Assembly (NCBI GenBank): GCA_911728435.2
Contig: OU452205.1
Location: 682,001-746,000 of the forward strand
Origin: Apoderus coryli
Taxonomy: Eukaryota; Arthropoda; Insecta; Coleoptera; Attelabidae
Direction of reading: 5' to 3'
DNA: 64,000 nt
Within the stretch, counting starts at the first letter, position 1. The number at the start of each line of letters is the position of its first letter. Under the pieces are notes generated by a model. It was not told the origin of the DNA. It ran no database searches and saw only the letters and a program-made list of their open reading frames with translations. This document shows positions 1-64,000 of the stretch, in pieces. The translations under genes were made by a program, and so were the position numbers.

Positions 1-22
1 TATTATACACACAGAATGTATA

Positions 23-390
23 CAGGGTGGTCCAACGAAAAGTTTGCACCTAGCTTTTCTCTTTTTTTTGTAGTCGAATGCGAAAATGCTCGGACACGTC
101 GATTTTGCTTTTGAGGGGGACACATTTTAAACATATTTTTCGATCTGCGCCTTTAACCCCCTAGCGGGGGTGAGTAACAACCCTAAAATTTTAAATGGAA
201 AGAGGGGTCTAATGACATATCATTTGAAAGGACACAAAATTGTCTTTCTAATGATACCCTATTTGTCGAATTTTACTAAAACAGTTAATACGAAAACGAC
301 TTTAAAGACATTAAGCCGATAATTTTGGTATTAATGAGAAATACAAATAAGTTTTAATTATTACGACTGAAAACAACTACAATCATTTCT
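23..390 (+). repeat. Left terminal inverted repeat of the DD41D mariner
   Basis: Matches the reverse complement of 1742-2109 with only scattered mismatches, for example CCCCCTAGCGGGGG against CCCCTAGCGGGGG-type variants near position 160. The inner 25 bases are more divergent. At about 368 bp it is far longer than the roughly 30-bp repeats of classical mariners. Confidence 0.88.
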
Positions 391-591
391 AAATTATTTA
401 CTTTGAAGAAAAACGGGATTTCAAAAACACTATCTTATTTATCAGAACTAAATTCCTCACTAATCGTTTGCGTTTTTTGTTGAAATAAAAACTGCAGATA
501 CGTGTAGGAAAAGAATTTACACCGTTTATTTTAGTCTTTTCATTGATTCAGTTTGGTTGCTTCTCAAGTTATTTTACTTTTACCGTACAAA

Positions 592-1665
592 ATGATTTAT
601 TCCATTCTAGAACGAGTTGAAATTGTTAAACTTTATTTTCAAAATAATAGTAGTGCTAGACTTACGGCTCGCTTATTTAATGAGAGACATCCCGATAAAA
701 ATGTGAATGATGTGTACGTTGGCAAGTTAGTTAAAAAGTTTGTAGATACCGGATCTGTCTGTAATGTAAAACACCAGCCGCAGAAACCGATCAGAAATGA
801 AGCTGTGGAAGTCGCTGTTTTAGGGCATGTTGAAATGGATCATAGTCAAAGTACCCGTCAACTAGCTGAAGCCTCAGGTGTCTCCCGTTCGTCCATAATA
901 CGAATTTTAAAAGCGTACAAATTTCATCCGTACAAAATCAAATTAGTACAGGAACTAAATGAGGATGATCCTGATAGAAGGCTGCAATTTTGTGAAGCAA
1001 TGAGCCAGCGTTTAATTGAAGATCCGCAATTATTATTTAACATTTGTTTTTCCGACGAATGCACATTTTATTTGAATGGAGCTGTAAATAGGCACAATTG
1101 CCGTTACTGGGATGACAGTAACCCACATTTATTCCGTGAGGTTCATACCCAGTATCCTCAAAAAATAAACGTCTGGTGTGGCATATTAGGAAATCATATT
1201 ATAGGACCACTTTTTATTCCTGGAAATTTAACTGGTGAAGTGTACCTAAACATGCTTGAAGACACAATTGATCCTTTAATAACACAAATAATAGAAGATG
1301 ACCAAAATCATACTGCTGATCGGCTTTATTTCCAGCAAGATGGAGCACCTCCGCACTATGTGGCTCCTGTAAGACAGTTCTTAGATGACCGGTTCCCTGG
1401 ACGGTGGATTGGAAGGAGGGGCCCAATTGAATGGCCTGCCAGGTCACCGGATTTATCGCCTTTAGACTTTTTTCTTTGGGGGCACTTAAAAAATAAATGT
1501 TTTGCCACGAAGCCCGAGTCCATAGAAGATCTTCGCCAACGCATTACAGAAGAGTGCAGAAACATAACACCTGATATGCTACAAAATGTTAGAAATAGAT
1601 TTGAACAAAATCTGTATTATTGTATGGAATCAAATGGGTCACATTTTCAACATTTGTTAATGTAA
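592..1665 (+). CDS. Mariner transposase, D-D(41)D catalytic spacing
   Basis: Cut-and-paste transposase of 357 residues that would bind the flanking inverted repeats and move the element in the nucleus. The frame is open further upstream from a TTG, but the ATG at 592 gives the family-like start (MIYSILERVEIVKLYF). Residues 1-130 form paired helix-turn-helix DNA-binding domains. The catalytic core has FSDEC (first D), FQQDGAPPHY (second D) and SPDLSPLDFFLWG (third D in the LD position that aligns with mariner SD). I count 41 residues between the second and third D, which fits the rosa/DD41D group rather than DD34D mariners. No stop or frameshift is seen. A putative AATAAA lies at 1672-1677 just after the TAA. 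Length is normal for the superfamily. Confidence 0.9.
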   Translation: MIYSILERVEIVKLYFQNNSSARLTARLFNERHPDKNVNDVYVGKLVKKFVDTGSVCNVKHQPQKPIRNEAVEVAVLGHVEMDHSQSTRQLAEASGVSRSSIIRILKAYKFHPYKIKLVQELNEDDPDRRLQFCEAMSQRLIEDPQLLFNICFSDECTFYLNGAVNRHNCRYWDDSNPHLFREVHTQYPQKINVWCGILGNHIIGPLFIPGNLTGEVYLNMLEDTIDPLITQIIEDDQNHTADRLYFQQDGAPPHYVAPVRQFLDDRFPGRWIGRRGPIEWPARSPDLSPLDFFLWGHLKNKCFATKPESIEDLRQRITEECRNITPDMLQNVRNRFEQNLYYCMESNGSHFQHLLM

Positions 1666-1741
1666 CGTTTTAATAAATCAATTTAACAGCTTGTTTACTT
1701 TTTTTACAAAGCAATGTTAAAACTAACAAACATTGGAATGT

Positions 1742-2109
1742 ACTAACGATTGCAGGTGTTTTCACTCGCAATAATTAAAACTTATTTGTATTTCTCATTA
1801 ATACCAAAATTATCGGCTTAATGTCTTTAAAGTCGTTTTCGTATTAACTGTTTTAGTAAAATTCGACAAATAGGGTATCATTAGAAAGACAATTTTGTGT
1901 CCTTTCAAATGATATGTCATTAGACCCCTCTTTCCATTTAAAATTTTAGGGTTGTTACTCACCCCCGCTAGGGGATTAAAGGCGCAGATCGAAAAATATG
2001 TTTAAAATGTGTCCCCCTCAAAAGCAAAATCGACGTGTCCGAGCATTTTCGCATTCGACTACAAAAAAAAGAGAAAAGCTAGGTGCAAACTTTTCGTTGG
2101 ACCACCCTG
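1742..2109 (-). repeat. Right terminal inverted repeat of the DD41D mariner
   Basis: Inverted partner of 23-390, ending in GGACCACCCTG followed by the TA duplication. It starts about 75 bp after the transposase stop codon. Confidence 0.88.
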
Positions 2110-2257
2110 TATGTAATGTAAATTTTGGAATTGGATTGTTTGTAGCATCTATATAATTCACTCCCTTCGGTGATTTCATCTAATAGTTCAGACATTATAC
2201 TTGTGGAGTGTCGCAATCTTTTTCTTCTATACCGGTGGGTGCATTTACCTTGGCACA

Positions 2258-3058
2258 GCCTTATATAAAGGTCGTTCTACGGTGACCAATCTAACTACTT
2301 TCCTGCAGAATGTAATTCCGGCTGTCGGTCGAGGTTTGCGAGTCGACGCAATCTATACTGACTTTTCCAAGGCGTTCGATAAGATTGATCATTCCCTGAT
2401 TCAACAGAAGATGTGCGACATTGGCTTCAGCAGGAATATGATATCTTTTTTCAGTCCTATCTGGGAGCAAGGCAACAATTTGTTGAATACAATGGATTCA
2501 GTTCAAGTTCATTCACAGCCTCAAGTGGAACTCCACAGGGCAGTACGTTGGCTCCTCTTCGTAAACGATATTGGCTCTGGTTTCAATAGCAATTATTTGT
2601 TGTTTGCGGATGATTTAAAATTGTATCGCACTGTTGTTTGTGAGAACGATTGCGCACAGCTTCAAACAGATCTGTGTCGGCTCTCAGAATGGTGTGATCT
2701 AAATAGACTTCCTCTAAATCTGAACAAATGTAAGTCGGTGACATTTACAAGACGTCAAGATCCGTTTTTGCGAAACTACACCATTGATGATTCAAATTTG
2801 GAACGCTGCGCTTTAATCAAAGATCTTGGTGTATACTTGGATGGTGATTTATCTTTCAACTACCACATTGAGCAAGTTTCTGCTAATGCTTTGCGAATAT
2901 TAGGATTTATTTTTAGACAGACCAGAGAATTCAACAACATGGACTGCCTGAAAAGTCTCTATTTCGCCTTTGTTGTGTCTCTTTTGGAATTCGCTACAAT
3001 CATTTGGTCGCCCATTTTCGTACACAAAGCTACACACAAATTGAGGGACTCATGCTGA
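2258..3058 (+). pseudogene. 5'-truncated LINE reverse transcriptase relic (CR1/Jockey-like)
   Basis: Part of a non-LTR retrotransposon polymerase. Visible motifs are the GRSTVTNL region, motif A DFSKAFDKIDH, motif C LLFADDLKLY, then SEWCDLNRLPLNLNKC and the connection region with IWSP. Motif B (TPQGS type) is readable only in another frame near 2515-2570, so a frameshift pair disrupts it. The copy lacks the endonuclease and the C-terminus and stops at a TGA at 3056-3058. It resembles the LINE at 55.4-56.9 kb more than the other LINEs here. It begins about 150 bp after the mariner end. Confidence 0.75.
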
Positions 3059-4466
3059 GTGTTAATTTGTACGCCAGAGTTAAAATTTATACTGGCCATT
3101 TATGTTAGTTACAACTGAATATTTTTTTCCGTGTAAAGGTAAGTTATACACGATAAAAAAAAACTTCGTTGACCACCGGTAAAAATTATCTATCACGGTT
3201 TTTCATGTGGTCCGCTTGCACTTGCGATTCGAAAAAGCCCTTGAAACTCGTTCAGCTTTTTCAAATTAATCAAAAGGATGTGCCTATGGAATAGCACAAT
3301 TTCCATATCCATTTTCTGTTTCAATGTCCAACATATATAGGAGCAAAGTTAAAAAGTTTACAAAGCCTCCGTTTTATCAAATGCGACAAATGCATTTGTA
3401 CACACGATGTTTTACATTTTGTGTGAGCAGCATTTTGGATATCCACATCTTTGTGTTTAGTTCGATTTGTTGAATACGTTATTTCATTAATTTGGTAGGT
3501 ACGTGGACAATTGGCTTATTTTTATTTGTACGAGTATTTTTTGCGTATTACGCTTACTGATTTTTAGCTCCATATACAGGGTGAATTATTAGAGCGTCGA
3601 AGTTCGATATTACCTCGAAGACCAAAAATTTCACGCAAAACTAAGCAGCCAGTGTGTAGGCAGTCATAAAGTACGTTTTTTAAAATTATTGTTATTTGTA
3701 CAGGGTGGCTCATCTCATCTGGGTGAACCAAACTTAGGTTTTTTTAAATGGAAAGCCCTATTTATTATTTCACAATTTCATTGGTTTAGACTTGACAATA
3801 ATCATACCAAAATTTTAGAAAATTATACCGAGTGGCTCAAAAGTTACCACTAGTATTATATGCTATATGCAAAACATGGCGAATTCTAAGGCTTCTGTAC
3901 TGGAACTGAAATAATTTAAACTCTGCTTCTTACGGGCATAGCTTTTTGATAGTTATCAACTTTTAGAAAAAGATAATTGTTAGTATATAGTGCAAAACCT
4001 GTATACAGAGTGAGTCCAAACTCAAATTTGCGTTTTACTCGAATTTTCCAACTGAGACACCCTGTATATAATATGAAAAACTGAAAGGAAAATTGATGAG
4101 CTTTTATTCTTATATAGCCTTTCTTATACCTAACGCTATCAGTTTTTAAGATATTTTCATTTAAACAAAAAAATATTAGAAAATTTGGACTTTACGTGAT
4201 CATTTTGCATATACCTAATTCCATTTTTGATTTTTGTTATTAAAAAACATTACACAAGATCACCAAAATAATATTTTTCAAACACAAACGGAAATACGGG
4301 GTTTAAAAAAATATTCGTCTCAGTCCCAAACCCAGAATGATAGGTCATTATGCGTCCAAAATATCCTTAGCCTTACATATTACCTGTTCAAATTGAGTGT
4401 ACAAGTATTTCTGTGATTTATCGTGTTAAACTGATACAAAATCCTTATTTTTGTAATATTGTTTCA
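3059..4466. other. Non-coding stretch with scattered DNA-transposon termini
   Basis: No gene recognised. Short TACAGGGTG-like termini occur near 3577, 3699 and 4003 (TACAGAGTG), with an opposing CACCCTGTATA near 4060-4070. The 4003-4070 pair could be a very short non-autonomous element. The 3' end probably lies in the intron upstream of the exon at 4468. Confidence 0.5.
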
Positions 4467-4467
4467 G

Positions 4468-4599
4468 GAAGTGTTTGTGGTGGTCAGTGTTGTGACAATA
4501 CAACTGAGAATTTACTGAGGAAAAAGGGACAGAAAGACTTTTCAGATCTTTTGAAGCACAATCAGGGACCGTTGAATAAGACCTTCACTCTCTTACAAA
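4468..4599 (+). CDS. Internal exon of a glypican-like (dally-like) gene
   Basis: A 132-nt exon flanked by a consensus acceptor (ATTGTTTCAG ending at 4467) and donor (GTGAGT from 4600), phase 1 at both ends. It encodes about 44 residues beginning near SVCGGQCCDNTTENLL and ending FTLLQ. The C-x3-CC cysteine cluster followed by a helical segment resembles the start of the mature glypican core domain, which follows the signal peptide in these GPI-anchored heparan sulfate proteoglycans that shape Wnt, Hedgehog and BMP gradients. The frame keeps clear coding character, unlike the neighbouring repeats. No adjoining exon was recognised in the window, so introns would be long. Family assignment rests on motif memory only. 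It could be another cysteine-bearing extracellular protein. Confidence 0.5.
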
Positions 4600-5450
4600 G
4601 TGAGTACTTATTTTTTATTTATTATTTATTTATGATGTAACTCGAAATTCAAAATACAACAGACAAAGGATTAAGTATTTGAAGTCAGGTGCGAACTGAT
4701 GCGATTATTTCTCGGAAATTAATCGAAAAAAGTGTGACCAAGGCTCCACATATAAATAGTTGCATAGTACACACGAACATTATAATACTGATTACTCCTG
4801 TTTGTTATGGTTCTATAATATTCCTAATTTATGACAAAACTACCATAGTCAAATCATTGTAATCCGGACCACCATAAAACTAAATTATAACGATCCTCAA
4901 ATCCCATAAAGGGATCATCGTAATAAACATAACCGTAAATTTAAATAGGAATTTCTGATTTTATACGGTTATACTACACCATCAATATTTAACAACAAAC
5001 TTTCATCATGTATATGTTGTGTTCGATTACTATATTTTTCCGAAGGTTTATAAACTGTTTAAAATTATTGAAATGCTAAAATTAACTGGCTTTTTCGAAC
5101 TAATTTAATTTCCTAGAAATGTATAAAATAATTCTATCTGGAATTTTATTGTATGCAAAAATATATTATGCATCTATGTTTATGTAAAAATATCTGTTTG
5201 AGTTCTGTTAAATTTCGTTCTATATTTTTAATTAAGTAATTGAATGCGAAAAATAAAACTAATTAAATTTTAAAAGCACCATCCATCCATTTGTTAAATA
5301 ATTTTTAATATTCATGGTGTACAGGTAGGTTTAAAAACTAAACTACAAAAAATTTGGCTACCTAAGTAGGTCAATCTAGTCTATACTTCTAAAATATTAT
5401 GCCAGATGCTGATGCAGTAGCCAAAATTTTACTTTACTTTTAAGCTTCTT
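4600..5450. other. A+T-rich non-coding sequence
   Basis: I see no coding, RNA or repeat feature here. It probably belongs to the intron downstream of the exon at 4468-4599. Confidence 0.4.
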
Positions 5451-5453
5451 GAA

Positions 5454-5690
5454 TTACATTCGAATTTCAAGTGATGTGGCAAATGATTTTTGAATTTTGA
5501 TAGGCATTACAAGTGAACGATTGGCCGAGAGAGAAAGTATGTGTGCAGTCAATTTTAAGTTAAAGCCATATCTCCGCATCTCATCCAAACATTGGTCTCC
5601 ATTTGACCTTAAATTAGCAATGTTATCAGCAGATATTATTGCATCTGCAAAAAGTGTTATGTGTTTGATGGATTTTATTTGAGTTGTTAT
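5454..5690 (-). pseudogene. Reverse transcriptase relic (motif C region)
   Basis: The minus strand reads TLFADAIISADNIANLRS then a helix ending RRYGFNLKL and ILSLS. This follows the pattern FADD-x(n)-L-x(n)-G-x-LN-x(2)-KT of the LINE palm/thumb. The second catalytic aspartate of FADD is replaced by alanine, so the fragment is inactive. About 80 residues remain and the clade cannot be set. A short shared string (AATACTACGCTTCAATTTTAG) occurs just beyond it near 5728 and again near 53710, downstream of the RTE copy. Confidence 0.45.
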
Positions 5691-5696
5691 ATCCAA

Positions 5697-7062
5697 AACA
5701 AAAGTTGAAGGGGTTTCTGTAACTAAAGAATACTACGCTTCAATTTTAGAATAGTTAAAAAGAGGAAAATGGACGAAAGGTATCAAATTGAGTTTCGATA
5801 TTGTTATATAGTCTGTATCGTGGTAAATTTCTATAGAAGCTAGAAGTTTAAAAACTATTTTAATCCTACTGGTATACTATGTATAACTACTGACAAAAAT
5901 ATAAAAGACATGTTAGATATATATCTTTGATGCCGAAGTATATTACCGCATAATATATTGTAGCATTTACTTGCCAGATTATTTTGGCATAAGATTAGAT
6001 CTCAAATGTCGTCGACCGACATTTTTTTTCACAAAATTTTCATTGCTGTAACCTTATAAATAAATACGTTTACTAATATTTTATCTAAAAATATTTCTTA
6101 CAAAACGAGCAACTATTTAACGTTGTTTGGATGTTTAAAATTTTACATTAATCATACAATCATAAATACGAACTTTATTCCAAATATGATTGAAATATCA
6201 ACTAAAATAACCCCAAAATAAAATGTCAACGAATATAAGACCAATAATTAACTACCAGCAGATCCTTAAGCTCCTGTAGCTTAGCTTAGCTTTTTCAGGT
6301 TTCATTCAAGCCAGTTTCGCTGATGATTAATTGCAGTGGGACGGTTGGTGGAAAGAACTGGTAACCTCAACATAGGGGTCCACATGACACTTTCATAAAC
6401 TTCATTGCTTAATATTTTATTTTATATCTTAACAAAAAAGTACTGCGTACTAGTAAGTTCCGTTCATATTATGATTTATGGTTTACCTTTAATTACCAAC
6501 TAGGTATTTGTTATTTAGTATTTTACAACTAATTAAAGTTCGCATAGGTAGGTATATACGTAGTTTGACTATAAATTCTGCCATGTTTATTATCCGACTA
6601 ACGCGTATGGTTATCTGCATCAGATTGTTTATGGTTTATGTCAATAGAAAACATACACCTTTGGCGCGGTGCGGCCAGACATATATCGTTATAACATAAA
6701 CAATATCGACGAACCTTGGAAGCAACAGGAAAAAATCATACTACGGTTTTATAGTTATAGTCTGGAATCTAGTGGTTGGTATTTGCATTTTGCGTGACAC
6801 GTTGGCGGATATGCAAAGCAAAAAAAAAAAAGATGGTTAGTTTAGTGATATTACAGATAGATATACCTACCTATGACTAAGAGTGTATAAATATACAAGG
6901 TGTAACTAAACTGATGGTCAAAAATGAAACCATGTATAGGTATTGTTGGGAGTCAAAATAAGGGCAATTCTTCATATAATTTTTCTACTACGGGCCATAG
7001 TTTTTTTTAAACAAAGCGTCAAAGTTTACAGAAAAATTCACATCTTCTAGAAGTATACAATG
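5697..7062. other. Non-coding stretch
   Basis: No gene recognised. A TACAAGGTGTAAC terminus-like string is near 6894, preceding the fold-back element at 7063. Confidence 0.4.
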
Positions 7063-7380
7063 TTATTAAAAATGTTATTTTTGGTATACCCTGTATAGTA
7101 ATCGTAGATTTCGTACTCGAAATTGTAGTTTTGACACAAGCAGACGTTTTTATCAAGAATGACTTTTTCTTCTAAATCTACACATAAAAAAGTTTTTGCT
7201 TTTCCAAACTCTATACGTGGACACATAGGATAGAGTTTGGAGGAAGAAAAACTTTTTTATTTGTAGATTTAGAAGAAAAAGTCATTCTTTATAAAAACGT
7301 CTGCTTGTGTCAAAACTACAAATTCAAATACCAAATTTACGATTACTATACAGGGTATATCAAAAATAATATTTTTAATG
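7063..7380. repeat. Fold-back (long-TIR) non-autonomous element
   Basis: Imperfect palindrome of about 318 bp with its centre near 7221. Left arm strings such as CACAAGCAGACGTTTTTAT and GACTTTTTCTTCTAAAT reappear as reverse complements in the right arm. The sequence TATACCCTGTATAG on the left faces CTATACAGGGTATA on the right. There is no reading frame, so this fits a MITE-like deletion derivative of a TA-targeting transposon. Confidence 0.75.
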
Positions 7381-7534
7381 ATTTTGATTTGCTTGTTTTT
7401 TTAATTTTATTATTTTAATAGTAGCTATGAAATTAACCACTTTGAGAAAAAAATTTATTAGTGTTTTTTGCACAATTGGTGTAATAAATCACGGTTTTGA
7501 AAATATTTTCATAAAATTAAAAAAAAAAACAAAA

Positions 7535-7692
7535 AAATCAAAATCATTATAAAAATGTTATTTTTGATATACCCTGTATAGTAATCGTAAATTTCGTACT
7601 CGAAATTGTAGTTTTGACACAAGCAGACGTTTTTATAAAGAATGACTTTTTCTTCTAAATCGACAAATAAAAAAGTTTTTCCTCTACCAAAC
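7535..7692 (+). repeat. Partial second copy of the 7.1-kb fold-back
   Basis: Repeats the left arm of the 7063-7380 element (GATATACCCTGTATAG, then ACAAGCAGACGTTTTTATAA) almost exactly and then ends. Only one arm is present. Confidence 0.75.
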
Positions 7693-8039
7693 AAAAGATA
7701 TTTGCTGCAAACTTACTGTGTCACATGAGCGGATGAGCTCTCAAACCTAAGGTAAATATGAAGCTTCTGAGCATCCCAGTTGCGGAGATACAGGGAAAAT
7801 TCATTAGTTCAGAAAAATTGGAATACCCTGAATAATCGCATTTTTATGTGTGGTGATTCCAATTTGTAACAAAATGAATCTCTTAATATTTTTTCATATT
7901 CGCAGCCGTTTCTTAATTATAATATTATTAATTATATTTATTATATTAAGAATAGCAATGATGCAATAATAAAGTTATTTTTAATTAAACTTTATTTAAC
8001 AATTTACAAAAGCAAGAAGATAATCAATCAAATATTGGT

Positions 8040-8099
8040 ATATTTAGCAACGATGAGGCTCATTTCTAGTTTAATGGCTTTGTAAATAGGTAAAATGGT
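8040..8099 (+). pseudogene. Mariner transposase relic around the first catalytic Asp
   Basis: Reads IFSNDEAHF, stop, FNGFVNR, matching the mariner signature F-S-D-E-A-H-F with a one-residue insertion and the downstream NGFVNR block. Only about 20 codons survive and two stops interrupt them. Assigned by motif only. Confidence 0.5.
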
Positions 8100-8144
8100 T
8101 GAATTTTTGAACGCTCATCTGGAAAAATTTTTATGGACATATCG

Positions 8145-8204
8145 AGGAATCTGCGGAAAGTCCTGGGGACTGAAACCCAAACGATTCTATTGGATATACG
8201 TTAT
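8145..8204 (+). pseudogene. Small LINE relic
   Basis: Encodes GICGKSWGLKPKRFYWIYV, close to the segment RLLGRTWGLKPKLTYWVYQ of the RNase H-bearing LINE at 25.2-27.2 kb. About 20 codons are recognisable before similarity is lost. Confidence 0.5.
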
Positions 8205-11200
8205 GAGCACCTCCCAATACAATTTCTTCGGTATTTGCTACAAGTGTACCTAAGTTGGCACTTCAGTAGGCTGATTCCAGTGAGTCTCCACTATGCTACT
8301 TCTTGTAAATCATTGTTTTTCCCAAGATTCCCCATAAACCAAGAAACCTTAAAAATAAATAAATAATTAATATTTATTTTCAACAGGATAAATCCATTTG
8401 CAAAAAAATCACTTACTTTGAGATGTAATTAAAAAAATAAAATAGGCAATGGTTAAAATTACAATCAAACCTTCACGTATTCTGGAACACTTCCAACACA
8501 AATATTCCTTGTAGCGATTTTCCTAAAATGTCCAAACGCTGCTCATTCAAATTTACCGGTAATTTGTTTATTGTCTATCATACACGTTGTTCTAATAATT
8601 GACATGTGCCTTTATTAGTTACAGTTATGTCACCTATACACACATACCTAGAGGTGACAAGTAGATTATACATGTTTCGCTATGTCAGGCTTATGTTACG
8701 ATGATAAATTATTATATCATGTAACCCGTTAATGAGCGAGCAGCAGTCCTTTCAGGTAGAAATTAATAAATCAGCAGCCAACTGATATAGTCTCTATTAT
8801 CTCTATAATATGTATGGTGTCGGGTGTGATATTATGTTATCAAAATTGAGCACATAATATTATTAAAAAGACTGATGTATCTATTCAATAATAATTAGTA
8901 TACATGGACAATTCCTAATGAAACACACTGTATATATTCTACAGGGTTGTCCAAAAGCATTAAAATTTAAACCTGTTCGTTTAGGCAGGACAATGGTATT
9001 AAGAAGGGCTATCTGCATGCCAAACGACATGCGTGTGGGGATAGGATAGTAGATAATGATCAAGATTTGATTGAAGCGGCATAAGGATCAACTGTCTCTG
9101 CGCCAACTGGAACAACGTATGAGATTCTTGCCAGCAATAAAGGTTTCAGCTTTCAATGTTGTTGCTTAAGTATTGTTTTTTCATTATACTTTTTTGAGGG
9201 GCTCATATTTTTTATTTGATATTTTTTTGTAATGAAAATAGATAATTTGTTTTTGAAAACACAGCATCTGAAAGAAAAATTAAATAAACAAAATGAGAGA
9301 CCATATTCGGGTCAGTTTCTCTGTTCAAATCATCTTAATAATTTTCAGTGGTTTTCAGACATTCAAAGACCCTTATATTAATTTGTTCGGATTTTTTGTG
9401 AGTTCTCAAACATGTATGGTTCCTAAAGCTTTAATTAAAGATTATTTTATGGAGATTCACTTTAATTTTCCATGCCTAATTTTTATTTTATTATTTAGTC
9501 GGTCTATATGGAGTAAACCTCGTATAATACAATCCCGGAAGCATACCGGGTTCTGCAATTTCTAAATCCTTAAATTTCACTGCATTTTCCTTTAATAGTA
9601 ATTCATGATAAATAAATTCGTGCCTTTTACATAATTTAATCTTTAAACTATTCAAAAACTACTTGAAACATAGTTTTCCAATAAGCAACATTTCACTATT
9701 AATAATAATATCATAGACCTTATCAACAACGGTTATCAACACTCAGTCTAATAAATAATAATTATTGAACGCTGATTGCTTAAATTACAATGCCACTATC
9801 TTCGAGCGAACGACATTCAAATTTAAATGCAGTACCACGCAGTAGAGGTAATTAAAGTTAATTACGATTTTATCACGTTAATAGAAATGATTTAGCTGAT
9901 TAATACCACTAATTAACTTAAATCACATTACAATACAATGTAGAATAATGTTGTTTAACAACTAAAATTGATTCAAGTGATAACCACAATGGTCAAAATG
10001 AAAATTAATAATATACTGAAATTATATTATGAGCTAATATTGACCGATACATGAATTATTGTTGTTGTCTGCTATACAGGGTGCAAATTAGCAGTTTAAT
10101 GACATAGAAAGGTTTGTTTTTATTATACTAGAGTGTTCTGATTGGTATGCCCAAAAAATCTATATTGGGGTAAATCCGCTATTGTGAAAAAACTGCCGCA
10201 AATGCGACCGTTCTATTTAAAACAGACGAGATGGTCTTTATTTAGACAAAAAAGTTCAATAAAACGCCTATTATGATATATCCCGTATTACCATTTTTCT
10301 AACTCGATTTTCATGAATTCTTGCAACATTTTCGATTTCCTAACAAGAAATCTTTGCAGTGGCAACATTCACATACAGGGTGAACTATCACTCAGTACAA
10401 AAATTTTACCTGTAGGTAGAGAAAAATAAGATTTAACAGAATCGCCTTTCAAAAAATTTCCAACATTTTTATTAAGGCTGAAAATTATTTTTTTGTAAAA
10501 CATATTAAACTCCCTTTTGACGACGCCTATGACCACCTGCCCAACTGAAGTTTAAATTAGACATTAGTTTAAAGGTTATAATACAGCGACATGTTGCCAA
10601 GTGTATCAATTTACCGAGCATTTAAAGTAAAAAATGTATTTAGAAAATGTAGATGATTCATCATCATGCGAAATATTATGTTAGCACCTACCTTTCGAAT
10701 ATGTCTAACATCCCATATAATGATTTTTGAACTTCCTGGGGACCGCTTGGTTTTCCTCGTTCACTCTTCTTGTTTAATGTCAGGTACTCAGTGCGACGAC
10801 CACGACAAGGTGGATCCCCTCCGTCAGGAAAACCCCAAAGGGTAATAAAAAACACACAAATTCAAATGACATTAGCACTTCAAAGCACTACAACAGCAAA
10901 TGTTCAAAGAGACCACTGTTAACTTCACTTTATTTACGCGGTTAATCACTGAACTTCGGATACGTGCAAAAACACCAGGATTATTGCGGAATTGATCAGC
11001 ACCCCTCAACTTGTAGACGTAACTGCTGTTCATCACCAATCTCCGTTTTATAGACAATAGTCTTCATGTAGATCTAAAATTATTATAATTTTACATAAAT
11101 CGTTCATGTTTTACAACAGAAACTTCTCGCTCATCACTACAACAAATAAAAAATACGGTTAATAATCTTACGGTATTAACCTGCATTATAATCTGATAAA

Positions 11201-11372
11201 TATTTTTGGAATTTGTTTTTGTAATTGCTGCTTTTATTATTAACGAAATATTTACTGTTAATAGCAAAACATAACAACTAAATTGTGCATAATAAGTTAC
11301 ATGGACATACAAAAGATATTTGACAGTTCACAATTTCCTGAAAACTAAAACATAAGTCGAATTCACGCCATA
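8205..11372. other. Non-coding region with transposon termini
   Basis: No gene recognised. A terminus-like ACAGGGTTGTCC is at about 8941, followed near 9020 by a block with GGCTATCTGCATGCCAAAC that recurs at 12.7 and 29.3 kb. Further TACAGGGTG ends are near 10077 and 10375. Short open frames at 8881-9063, 9293-9565, 10872-11057 and 11091-11312 show no recognisable protein. Confidence 0.4.
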
Positions 11373-11754
11373 ACCGATTATAACCGGTTTAAATTTTTGC
11401 ATTCACTTATTTTGTTTTTTGTAGAAGGAACGTGAAACTCAACATTGTCATTAGCTAATTTGCGCTTAATTTTTCACGTAATTAGATTTGTTTTCATAGG
11501 CCTCGAAACTGTCAGAAACAGCATAGATTCTGCGCATGACGTTGTTGACACGCCATGTAATTGATTTGCGCAGAATAAGAGACTGTTTCTGACGATTTCA
11601 GAAGCCTGTGAAAACAAACCTATTTACCTGAAAAATGAAGCGCAAATTAGCTAATGATAATGTTCATGAAGGGGTTTTTCGTGACGTCATCATACTGAAA
11701 CCGGCAATAACCGGGTTGGGTGAATGCAAAAAGTTAAACCGTTTATAACCGCAC
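11373..11754. repeat. Fold-back element with ~165-bp arms
   Basis: Inverted repeat with arms about 11373-11536 and 11567-11754. Outer ends CGATTATAACCGGTTTAA and TTAAACCGTTTATAACCG are complementary. Inner strings TTAGCTAATTTGCGCTT and GTCAGAAACAG also recur inverted. It has no coding sequence. The arms contain small indels, so it is older than the mariner at 23-2109. Confidence 0.7.
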
Positions 11755-12997
11755 CAGGGCACCCAGAAAGCCAGAACAGTTTGATAGCTGAGAAACTCTA
11801 CATTTTTTTACAAATAGCTATTTTCTCCAAAATAGATATAGGTAAGGAATAATAATACAAAATTTATAGGTCCTATCAAAACGTAACCAGATATAGGGTG
11901 TTCCATATAAAATTTAAAAATTTGAATTTTTTGGTCCACCCTGTATTTCTATTTCCCCATTCTATCCAGTTTAACACAAAAACACCGTCTCTAAGTGAAC
12001 AATGAAAAATCATGCATCCAGGTGACAAACTTAACAAGCAAAAAAAAAGTGACTTTTAAAGCACAGTGACATTCTAAGTGTCCTCATACATATATAAACC
12101 TCATGAGAGCATCTAACGTTTTTATTTTTTTTCTTTTTCCTCTTCTGGAATCAAGCCAAGAACTGAAGCTCCAGATAAGTGAGTTAAACCAGTGAGGGAT
12201 AGTAATAGAGAATGAATTGCGGTAACGAAGCGAATCATATTCTTTTAAAACAAAAAACTAAAAATATAAAAGTGCTTAGACGAATAATAATATAGCGGTT
12301 TTTATTTTGTGCTCTAATTTTCGACAGCCGAAGATGAAATATACAAACGAGGAAGGAATAATAATATTAAAGGAGAATCGATGAAGACGCGAAATAGAGC
12401 AAATTTATTTCACATTGATTGAACGGATAGGTTGTTGGCCAAAAAACAAATGTTTTAACACCTTTTTATTAAACAAATCAACAATGATTGGTTTTAATAA
12501 TTCTTTAATACAATTTTTAATTTAATACAAACAGTATCATACATACTGAGGAAAAGAGTCTGGTACCCCAGAAGGGCAAAGAGACGTACATCAAGGCTAA
12601 CATAGCAAGTCAGTATTGGCATTTCTGGATACAAAAAAACTTTACTTACACCAATGTCCAATGGATACTTGAATTACAAAATATACGCTGTATGCTGTTT
12701 GGCATGCAGATAGCCCCTTAGAATATCATTCTTCAGCGTAAAATTCACGACCCTATCAAGCGCGGAAAACGTTTGCTATTTATTAACCAAACTTCATTAA
12801 CCTTCTACATGTTTTTTTGTCTAGTAGATATTCCTTTGTATATATTAAACACTTGTACACGTAAAGTGCAGGCAAATTTGCCCTGCATCCTCGCAAAATC
12901 CCAAACCAAACATTATTCTAAAGACGCTTCTCTGCAATGCAAAAATTCAGTCACTGTGAGCAGAGTGACCTCACAGCAAAAGCCCATAATGACAATG
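11755..12997. other. Non-coding stretch
   Basis: No gene recognised. A GGTCCACCCTGTA terminus lies near 11930-11945 with an opposing ATAGGGTGTTCC at about 11894. The minus strand near 12690-12740 carries the recurrent GGCTATCTGCATGCCAAAC block. Confidence 0.4.
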
Positions 12998-13310
12998 CGA
13001 TAAAAATAGTGAGTGGTAGGCAATCATAGTGGCACCCTCCGGAACCAGTTTAGCTATTATTTTAATTAAATATATGTTTGTTGTGAGTTTTTTCGATAGC
13101 TTTTCAATATGGTGCTGCCACGTAGGCCTTTGATCCAGGTGAAAACCCAGAAAATCAACAGAACTCTTAAACTTAAAAATGCATATCTTGGTTTTGCTTT
13201 CATTTAGTTTAAGTTTGTTTGTTTTAAACTATTCGTTTGCGCTATCCTTGGCCAAACACAGACTTTGCTCTAGAATCCCAAAATTTTCATTTGAAACTGT
13301 TAAACTTTTT
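12998..13310 (-). pseudogene. LINE reverse transcriptase C-terminal relic
   Basis: Reads KTKICIFKFKSSVDFLGFHL, then the pattern D-x-R-x-TW-x(2)-HI-x(3)-S-x-K and LVPEGATMIAYHSLF. This is the region after motif E of CR1/Jockey-like LINE polymerases. The upstream end (13215-13310) duplicates sequence found again at 14015-14095. A stop interrupts the frame. It continues the fragment at 13955-14180, from which it is separated by the satellite array. Confidence 0.65.
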
Positions 13311-13319
13311 AAAAAACTG

Positions 13320-13930
13320 AAATACTATTTTCACAAAGCAATTTTATTAGAAACTAGTCTCAACTTTGATTAAGACATGAAGGGGATTTTTGTAAATTCT
13401 GTGATCGCCTTGTATCTGATGCGATAATTTACGCAATATTCCTAACATTTCTGCGATTCTCACTTTATTTAATAGACTATTGAATACTCAATAAAAAACC
13501 TCAATACTATTTTCACAAAGCTCCAAAGGTTTGATTATAAATTAGTCTGAACTATGATTAAGACATGAAAGATATTTTTGTAAATTATGTGATCGTCTTG
13601 TATCTTACGCGATAATTTATGCAATATTCGCAACATTTCCACGATTCTGCCTTTATTTGATAGACTATTGAATACGCAACAAAAAACGTAAATACTATTT
13701 TCATAAAGCTCCAAAAGTTTTATTAGAAACTAGTCTCATCTTTGATTAGGACATGAAAGGAATGTTTGTAAATTATGTGATCGCCTTGTATCTGATGCTA
13801 TAATTTACGCAATATTCGCAAAATTTCCACGATTCTGGCATTATTTGATAGACTATTGGATGCACAACAAAAAACCTAAATACTATTTTCACTAAGCTCC
13901 AATGGTTTTATTAGAAACTAGTCGCAACTT
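13320..13930. repeat. 188-bp satellite, first array (about 3 units)
   Basis: The landmark GATTAAGACATGA occurs at 13368, 13556 and (as GATTAGGACATGA) 13744, a spacing of 188 bp. Units share ACTATTTTCACAAAGCTCC, ACTAGTCTCAAC and ACGCAATATTCGCAACATTT with a few per cent divergence. There is no reading frame. Confidence 0.88.
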
Positions 13931-13954
13931 CACATTATTTGATTGAGATAAACT

Positions 13955-14180
13955 AATCTCAAAATGTTTCGTACATTGCCAATGTTGAGTTTATCAGTTT
14001 GTCGGTCCTTTTAAACCATGCGTATGCGCTATCCTTGGCCAAACACAGACTTTGCTCTAGAATCCCAAGAATTTTATTTGAAACTGTTAGTGAACTGTCA
14101 TCCGCAAAAAGCAGAAGTTCCGCCCTAGGTCCCACTTCAACATCGCTTATGTACAATAGAAAGAGAGTCCTAAAATCCTA
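13955..14180 (-). pseudogene. LINE reverse transcriptase relic with FADD motif
   Basis: Reads VGPRAELLLFADDSSLTV followed by a helix with LEQSLCLAKDSAYAWF. This is motif C and the next helix of a LINE polymerase. The fragment ends where satellite-associated sequence begins. It is the 5' continuation of the relic at 12998-13310 and shares an overlapping ~80-bp block with it. Confidence 0.6.
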
Positions 14181-15489
14181 AAATCTGATTTCCTGTCCAG
14201 TTCAACGAAATTCTGTCTGTTTTTAAGATATGATTGTATTAAAAATCTTCAGTCATTACTAAAGTTATAATAAAACAATTTCTGAAGTAGAACCTCGTGT
14301 GACACACCATCAAAAGCTATCCAAGGTGTTTCATTTGAAATAAGAAAGTTGACATACAGTATAGTCTTTACTCATTGGACGAGTATTCTGCTGTTGATTG
14401 TTGACGAGTTGAAGGTGTTTGTGTTTATAAAATTTGTTTTTTTAGTACCTGTATGGGTGGTTGTTGTGATTTAACTATAATTTGTTTAGTTATTTTGTGA
14501 CGCATTCTATGTACTACTATTGATAATAAAAAATAATCTGAGACCCGAAAAATGGTCGCCTTCAACAAATACAAAATATGATACACTAATTTTAAAAATG
14601 CACCTAACATTGTGGGACTTTTTATTAGAGAGAGAGAGAACAGAGTTCCAGAGTAAGACTGGATAAATTAGATTATATTGTGTATGATAAAATTAGCACA
14701 TCATGTATTTCTAAAGAATACTTGACTACTGGTTATTTGAAGTAAATATATAGGTACGTACATAAAATACATTTCCACAAATGTTATCGCGTATAGTTGA
14801 AGTAGGTATTTGTGATATTATGTTGTTATGAGAAGGCTATTATTAGGTTTTTGAACTACTTTCATTCTCTAACACGCATATAACAAACCACTTTGTTACA
14901 GCTTGAGATGTGAATATGATAAATTACTTGCAAGATAATGGAAACTGCGCTATAGGCTTAACATTTACTTTTCGATTAACTAGAAAAAAACTTCAAAGAT
15001 ACAAATAAATATTACAAAATAACGTCCAACAGTTAATAATCGTTAGTATCCTGCTGATTATCAAATAACTAAAGGTAGATATTTTGATTAGGTAATTTAA
15101 TATTGTTCTGTATTAGCTTTGTGCATATTGCCACATCGTCTATGAAAAATCAGGTACCATAACAATCCATTTTGGCTCATTGCGTTGCATTATAGCAGGA
15201 ATGCTCGACAGGTAAGAGGAGCTTGATCATTATCACCTCCAGTAAGTTGTCTACTGGGAAGACGACAAATAGAAGCAAAGCCAAAGATCCGTAAAATCGT
15301 TGAAACCACGATAGGACTTCTATATAATGCCTCTGTATTCTCAAAACCAAACCTAAATTTTACATTGTCCTCAAAGTATGTTTTGTCATAACCCGATGCC
15401 TTTTGGAAACAATCAACAACTTTCCTTTTGCCATTAAACAAGCACATCATTAACGTATAATATCTCGGCACCAGCGTACAGGATCAAAA
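14181..15489. other. Spacer between satellite arrays
   Basis: No gene recognised. A 93-codon minus-strand open frame at 15190-15471 contains no family motif that I know and is not called. Confidence 0.4.
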
Positions 15490-16893
15490 TCACCTCGCTT
15501 TATTTGATAGACTATTGAATACTCAACAAAAAACCTAAATACTATTTTCACAAGGCTCCAAAGGTTTTATTATAAACTAGTCTCAACTATGATTAAGACA
15601 TAAAAGGGATTTTTATAAATTATGTGATGGCCTTGTATCTTACGCGATAATTTACGCAATATTCGCAACATTTCAAAGATTCTGCATTTATTTGATATAC
15701 TATTGAATACTCAACAAAAAACCTAAATACTATTTTGACAAACCACTAAATATTTGATTAGAAACTAGTCTCAACTTAGATTAAGACATGAAGGGGATTT
15801 TTGTAAATTCTGTGATCGCCTTGTGTCTGATCCGATGATTTACGCAATATTCCCAACATTTCTGCGATTCTCACTTTATTTGATAGACTATTGAATACTC
15901 AATAAAAAACCTCAATACTATTTTCACAAAGCTCCAAAGGTTTTATTATAAATTAGTCTCAACTATGATTAAGACATGAAAGGGATTTTTGTACATTATG
16001 TGATCGCCTTGTATCTTACGCGATAATTTATGCAATATTCGCAACATTTCCACGATTATGCATTTATTTGATAGACTATTGAATACTCAACAAAAAACCT
16101 AAATACCAAATATTTTATTAGAAACTAGTCTCAAATTTGATTAAAACATGAAGAGGATTTTTGTAAATTCTGTGATCGCCTTGTATCTGATCCGATAATT
16201 TACGCACTATTAGCAACATTTCTGCGATTCTCACTTTATTTGATAGACTATTGAATACTCAACAAAAAACCTCAATACTATTTCCACAAAGCTCCAAAGG
16301 TTTTATTATAAACTAGTCTCAACTATGATTAAGTCATGAAAGGGATTTTTGTAAATTATATGATGGCGTTGTATCTTACGCGATAATTTACGCATTATTC
16401 GCAACATTTCTGCGATTCTCACTTTATTTGATAGACTATTGAGTAAACTACGAAAAACCTAAATATTATTTTCACAAAGCTCCAAAGGTTTTATTAGAAA
16501 CTAGTCTCAACTATGATTAAGACATGAAAGGGATTTTTGTAAATTATGCGATTACCTTGTATCTGTCGCGATAATTTACGCAATATTCGCAAAATTTCCA
16601 CGATTCTAACTTTATTTGATAGACTATAGGATGCTCAACAAAAAACCAAAATACTATTTTCACAAAGCTCCAAAGGTTTTATTAGAAACTAGTCTCAACT
16701 TTGATTAAGACAATAAAAGGGATTTTTGTAAATTATGTGATCGCCTTGTATCTGTCGCGATAATTTACGTAATATTCGCAAAATTTCCACGATTCTGTCT
16801 TTATTTGATAGACTATAGGATGCTCAACAAAAAACCTAAATACTATTTTCACTAAGCTCCAAAGGTTTTATTAAAAACTAGTCTAAACTTCAC
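15490..16893. repeat. 188-bp satellite, second array (about 7.5 units)
   Basis: The GATTAAGACAT landmark recurs at 15591, 15779, 15967, 16139, 16327, 16515 and 16703. All intervals are 188 bp except one 172-bp unit with a 16-bp deletion. The sequence is the same family as 13320-13930. The array ends at TTCACATTATTTGATTG, as the first array does. Confidence 0.9.
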
Positions 16894-16894
16894 A

Positions 16895-16945
16895 TTATTT
16901 GATTGGCAGTTAACTGGGATAAACTAATCTCAAAATGTTTCGTAC
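16895..16945 (+). repeat. Shared block bordering the satellite arrays
   Basis: GATAAACTAATCTCAAAATG and ATGTTTCGTACA follow the end of the second array. The same block follows the first array at about 13938-14005. Part of it (TGTTTCGTACATTGCCAATG and CAGTTTGTCGGTCC) recurs at about 17380-17425. The arrays and this border therefore probably belong to one larger repeat. Confidence 0.7.
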
Positions 16946-17011
16946 AAGTAGATCGAGTCGTGGGTTGTAGGGCAATGTTTTTGAATCAAACACTCAAATT
17001 TAGATTCAGCG

Positions 17012-17045
17012 ACGTTTCGCGGATATATTTCCGCTTTTTCAAGCT
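17012..17045 (-). ncRNA. Degenerate hammerhead ribozyme relic
   Basis: On the minus strand: UAGC (stem I), a core-like UUGAAAA in place of CUGANGA, stem II GCGGA/TCCGC with an AATATA loop, GAAAC, a minimal ACGU stem III, cleavage-site C, then GCUG (stem I). Helices pair, but two conserved core bases are changed (C3 and G8), so it should be inactive. Confidence 0.45.
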
Positions 17046-17055
17046 ACAACAGAGT

Positions 17056-20000
17056 ACAAACAGGCTATCACATGATTATTTTACGTTAAAATTATTACAA
17101 ACATTAACAATAATTATCAGCTTCACAATACATTCACAATACACATTAAAATTCACAATTCTACATATATTTCTCCTCCCTTCATTCTCCCAAATTAGTA
17201 AATTCTATTACCTTCTTCCACTTAGAGTGTATATGTAATCAAATTATGTATAATTTCCATGGAGTAGTATATACATCAGTTCTTAAATACTAATAGTTGG
17301 CATTAACAGCATTAAACAATTTTATTTAGAGGAAAGGTGAAAGAATGAAGTTAAAATATAAAACATAGCAACAAGTCATGAATGTTTCGTACATTGCCAA
17401 TGTTGATTGTACCAGTTTGTCGGTCCTCTTATAAAAAAAATGCAATTAAGGTGAGCGATAAGTGTTTATAATGTCACATCAGCCTAGCTGATCTGAGGTC
17501 GTAGAAGGATAACGCCTATTATCTGTTATAATAGCCACCATATCAAATTAATCCTTGTCATTGTTGAAAATGATATAATGAGCTGACACGCGTTGACAAT
17601 GCAATGACTTGTTGGTCATTATTAATAATATGTAGGACGGTGACAGACTATAGAGATAATGCTAATATGCATTGTTATAACAACAATATTCAGCGTGAAA
17701 CTGTAACAAAAGTACAGTAAGTTGTAGGTATCAGTTTATGCAGCATAAATAATATGTAAGTATTACAAAGTTACTGGCTACTGGCGGTTTTTTGATATTA
17801 GGATCGTATTCTTACCCATTTTCCAATGCAAGTGGGGAGGCATAACAGTTAGGTTATGTTTGCGAGATTTGTACTATAATAATATAGCCTATATGGACCC
17901 GCTGCTTGTAGCTGCTTACCCGTATGAAAATATTAAAATTAACTGGATGATGGCTAAATTGTCTAAGATGCAGAGCCCAATAAAAAAAATAGCCTATATC
18001 TTCCTCTCGTAATTTGCTCAGCAATCCAACCCTCTCAGTCAATTATATGTCTGCTAAAATTGGTGTATGTAAGACCACAAATTCAATGATCGCGAACACA
18101 GGCCACGTTTAGACTTCCATTTTTATATAAATTTACTAAAAATATTCGCTGATCTCAATTATACATTGAAATACCTTTTACTACTAATTTGATACATTTT
18201 TTATTACTGCTGTTCCAACGTTTTACGATCGACAAAAAGCGAATTTGATAGCATCATTCCTGCAATATTATATGACCCCTATATCTGCCACTGGCAGCTA
18301 TTTCCTGTAAATATAAGACAGCTATAATAAAACTCCTTTATCTTTATAGGTAGTAATTTTGCCGATTTTTATAGCGAATGCAAATTGTTTTCCAAAGTAT
18401 TTTCCGTCCAATATAAAAGAAATGATAGCAATTATGACAAGAAATTATCTGGTATTTTCATCAAAAATATATTCCCTGACACATTTTGCGTCTAAACGAG
18501 TTCAGGGTGGTTCAGAAAGTGGGTGGGTGACAGATAAAGCACAAGAAATAAAAATACACTTTTCTTTGTTTGGTTAAAGCCCAAAAGACCTAGGAAAAGG
18601 GTCAGAGATTTTCTTTGATACTAAATGAATCTATTCTCGGCGTATTTTCAGTATGTAGCCGATCATTTAGTATATACTAGTTGTTCGTGGATGGGACCGT
18701 GAGAATTTTCAAAATATAGAGCAGCTTTCTGTAATACTACGAACAGTTAGGTATTAATTTCAGTCGCTAAAAATAACATTTGATTTCAAAAACCGCTCTA
18801 TGGGTGTCATTTAGAATTTTCGCCAAACGGCTTGCTTAAGAGCTGTTGCGGCTTGTGTAGGATAACGCTGGGACTCCGCTGCCAATCACAAAAATACTAG
18901 AAAAATTGTGGCCTGCTTTTAATTTTTACCTTCAAGGTCGAGTCCGTTTTTTTCAAATAGAACCGTATATTTTTGAGGATCTTTAGTGACTGACACAGGA
19001 CACAGTCAATTGAGTCGCTATATTCGAAGCTGTTGAGGGATGACCTGATCTCTGAAGATCCTTAACTGTATCTGTTAAATTGAAACGATTAATAATTGCA
19101 AAATTTCTAGGAGCTTAAATATAATATGTTGTCGGAATTTGTTTTTTAATTACGAATAAGTAAATCCATTAGAGCTGTAATTCTGTTTAATATTCTTTAA
19201 CACTATTCTACTACACTTGGTTTACTTGATTTCCTTTTATTTCCGTTTTCATGAAGATTTAGAAGGGTCTGAAACAAATCGGAGGGATATACCCTCGCGC
19301 ACAGACTACGTGTTGTTAATTAAGGTTGTACAGTTGAAAATTTAGTTCTCTCTGTTTCAGAAAGGGATGAACAAAAAATAATGTATGTATACCTGGAGGC
19401 ATTGCTAAACAAATTAGTGTACTCATTTAGAGTATATTACTTCTACTGTCCACTTGAATTTATTAGACAGATTTTATTCCAAATACGAGTGGGTATATCT
19501 ACCTAATTTGATTAAAAAGATTTATCAACTGCGTTCAAACAATATGAAATGGCAAATACGAGGAATTGTACTATAATTATGTATTTCCTTAATTTGTGTG
19601 ATGTCCAAATTACAATTTTGTAGATTGTTTAGTATTCTGTATTTTATGCACCAGAAGTTCTCTATAAAACAATTCAGTATTATTATTATTATTAGTAGTA
19701 GAAGTAGTCCATTCTGAAGTTGAGTAAATTATATGTAAAAGCAATAAAAGGAAGGAATAAAAGTCGATCCTGAGTTGAAGCCTTTCTAAACCATGTTTCT
19801 ATGAGATCCAACCTTCAAAATGAAATAAAATGTGCAGCCCAGGACGCCCTGTACATATGTTCAATCAGTTTATCATAACTTACACTTATTTAGTCTCCTG
19901 GACATAATTGAATAACACAAAGTTCATCCTGTGAAGGATATTATTAGAGAAGCGCACGTTCTATTGTGTGAATCATCATCAATTACACACGCACATAATC

Positions 20001-20629
20001 AAAAACTTGTTGGAATTTAAATCATCAAAGACACAGTGAACTAGTTTTGGTTCTAGGAAATACATAAACGATTCGAGCACGTACTGTCGTTCATAATACC
20101 AGTGCTTAACAAAAGAATGAATCCGAGTGGAGTGAGTGCTTCTTGTTTGCCGTGATTAGCATTTCTAAATAAGACTGTGAATAGGGAGGCGCGTGATGCT
20201 TCACTAATATCGCTTTGATCTGGATTGAGGCACTCGTATGTACGCTATATCGTGTATAGTTTTGTGAAAGTTTATTGAAATAAATCGTAAATTAATTTTG
20301 AGACTTTTACAAAGGCATATACGAGGGCAACTACTTATATTTTCAGCCTTGGCAACATTTATTGTTAGCTGTGCGAAAGCTTACATTGTTCAGTGCTCTG
20401 GCGACATATATTTAGGACTATTGGCACGTTGAAATTATCAAATAGCTTTAGCGTTTTGGGTGTGATCGCTAGCACTAACTTCTTTTGGCATGATTATGTT
20501 CAGTCAAATGCAAAATCAGCATCACAGACACTTGATTTTTTTGTAGCGCTAGAAGTAATTTACACTTTAACCGTTGCTGACCCTGTACAAAGCAGATGTC
20601 AGAGTATTGTTCTCATGTTTGGGCTTCTG
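17056..20629. other. Non-coding stretch
   Basis: No gene recognised. It contains a partial repeat of the satellite border (17378-17435) and a (TTA)n microsatellite near 19679. A terminus-like GACGCCCTGTAC is near 19848. Confidence 0.4.
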
Positions 20630-21358
20630 CTAGAGTTGCGCGAAACACGAGACGTCTCGTCTCGTCTTGAGGCCGTTTTGTCGCGTCTCGATAGCATTTT
20701 GTCTCGAATTTCAAGACGAGATAAAATCCTTCGAGACAAGGTCGACGACTTAAAACAATTCAAACCATTTCTAATAAAAATAATAATATTTTAAATTTTA
20801 ATTAATAAAAAAACAGCATCTTAGGGTGTGATTTCGTAATACGTGCCCTTAATTATAAATAAAAAATAAAAGTTAGAATAAAATATAAAACCTTTATTAT
20901 GTATTGTACTTTACAGTAACAAAACCAAACAAAATTGAAGTATATTAACTTATATTAAAAATTAAAATATAATTACTAATAATAATAATAAATAATAAGC
21001 TTACTTCAGAAAATAAAATATAAACTGAAGACAAATAAACCAAAATGATAATTCTTTTGGCATAGCATAAAAATTGGATATATAGGTAAGTTCCACTAGT
21101 CAAAGTTTAGCTTATCTTTTAACGTAGGTACACGTGTACCATGAGTGAGCTTTTGTAAAAAGGCGTTCTGAAGGAACGCTTGTTGCGGTAATACTTAATA
21201 AGTCTCTTGCCATCTTCGCAATATGGGGATAACGTCATTCATTGTTGCTCTCTCTGAATAAAAGTATGCGTTTAGCTCTTGTTTCCAAACACCAATATAA
21301 ATTCAATGTCTATGTCTTCATCTGATCCAGATTTTTCTTCAGTTTCTTGTACGGGTGG
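20630..21358 (-). mobile_element. 3' remnant of a hAT transposon
   Basis: Contains a decayed hAT transposase C-terminus on the minus strand and, beyond it, a terminus-like CTAGAGTTGCGCGAAACACG at 20630 followed by an imperfect self-complementary CGAGAC/GTCTCG-rich zone. A similar end (CTAGAGTTGCCACGAGACG) lies at 32179. The element is cut at 21358 by the truncated LINE that follows. The 133-codon open frame across 20393-20794 is a by-product of the CGTCTCG repeats. Confidence 0.5.
21120..21300 (-). pseudogene. hAT transposase dimerisation-domain relic
   Basis: One frame reads YPHIAKMARDLLSITATSVP then SERLFTKAHS, the hallmark hATC region (ATSVPSERLFS-type) of hAT transposases. Upstream, in a shifted frame, ELNAYFYSERATMNDV resembles the preceding E-x-YF segment. 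Frameshifts and a stop make it non-functional. Confidence 0.6.
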
Positions 21359-22045
21359 ACGTCAAAGCTAGCATGAGAATGCAAAGAGACCCTAAAGCAA
21401 CTGGCAGCTCAGGGGAAAAAGATTACTCTAACATGTGTGCCAGGACATGAAGGCATAGAGGGGAACGAAGCGGCGGACCAACTTGCAAAAGAGGGTGCAA
21501 ACGCTCCGTTCTGCGGCCCGGAACCCATCTTTGGCCTTCCAAAAAGCCACATGAAGGAAGAACTTCGGAGATGGGAAAAGGAACAACTTAAGTCCTACTG
21601 GAGAAACACTCCAGGCCTAAGACAATCGAAAAGGTTTACCAAACCTTCAGAGGCCAACGCAGGGAAGCTTATCCAACTGGAGAAAAGCGACCTGAGGCGA
21701 ATTACAGGCCTTTTTACGGGACACCACCCAGTGAAGTACCATCTCAAAAAGATGGGCCTAACCGAGGACGACACTTGTCGGTTTTGCGAAGGCGCAACAG
21801 AGACAACAGAACACGTGCTCTGCGAATGCATGGCACTTTTCTGCAAAAGGCTAAAACACCTTGGATGGGTGACCCTAACACCCGACGAGGCAAGGAATTT
21901 AGCCCCCAGAGAAATCATCAACTTTATGAAAGTGTGGGACAGCTGGGGAATTCATAGAAGAAGAAAGATCTTCTGCAGGTCGAAGTGAGGGGAGGCCAAA
22001 CCGCCTAATCGACTCCGATAAAACAATCTACAACCCTAGTAAACA
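21359..22045 (+). pseudogene. I/LOA-like LINE copy 1: RNase H and 3' end
   Basis: 5'-truncated copy of the family seen complete at its 3' end at 25.2-27.2 kb. It begins inside the RNase H domain (PGHEGIEGNEAADQLAKEG, keeping the last catalytic aspartate) and runs through the C-terminal tail with CRFCEGATETTEHVLCEC, a CCHC-like cluster, to the stop at 21988. The 3' UTR ends near CGACTCCGATAAAACAATC. The reading frame from 21437 is intact. The 5' border at GACGTCAAAGCTAGCATG abuts the hAT remnant. Confidence 0.85.
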
Positions 22046-22559
22046 AGGTTAAAAAAGTAATGCGCGAATTAAAGTATTAAAATATGTTTTGATCCTTATC
22101 TGACTGACATGGGAAGTGCAATTATACTCGTTAGCAAATTTTTACCAACTGTGCGCTGTCAATCTTTAGCCATGTACCCCATCTCGGTAAAAAAAGCAAA
22201 ATTTATGTTTATAAATTCAAATATATTTCTAACGTGTCAGACTAAAAATGCTAAGTAAGCACGATATAAATCATATTTCGAATATGACGTGTATAGGGGT
22301 TGAATGGATTAAGAGGTGGTGTATATTCTGCTGAGAGGAATTTTAGATTTAGAGTCATGCAGATTGAAATATCATGAGATTTAAAGTGTGTGTTGCTGTT
22401 TTCGATGCTACGATAAAACTTTTGGTACTGTTGCATTGCAATTAGGAACATCGTATATCAAATTATAAAAACGTCAGATGTAGTGGAATGAACTAGGCGA
22501 TTAACATAAAAAAAACCGAAGATTTCATTAAAAGGCTACATGTGACCAGGGTTGGGATT
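22046..22559. other. Non-coding stretch
   Basis: I see no gene or repeat here other than the (AAT)n tract starting at 22560. Confidence 0.4.
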
Positions 22560-23548
22560 TAATAATAATAATAATAATATTTATTAGTCGCAAAATATAC
22601 AATGTCATGTACATAGACTCGTCCTTAAAATATGTCACCTGCTAAAATAAGCCAATACAAAGAGCTTACAAATTTGACACATAGCTAATCCTATATAATG
22701 ATTACAATAGTCAAAAGTCAAGTCATTAATCATACTAGTAATTAAAAACAAATAATAAACACAATACTAAGAACAATACCAAAGCAGTACCAAAAACAAT
22801 ACTACAATAATGCTAAAATCAATTTACTCTACATTATAATGAGGCAAATTCTTGTAGACTGTAGAAGGCGTTAGCAATCAAAAATGTCTTCAATTTACCT
22901 ATAAAAATGCCTTCTGACTGGCAGCCCCTAATATCCGAAGGAAGGAGATTAAAATAACAATATTCCGAGTAGATGGGTGACTTCTTATAGAATTCATGTT
23001 TGGGGCGAAGCAGACACAACTGATCCCTTCCTCGAGTCGAGTAGCCATGGTTATCACCGCAAGTGGGTGCCCGATCTTTACTTTTAAAAACAGAAAAGAG
23101 CAACCTGAAAAGATAGATACACGGGACCGTGAGAATGTTGTTCGCTTTGAAAGTCTCTCGACAAGTCCGTCTATATGGAATATTGAATATAATCCTAATG
23201 GCTCTTTTCTGAAGTATTAACACTCTGTTTACCTCCGTGCACCTTCCCCACAGTGTAATATTGTAGGAAATGGCTGAATATATAAGTGCATAATAGATGG
23301 ATATTAGCGATTTCCTGTCCATGTAGCTCTTTAGAGAGTTAAGGACAAACAGATTTCGGCTAATCCTACTGCAGAGGTTGTCCACATGGCTCTTCCAATT
23401 CAAATCAGGATCCACAGTCACTCCCAACAATTCAGCTGAACCTGACCATGATAAGGTGGTGTTGTTAAAATTAAGGTTAAAGTTTACAGGTGTTTTATAT
23501 AGGGTGAAACGTAGGGCAACAGTCTTTTTATAGTTGACAATTAATTTA
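22560..23548 (-). pseudogene. LINE 3' fragment with (ATT)n tail
   Basis: C-terminal third of a CR1/Jockey-like polymerase. It has LLGVTVDPDLNWKSHVDNLC, YYALIYSAISYNITLWG and LQKRAIRIIFNIPYRRTC, ending SLQEFASL and a stop at 22834. The frame is open from about 23545. The catalytic palm is missing. The 3' UTR ends in an (ATT)n tract at 22560-22577, the 3' end type expected of this kind of LINE. Family features match the copies at 28, 44 and 51 kb. Confidence 0.8.
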
Positions 23549-25207
23549 TATCAAGTGATTGATATCACGAAAAAATGATTTAATTAGAAGAAAATGAAAT
23601 TCAAAATGAAATATCTATAATATTCTTCTTATAGAAATTCGTGTTTCTATAAAATACGGTTTGCTGATTCAGATAGGTCAATTCAGTTTTGATTGTTGTT
23701 GCACTTGATTTTTCTCCTATATTTTGTTTTTTTTTTCTCTTTTAATTTCAATTTTGTGTTAGGTGTTCCTATAGTTGTATCTATTGTAAATCTGTTAAAA
23801 TTACACGCTTATTATTATTTTTATTATCAAGAAAGCATTTGTAGGAAATGATTTTACTGAGTCAATTACATTATTTCATATACCGAGCATGTTTTGGTTT
23901 TATATTAACTTGGAATTAATTTTTAACGGAAATAGACAAATTAATTTTTATTACCGCTCATTCATTCAATGAACACTTACGTACTTTATTCTAGACGGTC
24001 CACGTTATTCGGTTGTAAGAAGAACACTCGAGTGAATTGTATGAATTAATATTTGGGTATAAAGAGTCTAAAGTACCTAATGTAATGCGAGAGCTGCGAT
24101 TTAAAATTAATCAAGAGAAGATTAATGGGGAGCAGTCGGCGAGATGGATGTGATTAACTATTAAGAATGCGTTGAGTTTCTATACCCAAAAACAAACATT
24201 TGAGAGTTGACGTATGAGGTGAATATGATTTCATGCAAGAAAACATCGAAACATTGTTATATCAAGGGTTATAGCTCGTATCCTCTCACTAGGCTCAAAT
24301 TATTTCTCATGAAGAGGACTATTGGCCCTTCTGGTCTAAAGAGGAATGAAATCCAGGGTTGGTAGATTCCTACTGCTACATGATCCGTGTGAAAAGCTTC
24401 TGATTTGATAAAGCAAATACCTATATTTTGTTGCTGATTTTTCATTTTATATTGTAATATTTCCTCACTTGGCGCATTTAGTCGTAAACTATCCTTCTAG
24501 GTAAACTCATTTTGTATGTTTCTAAAGTTATCAAAATGTAAATCTGCGGTTTACCTATTTAAACCATAACATTTTGCATTTCAATCCTGAAATTTAAATC
24601 AAAATCTTCATGTATACACGTTCTCTGCTTAAGTATAACCGCATTTACATTTTTCTTGTCTGTACATTATACCTACATATATAGATATAGTAAAAAGTTT
24701 TCTAGACTTTATGGCACTTGCACTATATACCAGACTTTGTCGTGAACTCCCTCAGCGCGTATACACGGTGATATTACGAGGATATTTTAAAAGTAGGTCA
24801 TGACGCAATCAAAGCTTCTTGTTAACTGATGTTGGAGAAGTTCCATAAATGAAGGTTCTGTTGTCGTAATACCTTGAAGCACTATTTGAATGATTCTCAG
24901 ATATCTCATCAAGATTTCCTTTCTTTAACTGATGGTTGCTTACTCTGCTTGCAAGTGTTTTTTTTACCACGATGCAGCAAAAAACTTTCTAAACTGATAT
25001 AGCTAAAATGACTTTTTTTTGTTATTTTGCTTGTCTGCTTATATGTTTTTCTTAAGCCACGATCAATCCTTTCAAAAGTTCTTCTAGTAATTAGCTGGGG
25101 AACCCCTTGGGGCCCTGTAGTTTTCTTAACGAGTATTTTAGGATTTTTTTTTATGACAAAGTAAGGTAATTTTGACTCTCGATGGCTGCCGAGATTTCGC
25201 CGTGAAC
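23549..25207. other. Non-coding stretch
   Basis: I see nothing here: no coding frame, RNA gene or clear repeat in about 1.6 kb. Confidence 0.4.
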
Positions 25208-27150
25208 TTGTAGATTGTTTTTCGGAGTCGTTTAGGCGGTTTGGCCTCCCCTCACTTCGACCTGCAGAAGATCTTTTGTGAATGACTCTAATCTATGAAT
25301 TACCCAGCTGTCCCACACTTTTCATAAAGTTGATGATTTCTCTGGGGGCTAAATTCCTGGCTTCGTCGGGTGTTAGGGTCACCCCTCCAAGGTGTTTTAG
25401 CCTTTTGCAGAAAAGTGCCATGCATTCACAGAGCACGTGTTTTGTTGTATCTGTTGCGTCTTCGCAAAACCGACAAGTGTCGTCCTCGGTTAGGCCCATC
25501 TTTTTGAGATGGTACTTCAATGGGTGGTGTCCCATAAAAAGGCCTGTAATTCGCCTTAGGTCGCTTCTCTCCAGTTGGATAAGCTTCCGTGCGTTAACCT
25601 CTGAAGGTTTGATAAACCTTTTTGATTGCCTTAGGCCTGGAGTGTTTCTCCAGTAGGACTTAAGTTGTTCCTTTTCCCATCTCCGAAGTTCTTCCTTCAT
25701 ATGGCTTTTTGTAAGGCCAAAGATGGGTTCCGGGCCGCAGAACGGAGCGTTTGCGCCCTCTTTTGCAAGTTGGTTCGCCGCTTCGTTCCCCTCTATGCCT
25801 TCATGTCCTGGCACCCATGTCAGAGTAATCTTTTTCCCCTGAGCTGCCAGTTGCTTTAGGGTCTGTTTGCATTCCCATGCTAGCTTTGACGTGAAGGTAT
25901 AAGACCTCAGTGCTTTTAACGCAGCTTGACTGTCTGACATAATATTAATCTGCCGTTCCGGGATGGCTCTCTGCAGACATTCTTGAGCACAACGATTAAT
26001 AGCGTTGATCTCTGCTTGGAATATAGTAGGACTTTTCCCCTGCAATTGGGCCATGCCTGTGTTCCCTTCTATTCCTTTTGAACCGTCCGTATACCAGACG
26101 GATGTGTTTTCTGGGAATCGTGGTTCCCCATTTAGCCAATTTTGACGTTCTGCAATGACCACTTCAAATGAAATTTCAAAATCATGTTTGCGTGGCAAAG
26201 CGTCCGACGGTTTTCTTCCTGAATCCAAAGGTATTAGATTCAGGATTCCCATGTGTCCCTCTAGATCGTCAGATTTGTATTCCATTACCTGTGCCAGTTT
26301 CAGAGCGCTAATTGCTGCCTCTTTTTTGACTAGGACAGGCAAAGGTATTAGATGCAGCAACGTTTCCATCGCTGCTGTGGGGCAAGTTCGCATTGCCCGT
26401 GTTATTCCTAAACATGCAAGCCGTTGCAACTTTTGAAGACGGCATTGTGTATGCTTAATATTAACTTTTAGCCACCATACTAATGAGGCGTATGTAACCA
26501 TGGGTTTGATAACTGTTTGGTACACCCAGTATGTGAGCTTTGGCTTTAGCCCCCAAGTCCTACCGAGTAGCCTGTGACACGTCCATATGGCCGCTGTGGC
26601 TTTCGATATGGTTTTCTCTATATGCTGATTCCAGATTAGTCGTTTATCCAGGATTACTCCCAGGTATTTGACTTTATCCAAAAGGCAAATTTGCTCACCG
26701 CTGAGAGTGGGGTTAATAATGTCCACCTTTCGCCGGCGTAGCTTTGCAGAGTAAAGCCTGCCCTATCCATTTTTGAAATGAGATGATCCAGCACTATTGA
26801 CCATAGAAGAGGAGACAATACACCGCCTTGTGGGCATCCCCTAGCCACTGTCACTGTTACAGACACTTCTCCTATTTCAGCCGTAATGACACGGTCATTC
26901 AAAATTGCCTGAATCCATTTCACCAGTGAGGAGTCGACACTCCTCTCTTCTAGTGCTCTACTGATGGATTCATGTGAGGTATTGTCAAAAGCACCCTCTA
27001 TATCAATAAAGGCACATAAGGATACTTCTTTTGCCTTAAATGACTTCTCGATGTCTTTTACTAAGCTGTGCAGAGCATTAATCGTAGATTTTTCCGCTTG
27101 GTAGGCGAATTGCCTTTTGTGAAGCGGTTTCCTATTTAAAGTTTCGCCCT
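25208..27150 (-). pseudogene. I/LOA-like LINE copy 2: RT (deleted) plus RNase H
   Basis: The longest copy of this family. Read on the minus strand it holds RT motif A (CAFIDIEGAFDNTS, near 27020), motif B (RGCPQGGVLSPLLW, near 26820), then QSYA at about 26728 joined directly to RRRKVDIINP. The catalytic YADD and roughly the following 60-70 residues are deleted. After the thumb (KYLGVILDKRL) come the RNase H motifs WYTDGS, AEINAINRC, SDSQAALKAL and PGHEGIEGNEAAN, where the final catalytic D has become N, and the CRFCEDATDTTKHVLCEC cluster. The 477-codon frame 25293-26726 is open. The 5' end is truncated near 27150. The 3' end matches copy 1. It would be dead for both polymerase and RNase H. 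Confidence 0.88.
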
Positions 27151-27840
27151 GAACTTACCGAACACCCTTTATAAGTAAACTCTTAAAATGTCCCAATCCA
27201 ATTCAATCAGTTAACACAATTGTATAACAAAATAAAATTAACAATATTGTCGGAACAAAAACAATTTCCGCAAGTATTTGCAGATGTTGAAACGCAATTC
27301 TAACATAAAAATAAACCTTTTATCCTGCAAAACTCTGTGTTTATTTATAGAAATAAAAAAAACCTTGACGTATAACGAGAAGTCTGAAAACGTAAAATTA
27401 AATTTCCCGACTGCTAAATAAAATGGAGAAACAGGTCGACTTTTGTTTCTACATGGAAAAAAATCTAAAATGTTTTAATGAATATATGCAGAATATGCAG
27501 CAAGACAGCCTCAACTGTAATTAAATTATTTAACACAACAAATTATAATACAAGGAAAACTATGCCATCTAGTACAGTGGGAAAAAAATCTGAATATTTT
27601 GTGGGACAATGTAAATTTATTCACTGCTGACAAACAGATGTTTTGCGGGAGGCAGTAGTAGTAGTATACATATGCAAAAAAGATAAATTGAAAACAGTGG
27701 TGATTCAAAAAAACTAAATAAAATAATAGCAGTCTGCGGAAGTAATAATTCTAATTTAAAATTTGTTACAAATGTCGAAAATTTCAACCTTGCGAAAAGA
27801 TTAGATTTTAGTTCAAATTTTCGCAAATAGCTGTTTTATT
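27151..27840. other. Non-coding stretch
   Basis: No gene recognised. A short (GTA)n run is at 27645-27665. Confidence 0.4.
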
Positions 27841-28955
27841 TTGATAACAATTATAAACATAATATCCGGAGAATGTATTAGAGTGTTTGCTTTACGTAGA
27901 AAAACCGATTTCAAGACTGGACACGCTATTAAATGGTTTACACCTGAAATTAGGCAAATGCGCGAAACACTTGCGCTATTGCGAGGACTGTCTACACAGT
28001 TTCTACAAATCGAAGGTATAAAAGACATGGTTCGCTCTTATCGTAACTCGTATAGATCTCATATTAAAATGGCAAAAAAAAATGCGAACGATACGTATAT
28101 TGCAGATGGTTCTAATATTGCCAGGGCTACATGGGATATTATCAACCATAAAACGAATAGTTCTGCTACCCAACAATCATTAACAGCTCTTACTGCTGAT
28201 GATTTCAATACATATTTTACCAGTATTGCGGAAACTTTAACCCATGACTTATCCTCAAATATCAGTCCACTGGATTTGTTGTCTATTGACATTCCTGGCA
28301 ATTTTGAGTTTAATGAAATATCTTTTATTGAGATGAGAGATATAATAAACTCTTTTAAAAATAAAAGCTCGAAAGACATTTTTGATTTGAATATTGTAAT
28401 CATTAAATATATTAAGGATATAATAATTATACCATTGACAATATTGATTAATTTGGCGATCTCATCCGGTATGTTTCCGAGTTGTCTGAAATTTAGCAAA
28501 ATTATACCGTTATTCAAAAAAGGATCTCCAGATGAATTGAACAACTATCGCCCTATTTCTATAGTGCCTGTTCTAGGCAAAATTTTTGAAAAGATACTCT
28601 TTAAACAATTAGCCAACTATTTTGAAAGAAATAATTTATTTTCTCCGAAACAATTTGGATTTATACCGAAACTTAACACCGTTTCAGCTATAGAAAACTT
28701 TATAAATAGCGTCATAACCGCTTTTGAGAGTAGAAGGCTTGTGGGGGCTTCTTTTCTTGATTTAACAAAGGCGTTTGATTGCGTCTCACACCATATCTTG
28801 TTTGGTAAACTGGACCGATACGGTATGAGTGCGAATTCGATTCGTTTGCTGAGTTCCTATCTCACTGGTAGGAATGTTGTAACGATGTTTGAGTCAAAGT
28901 CTTCTCAGCCCTTGTTGAGCTCTTGTGGAGTCCCACAGGGCTCGGTGCTCGGACC
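27841..28955 (+). pseudogene. LINE reverse transcriptase, 3'-truncated (CR1/Jockey-like)
   Basis: Open from the linker after the endonuclease (KWFTPEIRQMRETLALL, ATWDIINHKTN) through the polymerase fingers and palm: NNYRPISIVPVLGKIFEKI near 28530, motif A SFLDLTKAFDCVSHH near 28755, and motif [12 protein letters not shown] ending at 28955. The YADD motif and everything after it are missing, because a mariner fragment follows immediately. The frame has no stop over about 370 codons. The endonuclease is absent. It is the same family as 43857-45385, sharing the IxMRxxLxxL and TWDIIN blocks. Confidence 0.85.
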
Positions 28956-28956
28956 T

Positions 28957-29230
28957 CGTCAACAAACAAAATACTGGGCCGACACCAACCCCCACGAATT
29001 ACATTAAAGGCTCCTGCACTCACCTAAAGTCACAGTGTGGTGTGCAAATTTCTTCGCCTGAGGAATTGATTCCTGGTTTTTTGAAGAAAATGATGGAAAC
29101 AGTGACAGTGAATTCTAACCGATATGTAAACATGTTGAAAGATTTGTTTTTCCTCGACTTAACAGATTGGATTTCGGGGTCGATTGGTTTCAACAAGACG
29201 GCGGCACAGCTCAAACTTCAAGGGTATTGA
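28957..29230 (+). pseudogene. Mariner-like transposase fragment fused to the LINE
   Basis: Starts with VNKQN, then in the next frame KYWADTNPHELH, KVTVWCANFF and FFEENDGNS, and ends DFGVDWFQQDGGTAQTSR, which carries the second catalytic D. Two or three frameshifts and a stop interrupt it. The LINE frame reads through the junction as GSVLGPRQQTKYWADTNPHE before its stop at 29007. A transposon-type end (GAGACACCCTGTA) at about 29394-29406 may be the right terminus of this element. Confidence 0.75.
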
Positions 29231-29817
29231 AGCATCAAAAAATTGAAATTTTTCCGGTGCCTGAAGGGCTGTGAATTTTAGACAGGACGATGATATTATG
29301 AAGGACTATTTGCATGCCAAACGACATGCGGAAGCAGTGTCATTAAGGATAGTGAAACAATAAGACTATATAAAAATAAACAGGATTTCCGGTGAGACAC
29401 CCTGTATATAACAATGTATATCGTCTAAAATGTTGCACTTAATGATAAACAACATTGCATTTATTTCAACATAATCAATAATAGATAATTATTGTGCTTT
29501 TAACATTGATATTCATACTAAATGGTCTATAATTAAATAAAATAATTACACGTTACCAACACAAACTACACGAAATCGTGCTAAAGTGGTCAAAGCGTAA
29601 ACAACTTGTTGATGTGTAAAAAAGCAAAAATTATTCTAAAACGCAACAATAAAATGCGAGTTTGAAGAGATGAAGAGATAGAACGTGATTGTTGGCAGCT
29701 TGGTAATAAGTGATTACAATAATTTTACGCTACTTACACATTAGGATACTTGGGTAGAAGGTACTTTATTGAAAATAATGATGATGGAAAAAAATTCAAT
29801 AAAATGAGTCTCTATAA
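29231..29817. other. Non-coding stretch with mariner end
   Basis: No gene. It contains the recurrent GCATGCCAAACGACATGCG block near 29316 and the CACCCTGTA terminus near 29400. Confidence 0.4.
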
Positions 29818-31305
29818 TATCACTGTACTAACGATGAAATAAAACCGAACAAATACAAAAATATATTGGCAGATAACATCAGCTCAACCTTAAAGATCGG
29901 TACTTGGAATGTGAGAAGTTTGTATCACTCTGGCAAACTAACAAATGTCACCAAAGAAATGAGGAGAATTGGCGTGGATGTGTTGGGAATCAGCGAGGTT
30001 AGATGGCCAGGCTCGGGGAAAATCAATACAGACAATGCGACCCTATATTACTCTGGAAATGATCTCCCAAACCACTACAACGGGGTTGGCTTCTTAGTAA
30101 GCCAAAGGACAAACAAGTCAATACTAAACTTCATCCCATTTTCAGATAGAATTGCATTTCTGCAGATCAAGGCATACCCCTCTAATATAAATCTAATTCA
30201 GATATATGCACCAACATCAGACAAACCCGATGTGGAAATAACAACAATGTACAGAGATCTCATGGAATTGAAGAAAACGATTAAAAAGAATGAAGTGCTA
30301 ATAATCATGGGAGACTTCAACGCTAATGTCGGCCAAGGACGTGTCGATGACGTGGTAGGAGATTTCGGGCTTGGTGCGCGAAACGAGAGAGGGAACACAC
30401 TAATCCAGTTTTGTCAAGAAGAAGACTTGACAGTTGCGAACACCTGGTTCAAACTTCCCCCAAGGAGGTTATATACTTGGCAATCTCCACAGCACACCAC
30501 AGACAATATCGTAAGGAATCAAATTGACTTTCTAATAATCAATAAGAGATATAGAAACGGCCTCCATGGCGTTCGAACATATCCAGGCACGGATATTGGA
30601 TCTGACCACAACCCGGTAGTTGGGAACCTACGAATAAAGCTAAAGAAACTACGGCGACCCTGTAAGAAAAGAATTGACATCAGCAAGTTAAAGAACGAGG
30701 CGACACGGAATGAAGTTAAGGCAAAGATAAACAGTGACATTAAGGATAAATTAAACTCGATCGAAAAACCAGATATAGAAGACAAATGGGGCAATCTTAA
30801 GAATGTTATTATATCGGCTCAGAAAGGAATTGTTGGAGAACAAACCAACAAGAAGAAAAACCAATGGATGACCGATGATATCCTGCTATTAATGGAAGAA
30901 AGACGAACGCATAAAAACCGAAACCAGCAAGAATATAATAAAATCCAAAAACAAATTCGAAATGAAACCCGTAGAGCAAAAGAAGAATGGTTAAGAAGCA
31001 AATGCGCGGAAATCGAACACCTAGAAGAGAAGCACGACCATTTTAATATCCACAAACTTGTGAAGGAGACTACCGGACAAACAAAACATCCAATCCTGAT
31101 GAGAATCACCGATGAAAACAATAAAATAATCACAGACCCTAATAAAATACTCGACCACTGGGAAAATTATATCGAGAAGCTATTCAAAGAACACGATCTG
31201 AGAACAACCAGTCACCAATATAAAACCGATAAATCCTGGGTCCAAGAACCTTCACCGATCAGACACACCATCAACCAGCACGCTTGCATCTTTCAGGGTA
31301 AATAG
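29818..31305 (+). CDS. RTE-clade LINE endonuclease half (3'-truncated)
   Basis: Apurinic-like endonuclease (EEP fold) that nicks target DNA to prime reverse transcription, followed by the linker to the polymerase. The frame is open from 29818 without an ATG. A TTG at 29866 is the first plausible near-cognate start, so the 5' end is truncated or diverged. Motifs, counted from 29866: GTWNVRSL (12-19), ISEVRWPG (near 43), IMGDFNANVG (near 147) and GSDHNPV (near 245). Together they supply the metal-binding and catalytic residues. The linker is rich in charged helices. The copy ends near 31290, before any polymerase motif. Related arthropod proteins are often labelled craniofacial development protein 2-like. 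It could complement the 3' half at 52.4 kb. Confidence 0.88.
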   Translation, partial: YHCTNDEIKPNKYKNILADNISSTLKIGTWNVRSLYHSGKLTNVTKEMRRIGVDVLGISEVRWPGSGKINTDNATLYYSGNDLPNHYNGVGFLVSQRTNKSILNFIPFSDRIAFLQIKAYPSNINLIQIYAPTSDKPDVEITTMYRDLMELKKTIKKNEVLIIMGDFNANVGQGRVDDVVGDFGLGARNERGNTLIQFCQEEDLTVANTWFKLPPRRLYTWQSPQHTTDNIVRNQIDFLIINKRYRNGLHGVRTYPGTDIGSDHNPVVGNLRIKLKKLRRPCKKRIDISKLKNEATRNEVKAKINSDIKDKLNSIEKPDIEDKWGNLKNVIISAQKGIVGEQTNKKKNQWMTDDILLLMEERRTHKNRNQQEYNKIQKQIRNETRRAKEEWLRSKCAEIEHLEEKHDHFNIHKLVKETTGQTKHPILMRITDENNKIITDPNKILDHWENYIEKLFKEHDLRTTSHQYKTDKSWVQEPSPIRHTINQHACIFQGK

Positions 31306-31761
31306 CATATTGAATGTCATTAATTATAATCATTTATAATTATTAAAATCAAACGAGGACCAAGTATAGACCCTTGGAGAACCCCGGTTCTCATCTATCT
31401 GTATGCAGACGCTTTTAAAAATCGCATCACTGAATAATAGCTATAATTTCATTACATGATTAAAAATAGATGATGAAATTAATGACTAAATGCATAAACA
31501 ATATCGCTATAAATAGAAAAGTATTCTCAGAGCGGCCAGCTATGCAAATAAATAAACACCAGGAAATCAACGAAGCCAAACGTATCTATAGACCATCATA
31601 AATAGTAAAAGGTTTCAATTAAACGGAAATTGAATATCTAATTACCACAATGAGTAATTATCATATACGTAATATTACCAAATATTCTCACTTTAGAAGC
31701 TGTCACTTATTAGCATGCAAATTTTATGGGATATTGATTAAATATACGAGGAAATTTTGGA
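31306..31761. other. Non-coding stretch
   Basis: No gene recognised. It leads into the hammerhead fold-back at 31762. Confidence 0.4.
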
Positions 31762-31993
31762 AAATTTAATAGATTTCTCTAAAAATTGATCATCAACCAA
31801 ACACTCAATATTCAATCAAAATATTAAATACTTCCTTCGTTCCAGAATTAATGCATTTCTCCTTAGTACAACATAAATTATAACAATAATGATAAAATAA
31901 CTTTTTGTAATTTTACTAACCCCTGATGATGGAGCCTGGTGCTCTGAAACATGTTTGGTTGATTACCAATTTTTAGAGAAATCTAGTAAATTT
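31762..31993 (+). mobile_element. Fold-back element carrying a hammerhead-like motif
   Basis: Inverted repeats 31762-31802 and 31953-31993 (41 bp, 38 matching) enclose about 150 bp without a reading frame. A hammerhead-like core sits just inside and overlapping the right arm. The layout parallels the fold-back at 56976-57184, but the sequences differ. No target-site duplication was identified. Confidence 0.55.
31913..31965 (+). ncRNA. Hammerhead-like ribozyme, degenerate
   Basis: CTGATGA at 31923-31929, stem II GGAGC/GCTCT (31931-31935 with 31941-31945, one wobble) and GAAAC at 31946-31950. A minimal ACATGT stem III and a weak stem I follow (ACUAACC against GGUUGAU, with one mismatch and one wobble). 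One extra base sits between core and stem II, and the first stem I position is mispaired. Activity is doubtful. Confidence 0.5.
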
Positions 31994-32178
31994 GTTTCGT
32001 GGAGGTCGACTTTTGTTGCAAGAAATTAAAGTGATTTGTTTGTAGCGGTACGGCAGTCACACGGTATTAGCTGCGGCACTGTGTTTGTCGTACACCTAAC
32101 TAAGCAGTGGAAATGTCTTTTGTACGAGGGTTTGTATGTATATTCAAGAATTATTATTATTAATACATTCAGCAGAAG

Positions 32179-32230
32179 CTAGAGTTGCCACGAGACGAAA
32201 GTTCGTCTCGTTTCGTTTTGTCTCTAGTAT
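32179..32230 (+). repeat. hAT-type terminus-like sequence
   Basis: CTAGAGTTGCCACGAGACG followed by the inverted GTTCGTCTCGTTTCG. It shares the CTAGAGTTGC start and CGAGAC/GTCTCG repeats with 20630. No transposase or second end was found nearby. Confidence 0.4.
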
Positions 32231-32458
32231 TGGTAAAAAAATATATAGACATTAGGAAAGTTAATTAGACTTTTTCGATGTGAGACCAATCTGTCTCCAA
32301 TCTAACAGTAAAATATCTAGACATCAAAGAAAAACAACAAGCAAATTGGGCCTCACTCATAATGACTTTCTGATGTGAAGAAATGAAAAATCAATCATAC
32401 CGTAAATTTAAAACAATTTATTGTGAACAATATGCACTAATTAGGCCTGTTACACCTG

Positions 32459-33104
32459 TAAGACCTCGGTGCTTTTAACGCAGCTTGACTGTCTGACATA
32501 ATATTGATCTGCCGTTCCAGGATGCCTCTCTGCATGCATTTTTGAGCACAACGATTAATAGCGTTGATCTCTGCTTGGAATATAATGGGACTTTTCCCGA
32601 GAGATTCAGAGAGCCTGCAATTAGGCCCGTATACTCCCATGCCTCTGTTCCCTTCTATTCCTTTTGAAACGTTGCGTCGGTATACCAGACGGATGTGTTT
32701 TTTGGGAATCGTGATTCCCCATTTAGCCAATTTTGACGGTCTGCAATGACCACTTCAAATGGGATTTCAAAATCAGGTTTGCGTGGCAAAGCGTCCCACG
32801 ATTTTCTTCCTGAATCCAAAGGTATTAGATTCAGGATTCCCATGTGTCCCTCTAGATCGCCAGATTTGTATTCCATTAGCTGTGCCAGTTTCAGAGCGCT
32901 AATTGCTGCCTTTTTTTTGACTAGGACAGGCAAAGATGCAGCAACGTTTCCATCGCTGCTGTGAGGCAAGTTCGCATTGCCCCTGTTATTCCTAAACATG
33001 CAAGCCGTTGCAACTTTTGAAGACGGCATTGTGTATGCTTGATATTAACTTTTGGCCACCATACTAATGAGGCGTATGTAACCATGGGTTTAATGACTGT
33101 TTGG
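32459..33104 (-). pseudogene. I/LOA-like LINE copy 3: internal fragment
   Basis: Colinear with 25903-26505 of copy 2, covering the region before and into RNase H. Readable blocks are KKAAISALKLAQLMEYKS, WYTD, AEINAINRCAQKC and SDSQAALKA. It keeps about 25 bases before the AEINAI block that copy 2 has lost (GPNCRLSESLGKS). Frameshifts near 32690 and 32940 break it. Both ends are truncated. Confidence 0.8.
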
Positions 33105-33925
33105 ATTTACGAGGGTTACATTTGATCTTTTCACTAAATATGGAAGGAAAATAAAATTTTTGGGACGAACTAAACGGTGTCCCAAAATTAACACAAGATC
33201 TGAATTTGCCGCCATTTATGCAGTAAAGTGATTTTTTTAGATAAGTACCACTTTTTTAGTACGATTTGTTTGTTTGGGAACCTCTGATCTAGACTGAGTT
33301 TACTTTTAAGCAATAATTCGAACTGGTTACGAACTTGACACTCGAAAGTAGATTTCTAATAATATTATACCACATATGAGCGGTTTTGTAAACACTCATA
33401 GTGGCATGTAAATTAATCACAAATGGATAGATAAGTTTCTTATACACGCCGCGGTCTGGTAAAGATGCAGAACTGTTTATTTTTCCCATTAACCACGTAT
33501 ACATTTTTATTTAGTTTACTTGGAAAGGGTACAATGAGCCAACCGCATAATATCACAAGGGAGGGCTTCAGAAAACTAGTTTTGTATATTATTATTCTGT
33601 TAGTTAATATAATAAACATTGCGCTATTTGTAATAACACGCACGCATATAGACCCTAACTTTGTTAAAGTGCTGTTATGCTGTAAAAGATAAATCTTGTT
33701 TTGTTTAAACAACTTTTAAAGGGATTATAGAGATAATAAATCTGTGTCATTAGAATTATTTATGTAGAATTAGAGGACTTATAAGTAAATTCAAGATGGT
33801 TAAATGAATAAGTAAATATGTGAGATGATACCTATAAATCACCGTGGAGCTTATCCTATTTAAGATTTTCTCACGAATCTGTATCCCCTCATACAGGGTA
33901 TACGAAATAATTTTTAAAAATTTCC
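33105..33925. other. Non-coding stretch
   Basis: No gene recognised. A TCATACAGGGTATACG terminus-like string lies at about 33889, close to the start of the Gypsy fragment. Confidence 0.4.
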
Positions 33926-34628
33926 GGGCTATGTATATTGTAGGAAAATTGGCCATTTTGCTAAAGTATGCCTTAAAGCAAAATCAAACAAGAGCAAGTC
34001 CACATCTGCTTCAATAATTGTATCACTTTCACCATTGTTTCCTCAATGTTTATCCAACGCATTAGTGAAAGCTAAAATAAATGGAATACCTGTCAACGCG
34101 CTTATAGATACAGGAAGTTCTGAAAGTTATCTTAACTGGGAATTTGCTGACAAGAATAATCTGAAAATATATCCTGATTCCGGTTCTGTTGCAATGGCGT
34201 CTACGTCTTTTTGTAGTACAATAAAAGGATTTTGTTGTGTTAAATTAGAAATGCTTTCTAATGTGTATGACAATACCAAAATAAAGATTTTATCCGATTT
34301 ATGTACAGATATAATAATAGGTCATAATTTACTGAAGCAGCACAGCCGAATTGATATGACGTTTGGAGGTCCTAAACCACCTTTGTCTATATGCTCATTA
34401 ACTGCTGCAAAAGTCGAGCCATACTCATTATTTTAAAATTTGACCCCTGACTGTAAACCAATTGCAACAAAGTCAAGAAGATATAGCCCTGAAGATGGGA
34501 AATTCATTCAAGATGAAGTAACAAAATTATTAAAAGCAAATATAATTGAAGAAAGCTGCTCTCCTTGGCGGGCTCAAGTACTGGTCACTAAAAATGAATC
34601 ACATCGCAAAAGAATTGTAATAAACTAA
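33926..34628 (+). pseudogene. Gypsy (Ty3-like) retrotransposon gag-pol fragment
   Basis: Internal piece of an LTR retrotransposon. It starts in a zinc-knuckle remnant (YCRKIGHFAKVC, first cysteine missing), then the aspartic protease with ALIDTGSSESYL (active-site DTG near 34108) and DIIIGHNLL flap/second-half motif. After a stop at 34436 comes the start of reverse transcriptase (KPIATKSRRYSPEDGKFI, EVTKLLKANIIEESCSPW, then AQVLVTKN). It ends at RIVIN before the catalytic palm. No LTR, integrase or envelope is present. The stop between protease and polymerase may be a mutation. Confidence 0.8.
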
Positions 34629-34722
34629 ACCCTTTTAACAAGGCTTTATTTAACTAGAATGCAGCATAACGTATGACATTTAACTATAAATATGACATTA
34701 TATGAATGACAACAATTAAATA

Positions 34723-35133
34723 CTAGTATTGAACGTATAACAATAATAAAAGAGTTAGACAGAATGAACTAAATATTATAACACTTGCATCTCGCGCATT
34801 TTTGAATATCACACTGGTAAACGGGTCGAATACAATTTTGAAGTATTTTTCCTGGAGTAGCCTACTCGTAGTATTCCAAATTGTTTTTACAGTTGCTTCT
34901 TTATATTCAGTTCCGTCAGCTTTTCTCATATTTACCGCATAATCTTTCAATATATTAGCCAAATTATGCAAACTCGTTTCAGCATTCAGTTCGTATTCTC
35001 TGGTCGCACAAAACTCGAGAAATATTTTCCATACATATTTTTTTGATTTGATTTTATTTTTTGGTATACTCGTATTATTAGATATAATATCATTAATTGC
35101 ATCGTTAGATGCAAAACCAAATCTTCGCGACAT
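34723..35133 (-). CDS. Possible Crypton/tyrosine-recombinase N-terminal fragment
   Basis: A 136-codon frame starting MSRRFGFASNDAINDIISNN, with a conserved-looking middle (KYVWKIFLEFCATREYEL) followed by LHNLANILKDYAVNMRKADG and TVKTIWNTTSRLLQEKYF. The W-x(3)-F-x-EFC pattern and an all-helical make-up with K-x-D-G-x-EY resemble the SAM-like N-terminal domain that precedes tyrosine recombinases of Crypton elements and related host proteins. The catalytic R-H-R-Y domain is absent; the frame ends in a hydrophobic tail that looks like read-through. It lies next to the Gypsy fragment on the opposite strand. Assigned from pattern only. Confidence 0.35.
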   Translation of the reverse strand: MSRRFGFASNDAINDIISNNTSIPKNKIKSKKYVWKIFLEFCATREYELNAETSLHNLANILKDYAVNMRKADGTEYKEATVKTIWNTTSRLLQEKYFKIVFDPFTSVIFKNARDASVIIFSSFCLTLLLLLYVQY

Positions 35134-36498
35134 TTTTAAACCAGTTGTCAGTTTGACGTTTAATTAATTTTTAATAAAAAAAAACACCAAACTGAAAACA
35201 CCACATGTAGGGTATTATCGCTGTAATTTGATTTAGTAAAAAATTATCAATATCATATTCCAATCAGATTTGCAGGTTTTAGTCGGGAGAATTCCGATGG
35301 TAATGAAAAATTATACAGGACTGTTCTGTAAAATATTTTAGTATACGGAAGCCGACGTGTTTTTCTTCGAAAAGTCAACAAACTATTTTGAGATCGAGAT
35401 TTCTAATAAATGTTGCTATTTTAATTCTATACGTTAAACACTCTTCTTTCTTCTTTTGTCCATTTTGTGTTTAGTATTGTAATTGGCAGTTGTATTCTTA
35501 ATATCTTGAGTGAAGTTCTTCTCCAAGCTATTAATACTAATTTAAACCACACAATATTATTGTGACTAACCATTTTTCCCTGCTTTATCTAACGTTCATC
35601 AAAAGACATTTCTTATCTGCTCACTTTCTCTCTCGTCAACGTTTTCGACTTAATTGCCCAATAAGCAACTGACTGCTTTTTAAGAAAAGTCTTTAGTTTG
35701 CGCAAGACAGCAAATTGTGTATGTCTGATCGTATCCTCATTTGACCTCTATATTTGTTGGAGTCTTTCAATTCTTTAGCCGCTCTGTGATTGAAGGTAGA
35801 AAACATAAATAATTGTTTATCCTTTGCAAGGGATCAAAGATTCCACATCACATCATACAAGGGGGTTTTTAGTTTTATTTTTCAACCCTAATACACATCT
35901 CAGGTCTTAATTTGTTTATACCTCCATAACAAACAGTTTAAACTTTCGCTGAAACTCCTTCTTTCACTTCTGCATCGCTCGTAAATTTCTTCCCCGGAGT
36001 TTGTTTTTCATTTTTGGGAACACATAGTTATCATTCGGGGCCAGGTTTAGACTATGGGGTGGGTGATTTCAAATATCGAAGCCCAAACGATCACAATGCG
36101 ACTCCCCTTTTTTGTTCTCTGATATTTTAACTGATCTAAGATCGAAGCGTATAGTATTCTCCAGTTATAGTAGAAAAACCTTTATCTTTATAATTAATCT
36201 CCTTCTGAGTCCCTTTAAGCTGGTCTCCATGAGTTGGTAAACCTCTTCCTATGTTTGTATTCAGACTCCTCTGTTTTTATACTCATATGTTTCCTGGTGA
36301 AAAAAAAAATCTACAATACGTCGACTTTTCTAAAATGAATACGATACAAATTTTATCTCTGCAGAATATCACATATAGAAGAAAGATTTTGTTTTAATCC
36401 ATTCTAGCAAACCTTCTAACAATTTTTCAGAATTTTCTTAGCTTCTAACAATATCTTCTTCTTTTAATTTAGCATGTTTTACTATATCGTGTTTTTTT
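35134..36498. other. Non-coding stretch
   Basis: I see no gene or repeat here. Confidence 0.4.
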
Positions 36499-36786
36499 TT
36501 GGGGGCTATTGATCCCGTTTTTCTTAACACTTATGGTTATTATGGACTGGATATACTCTTGAAGAGAAAAGGGAAACTTATTGTACCAGATTCTTCAAGT
36601 GCAATAGGCTATGTTCAAAGAAGCGGAGGTAATCCTCCACCATTTGCTGTTCTCGTTTGCCAGTTTAGGGATTATATTCAAGATGAAAACAATGAGGTTG
36701 TTGTTAAACACGTATCGCTATACAAGAAAATGAACATCGACACCTATTATCTCTTTATAATACATATTTATTATAAGGTTTACATT
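36499..36786 (+). CDS. Unidentified open frame, possible coding fragment
   Basis: A 96-codon frame with no ATG at its start. The first 75 residues have a balanced, protein-like composition (LDILLKRKGKLIVPDSSSAI, then QRSGGNPPPFAVLVCQF and RDYIQDENN), while the last 20 are low-complexity. I do not recognise the family. A T-tract (36485-36498) lies just upstream, but no AG acceptor precedes the frame, and no donor was identified. It may be a transposon or pseudogene fragment. Confidence 0.25.
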
Positions 36787-36789
36787 TAA

Positions 36790-39710
36790 TTAATAACAAA
36801 CAACAAAAACAGCACAAGAGGATAATGCGGGTATATAGAAGCGACAGGATAAAGCAAGACAACTCGACGTAAACATTCTCTAGACAGCTCACAAAACGAC
36901 GAAAATTAATCTCTGTTTAGCGTTCCCCAAATATTTTGTCTTCTAACAATAGAGGACGATTAAAAATATCTTAACGGGCAAAGCCGTGTCATCATCTTAT
37001 GTCGGAGAGGGAACGGGACGCCTTTCTTATACGGTATATGGCAGATGATGGCATAGGCGTGTATTTTGACATCCCGGAATTTGTGCAACTATTGCAGCCC
37101 TAATTATTTCTTCTTATACGAGGAATAATACGTGGGTTGCCTTTTATATTTCGGGATTTGGCAACCCTGGTGTTGCACTCTGGCAACTGACAGCTCTATC
37201 GTAAAGTTGGACATTTTTGAGGTTATACGTACTCAGAACGTTTTGACATACGAGCACTATTTGTGTTGTTTACAGTAACTTATATATTTTACATTGACTT
37301 TCGATAGACTTTACTTAGATGCACTCTTACTTTATTAAAACTCATTATTTTCCGACTTCGTCTTTGTTACATTTTTAAACAGAAGATTTGAATGAAAACT
37401 CTCAAAACCATTTCGTTCATTCTTTTTACGTATATTATCTCTAGGTTAAATTCTGTGTTTTTCTTTGTCTTGCCACATTTTCTGATTTCCCAAGCACGAA
37501 CACAAAATCTCTCCGTTCACATAAATAGTGGTTCACATCACAGTAAATTTGGCGAATAGGTACATCTAAACTTAAATATAAAAAGTTTACTTGTACTCTC
37601 CCTATATACACATTTGTTTATATATATCTGGAAGGTAAGGCTGTTCTCCCAGGGGTAAATGGATTACATCTACAATTTTGGTTGATGTAAGCATTAATTA
37701 TAGTGAATTTTAGGAACAAAGGGGATGCGGTGGTGTGGAAAAGCGAAAGGAGGTCAGATCTAATGTGAATGATTCAACCTGCGGCCGTATTTAATAGTCC
37801 AGAAATTAGTGAATGGATAAGAGATTCATTAAACGCATGGAATCAGAATAAAGCATCTAGCTTTGGATGCATTTTGTCACGACGTTTTTTATGCGAAAAA
37901 TTATTCAAATAATGAGATTGTCAAAATGAAAATGAAACAAAAAGTGTCATTATTTATGGGTTATTTTCGATAACTTCTAGGATAATTTTCTATAGCTACA
38001 GGGGTCTATTTCCCTGTATCATGACTAAACAACATACCTAGCTAAATGGATGAATGTAATTTTCATTTCTATCTGCGATGCATATTTAAATCTACCCTCG
38101 TATGAAGTAGAAGTTTACCAAATGCCTAATTTCTTGTTTTATATTCTTTTCTAAATTGCAATATCAAGTGATTTATTGGTAAATACTCTCGGGGATAGTG
38201 GCTGCTGAAAACCACAACGAAGTCGTCTTTCTATATTCTCCCCATAACAAAGTTGTGTCGTAAATTAAGCCGAAGATGTCCATAATGTCTAACCAGGAAT
38301 TTATCATTTTTACTATATACGGTATAGTTTGGGTTGCATTTGTTGTTGTCATCGTCCTTTCCACCCTTGATGTTATCTTAAACGACTTTAGCAGTTAGAA
38401 ACAGAAACAAAGGAGGACGAATTAGTATGAATAGGAAACAAAATTGCATACTGTTTAAAGTTTTATGGTGTAATTAGAAATTATTTCAGCATAAATGAAT
38501 AAGAGAAGGAAGACTGTGTCTTTCCAATTGAGAGAAGCCTCTGACTCATTCATTATCTTTCACGTTATCTGAATTATCCGTCTGCTGGATTTTGTGTTTG
38601 TTTTTCTTTGCAACAATCTTTCCTTTCTTCTAATTGCATTGCACCGTCATCCTTAACAATTTCTTCTCTTGAAATGTGTTGTATGATCCTTAATATTCTA
38701 GTTCACTGCCATGAGTCCTGGACTAAGGTTGATAACAATGAATCTAAGTTTCGCCTCCAGTAATAATCCAAGGCACCCATCACACGACGCCCTGTTGTGC
38801 TTAAAAAGCTCATGCCACTTATAAACCGAGGTTTTTGCTGCTCAGTATTCTTTGGCCCATGTATGACTTTTCCTGAGATTAAAGATTGCATCCAGTCCTT
38901 ATAAAAATGGATTCATTCGTAAAAAAATAAAAAATGTATAATTAAACAATTATTATTTACTCTCCATGTGCAAATTCAAAAACGTCGCTAGTGCGGCAAC
39001 ATAAAGCTTTTTCAGTCAAGTCAAGAAAAATTATAAGCCTTGACCAATCCCAGTCGCGCTAGTTATGTTGGTGTATGGAAGAGAATAAATCTGCTAAACA
39101 TATTAAACAACTACATTCCTAAAAATAGACGCAATCCTATTTACGTAGTTTTAGTTTGAAGCTATTTTTGTTTAATGTGTTTAAGCTTTTTAGTTAATTT
39201 ACTATTTCCTATACAATATGTGCAAATTTAGCAAAACGAGGCTGCATAATATTATAGTACTTCTTACTAGTGAAACGAAAACTTCAATAGGAAGTATAAT
39301 TCGATCTTATGCATTGACCCGCCGAATTTTTATTTGTTAGCGAAAATTATTTGCTTATTATTACTCTTCGGAAATTGAGATAAAGACGGATATAACCATT
39401 TTGAAGTCACGAATAAGACTTTTCCAGATGGAAGCCTGTTTGTCTGTGTATCTGTATGTATCCTTCCACGACATCACATAAACGCTTCAACTCATTGAGC
39501 TAAATTTTGGGGAAGTGCGGATGAACCCATTAGTTTTTGGTTGAAATTGCTTTAGATCTGTGATAGCGGTGGCGAAAATCCTCAAATTTTTAAATAGCCC
39601 TAGGTTACTTTTGATATTCGTCTTCACCATTCTCGAGAAAATGGCGTTACAAATATGTAGTACGACGATCGCAGAGTTTTATACAATTTGATTCAATTTA
39701 TTTTACCGTC
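36790..39710. other. Long stretch without a recognised gene
   Basis: No supported gene. Two minus-strand frames (38173-38364 and 38703-38891) carry faint transposase-like patterns but are not called. Confidence 0.35.
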
Positions 39711-39800
39711 GTCGGTCGTAGCTCAGTGGTAGCCGGCTTGGCCTTGGGTACGGAATGTCCTGGGTTCGATCCCCCTTGCTCTTGCAATTTTTTATTTCTA
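39711..39800 (+). repeat. tRNA-derived SINE head with A and B boxes
   Basis: Contains a good RNA polymerase III A box (TAGCTCAGTGGTAG, 39719-39732) and B box (GGGTTCGATCCC, 39762-39773), spaced as in a tRNA. The acceptor and T stems do not pair, so this is a tRNA-derived promoter rather than a working tRNA gene. A short T-rich stretch and the hairpin TTCGGTAAAGAATTTACCGAA follow at about 39804-39824. The SINE 3' end is not defined. Confidence 0.65.
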
Positions 39801-39824
39801 TTTTTCGGTAAAGAATTTACCGAA

Positions 39825-41397
39825 TAAAATGTGCATATATACAAATTATATTTATACAACATTTCTACAGCAATAATTTTAATTTTTATTGTTGTAAATG
39901 GTACTGAAAAATTATGAATATATTGATGTGTTCTCTTCATTCTTCATGTGTCGCATGATTTCTGGTCAATATTGGCTTCGGTTTCTGTGCGACTACCGAT
40001 TCTCATTTTTGTTACCACCGATTTATGATGATCTGCATCTATTTGGAGGTAGCTAGATATTATAGATCTTGAGCTGGCATGGCCTGTTATTTTTTTTAAT
40101 TCTTGTTCGGAAACGCCACTTTTGGATAATTTGAAATTTGCCGCAGCTTTGAGGAAGTTGTTAGTGATTTTTTATTAAACGATTGTTATCGCGCAAATGA
40201 AAGGGTTCGGTCGATTAACTACTAGCCATTTCGATGGAACACATTGCTTTGCTCCACCTTGAGTTGTTTTTGACAAGACAGGATTGTACTCAATCCTCTC
40301 TGTCCTTTCTCTCTAACTGTCTATTTCTTCTTTAAATAATGTAAAAAAAAAGGTTTTTTTAAGTCGTTTTGGACTATCTTCTTTGGAGTTTTCTATCTGA
40401 TGTTTTTAAGGTAGTGAAGTCACACTTTGCGTTTGATTTATTCGCTCAATAATTCAGGTCTTGCAACCTTAAATTCCCTAAAATAAATTCATTGGCAGCT
40501 TGCTGTTTTCACTTATCCATTCGCTGAAAACGCCACACTTTATAATATGGAAATTTGGTGAATAACCGATCAGAAAGGACTGCTGTTCAATTGTTGTTCC
40601 ACACAGATTTATTTCGAAATAAAATGTCGAAACACCTGTATGGATATCAATAAATACTACCCGTTTGATTTATCGTGAGTGTATCTAATAAAATATCCAT
40701 ATTCACTAAATATAAATTGAAATCTATGTGTTAAACGTGGTACAAACAACAATAATCCATAAATTCCATACGACTTTATTTATTTTTAGCTCGCGTGGAC
40801 AGAACATTATTTCATAAACCTTTTATTGCCTAAAATTTTACGGCTAAATCTTGAGCCAAACAATAGAAGTGAATAAAAAAAATTATTGCGTCTGGATGTG
40901 AATTCTTAAATGACATAAAGTAAATTTTATTATACCAGCTTTTATTTGTTGCAACAAGAATACAACTATTTTATGTGTCTAGGCATCAGTTTTAAATCCT
41001 AAGGGCGACAACCTTCAGCTACAAACTTTTATTGTTTATTTGGAATTTGATAATAAAATACCGCTACATAATAATTAAAATGTTTATTTATTAAACTGTG
41101 GCCATTCTTCAATATAAAATTGTAGTTACAGCTAAAATCGACAAATTAACTCCCAACTGCATTGATGTCATTAAAAAGACTGCATATTATGTAACTAATG
41201 TAACTGCTCTAAATTTCAGAACACCCTGTAGATGCATTTTACAACACAATCATGTGTCGTGTGAGATTTTTTGCCTGGGATTTTCTTAATAATTTCTTTT
41301 TTGTTACTCTATAGTTCGATTCTAAAAGGAAACACAATCTTTTAAAAGAAACTACACAATTTCTAACAATAACACACTTTAAGAATTACGAAGAACT
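39825..41397. other. Non-coding stretch
   Basis: No gene recognised. A terminus-like ACACCCTGTAG occurs near 41221. Confidence 0.4.
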
Positions 41398-41650
41398 TCT
41401 TCTTCTGTCGGTGCCATGCCTGTCTTCAAGCGTGGGCTATCTCCATGACAATTTGGTTGGATTGTTCTCTATCTGTCGCTACTCGGAATAGTTGTTCTAC
41501 TCCCAGTCCGGTCCAATTTCTAATATTTCACAGCCACGATAGCTTTTTACGACCTATCTATCTTCTCCCTCAACCTTTCCCTGAATGATCAGTCGAGGGA
41601 TATTTGGCACCTCGCATTATATGCCCGAAATAACGAACAACTTAAACAAA
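41398..41650 (-). pseudogene. RTE-clade LINE 3' terminus relic
   Basis: The minus strand gives pieces of the conserved RTE tail: a YxxHIMRG-like block, LIIQGKVEGEDR, EILEIGPDWE and, past further frameshifts, the final GAAGAAGAAG repeat at 41398-41406. The same layout (VMRHPGKY, LVMQGKIAGNR, WLRNLRDWYR, then GAAGAAGAAG) closes the RTE copy at 53.4 kb. Several stops and frameshifts make it dead. Confidence 0.5.
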
Positions 41651-42110
41651 TAATATTGGGTATTGCCTCCACAATCTTCCAACACAATTCAAGCAAAGCC
41701 TTTCTGTCAGGTAGAATGGTTTCCAGTTGTCGGTTGTGGGTTTAGATCGTGGGTATACGTGGAGGCATGTCTCATCGATGAATGTCCATCTCATCAAGCT
41801 AAAATCCTTGCCACGTGAAGCCTAGCATGATCATGCATTAAAATGAAGTTTTGCCCAAGAAAGGGAGTGAAAGTAATAACGTGGTCTGCTAAATATCCCT
41901 CGATATATCGATTAGCAGTTAATGCTCCATTTTCTATAATAACAAGTTCTATACGGGCTTGTGTTGAAATTCCAGCCCACACCATGATACTGGAGATAGG
42001 CAACAGTGAGAAAATCGTTCTCCTCTTTTTCAGTGAAGAAAACGATTGATCTTGTATAGTTGTTTTTAAAAAATCGTGTTTCCTTTTAGAATCGAGCACA
42101 ATCGAGAATA
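41651..42110 (-). pseudogene. Tc1-like transposase relic
   Basis: Carries MVWAGISTQARIELVIIENG, ALTANRYIEGYLADHV and LGQNFILMHDHARLHVARI, where HDHARLH is the second catalytic motif (HDNARPH in intact relatives). After stops, PPRIPTI and LPDRKALLELCWKIVEAIPN mark the third catalytic region and C-terminus, with the SPDLNPIE motif eroded. The N-terminal DNA-binding domain is absent. It adjoins the RTE relic. Confidence 0.75.
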
Positions 42111-42413
42111 CAAAAAGAAAAGACCAGGCTAAAAAATCTTAGATAAAGACACATCATTGTGTCGTTAAATTCCTCTATTAAAGTGTTCAGAAATTTAGAG
42201 CAAAATGCAACTTTTGGTTGTACTCTGTATAATATCAAATCAATTCGAAATTCTTGCCAACTCGATATCAGGTGATGAACATGATGAAATATGCTACAAC
42301 CGAACAAAAAAATTATAAAAATCGATGCACATCTTAAATAATTCTTAAGATTGAAACCTTTTTTATGTCTTACAAAATTAAGTTCGAGTAAATTCAAACG
42401 TCAATAAAGGTCT

Positions 42414-43320
42414 AAAATAGCCAGCCCTCTTTCACACTAGTTTTTTAAACATCGAAGTCAAAAATTAGTTTTTAACAACAATGTCAAAGTGTTAAAATAA
42501 AGGTCCAAAATAGCCCTCTTTTACAGTATTTTTTTTTAGCATCGACGTGAAAAATTAGTTTTACGCACTAGTTTTTAGCAACAATGTCAAAGTGTTAAAT
42601 AAAAGTCCAAAATAGCCTTGTTTCACACTAGTTTTTTAGCACCGTAGTAAAAAATTTGTTTTACGGACTAGTTTGTAGCAACAATGTCAAAGTGTTAAAT
42701 AAAAGTCCAAAATAGCCCTGTTTCACACTAGTTTTTTTTAGCACCGTAGTAGAAAATTTGTTTTACGGACTAGTTTGTAGCAACAATGTCAAAGTGTTAA
42801 ATAAAAGTCCAAAATAGCCCTGTTTCACACTAGTTTTTTTAGCACCGTAGTAAAAAATTTGTTTTACGCACTAGTTTTTAGCAACAATGTCAAAGTGTCA
42901 AATAAAACTCCAAAATAGCCCTGTTTCACACTAGTTTTTTTAGCACCGTAGTAAAAAATTTGTTTTACGCACTAGTTTTTAGCTACAATGTCAAAGTATC
43001 AAATGAAAGTCCAAAATAGCCCTGTTTCACAGGAGTTTTTTTAGCACCGTAATAAAAAATTTGTTTTACGCACTAGTTTTTAGCTACAATGTCAAAGTGT
43101 CAACTAAAAGCCCAAAACAGCCCTGTTTCACACTAGTTTTTTTAGCACCGTAGTAAAAAATTTGTTTTACGCACTAGTTTGTAGCAACAATGTCAAAGTG
43201 TCAAATAAAACTCCAAAATAGCCCTGTTTCACACTAGTTTTTTTTAGCACCGTAGTAAAAAATTTGTTTTACGCAGTAGTTTTTAGCAACAATGCCAAAG
43301 TGTCAAATGAAAGTCCACAC
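42414..43320. repeat. 101-bp tandem array (about 9 units)
   Basis: The marker ATGTCAAAGTGT (allowing single changes) occurs at 42481, 42584, 42684, 42786, 42887, 42988, 43089, 43190 and 43292, spacing 100-103 bp. Each unit contains CCAAAATAGCCCTGTTTCAC, TTTAGCACCGTAGTAAAAAA and TTTTACGCACTAGTTTTTAG. The string CACTAGTTTTT-AGCA occurs twice per unit, suggesting an older ~50-bp dimer. The first unit is the most diverged. Confidence 0.9.
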
Positions 43321-43790
43321 ACTAAAAAAAATTAATTTTCTCTAATAAACAACATAAATCAATAAAGAGAGCTAAGAGTTGGACACATACCTATATGGTA
43401 AAATTGCTGTACATCATTAAAACTTAGTTGCAAACTAAACGCATACTTAGTAGGTACGTACCTACAATAACCACTTTAGTAAATGTACCAAAATATTCCA
43501 CATCTCTAATGATCCCACAAAATGAGCTACTCTTGGCTGATTCACATACTACTCTAAAATGGCAACTAATTGCAAAGCTAACACATTATATTCTGACGTA
43601 ACTTTGGGACCTAGAATTTAGAGCTGGGACCGCTTTACAAACAGACTAACATAAAGGTTTGTTTATACGAATACGCACCGACTTTATGTTTAATGATAGG
43701 AGTCAGGCCAACTACTATATATATGGTTAATATTTAAACTTAGGCACGAGGGAAGGCGAATAAGTGCTCAAAATGACGACGTTTTTTTTT
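43321..43790. other. Non-coding stretch
   Basis: I see nothing recognisable between the satellite array and the LINE. Confidence 0.4.
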
Positions 43791-45385
43791 GGGGTGAGGC
43801 TAAATCATTTGACAAGTTTCATGAAAATTGGGTTATTATCAGTCGAGTTATCCACATCAAAATATGTTGCTTTTCCACTTAAAATCAAACAATATAATAA
43901 TTTACAAACATATCCAAAAATTGAATGGTTTAACAACGAATTACGTCAAATGCGGGATCAACTTAAATTCTTATACGATCTAAAAACAAACAGACCTGAT
44001 TGTTTAGGTATAAAAAATTAATATACGCGTTTTTGAGATTCCTACCAAAGAAAAATTAAAGAAAATAAAAAAAAGAGCAACGATTCATATCGCAGTCGCA
44101 GTTCAAACATGTCAAAGGGTGCTTGGGATATAATAAATAACAAAAGGGAAAAGAGTAAAAATTAGGCTAGGGCCCTGACTTTGTCTTCGGATAAATTTAA
44201 TGAATATTTTTCAGATATAGCATCTTCATTAACCGATCAAATAAATTCACCACTGGACCCTGTCCTCCTCATGGAACCCCCTGATAAATCTCTATCTTTT
44301 AATTTTAGACAGATTTCCTTGATCGAGATGAGAGAAGTTTTGGGTTCACTAAAACAGAATCCTAGTCGGGAATTATATGATATTAGCTGTAACATACTCT
44401 TATCGATCAAGGAGATTATTTGGTCTCCTCTAACTAGGCTTATCAATGAATGTATTTCGTACAGTGTATTTCCGGATTGCCTGAAGATCTCCAGGGTAGT
44501 GCCGGTCTTTAAACAGGGTGACATGGAGGACATAGAAAAAGTGTTGTGTGCTCAATTATCGAACTACTTCGAGACAAACAATTTATTGTCAGCTTCGCAG
44601 TATGGATTTAGATCGGGTAGGTCCACTACATACGCGATCGGATATTTTGTCCAGGATGTGGCGGTTGCTTTTGAGGAGGGACAGTTTGCTGGAGGTATTT
44701 TCTGCGACCTGTCGAAGGCTTTCGACCGTGTCAATCATGATATTTTGCTTGGAAAACTTGCCAAATATGGCGTACAAACTTCATCCGTTAAACTCCTGGC
44801 AAGCTATTTGGATCGACGTCAACAGCCAACATTTTATAACAACGTTTTGTCTGATATGTCCTTGATTAAACATGGTGTCCCACAGGGCTCTGTGTTAGGG
44901 CCTTTGCTATTTCTTATATACGTTAATAATCTTCCAGGTTATATCGGGGACACTCATTTTACACTGTTCGCGGATGACACGACGATGCTCCGAGTGTCCA
45001 GTAGCCTCGAAAGTCTTCAAAATCAGTTGCGGGAGGTGCGGTCGAGGGCTTCCGACTGGTTTAAGGCTAATAAGCTGTGTTTGAATCAAACTAAAACAGA
45101 AACAATTATATTTATGCTTCGCGATATTCGGGACATTAACAACCCTTCAGGAGTTAAGTTTTTGGGCACTGTGCTTGATGCGAGATTGTGTTGGGATCAG
45201 CATGTTGAGAGCGTTTCCGGCAAGCTGTGTAAGATTGTCTACCTGTTGGGTAGCCTGAGGGACGAGGTGTCTATTAGCGTTCTAAGAACAACATACTATG
45301 TCATATGCAATTCTGAACTGGGGGCACTCTAGCCATGCCGGTAGCGTTTTAAAAATACAGAGGCGTGCAATTCGACCTATGCTTG
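43791..45385 (+). pseudogene. LINE copy with near-complete polymerase (CR1/Jockey-like)
   Basis: Begins in the post-endonuclease linker (EWFNNELRQMRDQLKFLYDL, near 43920) and, after two frameshifts, ASSDKF-type linker then polymerase from 44181. Motifs: motif A FCDLSKAFDRVNHD near 44700, motif [14 protein letters not shown] near 44875, motif C LFADDTTML near 44965 (catalytic FADD intact), and GVKFLGTVLDARLCW near 45150. An in-frame deletion has removed the conserved NYRPIS block: GDMEDI joins EKVLCAQL near 44535. A frameshift at about 45320 separates ILNWGHSSHAGSVLKIQRR. The copy ends where a mariner relic starts. It is the same family as 27841-28955 and 51268-52135. Confidence 0.85.
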
Positions 45386-45404
45386 CGTGAAGAAGAAATT
45401 ATAG

Positions 45405-45490
45405 GGAAAACGATGGCTGCCATACAAAATGTGGACTTCCAAACTTTGGAATACCTTCCATATGGATCAGATTTAGCTTCTAGCGATTAA
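45405..45490 (+). pseudogene. Mariner DD34D relic, third catalytic motif
   Basis: Reads VDFQTLEYLPYGSDLASSD, matching the mariner pattern L-x-H-PPYSPDLAPSD that carries the third catalytic D. A stop follows the D. It directly abuts the LINE end. Confidence 0.55.
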
Positions 45491-46236
45491 TATTTCACGA
45501 TTGATCGGATTGCGAAATCTCAGAAAACAAAGAAGAATTAATGCGGAAATTTGACACAACCAAAGAAGAAATAATAGTACGCAAAGCTGAAAAAAAAATA
45601 ATGAAAGGAATCAATGTAAAACTGAGAAAGGAAGATTAAAGAAATCACTGTGAAGTTACAAAGGAAGAAAAAGAAAACGTTATCGTCACAATCTTAAAAT
45701 CAAAGATGAACAGAATTAAATTTTCTGAAAAACCCTCCGCTCTGTAGGGGATTAATAAATTGTTCTTATGGTAGTCAATATCACGATTTAAAATAACTTT
45801 TCAGTCTGACAACGATGTTGTTATCGTATGACGTAAGGCGCTAACTTCACAAGGTGTACACCTATATGAAGAAAAATAAAAGACAATGTCCATGAAGTAC
45901 CTACAAGTGGGAGCAAGAAAAGGCGTAAAGAAAACAGCAGTCTGGTGGAATGTCTAGACAAAGATCGGCTTATAGGCGTCAAACAGTTCGTTGAACGAAG
46001 AAAGCACACTTTTTAAGAATGGAATGCCAATGCGCATACAGGATGAAACTTGTCGAGAAGCATAAGGTTAAAATAGTTGGGCTTTTATTTTATCGAAACC
46101 TAACTTATCTACCTGAGGCACAGTCGTTTGGGAATATATCTTGAATATCAATGTTTAATCGTACGGGTGGCGTTCGATAAGATATCGGTGTAAAAATATT
46201 AATTTCATCCAGGGGCATGCAGATTTTTGTTCTCGA
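45491..46236. other. Non-coding stretch
   Basis: No gene recognised. Some A-rich, helix-like frames at 45500-45720 (KEEIIVRKAEKKI) are low-complexity and not called. Confidence 0.35.
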
Positions 46237-46440
46237 AAACAAAACACACACACATATTTCCTCACACTATTCATGGTTTTTGGGTGAAATTTCGGTGTGG
46301 GCTTGGTAAAATATTCCTCGATTATCTCCAAAAAAGAACCACCATCAACAGCGACTATTACTGTGCACTTTTGGATCGATTGAAGGCTGAATTCGCAAAG
46401 AAACGGCCACATTGGCAAAAGAAAAAAGTGTATTTTAAGG
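46237..46440 (+). pseudogene. Mariner DD34D transposase relic, central catalytic domain
   Basis: Encodes FLDYLQKRTTINSDYYCALL and DRLKAEFAKKRPHWQKKKVY, the segment between the first and second catalytic aspartates of Mos1-like mariners. The following HQDNAP motif is lost. The upstream 60 bp (GTGTGGGCTTGGTAAAATAT) recur inverted at 50449-50507. Confidence 0.7.
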
Positions 46441-47119
46441 GTATACCTTGAGATTGTATTGAAGATTGTTTGCCTTTCCCTTCATGCTTATATTTTAGCT
46501 TGAATTAATGATAAACCATCAGGCCAGTATTTCTCTAAAGGTCACTTTCTCAATAACAAACCACCTATTCCAGTTGAAAGTTGGTATAAAGCTACAAAAC
46601 AATCCAATTTAAGCTATAAATAAATCCATCCTACACTATCGCGCTTCTATATATATACACATAGCTCTTAATGTTTTAATTACAAACCAGCTAATTCTGT
46701 CTGTATCAGGAATTTATCGTTGTTTATTATTAAAACAACTAAATTCTGAAACACACTTGATTAAGCCAGTTGGTGCGAGAAAAAAGAAAACAACAGCACC
46801 TACTTTTTTAGCTTTTATTATTGCGCTAACAAACCATACGAAATATCTACCTGTGTGTTCAGCCAATGAAATACAGAGTTGCCACAGAGAGCAGAAGGTC
46901 TCTTTCTGATTTTATTGGTATTATTTTTTAGTAGGTACATCTCGACGATATATTTTCTCAATACGATTAAGGGACAAGCCGCCACAATTGAACGGAATCA
47001 TTACACAACAAATTAAACAGACTAGTGTGTTGCAACCACAACTTCTATAACTTCCTTCTTAGAGCTGCCTGACATATGACTAAATGTTAATGAATGTGTT
47101 GTCCCTGGATCATCATCCT
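46441..47119. other. Non-coding stretch
   Basis: I see no gene or repeat here. Confidence 0.4.
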
Positions 47120-47121
47120 CA

Positions 47122-47362
47122 TCAGCATTCACTCGCTAACGAGTATGAATTACTCGAACTCAGGAATTTCTGTTCAAGCAGTCCCCTGTTGGGTATAAAA
47201 ACCCATTGTGTTTCCGGCAAGCACCCTTCCGACAGTGGGAGAAGCCGCTTGGACAAAATTCTTGCAAGAAGATAGTTTCCACATACGGACCAATCTCCGT
47301 TCTTAAATATAGTGGCAATTGAGGCATCTCTCATTTCAGCAAGCACGGACCAATTTGGCCTG
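47122..47362 (-). pseudogene. LINE reverse transcriptase fragment (fingers)
   Basis: Reads VLAEMRDASIATIFKNGDWS then VCGNYLLARILSKRLLPLSE and CLPETQWVFIPNRG. This matches the K-x-GD-x(3)-NYR...L...KRL...L-x-E-x-Q-x-GFR pattern of LINE fingers motifs. Between GNY and LLAR about 15 residues are deleted. The family differs from the other LINEs in the window. Confidence 0.65.
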
Positions 47363-48111
47363 GAGTTTTTAGCCCTGTTGTATCAATCGTCACTGTCTTC
47401 TGTGATTTGTTATTGATTATCCATACTACTGGCGCCTTTAGAGTTGAGTAGTAAAATTTAAATAATCATTCTAATATTTAAGTGTAACATTTCATAGTAT
47501 AATAGGCTTTTTATGCGTCATATAAGTTGCAGTAGTTGCTGTTGCGTATCAGACATTGCAGCGGTCGGACCTCAACTCGGGTAGTTAGTAGGAAGTTATT
47601 TATCTGTTTGAAACTCCCTAAAGTTTCAACTAAATTATGCCCGGCATGTACTAGTGGTTGTATACGTGACTATCGTTATGCCTATCCAGTCATCTAATAA
47701 ATGAATTAAGTGTACCAGAGCTCTAGTGCAACAATTAGTCAGTTTAATTAGTAGCAAACTTTTAAAGTTATATTGATATTTTTTTTTCACTTTTTCATTA
47801 TTTATTTCTTGATTAGTAATTAACCTGATATAACTTATTGATGGGAGTTTTGTTTTTAATTTTCACTTAACGCCCATTAAGGTAATTAGGCCAGGCAGGT
47901 GGTTCGCGAAAAAAGGTGATTCTCTTGACTAAAAGTTCATTCATACAAAGATAGATTCGCAAAAGCTTCGTTACAGATCCACAAGCTGTTTAACTTTCGA
48001 GAAGTTTCATCATCTTACAAGCCGAATGAAAATGTACAAAATGATATTATTTTAAAATACAAAATAAATTATTGTGACTGTTTATTTTAAATAAATCAAG
48101 TCTCCTCCACA
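47363..48111. other. Non-coding stretch
   Basis: I see nothing recognisable here. Confidence 0.4.
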
Positions 48112-48213
48112 GATTGAGTCATATAATTTGTTCATTTTGTTAATAACAAATAATTTAATGGCAAAGCGGACTAAAATATTGGTTTTACCTACACAAGAAA
48201 TTTTGTTTAATTT
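48112..48213. repeat. Left arm of an interrupted palindromic element
   Basis: GCAAAGCGGACTAAAATATT and CACAAGAAATTTTGTTTAAT are the reverse complement of 49691-49743. ATTGAGTCATATAATT further out matches near 49820. A LINE inserted at its inner end separates it from the palindrome core. Confidence 0.7.
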
Positions 48214-49605
48214 AATAATAATAATAATAATAAAATAATTTATTGAGCAATACTGTAAATTACAAGTTCAATTACATTTTTGGTTATCTTAAAACTACAC
48301 AGCTCACACAAAAGGTAAGAGATTTGGCTTTAAGCCATTCTTCCACTCTACCTATTACTAACAATTTTAAATGTAAATAATCGTCGATACAGCAAATTAA
48401 TTCACTATAAAATTACATTGCTAATCGTGACTTAATTTGAGTTTTGAAAAAGTCCAAAGGTAAGTCCAATAAATCAATTATTCTATTGAGAAGTTGAGGT
48501 GCCATATATGAGAAGCAGCCTTCAAATTTCGATGTTACATGTTGTGGAATTGAATGTTTACATTATGTACAAAAGATCTTCTATTAATTAATTCGTACAA
48601 GTAAACGGGTTTCTGAGTATGATAAATCTTATGAAGCAACAACAAGAAAATGCAATCAAAACTTAAGTAAAATTTGGGCTCGTTAAGCCGATGTAAAAAT
48701 GGAGTGATGTGAGATCTGTAAGGTACCGAACTTGCATATCTTATGCACGCATTCTGAACTCGCTGGATCCTATTTTTGTTATAGTCAGTTAAAAAATGAT
48801 AGTAAACCTGAGAACAGTAGTCAACGTGTTTATATACAAGTGCCTTAACTAGTCTTAACTTTGTTGTTTTACTGAGGGAGTGCTTCAATGAATATATTGA
48901 TCTGAGTCTATACATTGCCCTTTTGTAAACTGAGAGGCAGTGTTCGTTAAAGCTTAGTCTTGAATCAAATATTACACCGAGGTTTTTCGCTTTCTGCGCC
49001 CACTCTATAACAGTGTCATTGATTATAATAGTATAATTTTGAGTAACTAGGTCCTCATGACGATCACTCCCCACACACATAGCAACCGTTTTAGAAGGGT
49101 TTATTCGAAGACCATTACTCTCACACCACACGGAAAAATTAAATAAGTCTTCGTTACATTTAGCAATCGCATCGGGTGCATTCATGACATGGAAAGGCAT
49201 ATAGAACTGAACGTCATCCGCATACATGTGCATATTTAAATGTTTTAAATTTGAGGCAACGTCAAAACAGTACACGGAAATCAAGAGCGGGCCCAAGATG
49301 CTGCCCTGAGGAACGCCGCGCTCCATCACTCCCATGTCAGACCACCGTGTTGAACTAAGTTTCACCGGATCAAAGCCCAAATATTTCAGTTTGGAGAGAA
49401 GCAGATGGAAATTTACCAGGTCGAACGCTTTACTCTGGTCAAGAAGAATAAATGCTACACATTCAGATATGTCAAGCGCTCGAGCCAGGTCATCAGTAAC
49501 TTTCAAGAGGGCCGTCGCAGTATTGTGCCTCTTGCGGAAGCCGGATTGAAATGGCGGTAGAATACTGTTTAAGTTTAAATATTCTTGTATCTGTGCGCAA
49601 TTTAG
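48214..49605 (-). pseudogene. LINE inserted in a palindromic element (L2/CR1-like)
   Basis: 5'-truncated retrotransposon with an (ATT)n 3' tail at 48214-48235. The frame is open from 49605 to 48535. Motifs: SGFRKRHNTATAL, motif A LLDQSKAFDLVNFH near 49440, motif B RGVPQGSILGPLL near 49310, motif C MYADDVQFY near 49220 (catalytic YADD intact), NLGVIFDSRLSFNEH, then the C-terminal helical region with CSQVYYHF and RIQRVQNACIRY. About 20 residues are missing between GFDPVKL and the motif B strand. It lacks the endonuclease. It inserted at an AATTT site inside the palindromic repeat flanking it on both sides. Confidence 0.82.
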
Positions 49606-49830
49606 CAGGGTCTCAGTTTAATTCAATAGAACCAGACCGCGGCATGGGTCGACAGATACTGACGAATTCGAATTAGACTGAGGCCCTGCTAAATTAAACA
49701 AAATTCCTTGTGTAGGTAAAACCAATATTTTAGTCCGCTTTGCTATTCAATTATTTTTCATTTATTATATTTACGGACATGAAATCCTTTTAATTTTGTT
49801 AATAACCTGGAATTATATGACTCAATTTGG
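49599..49830. repeat. Palindrome core and right arm related to the hammerhead element
   Basis: AATTTAGCAGGGTCTCAGTT at 49599 faces its inverse at 49671-49695 (23 of 25 bases pair). The ~47-bp centre, read on the minus strand, is TTCGTCAGTATCTGTC then CGGTCTGGTTCTATTGAAT, matching the sequence just around and after the hammerhead cleavage site at 54171-54212. Beyond it, 49691-49830 is the inverted partner of 48112-48213. It looks like two element ends joined head to head. Confidence 0.65.
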
Positions 49831-49889
49831 TTGTATAAGACTATTTTATGAAATTGACTGTTTCGTTCAGAAAATAATTTTGTTCTCTA

Positions 49890-50161
49890 TAAATGATTAC
49901 TGGAATAACAGCCTCAGGTGGGCGTCCACTGCGCTCTGCATCATTTGTGCTGGTACGACCACGTTTAAATTGAGCAATCCACTTCTCTACCATTTGTCTC
50001 GATGGAGCAGAGCTCGGATAATATTTATCAAGCGATTGTTTCGTTCCCACTGTATTTTTTTTTTCATCAAAAAGCAAAGCTTTATCAAAACTCGAAATTA
50101 ATTTTTTCCATATTTTTTTTTCATTAACAAACGTTGCTTCACATAAAATGCTATAAATCAC
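49890..50161 (-). pseudogene. Mariner DD34D transposase N-terminal relic
   Basis: Contains SAPSRQMVEKWIAQFKRGRT followed by STNDAERSGRPPEAV, the end of the mariner paired helix-turn-helix region with its RSGRP linker motif. Upstream residues are diverged. The catalytic domain is missing. The related 60-bp string at 50449-50507 links it with the relic at 46237. Confidence 0.7.
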
Positions 50162-51267
50162 GAATCAATAGTCAGATTGCTGTCAAATTTAGACACGTAA
50201 CGTTTGAAGGTTAGTACTAAATAAAAATCATATGGAAAAAATTCTAGTAACCCCATCCATCCTATGGCCTTTTTGAATGACGTGTTCGGGCATTAAGTTT
50301 ATAAAAATAAACCTTAGCAGTTTCGTATGTAAAATGTATGTAAAACACCTTGGCACAAAGCAATTCGTTCATCAACAAACAAATTAGTAATCTTATCTAT
50401 TTTAAGCGTTGACAAAATAAAGTTGAACCCTATTGTGCATGCGGTCAAGGTTATTTTACCAAGCCCACACCGAAATTCCACCCAAAAACCATGAATAGTG
50501 TGAGTCAGTCTCGTGGAATGTTTTAATTTTAATACCTACTTGTGATTTTAAACAACCCATATTATACCTTCATCGTTTACATTATACCTACCCGTAATGT
50601 ATTTTTTTATTCTCACGCGGCATGGTTGTGTGTGCATCATTGATTTATGATCACTGGTAGATGGTTTCACCTTGAATGTCTAATTCGTTGTATTGTATGC
50701 CACTAAGAAAAATCTGTTTGGGTTCATGACATGGCAGATTTTAAGTATATTAAAAAAATGCCGAATAGTTCCGATACTATTAACTACATAATAGAAGCTG
50801 AATGGAAGAATGTATTTCGAGCTTTCCAACAAAAACAACAGCGTGGGTTTTTGGACTTCTGTAGTGAAGATAAGGATGGTGTGATGGCCTAGATTGTTAC
50901 ATACTAAAGACGAAAGTATTATTGGAATTAGTGATACAGGGTTGAATGAAGATTGCGTGGAACGTCCAACAGAAGTAGGAGTATTTGTCGCAGCTTTCAA
51001 GGCCTTTTTTTTAATTTTCCGTTTTCGAACTGCCTGATATTCCGCAGGCACATCACAGCTAAAGTAAATACTTTGTGAGATGAAAACATTTGCTACTCCT
51101 ATGGTCAGTAATATCTGTTTATTTCTCTACTTCTATACGGGTGGTTTTTTGCTTTGATATGAATGTGAAATACGTATTTACCGCAAATAAAATCCTTACT
51201 TGTTGATTGCTGCATTTAAAAGTTAATATCCACAAGATCTATAGGAGAATGATAATTCATTCGGTTG
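50162..51267. other. Mostly non-coding; one unclear open frame
   Basis: A 123-codon minus-strand frame (50680-51051) begins PAEYQAVRKRKIKKKALKAA after an acceptor-like TTTACTTTAG, then becomes hydrophobic and low-complexity. I do not recognise it and do not call it. Other sequence is featureless, apart from an ATACAGGGTT at about 50936. Confidence 0.35.
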
Positions 51268-52275
51268 GTTTTGGGACCTTTACTGTTTTTAATATACGTA
51301 AATGATTTATACAGATTTCAAGAAGACTCCTCTTTGCTGACGACACAACTAGTCTGATTAGATATCGACCAAACGACCCTTTAGGGGAGTTGGTTAATGC
51401 TGTTGAGACTGACATAGGCAATTGGTTTCTGGCAAATGAACTGAGCTTGAATCAGGCTAAAACTCAAAGCATGAACTTTACTTTGCGTTCTGCGCCTATC
51501 GATCTTCAGAGCGATGTTGGCGTGAAGTTCCTTGGGGTTCATCTTGATCCTAAATTAACCTGGGAGAGTCATGTTCGAGAGCTTGGGTGTCCAGGGTCCT
51601 ATATCTCATCAGAAGGCTTGCGCAGAGTGTTTCAATCGCCAGTCTGTTGACGATATTTCACGGTTATTTTGTTTCCCGTATGTCGTATGGTATTTTGAAC
51701 TGGGAACATAGTTCCCATGCAATGAAAATCTTTAAGCTACAGAGGAGATGTTTACGTACAATGTTGGGGCTCGGTTGGCGTGACTGCTGTAAAAAATATT
51801 TTGTTGAACACGGACTACTTACTTTGCCTTCCTTGTACATCTTAAACTGTCTTGGCTACATTCGAACCAATGCCTCGCATTTCACTCTTCACTCTGATAT
51901 GCATAATTATGGTACGCGAAATCGAAATGACATATTGCCTAAATTTCACCGCCTATTGAGGACTAGAAAAGGTTCTGACTATTATTGTGTTAAATTTTAT
52001 AATAAGCTGCCGTCTCACATAAATAACCTTGGTGAAGTCCAGTTTAACAAAAGTATTAAATCATTTTTGATATCTCAAGCTTTTTATACCTTTGAGGACT
52101 ATTTCAGAAGCGATATTGTAAGATTTTTCTAGATTTTAGTTTATTTTATGTTGTTGCTATTTTAATTTGTTTGTAAGCGTTTCTTTGTTGCTGTAACTTT
52201 GATTGATTGTTGTTCTTTTTTGACGTACTATACATGTTTTGTAACATAAGATGGTGAATAAATATATATATCATT
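51268..52275 (+). pseudogene. LINE 3' third with 3' UTR (CR1/Jockey-like)
   Basis: Starts after motif B (GPLLFLIYVNDLY near 51275), then in a shifted frame the FADDTTSLIR catalytic motif (near 51340), WFLANELSLNQAKTQSMNF, GVKFLGVHLDPKLTWESH. After a second frameshift near 51585 come YLIRRLAQSVS, LQRRCLRTMLGLGWRDC and LPSLYILNCLGYIRT, ending QAFYTFEDYF with a stop at 52132. The UTR has an ATAAATATATATAT end near 52258-52271. It is the same family as the copies at 28 and 44 kb. Two frameshifts make it inactive. Confidence 0.82.
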
Positions 52276-52394
52276 ACTAGATATTATTATAATATCCAAG
52301 ATTGGTATTAGGTAATTTCGAATTTGTGAATGAGCTAAACTGTTACTGATCAAAAGATTTATTCTTTTAGTTTTTTTAATGCACACAAATATCA

Positions 52395-53447
52395 TTGCTG
52401 GCCTTTGATAGGGTCAAGCACGACGAAATGATTAGAATTCTGCAGCTGGTGGGAATCGATGATAAGGACCTGCGAATCATTGCGAATCTTTACTGGCATC
52501 AAAGTGCAAACATTCGACTGGGACGGAACACATCAGAAGAAGTGGAAATACGACGTGGAGTAAGGCAAGGGTGTATCTTGTCTCCTTTATTATTTAATTT
52601 ATACTCGGAATATATCTTCAGAGAAGCCTTGGACAATGTGGGGGGTGGTATAAAAATAAATGGAATAAACATCAATAACTTGAGATACGCGGACGACACG
52701 GTGCTAATTGCTACTAGTCAAGAAGAACTACAAATACTTGTAAACAGAGTGACCGAATCATGTAACAAGTATGGTCTGAAACTCAATACTTCAAAAACCA
52801 AATTTATGGTTGTCAGCAAAACACCAATACCAACAATACAAATCAGAGCATACGGGATACAGCTAGAAAAGGTTAACATCACATATTTGGGCGCCAATGT
52901 CAATGACAACTGGGACATGAGCAAAGAAATAAAGATCCGTATCGAAAAAGCTAGAACCGCCTTCTATAGATTAAAAAGAATTATCTGCAACAAAGGAACC
53001 ACTTTAAAATTAAAAATTAGATTAACACGTTGCTACATATTCTCCACATTACTCTAGGGAGCAGAGAGTTGGACGCTGACCGACACATTATTGAAGAAGA
53101 TGGAGGCTTTTGAAATGTGGGTCTACAGAAGAATTCTCCGAATAAGCTGGATGGACCGAATAAGTAATGAGATAGTCATACAACGAATGAAGAAAAGCAC
53201 AGAAATAATTAAAACAATAAAAAGCCGAAAACTCGAATATTTCGGCCACGTGATGAGGCACCCAGGAAAATATCATCTCCTTCATTTAGTGATGCAGGGT
53301 AAGATTGCCGGAAATAGAGGTCCAGGACGAAGAAGAAAATCTTGGCTCCGAAATCTTCGAGATTGGTATCGCAAAACATCCGCCGAACTTTTCCGAGCTG
53401 CGATAAACAAAGTTATTATAGCCAATATGATTGCCAACGTTCGATAA
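52395..53447 (+). pseudogene. RTE-clade LINE polymerase, 5'-truncated, one nonsense codon
   Basis: Begins inside motif A (AFDRVKHDEM), so the endonuclease and fingers are missing. Motif B is RRGVRQGCILSPLLFNLY (near 52550) and motif C is LRYADDTVLIATS (near 52680, YADD intact). The C-terminal region has ITYLGANVNDN, ESWTLTDTLLKKMEAFEMW, RLEYFGHVMRHPGKYH-like strings, GNRGPGRRRKSWLRNL and AAINKVIIANMIANVR, typical of RTE elements. The only lesion in 350 codons is a TAG at 53056-53058, where relatives have a tyrosine codon. The 3' UTR is very short and ends in AGAAGAAGAAG at 53464-53475, like the relic at 41398. Confidence 0.88.
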
Positions 53448-53479
53448 TCGGAGATGGCACCAGAAGAAGAAGAAGGCAC

Positions 53480-54126
53480 TGTAGTAAATAAAGAGTTGAA
53501 TTACCACCATACGTTGCGTACTAACTCACACGCCAGACCTATAATCCCGTTACATTTGGCAAGTTTCTCGGCATTTCGATGTTTTTTATTTCCTCAAGTA
53601 ACCCTTTAATGTACCTTCTAGCTATTTGGTGCAGAGCACCACTACCCAAGAGGTGGCAGAGGCAGCCGAAAAACTCATGCTGACCATCAGGTGTTCCTAT
53701 GACTGGAAAATACTACGCTTCAATTTTAGGACAGTTAAAGAAACAAATCAAAGAAATATCCCTATTTAATAGTATCATCGTCTTTTAAGAGTGTATTTAG
53801 CCTACACAGTGTAGGCTACTCTGCTTAGGCTTAGATGCAGGATCGGGTGTTGTGGGTGATCCTTTCGATTCTGTTGCTTATTTACCCTTTCTCCACAATT
53901 TTTATCACCACAGGAGACCATTTATCCTTCCGCTAGCATGGTCTCCTGCTAGCGTTTTGTGTTTACACTATTTCCGTTATTTTTTTTATTTTTATTTCTA
54001 TTTTTACTGCTGGTGTTACCTATACATTAAATTTGTTCGGCCTCTGTATGGTGAGATATGCATTACTATGTAGATGGTACGGTTTACATGTTGTGCTTAA
54101 ATGCAGGCCGATTTGAACATGGGCAA
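53480..54126. other. Non-coding stretch with one perfect hairpin
   Basis: No gene recognised. CAGGAGACCAT (53911-53921) and ATGGTCTCCTG (53938-53948) form a perfect 11-bp stem. Confidence 0.5.
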
Positions 54127-54186
54127 AGACTATGGTACTCTGACGAGTTCATAATAAGAGCGAAACGAGTTCGTCAGTATCTGTCT
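54127..54186 (+). ncRNA. Type I hammerhead ribozyme, complete
   Basis: All parts are present in order. Stem I 5' strand AGAC-UAU-GGUACU (54127-54139); core CUGACGA (54140-54146), fitting CUGANGA; stem II GUUC/GAGC (54147-54150 with 54158-54161) closed by AUAAUAA; GAAA (54162-54165); stem III ACGA/UCGU with a GU loop (54165-54174); cleavage-site C at 54175, giving GUC; stem I 3' strand AGUAUC-U-GUCU (54176-54186). Stem I pairs as 6 bp plus 4 bp around an internal loop, the place of loop-loop contacts in natural hammerheads. Self-cleavage is predicted between 54175 and 54176. A related tail occurs at 49.6 kb. Confidence 0.85.
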
Positions 54187-54240
54187 CCCTCGGTCTGGTT
54201 CTACTGAATATGACTGAGGCCCTGCTCAATTCAACAAAAT
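54187..54240 (+). mobile_element. Downstream tail of the hammerhead element
   Basis: CGGTCTGGTTCTACTGAATA, then GACTGAGGCCCTGCTCAATT and CAACAAAATCCCTTGTG follow the ribozyme. The same series, slightly changed, forms the palindrome at 49599-49720, so this is part of a dispersed repeat. It is non-coding. Confidence 0.6.
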
Positions 54241-55424
54241 CCCTTGTGAAATTATTTTTCTTTTTGTTGTATATTATGCCATTGAAGTTATTTCTTTTTG
54301 CAATGGAATACACATTTGTTCGTTTATTATTTGTTATTTATTGACACTTAATGTAACGTTCTATTTGTACTGTATATTTATTTGAAAAGTTTAATATTAT
54401 TAACCCATATTATACACATATAAAACTGTTACTTATTTCATTTTAATGATAGTTGTTGGTCGAAGAATGCTAGACATTTCCATATACGTAAGGAGCGAAT
54501 GCAGTGATTATTATAATTTATATATTATAATTTTCATCTGATCCTTTACCTTTTAAATGTTAAATTAAATACCTAGTTGATTAGTTATATTATTAGCCAT
54601 TTAGACAGAAATTATGAGCGTGCTAAAGAAATTATTTGATTTTTAATTGATACCTAAACAGTGCATTCATTTTACGCCTTTTTGTGAAAATATCCTTCAC
54701 CTTTTAAAGATGTAGTTTGGAGACAACATATTTAAAAGTTCGCTCGCAGCTTATAAGGCTTTCTATTTTATAGTACAAAGGTGGGACAAAAATAAATGTT
54801 CAGGACATTGAGTTACATAGTTAAGTTCTCGATCTCGACTAGGAAAACATCATTCAGCGTTAAGATTTTCTTCTTGTTGTTGGTTTTCAAATAATATCTA
54901 CCATTTTTTTATTCTCTTTTCTTGAATCTTATTGCTACATTTTATTTGTGGAATTCATGTAGGTAAACCTGCCTAAATTAAAAAAATTGTTTTGTTAAAA
55001 TTTCATTCATCTGTCAAATTTGATATTTCATTTATTATTTCATTTTTAATTTAAATCAATCAGAATTTTGTTCAATTCTTCATCTGTTTCCATATATTTT
55101 TTTTGATTTTCTTGTATTGATTGGAATAAGGTCATCGATATTTTTCTCAATTTCCAACGCAGAAGCATTCCCAAATCGAAACATTATTTACAAAGCTCAA
55201 ATTATTAGTGATGTTTCACTTGAAATACGCGGACTTCCAACCATACACATTTCTATCTGACGCACTTCAGTAGATAGGCTATACGGGTTCGGCCTCATTT
55301 CTTCGCTAAGGTCCAATATGGTCAGAATGGTTCCCTTTCAAGGTCACTTGATGGCCTCGCGAGATTATAAACCATGTAAATGACATAAACATGATGTTAT
55401 TGCCATAAGAAATGAGGCCGAAGT
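54241..55424. other. Non-coding stretch
   Basis: I see no gene here. GTTCGGCCTCATTTCTTCGC near 55288 is inverted near 55408 (GAAATGAGGCCGAA), close to the start of the next LINE. Confidence 0.4.
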
Positions 55425-56851
55425 GGTATATCATGTCTACTGACATCAGTATGGCATACTTGTTTAATCATGTCAAGCGGCTCATCACGCCTATTCAGCA
55501 CGGATTTTTTCCTGGACGATCCACTGCTACTAATCTCGTTATTTTGAGTCAGTTTTTGGCAGAAAGCTTGGATAGCGGGGGTCAGGTTGACGTTATTTAT
55601 ACGGATTTTACCAAAGCCTTTGACAGTCTTGACCACGGAATTCTGCTGCAAAAGCTTTCGGAATTTGGTTTATCTGTGGATCTTTTAAAATGTCTGTCTA
55701 CTTATCTCCATGAACGTAAATTGTATGTGGAGTACCGTGGTTTCAAGTCCGGTATTATCCGTGCAACATCTGGAGTGCCGCAGGGTTCTGTGTTGGGTCC
55801 CCTCTTATTTATGTGTTTTATTAATGACATTGTTAATGGCGTGAAATGTCGCTCCCTACTCTTTGCTGATGATTTTAAGGTTTATTCACTGATTACCTCA
55901 GCTTCTGACTGTCTTCAATTGCAGAATGATCTGAATGTCCTGCTTGACTGGTGCATTTAAAACAGGCTTGCCCTTAATTTGGATAAGTGTTGTTCTGTAA
56001 CTTTGACTCGTAAGGTAAATCCAATAAAATTTGTGTATAACATTGACTCTGTTCCACTTAAAATATGGGATGAGGTTAAGGATCTGGGGGTGCTCTTTGA
56101 CGCTAAACTTAGTTTTGTGGGGCATGTGATTGATGTGGTTTCGTCTTCCTATAAGAGTCTGGGTTTTGTTATGAGAAATACAAAGCATTTTGTGTCACCT
56201 AAAACTCTTATTTTACTGTATTATTCCTTCGTTAGATCGAAATTGGAATATGCGTCTGTTGTGTGGAGTCCTGGTTATGCATGCACTCGAATAGCTTAGA
56301 GAGGATTCAGCGAAGATTTGTGAAATACTTGTGGTTTAAGTGTGACGGAGTGTATCCAACCATGGGATTTCCCCATGATGAACTTCTGGGTCGTTTTAAT
56401 TTTGTACCTCTTGATAAGCGTAGAGAATATGCCTCACTCCTGTTCCTATTCAAGATCGTGAATGGCATCATTGACTCTCCGGACCTACTTTCAATGGTAC
56501 CTTTTCATGCTCCACATACGAGAAGGCGTAATTATGGTTCTAGCTTTTAATTGCCTACCGCACGTACCAACTTGTTGCTTTTTTCGCCATTGATTGAGAT
56601 GTGTTCTGTTTGTGACTCGGTGAGTACCGATATTGATGTGTTTTTTAATACCATATCTTATATTAAAAAAGTGTTTTTTAGATAAATATTTGTTGTTAAA
56701 CCATTCTGACTATTTTTTGCGATTGTAATATTTGTATTATTTATAATTTTGAAACGTGTGTTTATGTTAATTTTATCGTTTTGTAATGTACCTGCCCTGT
56801 AATTAGATGTGTTTCTGTCTGGGTAGATGTAATTTAAATAAATAAATAAAG
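55425..56851 (+). pseudogene. LINE polymerase to 3' end, inserted in a Tc1 gene (CR1/Jockey-like)
   Basis: Nearly full polymerase without endonuclease: [16 protein letters not shown], motif [15 protein letters not shown] near 55590, motif [15 protein letters not shown] near 55770, motif [12 protein letters not shown] near 55860, LALNLDKCCSVTLTRK, DLGVLFDAKLSF and LEYASVVWSPGY. The lesions are TAA at 55958-55960, a frameshift near 56290 and TAA at 56548-56550. Past the last of these the frame continues (LPTARTNLLLF...) to 56684. The 3' end is an (AAAT)n run at 56829-56851, which directly abuts Tc1 transposase sequence. Closest in the window to 2258-3058. Confidence 0.85.
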
Positions 56852-56975
56852 ACTGTATGGTGGGCACTCTAGCTTCGCAATCCCAACATCCTCAATGTAC
56901 GTACTGGTTTACGATTCTTGCTGCATGAACACGGGCATTATCGTGCATTAGCACAAAGTTATCATATCCAATAAA

Positions 56976-57184
56976 CTGACAATCGTTTTACCACTTCACC
57001 AAAACACTTCTTTTAAATCTCGACGCGCGTTTCGCTAACAATGTTAGCATCCTCAGGAGAGAATTAAAAGTTTTAACTAACATTGTTAGCGAAACGCGCG
57101 TCGAGATTTAAAAGAAGTGTTTTGGTGAAGTGGTAAAACGATTGTCAGTTTAGTGTTCTACGCCAAAGGTTCTACTCATCGATT
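56976..57184 (-). mobile_element. Hammerhead-bearing fold-back element with 12-bp target duplication
   Basis: A 209-bp insertion in the Tc1 transposase gene, flanked by the direct repeat ATATCCAATAAA (56964-56975 and 57185-57196). Removing the insert and one repeat restores the transposase frame. It is built of perfect 75-bp inverted arms (56973-57047 and 57077-57151, the outer three bases overlapping the duplication), a 29-bp spacer, and a 33-bp unpaired tail (57152-57184). It has no reading frame. A hammerhead is encoded on the minus strand. The long duplication is unlike the TA of mariners and suggests target-primed insertion. Confidence 0.8.
57010..57070 (-). ncRNA. Type I hammerhead ribozyme, complete, in a fold-back
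   Basis: On the minus strand: stem I 5' strand CUUUUAA-UUC-UCUC (57070-57057); core CUGAGGA (57056-57050), fitting CUGANGA; stem II GCUAAC/GUUAGC with an AUU loop; GAAA (57033-57030); stem III ACG/CGU around a CG loop; cleavage-site C at 57022, giving GUC; stem I 3' strand GAGA-UU-U-AAAAG (57021-57010). Stem I forms 4 bp next to the core and 7 bp outside it, with an internal loop and one bulge. The right arm on the plus strand repeats stem II, GAAAC and stem III, but has no CUGANGA core, so only one strand encodes a complete ribozyme. Confidence 0.82.
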
Positions 57185-57756
57185 ATATCCAATAAAGCCG
57201 GCATATGCTATAACATGTTCTGCAAGGATGTTGCGTATGTACCAGTTAGCATTCATCCTTAAATTCACTTCAATGAGTTTCGTGTGATTCTCCCAACTAA
57301 TACCAGCCCATAACATAATGGAACCACCACCAAAGATTATGTGCAAGATTACATTCTGCGAAACGTTCTCCTGACCTTCTGTATACTCGACTACGTCCGT
57401 AGGCTTCCATAAATGCATTCTTGCTTCGTCTGTCAAAAGAATTTTTTCCCATTGATGTTCATTCCAGTCAGGATGTGCTCTTGCAAATTGTAACCGTCCT
57501 ATTTTATGGCGTGGAAGAAGCCGAGAAACTTTAGTAGACGTCTTGGCTTTAAATCGACCCCTTAGGTCTCCTTATTATTGTTTTTGGTGGAAACATTCAC
57601 TTGCTTTGCATTTAGTAATTGTTTTTTACAGTGTACGATTTCGCAAAGATTGTATCCTTAAATATTGCTGATCTCTTGGCTATTTTTGCCCTACAACCCA
57701 CGAATCCTTATTCAAGTCTATAGTCATGAAGGGCACGAAGTGCTCCACATGCATAG

Positions 57757-57787
57757 ATACAACGTTTCGGCGAACGTCGTCGCCTTT
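57757..57787 (-). ncRNA. Degenerate hammerhead ribozyme relic
   Basis: Minus strand, with the 5' stem extending to about 57795: AUAC (stem I), CUGAAAA in place of CUGANGA (G8 to A), stem II AGGCG...CGCC, GAAAC, minimal ACGU stem III, U, then GUAU (stem I). Both stems close, but the core substitution should abolish cleavage. An 18-nt string 54 bp away recurs inverted beside the relic at 17.0 kb. Confidence 0.5.
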
Positions 57788-57799
57788 TTCAGGTATTTT

Positions 57800-59395
57800 T
57801 TGTAATGACTCCGGCGTATAGAGTCATTATTTTATTAATTTATTCTGCTTTACAAAATCGTTTCCTTCATTTGCTTAGGAATTGTAATAAAATTCCCCTT
57901 ATTTGTCTTGGAACAAATAATAATAATCGCTCAGGGCCAGGGTGGATGATTTATAATATCGAGCACCACTTTCTGCAGCCAGCGCAGCACGGCTCTGTGC
58001 GTTTAATAAAATTACTTTCTTTTCAATTTAACCTCGTAGTAAATCAAATTTCCTCTCATTGAGACACAAATCGATTCCACGTCTAACCATTTATAAAACG
58101 ACGTAATAAATTTATTATATTGAGGTCACTTTGAATATATTTCCGCACAATTAAGCAGGACGATCCATACTGCAAAATAACCTCGGAATACGAAATGGGA
58201 TCCTTAATCAAGTTTTGTATGTTTTCTTCCAGACGTGATATGAAATTGTAGTTCAATTTAGATCGATCTAGCGTTATAGAGTAGTATTCCCGGAAATGTT
58301 CAGTGTTTGATGATTTCTACAAATAATGGAAAACTTTTAGAGAAAAAGTGTTGTTCTTATTTTTCAAATCGTTAACTTTTATAGTAGTCTCGTTTCCAGC
58401 AACATCAAAATCATTACTGCGAAGCAAATTGCGCTTTTGGTTTGTCGAGAAACTTTGTTCACAATAACTCCTAAACTAAAGCAATTAGATGGACATGAAA
58501 TACTGCGTTTATTACATTTGTTCACATGTTAATGGTATCACGTGTTAGGGTAGAATCTACAAGGTTATAAATAAATCTGTTCAATTAAAAGACTGGGCCG
58601 TAATCAAGAAATTTCGCCCTGTATCGCGAAAACTAAAAACTTTATCCTTAGGTGTACCCAAAAATAGCGACTACACAGAAAAAAAATATATTGCATATCC
58701 AATTACAGACTTATTTTTGAATTCTTTTCTTTTGAGCTAAATACAACTATTATCTAAGCATTTTCTCATCATTAAGATAATGATTGATTTGATTTTGTGG
58801 CAATAATAGGCAAATTATTGAAATCTAAATAAACGTACATTTACTTGGAAAATACAACTGGTTGCGTTAATGCTAAGGGGAATATTTACTTGGAAAATAC
58901 AACTGGTTGCGTTAATGCTAAGGGGAATATTTCAATCAACGGTAGGTTATCAATATATTTTTATTAGATCCTAATATTATTGCAATCATATATGTCGCTT
59001 ATTAAATATCATAAAGAGAATTGAAACAATATTAAATGCCCTTTTTAAACGAATAAAAAGATATTATTTTCTCAAAACTCTTCTATTTGTTTTGCTCAGT
59101 TTATATTTCCGGCAATAATATGAGTTATTAAGTTCATGTATAAGGAATTCATTGAATTATAGTGTACCTCGAATTCAATGATTCTTATTGTTGGTGTGGA
59201 CCTTATTGCCATCAATTTCAAGCTGTATCTCGGCAAGCGCGTGGTGGTAGGGATATATCATAGTGCCTCGGTTTTGTACTTCCCCTGTCGGCCGGGCTGA
59301 TCTCAGATCTCACTACTTAACGCTAAAGTTGCTATAGCCTGTCTTCGGGCAGTGTTGTTTTGTTACTGTTGTTTGAGGGTACCTATTTATACATA
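57800..59395. other. Non-coding stretch with a 45-bp duplication
   Basis: No gene recognised. The 45-bp unit at 58841-58885 (TTACTTGGAAAATACAACTG ... AGGGGAATAT) is repeated at 58886-58930 without a spacer and almost without change. Confidence 0.6.
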
Positions 59396-59691
59396 ATGGA
59401 ACATCTTTTGAAAAGTTGGGATTTGGAGAAATTAATACCTGTGTTTAATGGTAAGTTAGTAAGTTATCTTACGTTGAAAGTGAACGCAAACTATTAATTT
59501 CTCGATTAATTTGGTTGCAAAACGCCAACAGTAAAAAATTTCTAAATTTAGTGGATAAAACGGAAATATGTACATTTTCAGAAAATTGCATTTTATTGAA
59601 TAATATAACCGATTTATCTACCGAAATGATAGCTGAATTAGTACCTAAAATAGGGACTAGGATAATTACAAAAAAAAATCATCGGAAATGA
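59396..59691 (+). CDS. Two-exon SAM-domain-like gene or fragment
   Basis: Exon 1, 59396-59450, starts at an ATG and encodes MEHLLKSWDLEKLIPVFN. It ends at a consensus donor (GTAAGT, 59451). An acceptor (ACATTTTCAG ending 59581) opens exon 2, 59582-59691, which continues the frame as ENCILLNNITDL and STEMIAELVPKIGTRI and stops at TGA 59689-59691. The joined product, 54 residues, has the helix pattern of a SAM domain (L-x-SW-x-L...F-x-E...L-x(3)-L-x(4)-I...L-x-P-x-IG-x-R). SAM domains mediate protein or RNA contacts. Similar short SAM proteins, partly transposon-derived, are common in insects. The stop truncates the last helix, so this may be a pseudogene. Another exon-like frame (WRYRRKNRITNKQSIEEKN) follows an AG at 59764. 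No expression evidence is available. Confidence 0.45.
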
Positions 59692-59989
59692 TGGCAAACT
59701 TGTAATATTTTCATTCATCGGGCATGCAATACATTGATAATAATTAGGGAAAAATATTTCAGACGCCTGGAGATATAGAAGAAAAAATAGAATCACAAAT
59801 AAACAAAGCATTGAAGAGAAAAATACATCAGCATGTACAACCGTATCTTCTAGTACAAGGACCAATAAACAAAATTGCAAATAGTTATATCGTAATTGAC
59901 AAGTTACATTTTCATATACGACATCAGTTTTAAAAGGCTTAGATATATTGTTCAAGTGTTTTTTATAATGTATAATAATAAATAACAAT

Positions 59990-61876
59990 TTTCTTTCAAT
60001 AATACTGCTTTAATCTAATCAGCTTCGCAATAGATATAATTATTATTGACTCAATAATAATACACTACGAGATATAATTAAATTAAGAAAAGTTAGAAAT
60101 GGTACCAAACAGCTTAAAGCTTGCATTGATATAATGTAATTTCCACGTAATAAAAAGTACCCTTGTAACCAATGAAACGCTATTGTTGCATGGACATTTA
60201 ATATTATCGTTTGTAATAAAATCGAGATTCAATTTAATTATATGTATGAATTACAATCAAGGAATCACTATAATTGAATTGTTCAATGGCATCCAATAAT
60301 AAGTTTTATTTAAAAAAACAATGTCTTCTTATTATTTTCCAATAATAAGCGTTTGCTTGATTGAAATTTAACTATGTCCGAGGAATACTTAGTATAGCAT
60401 ATCATTGAATTAATTGGTGAATTTTTGAAAACACAATAGTGTTTTTTCCGTGTAGGGACTACATTATTTTCCTTTTCGCAATTTTAAAGTTGACAATCCA
60501 ACTGATGAAAGTGAGAAAACTTCTAATGCACCGTGTACAAAAATTTCCCTGTATGAAGGAGTCTTCTTTGGTATAAATATCTAGGTTAAGCTTTCCAGTT
60601 TAGTTTACGCCATGTTGAACATATCATAAATTAAATTTGAATAATTCTGGTAGATTCATTTATAATCTGACATTATAACGTCTAGTGTATTTAGGACAGA
60701 AAGATATCACATCTACTCTAGGCGCTCTGGAGTTAGAAAGCCATGAAGTGCGGAGAGTTCTCGAGTTTTCATAGGCAAGTAATAATAATTCTATAGAATT
60801 GATATTTCGCATGGTTTACTTTTCTATATTGTTATAATATGTTCACGCTACATGTACAAATTTACTCAAATATAAACAGCGTTCAAGGAATATACAGTGA
60901 AGTGTATCCTGCTCAAAAACCAGATCAAATTTCAAGTTACAACATAGGCATATACTACTACTACTACTCCAAAACAAGAGCTTTGAAAAAATGTACAAAC
61001 CGGACACTGCTCTGTAATTATCCACTAAGTAACGACATTATTTCAAATCATAGGCCATTCTAACTATCTTTCACAAAAACAAGATACTTGGCAGAACTGA
61101 CAACACATTTTATTCTACCAGCCATTCATCATCATACGATCTTCGTCCCAGCCTGCAGTCTACAAAGGTTGAAGACTCACAATGTCTTTATTTTATAAAA
61201 TATATGTTTCGGTCGCATACGTCCATCATCTTGCTGATTTGACTTGCAAATGCCACTGTGCATCATGTTATCTGGTATTTTAAAGCGATTTTCAATCATT
61301 TTATGAAATACTGCTACTGAATATATTGTTTTTAATGGAATTTTAGTACATTGCACAAATATAAATGTAACTACCAATAGTGCTATCAGTTTGACCTATA
61401 TCATTTCAACTACAATAAAATTGTATTGTTATTATTTTATTAACAATAAATAAATATGTTAAATACTTTAAATTCTTCTACATTTATTGCTCGATAATAT
61501 AGCGTGGACCGAATTGATTTCAATAAATGCAATTACAAAGTGAACACATGCAAATAGTTTACATACATAATATTATTAATGTTTTAGTAATGTTTAACTG
61601 ATCTGTTTTTTGACTATAAAACATACATTCAACCGTTGTTTTAACTGGTTTTAACAACTACGTTTTTCATTCATTAATACTGTATTAGTTTGTTGTTTTG
61701 ACAAATATATTACGAGGACAATATATATAGTTAATTTTACACACTGTGTCCAATATAAGAATGGGGTAGCATTGGAATTTTGCAAACTGTACAAGTTATA
61801 CTCTTTCCAATCTTAGTATATAATGCCGACCTCCGCCGTCCATAGGCGCACCATTTTAACTTTTCATAACAATACC
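59990..61876. other. Non-coding stretch
   Basis: No gene or clear repeat recognised in about 1.9 kb apart from a short (CTA)n run near 60955. Confidence 0.4.
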
Positions 61877-61878
61877 TA

Positions 61879-63185
61879 TTGGGTCTGCCAGATAACTTTT
61901 TTTTTTTGAAAATGCTATAAAAGAAAAACTGCTGAATATTTTCTCAAATTTCTTTTTTTATTTGAAAGTACAATCCTTCCGGTTAATAATGACAAATAAT
62001 TTCATTCAAATGGCTGCCTTGGCTGGCCATGCAGTAGCCTACACGATCGGTCCAATTTTTAAGCACATTATCGATTGTGTGCAGCTGTATTTCACCAATG
62101 GCTTCACGAATATTGTTCTTTAAAGCGTCAATTGTTTCTGGCTTGTCGGCGTAACACTTATCTTTGACGGCACCCTACAAATAATAGTCCAACGGTGTCA
62201 AATCGCAGCTCCGAGGTGGCCAAACGACATCAGCTCTGCGGCTGATAATGCGATCTTCAAAAACAGGGCGCAAAACATCGAGTGTAGCTTCGGCTGTGTG
62301 GCACGTAGCGCCGCGCCGTCCTGTTGAAACCAAATGTTGCCAATATCCTCCTCTTCAATTTTTGTGAACAAAAATTCGTCAACATGGCCCGATAACGATC
62401 GCCATTGACTGTAACGGCCACTCCTTACTCATTTTCGAAGAAAAATGGCCCAATTATGCCTCCGGACCAAAATCCGCACCAAACAGTGACTCGTTTTGGG
62501 TGCATCGGCTTTTCAATGTATGCGTGCGGGTTTTCTGTGCCCCAAATGCGACAATTTTGCTTGTTTACATACCCGCCAAGATCAAAATGAGCTTCATCTG
62601 AAAAGATGATTTTTTTGGCAAAATCGGCATCTTCTGTAAGTCGATCGCAGGCCCACTGAGCAAAGCGAAAACGCATTGGATGGTCAGTAGGCTTCAACTC
62701 CTGAACCAATTGGACTTTGTATGGCGTCATACCAAGGTCTTTATGCAAAATTCGTCTCAATGATGTCTCCGAAATGTTCAATTGTTGAGACCTAAGGTGA
62801 ATTGATGTTGATGGCGCTTCACGCACACTTTCTGCCACAGCAGCAATATTCTCGGGTGTACGCACTGTTTTTGGCTTTTCACGCTTTGGTTTATCGATGA
62901 GGATGAAAGTTTCTTTCACTTTTTTCACGAGATAACGAACATACGGAGCTGACGGTGCTTCTCTTCTTCCAAAATCCGTACGCAATTTTCGCACACATTC
63001 TGCAACATTACCATGATTTTCAAAGTAATGTCGCAATATTTCCCAGCGTTGTTCAAGCGTATACACAACCATATTCGTTCAGCGGAAGGATAAAACTAAT
63101 TATCTGTCAAATCAGACATGAGCTAAGTGTTACCCTTCACGAAATAAGCACTAGTTGAAAAAAAAACGTTAGATGGCGGACCCGA
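61879..63185 (-). mobile_element. Decayed DD41D mariner, second family
   Basis: A 1307-bp element bounded by TTGGGTCTGCCAGATAAC on the left and its diverged inverse on the right (GTTAGATGGCGGACCCGA), about 28 bp each, with TA at 61877-61878 and 63186-63187. It holds one broken transposase gene. The termini are short and unlike those of the mariner at 23-2109. It lies at a TA within the transposase frame that continues to the window end. Confidence 0.8.
61983..63072 (-). pseudogene. Mariner DD41D transposase, inactivated
   Basis: Starts MVVYTLEQRWEILRHYFENH with helix-turn-helix domains through LRRILHKDLGMTPYKVQLVQ, then first catalytic motif IIFSDEAHFDLGGYVNKQNC and VTVWCGFWSGGIIGPFFFEN. A TAA follows (near 62427). 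Later parts need two frame changes: the second motif FQQDG-x(n)-CHTAEA near 62310, and PPRSCDLTPLDYYL with the third D, where TGG has become TAG before GAVKDKC. Repaired by eye, 41 residues separate the second and third D, as in the transposase at 592-1665, to which it is clearly related by the same domain order. The normal stop is at 61983-61985. Confidence 0.85.
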
Positions 63186-63187
63186 TA

Positions 63188-64000
63188 CATACCCTACGAT
63201 ATTTTAAAAATTCTTTATGCTGAGTAATAACAGGGTCTATGGCCGGAAAAATGTGATCCACCGATTTTTTCAATATGTCAGTTTTGTCTAAATCAGATAG
63301 GATAACGGTTCTTATATTCTCTAGGATTATAAACTTTAATATTTCCTCCTTTTGTGTATTATTATTAAATATTTTATTTAACATTCGCGAATGATAAGAC
63401 GCATTATCCATAACGATAACTGAACTTGGGGGAATATTAGGTACTAGCTGTTCAGCAAACCATTTTGCAAACAAATTTGCGGTCATGTCTTCGTGGTAGT
63501 CCGCAGAAGACTGTCTTATGTTTTTGGCTGACAAGAGCAGTGCGTTGGGTACGAACCCATTTTCACTTCGCGCATGTAGAATTATAACCCGTTTTCTCCT
63601 TGAACATGGAGCATTTAAAGTACAATTTTGAGTCATGACTACCCAACCGTACTTCACAATATCATGCGTATCAAAACACGTCTCGTCAAGATATATTATC
63701 GTTCTCTTTGACTCGCGGTACTCTTTTATTTTACGCAAATATTCCTCGCGCATTTCCACAATACGGCGTGATTCCATTATTAATAAACGGTTATTAATTT
63801 TCTTATATTTAAATCCGCAGTCTAATAAAATACCTCTTAAAGTTTCTAAAGATCGATAATTATAATTAGCGTATTCGCTCAGTTTATTCGAAATCATTTC
63901 CAAAGTAGGAACTTTATTTTCTTTATAAAAATTATGAATTGTTCTTCGAATACATTCCTTTGAGGCATCGTCAATATTTTTAAATTTTTGATTTTTCCGT
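63188..64000 (-). CDS. DDE transposase of an unnamed insect Tc1/mariner-like family, partial
   Basis: The frame runs off the right edge of the window, so its N-terminus is outside; the visible part begins with DDASKECIRRTIHNFYKENK, a winged-helix-like start. The catalytic region has TIIYLDETCFDTHD (first D), CTLNAPCSRRKRVIILHA, SSADYHEDMTANLFAKWF and SSVIVMDNASYHSRMLN (second D). After NTQKEEILKF the sequence no longer fits the family and the third acidic residue and C-terminus are missing. The frame ends inside the terminal repeat of the mariner inserted at 63186. This protein type is widespread in insect genomes, usually annotated as uncharacterised. Confidence 0.7.

Follow-up and report, generated by a model that had tools for sequence, protein, structure and literature searches.

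A 209-bp gene-less insert in an Apoderus coryli transposase gene is best explained as two head-to-head truncated pseudo-LTRs of Penelope type

Results

Anatomy of a minimal insertion of very probable PLE origin

We found that a 209-bp insert in a transposase gene of the beetle Apoderus coryli is best explained as two head-to-head truncated pseudo-LTRs (pLTRs) of a Penelope-like element (PLE), one of them bearing the PLE tail, with no gene. The insert lies in a stretch of 64,000 nucleotides (contig OU452205.1 of assembly GCA_911728435.2, positions 682,001 to 746,000 of the forward strand), hereafter the window, and all coordinates are counted from the first base of that stretch. Based on its anatomy and on published comparisons, it is very probably a minimal, coding-less PLE-derived insertion, by whatever route it arose. 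We also lean, with some reserve, towards the full account in which such a PLE-derived insertion was made by double-ended target-primed reverse transcription. The features of the insert and of its host gene are as follows.

56850..56963, minus strand: downstream part of the transposase gene, reaching the (TAAA)n end of another retroelement
56964..56975, no strand: left copy of the 12-bp target-site duplication, ATATCCAATAAA
56976..57047, sense strand minus: tail-less arm of the longer copy, containing hammerhead stem II, GAAA, the predicted cleavage site and all that follows it up to the proximal end
57010..57070, minus strand: predicted type I hammerhead; stem I of 4 bp, an internal loop and 7 bp, stem II of 6 bp, stem III of 3 bp
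57048..57076, minus strand: spacer, which is the 5' part of the longer copy, with the outer strand of hammerhead stem I, the core CTGAGGA, the ATG (57050-57048) and TTAAAAGTTTTAA
57077..57148, sense strand plus: arm of the shorter copy, beginning at hammerhead stem II, without the CTGANGA strand
57149..57184, plus strand: 36-bp unpaired tail
57185..57196, no strand: right copy of the target-site duplication
57197..57571, minus strand: upstream part of the interrupted Tc1/mariner-type transposase fragment, host of the insertion

The insert (56976-57184) is flanked on both sides by a 12-bp direct repeat, and the two flanking copies are the only plus-strand occurrences of ATATCCAATAAA in the 64-kb window, from which its reverse complement is absent. 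A flanking match of 12 bp has a chance of 1.8e-7 at one fixed offset and of 7.8e-5 over 441 offset pairs. The exact inverted repeat measures 76 bp (56972-57047 and 57077-57152) and reaches 79 bp if one mismatch is allowed; its outer 4 bp (TAAA) belong to the left target copy, so that the insert's own perfect arms are 72 bp long. Between the arms lies a 29-bp spacer, and beyond the right arm is a tail without a pairing partner, 36 bp long as measured from the 72-bp arm. The initial annotation had described perfect 75-bp arms and a 33-bp unpaired tail: both the perfection of the arms and the tail hold, while the arms are 72 or 76 bp long depending only on how the shared bases are counted, and the tail is 33 bp when three more bases are assigned to the arm. 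The end positions are uncertain by at most 4 nt at the proximal end (the shared TAAA) and at most 2 nt at the distal end (a possible shared AT). The two copies are unequal, one being 29 bp shorter than the other, and a 13-bp palindrome, TTAAAAGTTTTAA, sits at their inverted junction (57064-57076).

The insert encodes no protein. A BLAST search of the insert against the 64-kb window gave no match above background other than the insert and its inverted arm (next match E 0.44), and neither a full-length source element nor an enzyme gene nor a second copy of the insert was seen within the window. The perfect arms had earlier been taken to imply recent mobility; their identity stands, and the age drawn from it needs care, because, had one kind of RNA served as template for both arms during insertion, 72-bp arm identity would bound the age of this single insertion only weakly.

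The joined flanks restore a transposase reading frame

Joining the flanks with one copy of the duplication restored a minus-strand frame (...AYAGFIGYDNFVLMHDNARVHAARIVNQYVH) that matches the Sleeping Beauty transposase (E 5.2e-12, residues 14-150). The Tc1-type identity of the host gene rests on this match, and the joined piece has no Pfam family at E 0.01. Beyond a stop there is what we take to be a transposase-like continuation in a different frame, and the host reading is bounded by a (TAAA)4 repeat at 56835-56850; the host is apparently a decaying transposon. Since the joined flanks restore the transposase frame, the insertion is a discrete one and its empty site can be placed precisely. 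The coordinates and the restored frame thus confirm the earlier description of a 209-bp unit with a 12-bp duplication within a Tc1 gene, together with the discreteness that had been read from the interrupted frame.

Other mobile sequences were observed next to the host gene and elsewhere in the window. An RVT_1 reverse-transcriptase ORF (55409-55960) lies in a stretch (55409-56850) whose end is a (TAAA)4 repeat and which adjoins the downstream part of the same transposase, so the gene has probably been hit at least twice. At the start of the window, a transposon-like unit (20-2112) has 376-bp inverted repeats (20-395 and 1737-2112, 98% identical). These enclose a 372-aa frame without interruption (547-1665), which matches DUF4817 and, below the cutoff, HTH_Tnp_Tc3_2; the unit is apparently a Tc1/mariner-type element of young age. 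At 7058-7692, inverted and direct repeats are nested within one another; their arms measure 157 bp (90%) and 143 bp (94%), there are three related copies, and they perhaps represent a small element duplicated in inverted orientation. Finally, one retroelement ORF region is present twice in opposite orientation, at 21387-22008 and, some 4 kb away, at 25232-25864; the two copies share eight exact stretches of 39-71 bp each.

A predicted hammerhead in one of the two copies

Our own strict descriptor (core, three stems and a UH cleavage site) predicted two hammerheads in the window, one with its core (CTGAGGA) starting at 57056 on the minus strand, within the insert, and one with its core at 54140 on the plus strand. 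By comparison, only 2 of 300 first-order Markov windows of equal length contained a strict hammerhead, and the predicted hammerhead exceeds chance expectation. The cut in the insert is predicted between 57022 and 57021 on the minus strand. The CTGANGA strand is present in just one of the two copies, which leaves one complete hammerhead. The strict descriptor thereby bears out the complete minus-strand hammerhead noted in the initial annotation, at an Rfam score below gathering: the type I model gave 18.3 bits versus a gathering threshold of 34 (E 0.21 in an 801-base search), and a scan of the whole window at the gathering threshold returned no family. PLE hammerheads are described as minimal type I variants (PMC7761336), so the low score is not surprising.

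Between A9 and stem II the motif carries an additional U. In the minimum-energy fold of the longer copy, stems I and II are present and the full hammerhead is absent; the outer 7-bp part of stem I is also paired in that fold, and the register beside the core was read by eye. The longer copy alone folds no better than shuffles (74 of 200 as good). The minus-strand RNA of nearly the whole unit (208 of 209 nt, 57184-56977) is predicted to fold at -132.4 kcal/mol, and none of 200 shuffles was as good. As the duplex of a whole-hairpin transcript would bury the ribozyme, it probably does nothing in this copy. The best of 12 lax Rfam matches at 56700-57500, all below gathering, were to the microRNA models MIR4208, MIR8675 and MIR395, which we attributed to the perfect hairpin and discounted.

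Long inverted arms and a target duplication are also what an ordinary MITE or fold-back DNA transposon would show, in which case the hammerhead motif would be present by chance. We regard this as barely credible given the scarcity of strict hammerheads in the random windows and a duplication of 12 bp rather than TA. We rejected a MITE or TIR DNA transposon on these grounds and because one end has 36 unpaired bases beyond its arm, which leaves termini that do not form inverted repeats. The unpaired end and the 12-bp duplication agree with the earlier statement that the insert is not a standard DNA transposon.

The second hammerhead (54135-54180, plus strand; core CTGACGA at 54140) has stems I, II and III of 6, 4 and 4 bp and a predicted cut after 54175, and it scored 19.5 bits in Rfam, below the gathering threshold of 34. 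It lies outside any recognised element and may belong to a retrozyme or to the 5' end of a retroelement. A repeated unit containing it was found neither at 53450-55450 nor by TRF at 53000-58000.

Landmark distances as in a lizard PLE, arrangement as in a rotifer PLE

The positions of the start codon, the cut and the ends of the insert were compared with those of PAc (Poseidon) of Anolis carolinensis. In PAc the ORF begins at stem II, with C3 and G8 preceding the start codon; the hammerhead cut falls 26 bp past the ATG; reverse transcription most often starts 111-118 bp into the ORF, in a stem loop; and the 30-40-bp tail is the interval separating two start sites (PMC11167929). The ATG of the insert likewise overlaps the hammerhead, beginning at A9 of the core, and the predicted cut lies 26 nt past the end of this ATG. 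Its tail-bearing (distal) end lies 111 nt from the A of the ATG, measured at the equivalent position in the other copy, and 82 nt from the predicted cut, in keeping with the PAc start from about 111 nt. The tail-less (proximal) end lies 75 nt from the A of the ATG, so the two ends differ by 36 nt, which is the length of the tail and falls within the range of 30-40 in PAc. The 75-nt end itself has no PAc figure to be compared with, as the second PAc start is given without a number in the parts of the source drawn on here (PMC11167929). These distances, like the anatomy, the duplication, the empty site and the hammerhead core, are shown by the sequence itself.

The insert also departs from PAc in several respects. 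No protein is known for the insert; the frame from its ATG stops at codon 21, and because this stop lies in the part common to both arms, either a defective template was copied or the true start is elsewhere. The PAc enzyme prefers A+T-rich DNA and the cut motif ATT (PMC11167929), and ATT is at neither junction of the insert. A stem-loop was not found at the start sites of the insert, where the fold of the RNA was equalled by 115 of 200 shuffles and so does not stand out.

The arrangement of the insert resembles that of rotifer Penelope elements, whose pLTRs are described as inverted with an optional 31-bp tail on one, whose shorter inverted pLTR lacks 37 bp, and which have palindromes at the inverted junctions and duplications of 8, 9 and 10 bp, with none at some insertions (PMC3846280). 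Like Pen2a_Av of Adineta vaga, the insert has inverted pLTRs with a tail on one (36 bp versus 31 bp), one copy that is shorter (by 29 bp versus 37 bp), a palindrome at the inverted junction, and a short duplication that, at 12 bp, is slightly longer than those of the rotifer. Unlike in Pen2a_Av, no ORF lies between the pLTRs of the insert, and each copy is only about 100-110 bp long. The end of the Pen2a pLTR lies 12 codons into the ORF, or 22 codons with the tail (PMC3846280), which amounts to about 36 and 66 nt versus 75 and 111 nt in the insert. Since these distances differ, only the Anolis element agrees closely with the insert in distance, while the rotifer arrangement still matches.

Inverted pLTRs and short 3' extensions are among the PLE traits listed in a guide to transposon curation (PMC8969392). 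The insert combines inverted, 5'-truncated pLTRs (72-bp arms, one copy 29 bp longer), a tail in the 30-40-bp range on one end (36 bp, ending 111 nt from the ATG), a short duplication at A+T-rich DNA (the 12-bp ATATCCAATAAA) and, within the pLTR, a minimal type I hammerhead whose self-cleavage is predicted. An ORF with a telomerase-like reverse transcriptase and a GIY-YIG endonuclease is absent from the insert, and none of the 58 listed ORFs of the window (at least 90 aa) has a GIY-YIG match in Pfam at E 0.001. Such a missing ORF is expected of a truncated copy, and we therefore filed the insert as a PLE-derived insertion and not as a PLE. No other element class is known to us to combine these features. 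The hammerhead, tail and arm patterns had no match in the viral contigs and prokaryote genomes that were scanned, a result that carries little weight for an animal-type sequence.

Another source of a small hammerhead-bearing sequence would be an animal retrozyme, a non-autonomous retroelement spread via circular RNA. Animal retrozymes are described as tandem repeats with one hammerhead per unit, with RNAs of about 170-400 nt and with duplications that, when present, exceed 4 bp (PMC7229834). The insert is compatible with those sizes and, like the non-LTR retrozymes of animals, is small and coding-less with a type I hammerhead; unlike them, it consists of inverted rather than tandem copies with one complete hammerhead between them, and it has a tail of the PLE type (PMC7229834). 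No tandem array including the insert's hammerhead was found at 53000-58000. We rejected a retrozyme on these grounds and judge this origin very improbable.

A proposed double-ended priming event

With PLE origin as the preferred reading, we infer the enzyme, the RNA template, the order of steps and the joining from the structure of the two junctions. A PLE reverse transcriptase/endonuclease would have cut both strands of the A+T-rich site in the Tc1 gene at points 12 bp from each other and left 3' ends, and each of these would have primed cDNA synthesis at an internal position of a PLE RNA. The plus-strand 3' end would have primed at the proximal start, 75 nt past the ATG, and the minus-strand 3' end at the distal start, 111 nt past it. 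Both cDNAs would have been short, ending in or just beyond the hammerhead; their ends would then have been joined head to head beside the small palindrome, and gap filling would have produced the 12-bp duplication. The joining could have proceeded by end joining, by a template switch or with the help of the palindrome.

The junctions are consistent with these steps. On the plus strand ...CCAATAAA is followed by CTGACAATCG..., and on the minus strand ...TTGGATAT is followed by AATCGATGAG..., such that the 3' end of each duplicated 12-mer joins sequence running back from the would-be PLE start site. Each 3' end retains the duplicated 12 bp, which would be expected if 3' overhangs had primed synthesis. 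The proximal start may have used a 4-base pairing of target TAAA with RNA UUUA, and the distal start shares at most 2 bases with the target. For PAc, both target strands are reported to be cleaved and extended in vitro, with a start site apparently alike on either strand (PMC11167929). That the insert is a frozen double-ended priming event recording both PLE internal starts, one per target strand and chosen independently, is a proposition that we hold in even balance.

The arms of a PLE-derived insert could instead have been made by one-strand self-priming at the palindrome, followed by a single insertion event. Self-priming on an antisense template is the route favoured for rotifer PLEs, in which palindromes likewise lie at inverted junctions (PMC3846280), and the 13-bp palindrome of the insert would suit it. 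However, self-priming by itself predicts equal ends, and those of the insert differ by 36 nt, a published tail size, although incomplete copying could also produce a difference; in addition, a spacer of 29 nt does not amount to a tight hairpin loop. We consider this route unlikely, with some chance of being correct.

The absence of any encoded protein, with the ATG frame closed by a stop, would also suit a stable non-autonomous fold-back family, in which the 209-bp hairpin is itself transcribed and re-inserted in trans by a PLE enzyme, a reading near to that of the initial annotation. Duplication-flanked non-coding sequences captured between pLTRs are reported in a rotifer (PMC3846280). On the other hand, the 64-kb window holds no other copy, the unit's own transcript would fold at -132 kcal/mol and bury the hammerhead, and a family of this kind is not needed to explain the asymmetry of the single tail. 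This possibility seems quite improbable to us.

Discussion

The initial annotation had reasoned that an insert encoding nothing must use another machinery, and had named Penelope as the place to look. Retroelement machinery is indeed the best explanation for this coding-less insert, and its anatomy, together with the hammerhead, the tail and the start distances, fits a PLE. The further suggestion of an undescribed non-autonomous retroelement was not supported, as inverted pLTRs, an optional tail and duplications have already been described for Penelope (PMC3846280), and a hammerhead, a 30-40-bp tail and internal starts for the Anolis PLE (PMC11167929). Truncated PLE insertions are likewise already known, among which this insert is unusually small and unusually informative on PLE integration. 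Insertion of an inverted pLTR pair alone is not described among the matches listed from the open literature, as judged by titles and the starts of abstracts, which is weak evidence of absence.

Published views differ on how PLEs build their inverted pseudo-LTRs. Self-priming on an antisense template is the favoured route in the 2013 study of rotifers (PMC3846280), and in the 2024 Anolis work both strands were cut and extended from internal starts in vitro, with later steps unvalidated (PMC11167929). The insert is short enough for both cDNA starts, the junction between them and the empty site to be read within 209 bp, and such copies would offer a direct genomic test between the two views. Short inverted hammerhead pairs with one 30-40-bp tail would provide a search signature for other genomes. 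If general, independent double-ended priming would account for the inverted arrangement of PLE pLTRs and for a tail confined to one end, with no need for self-priming or an antisense template.
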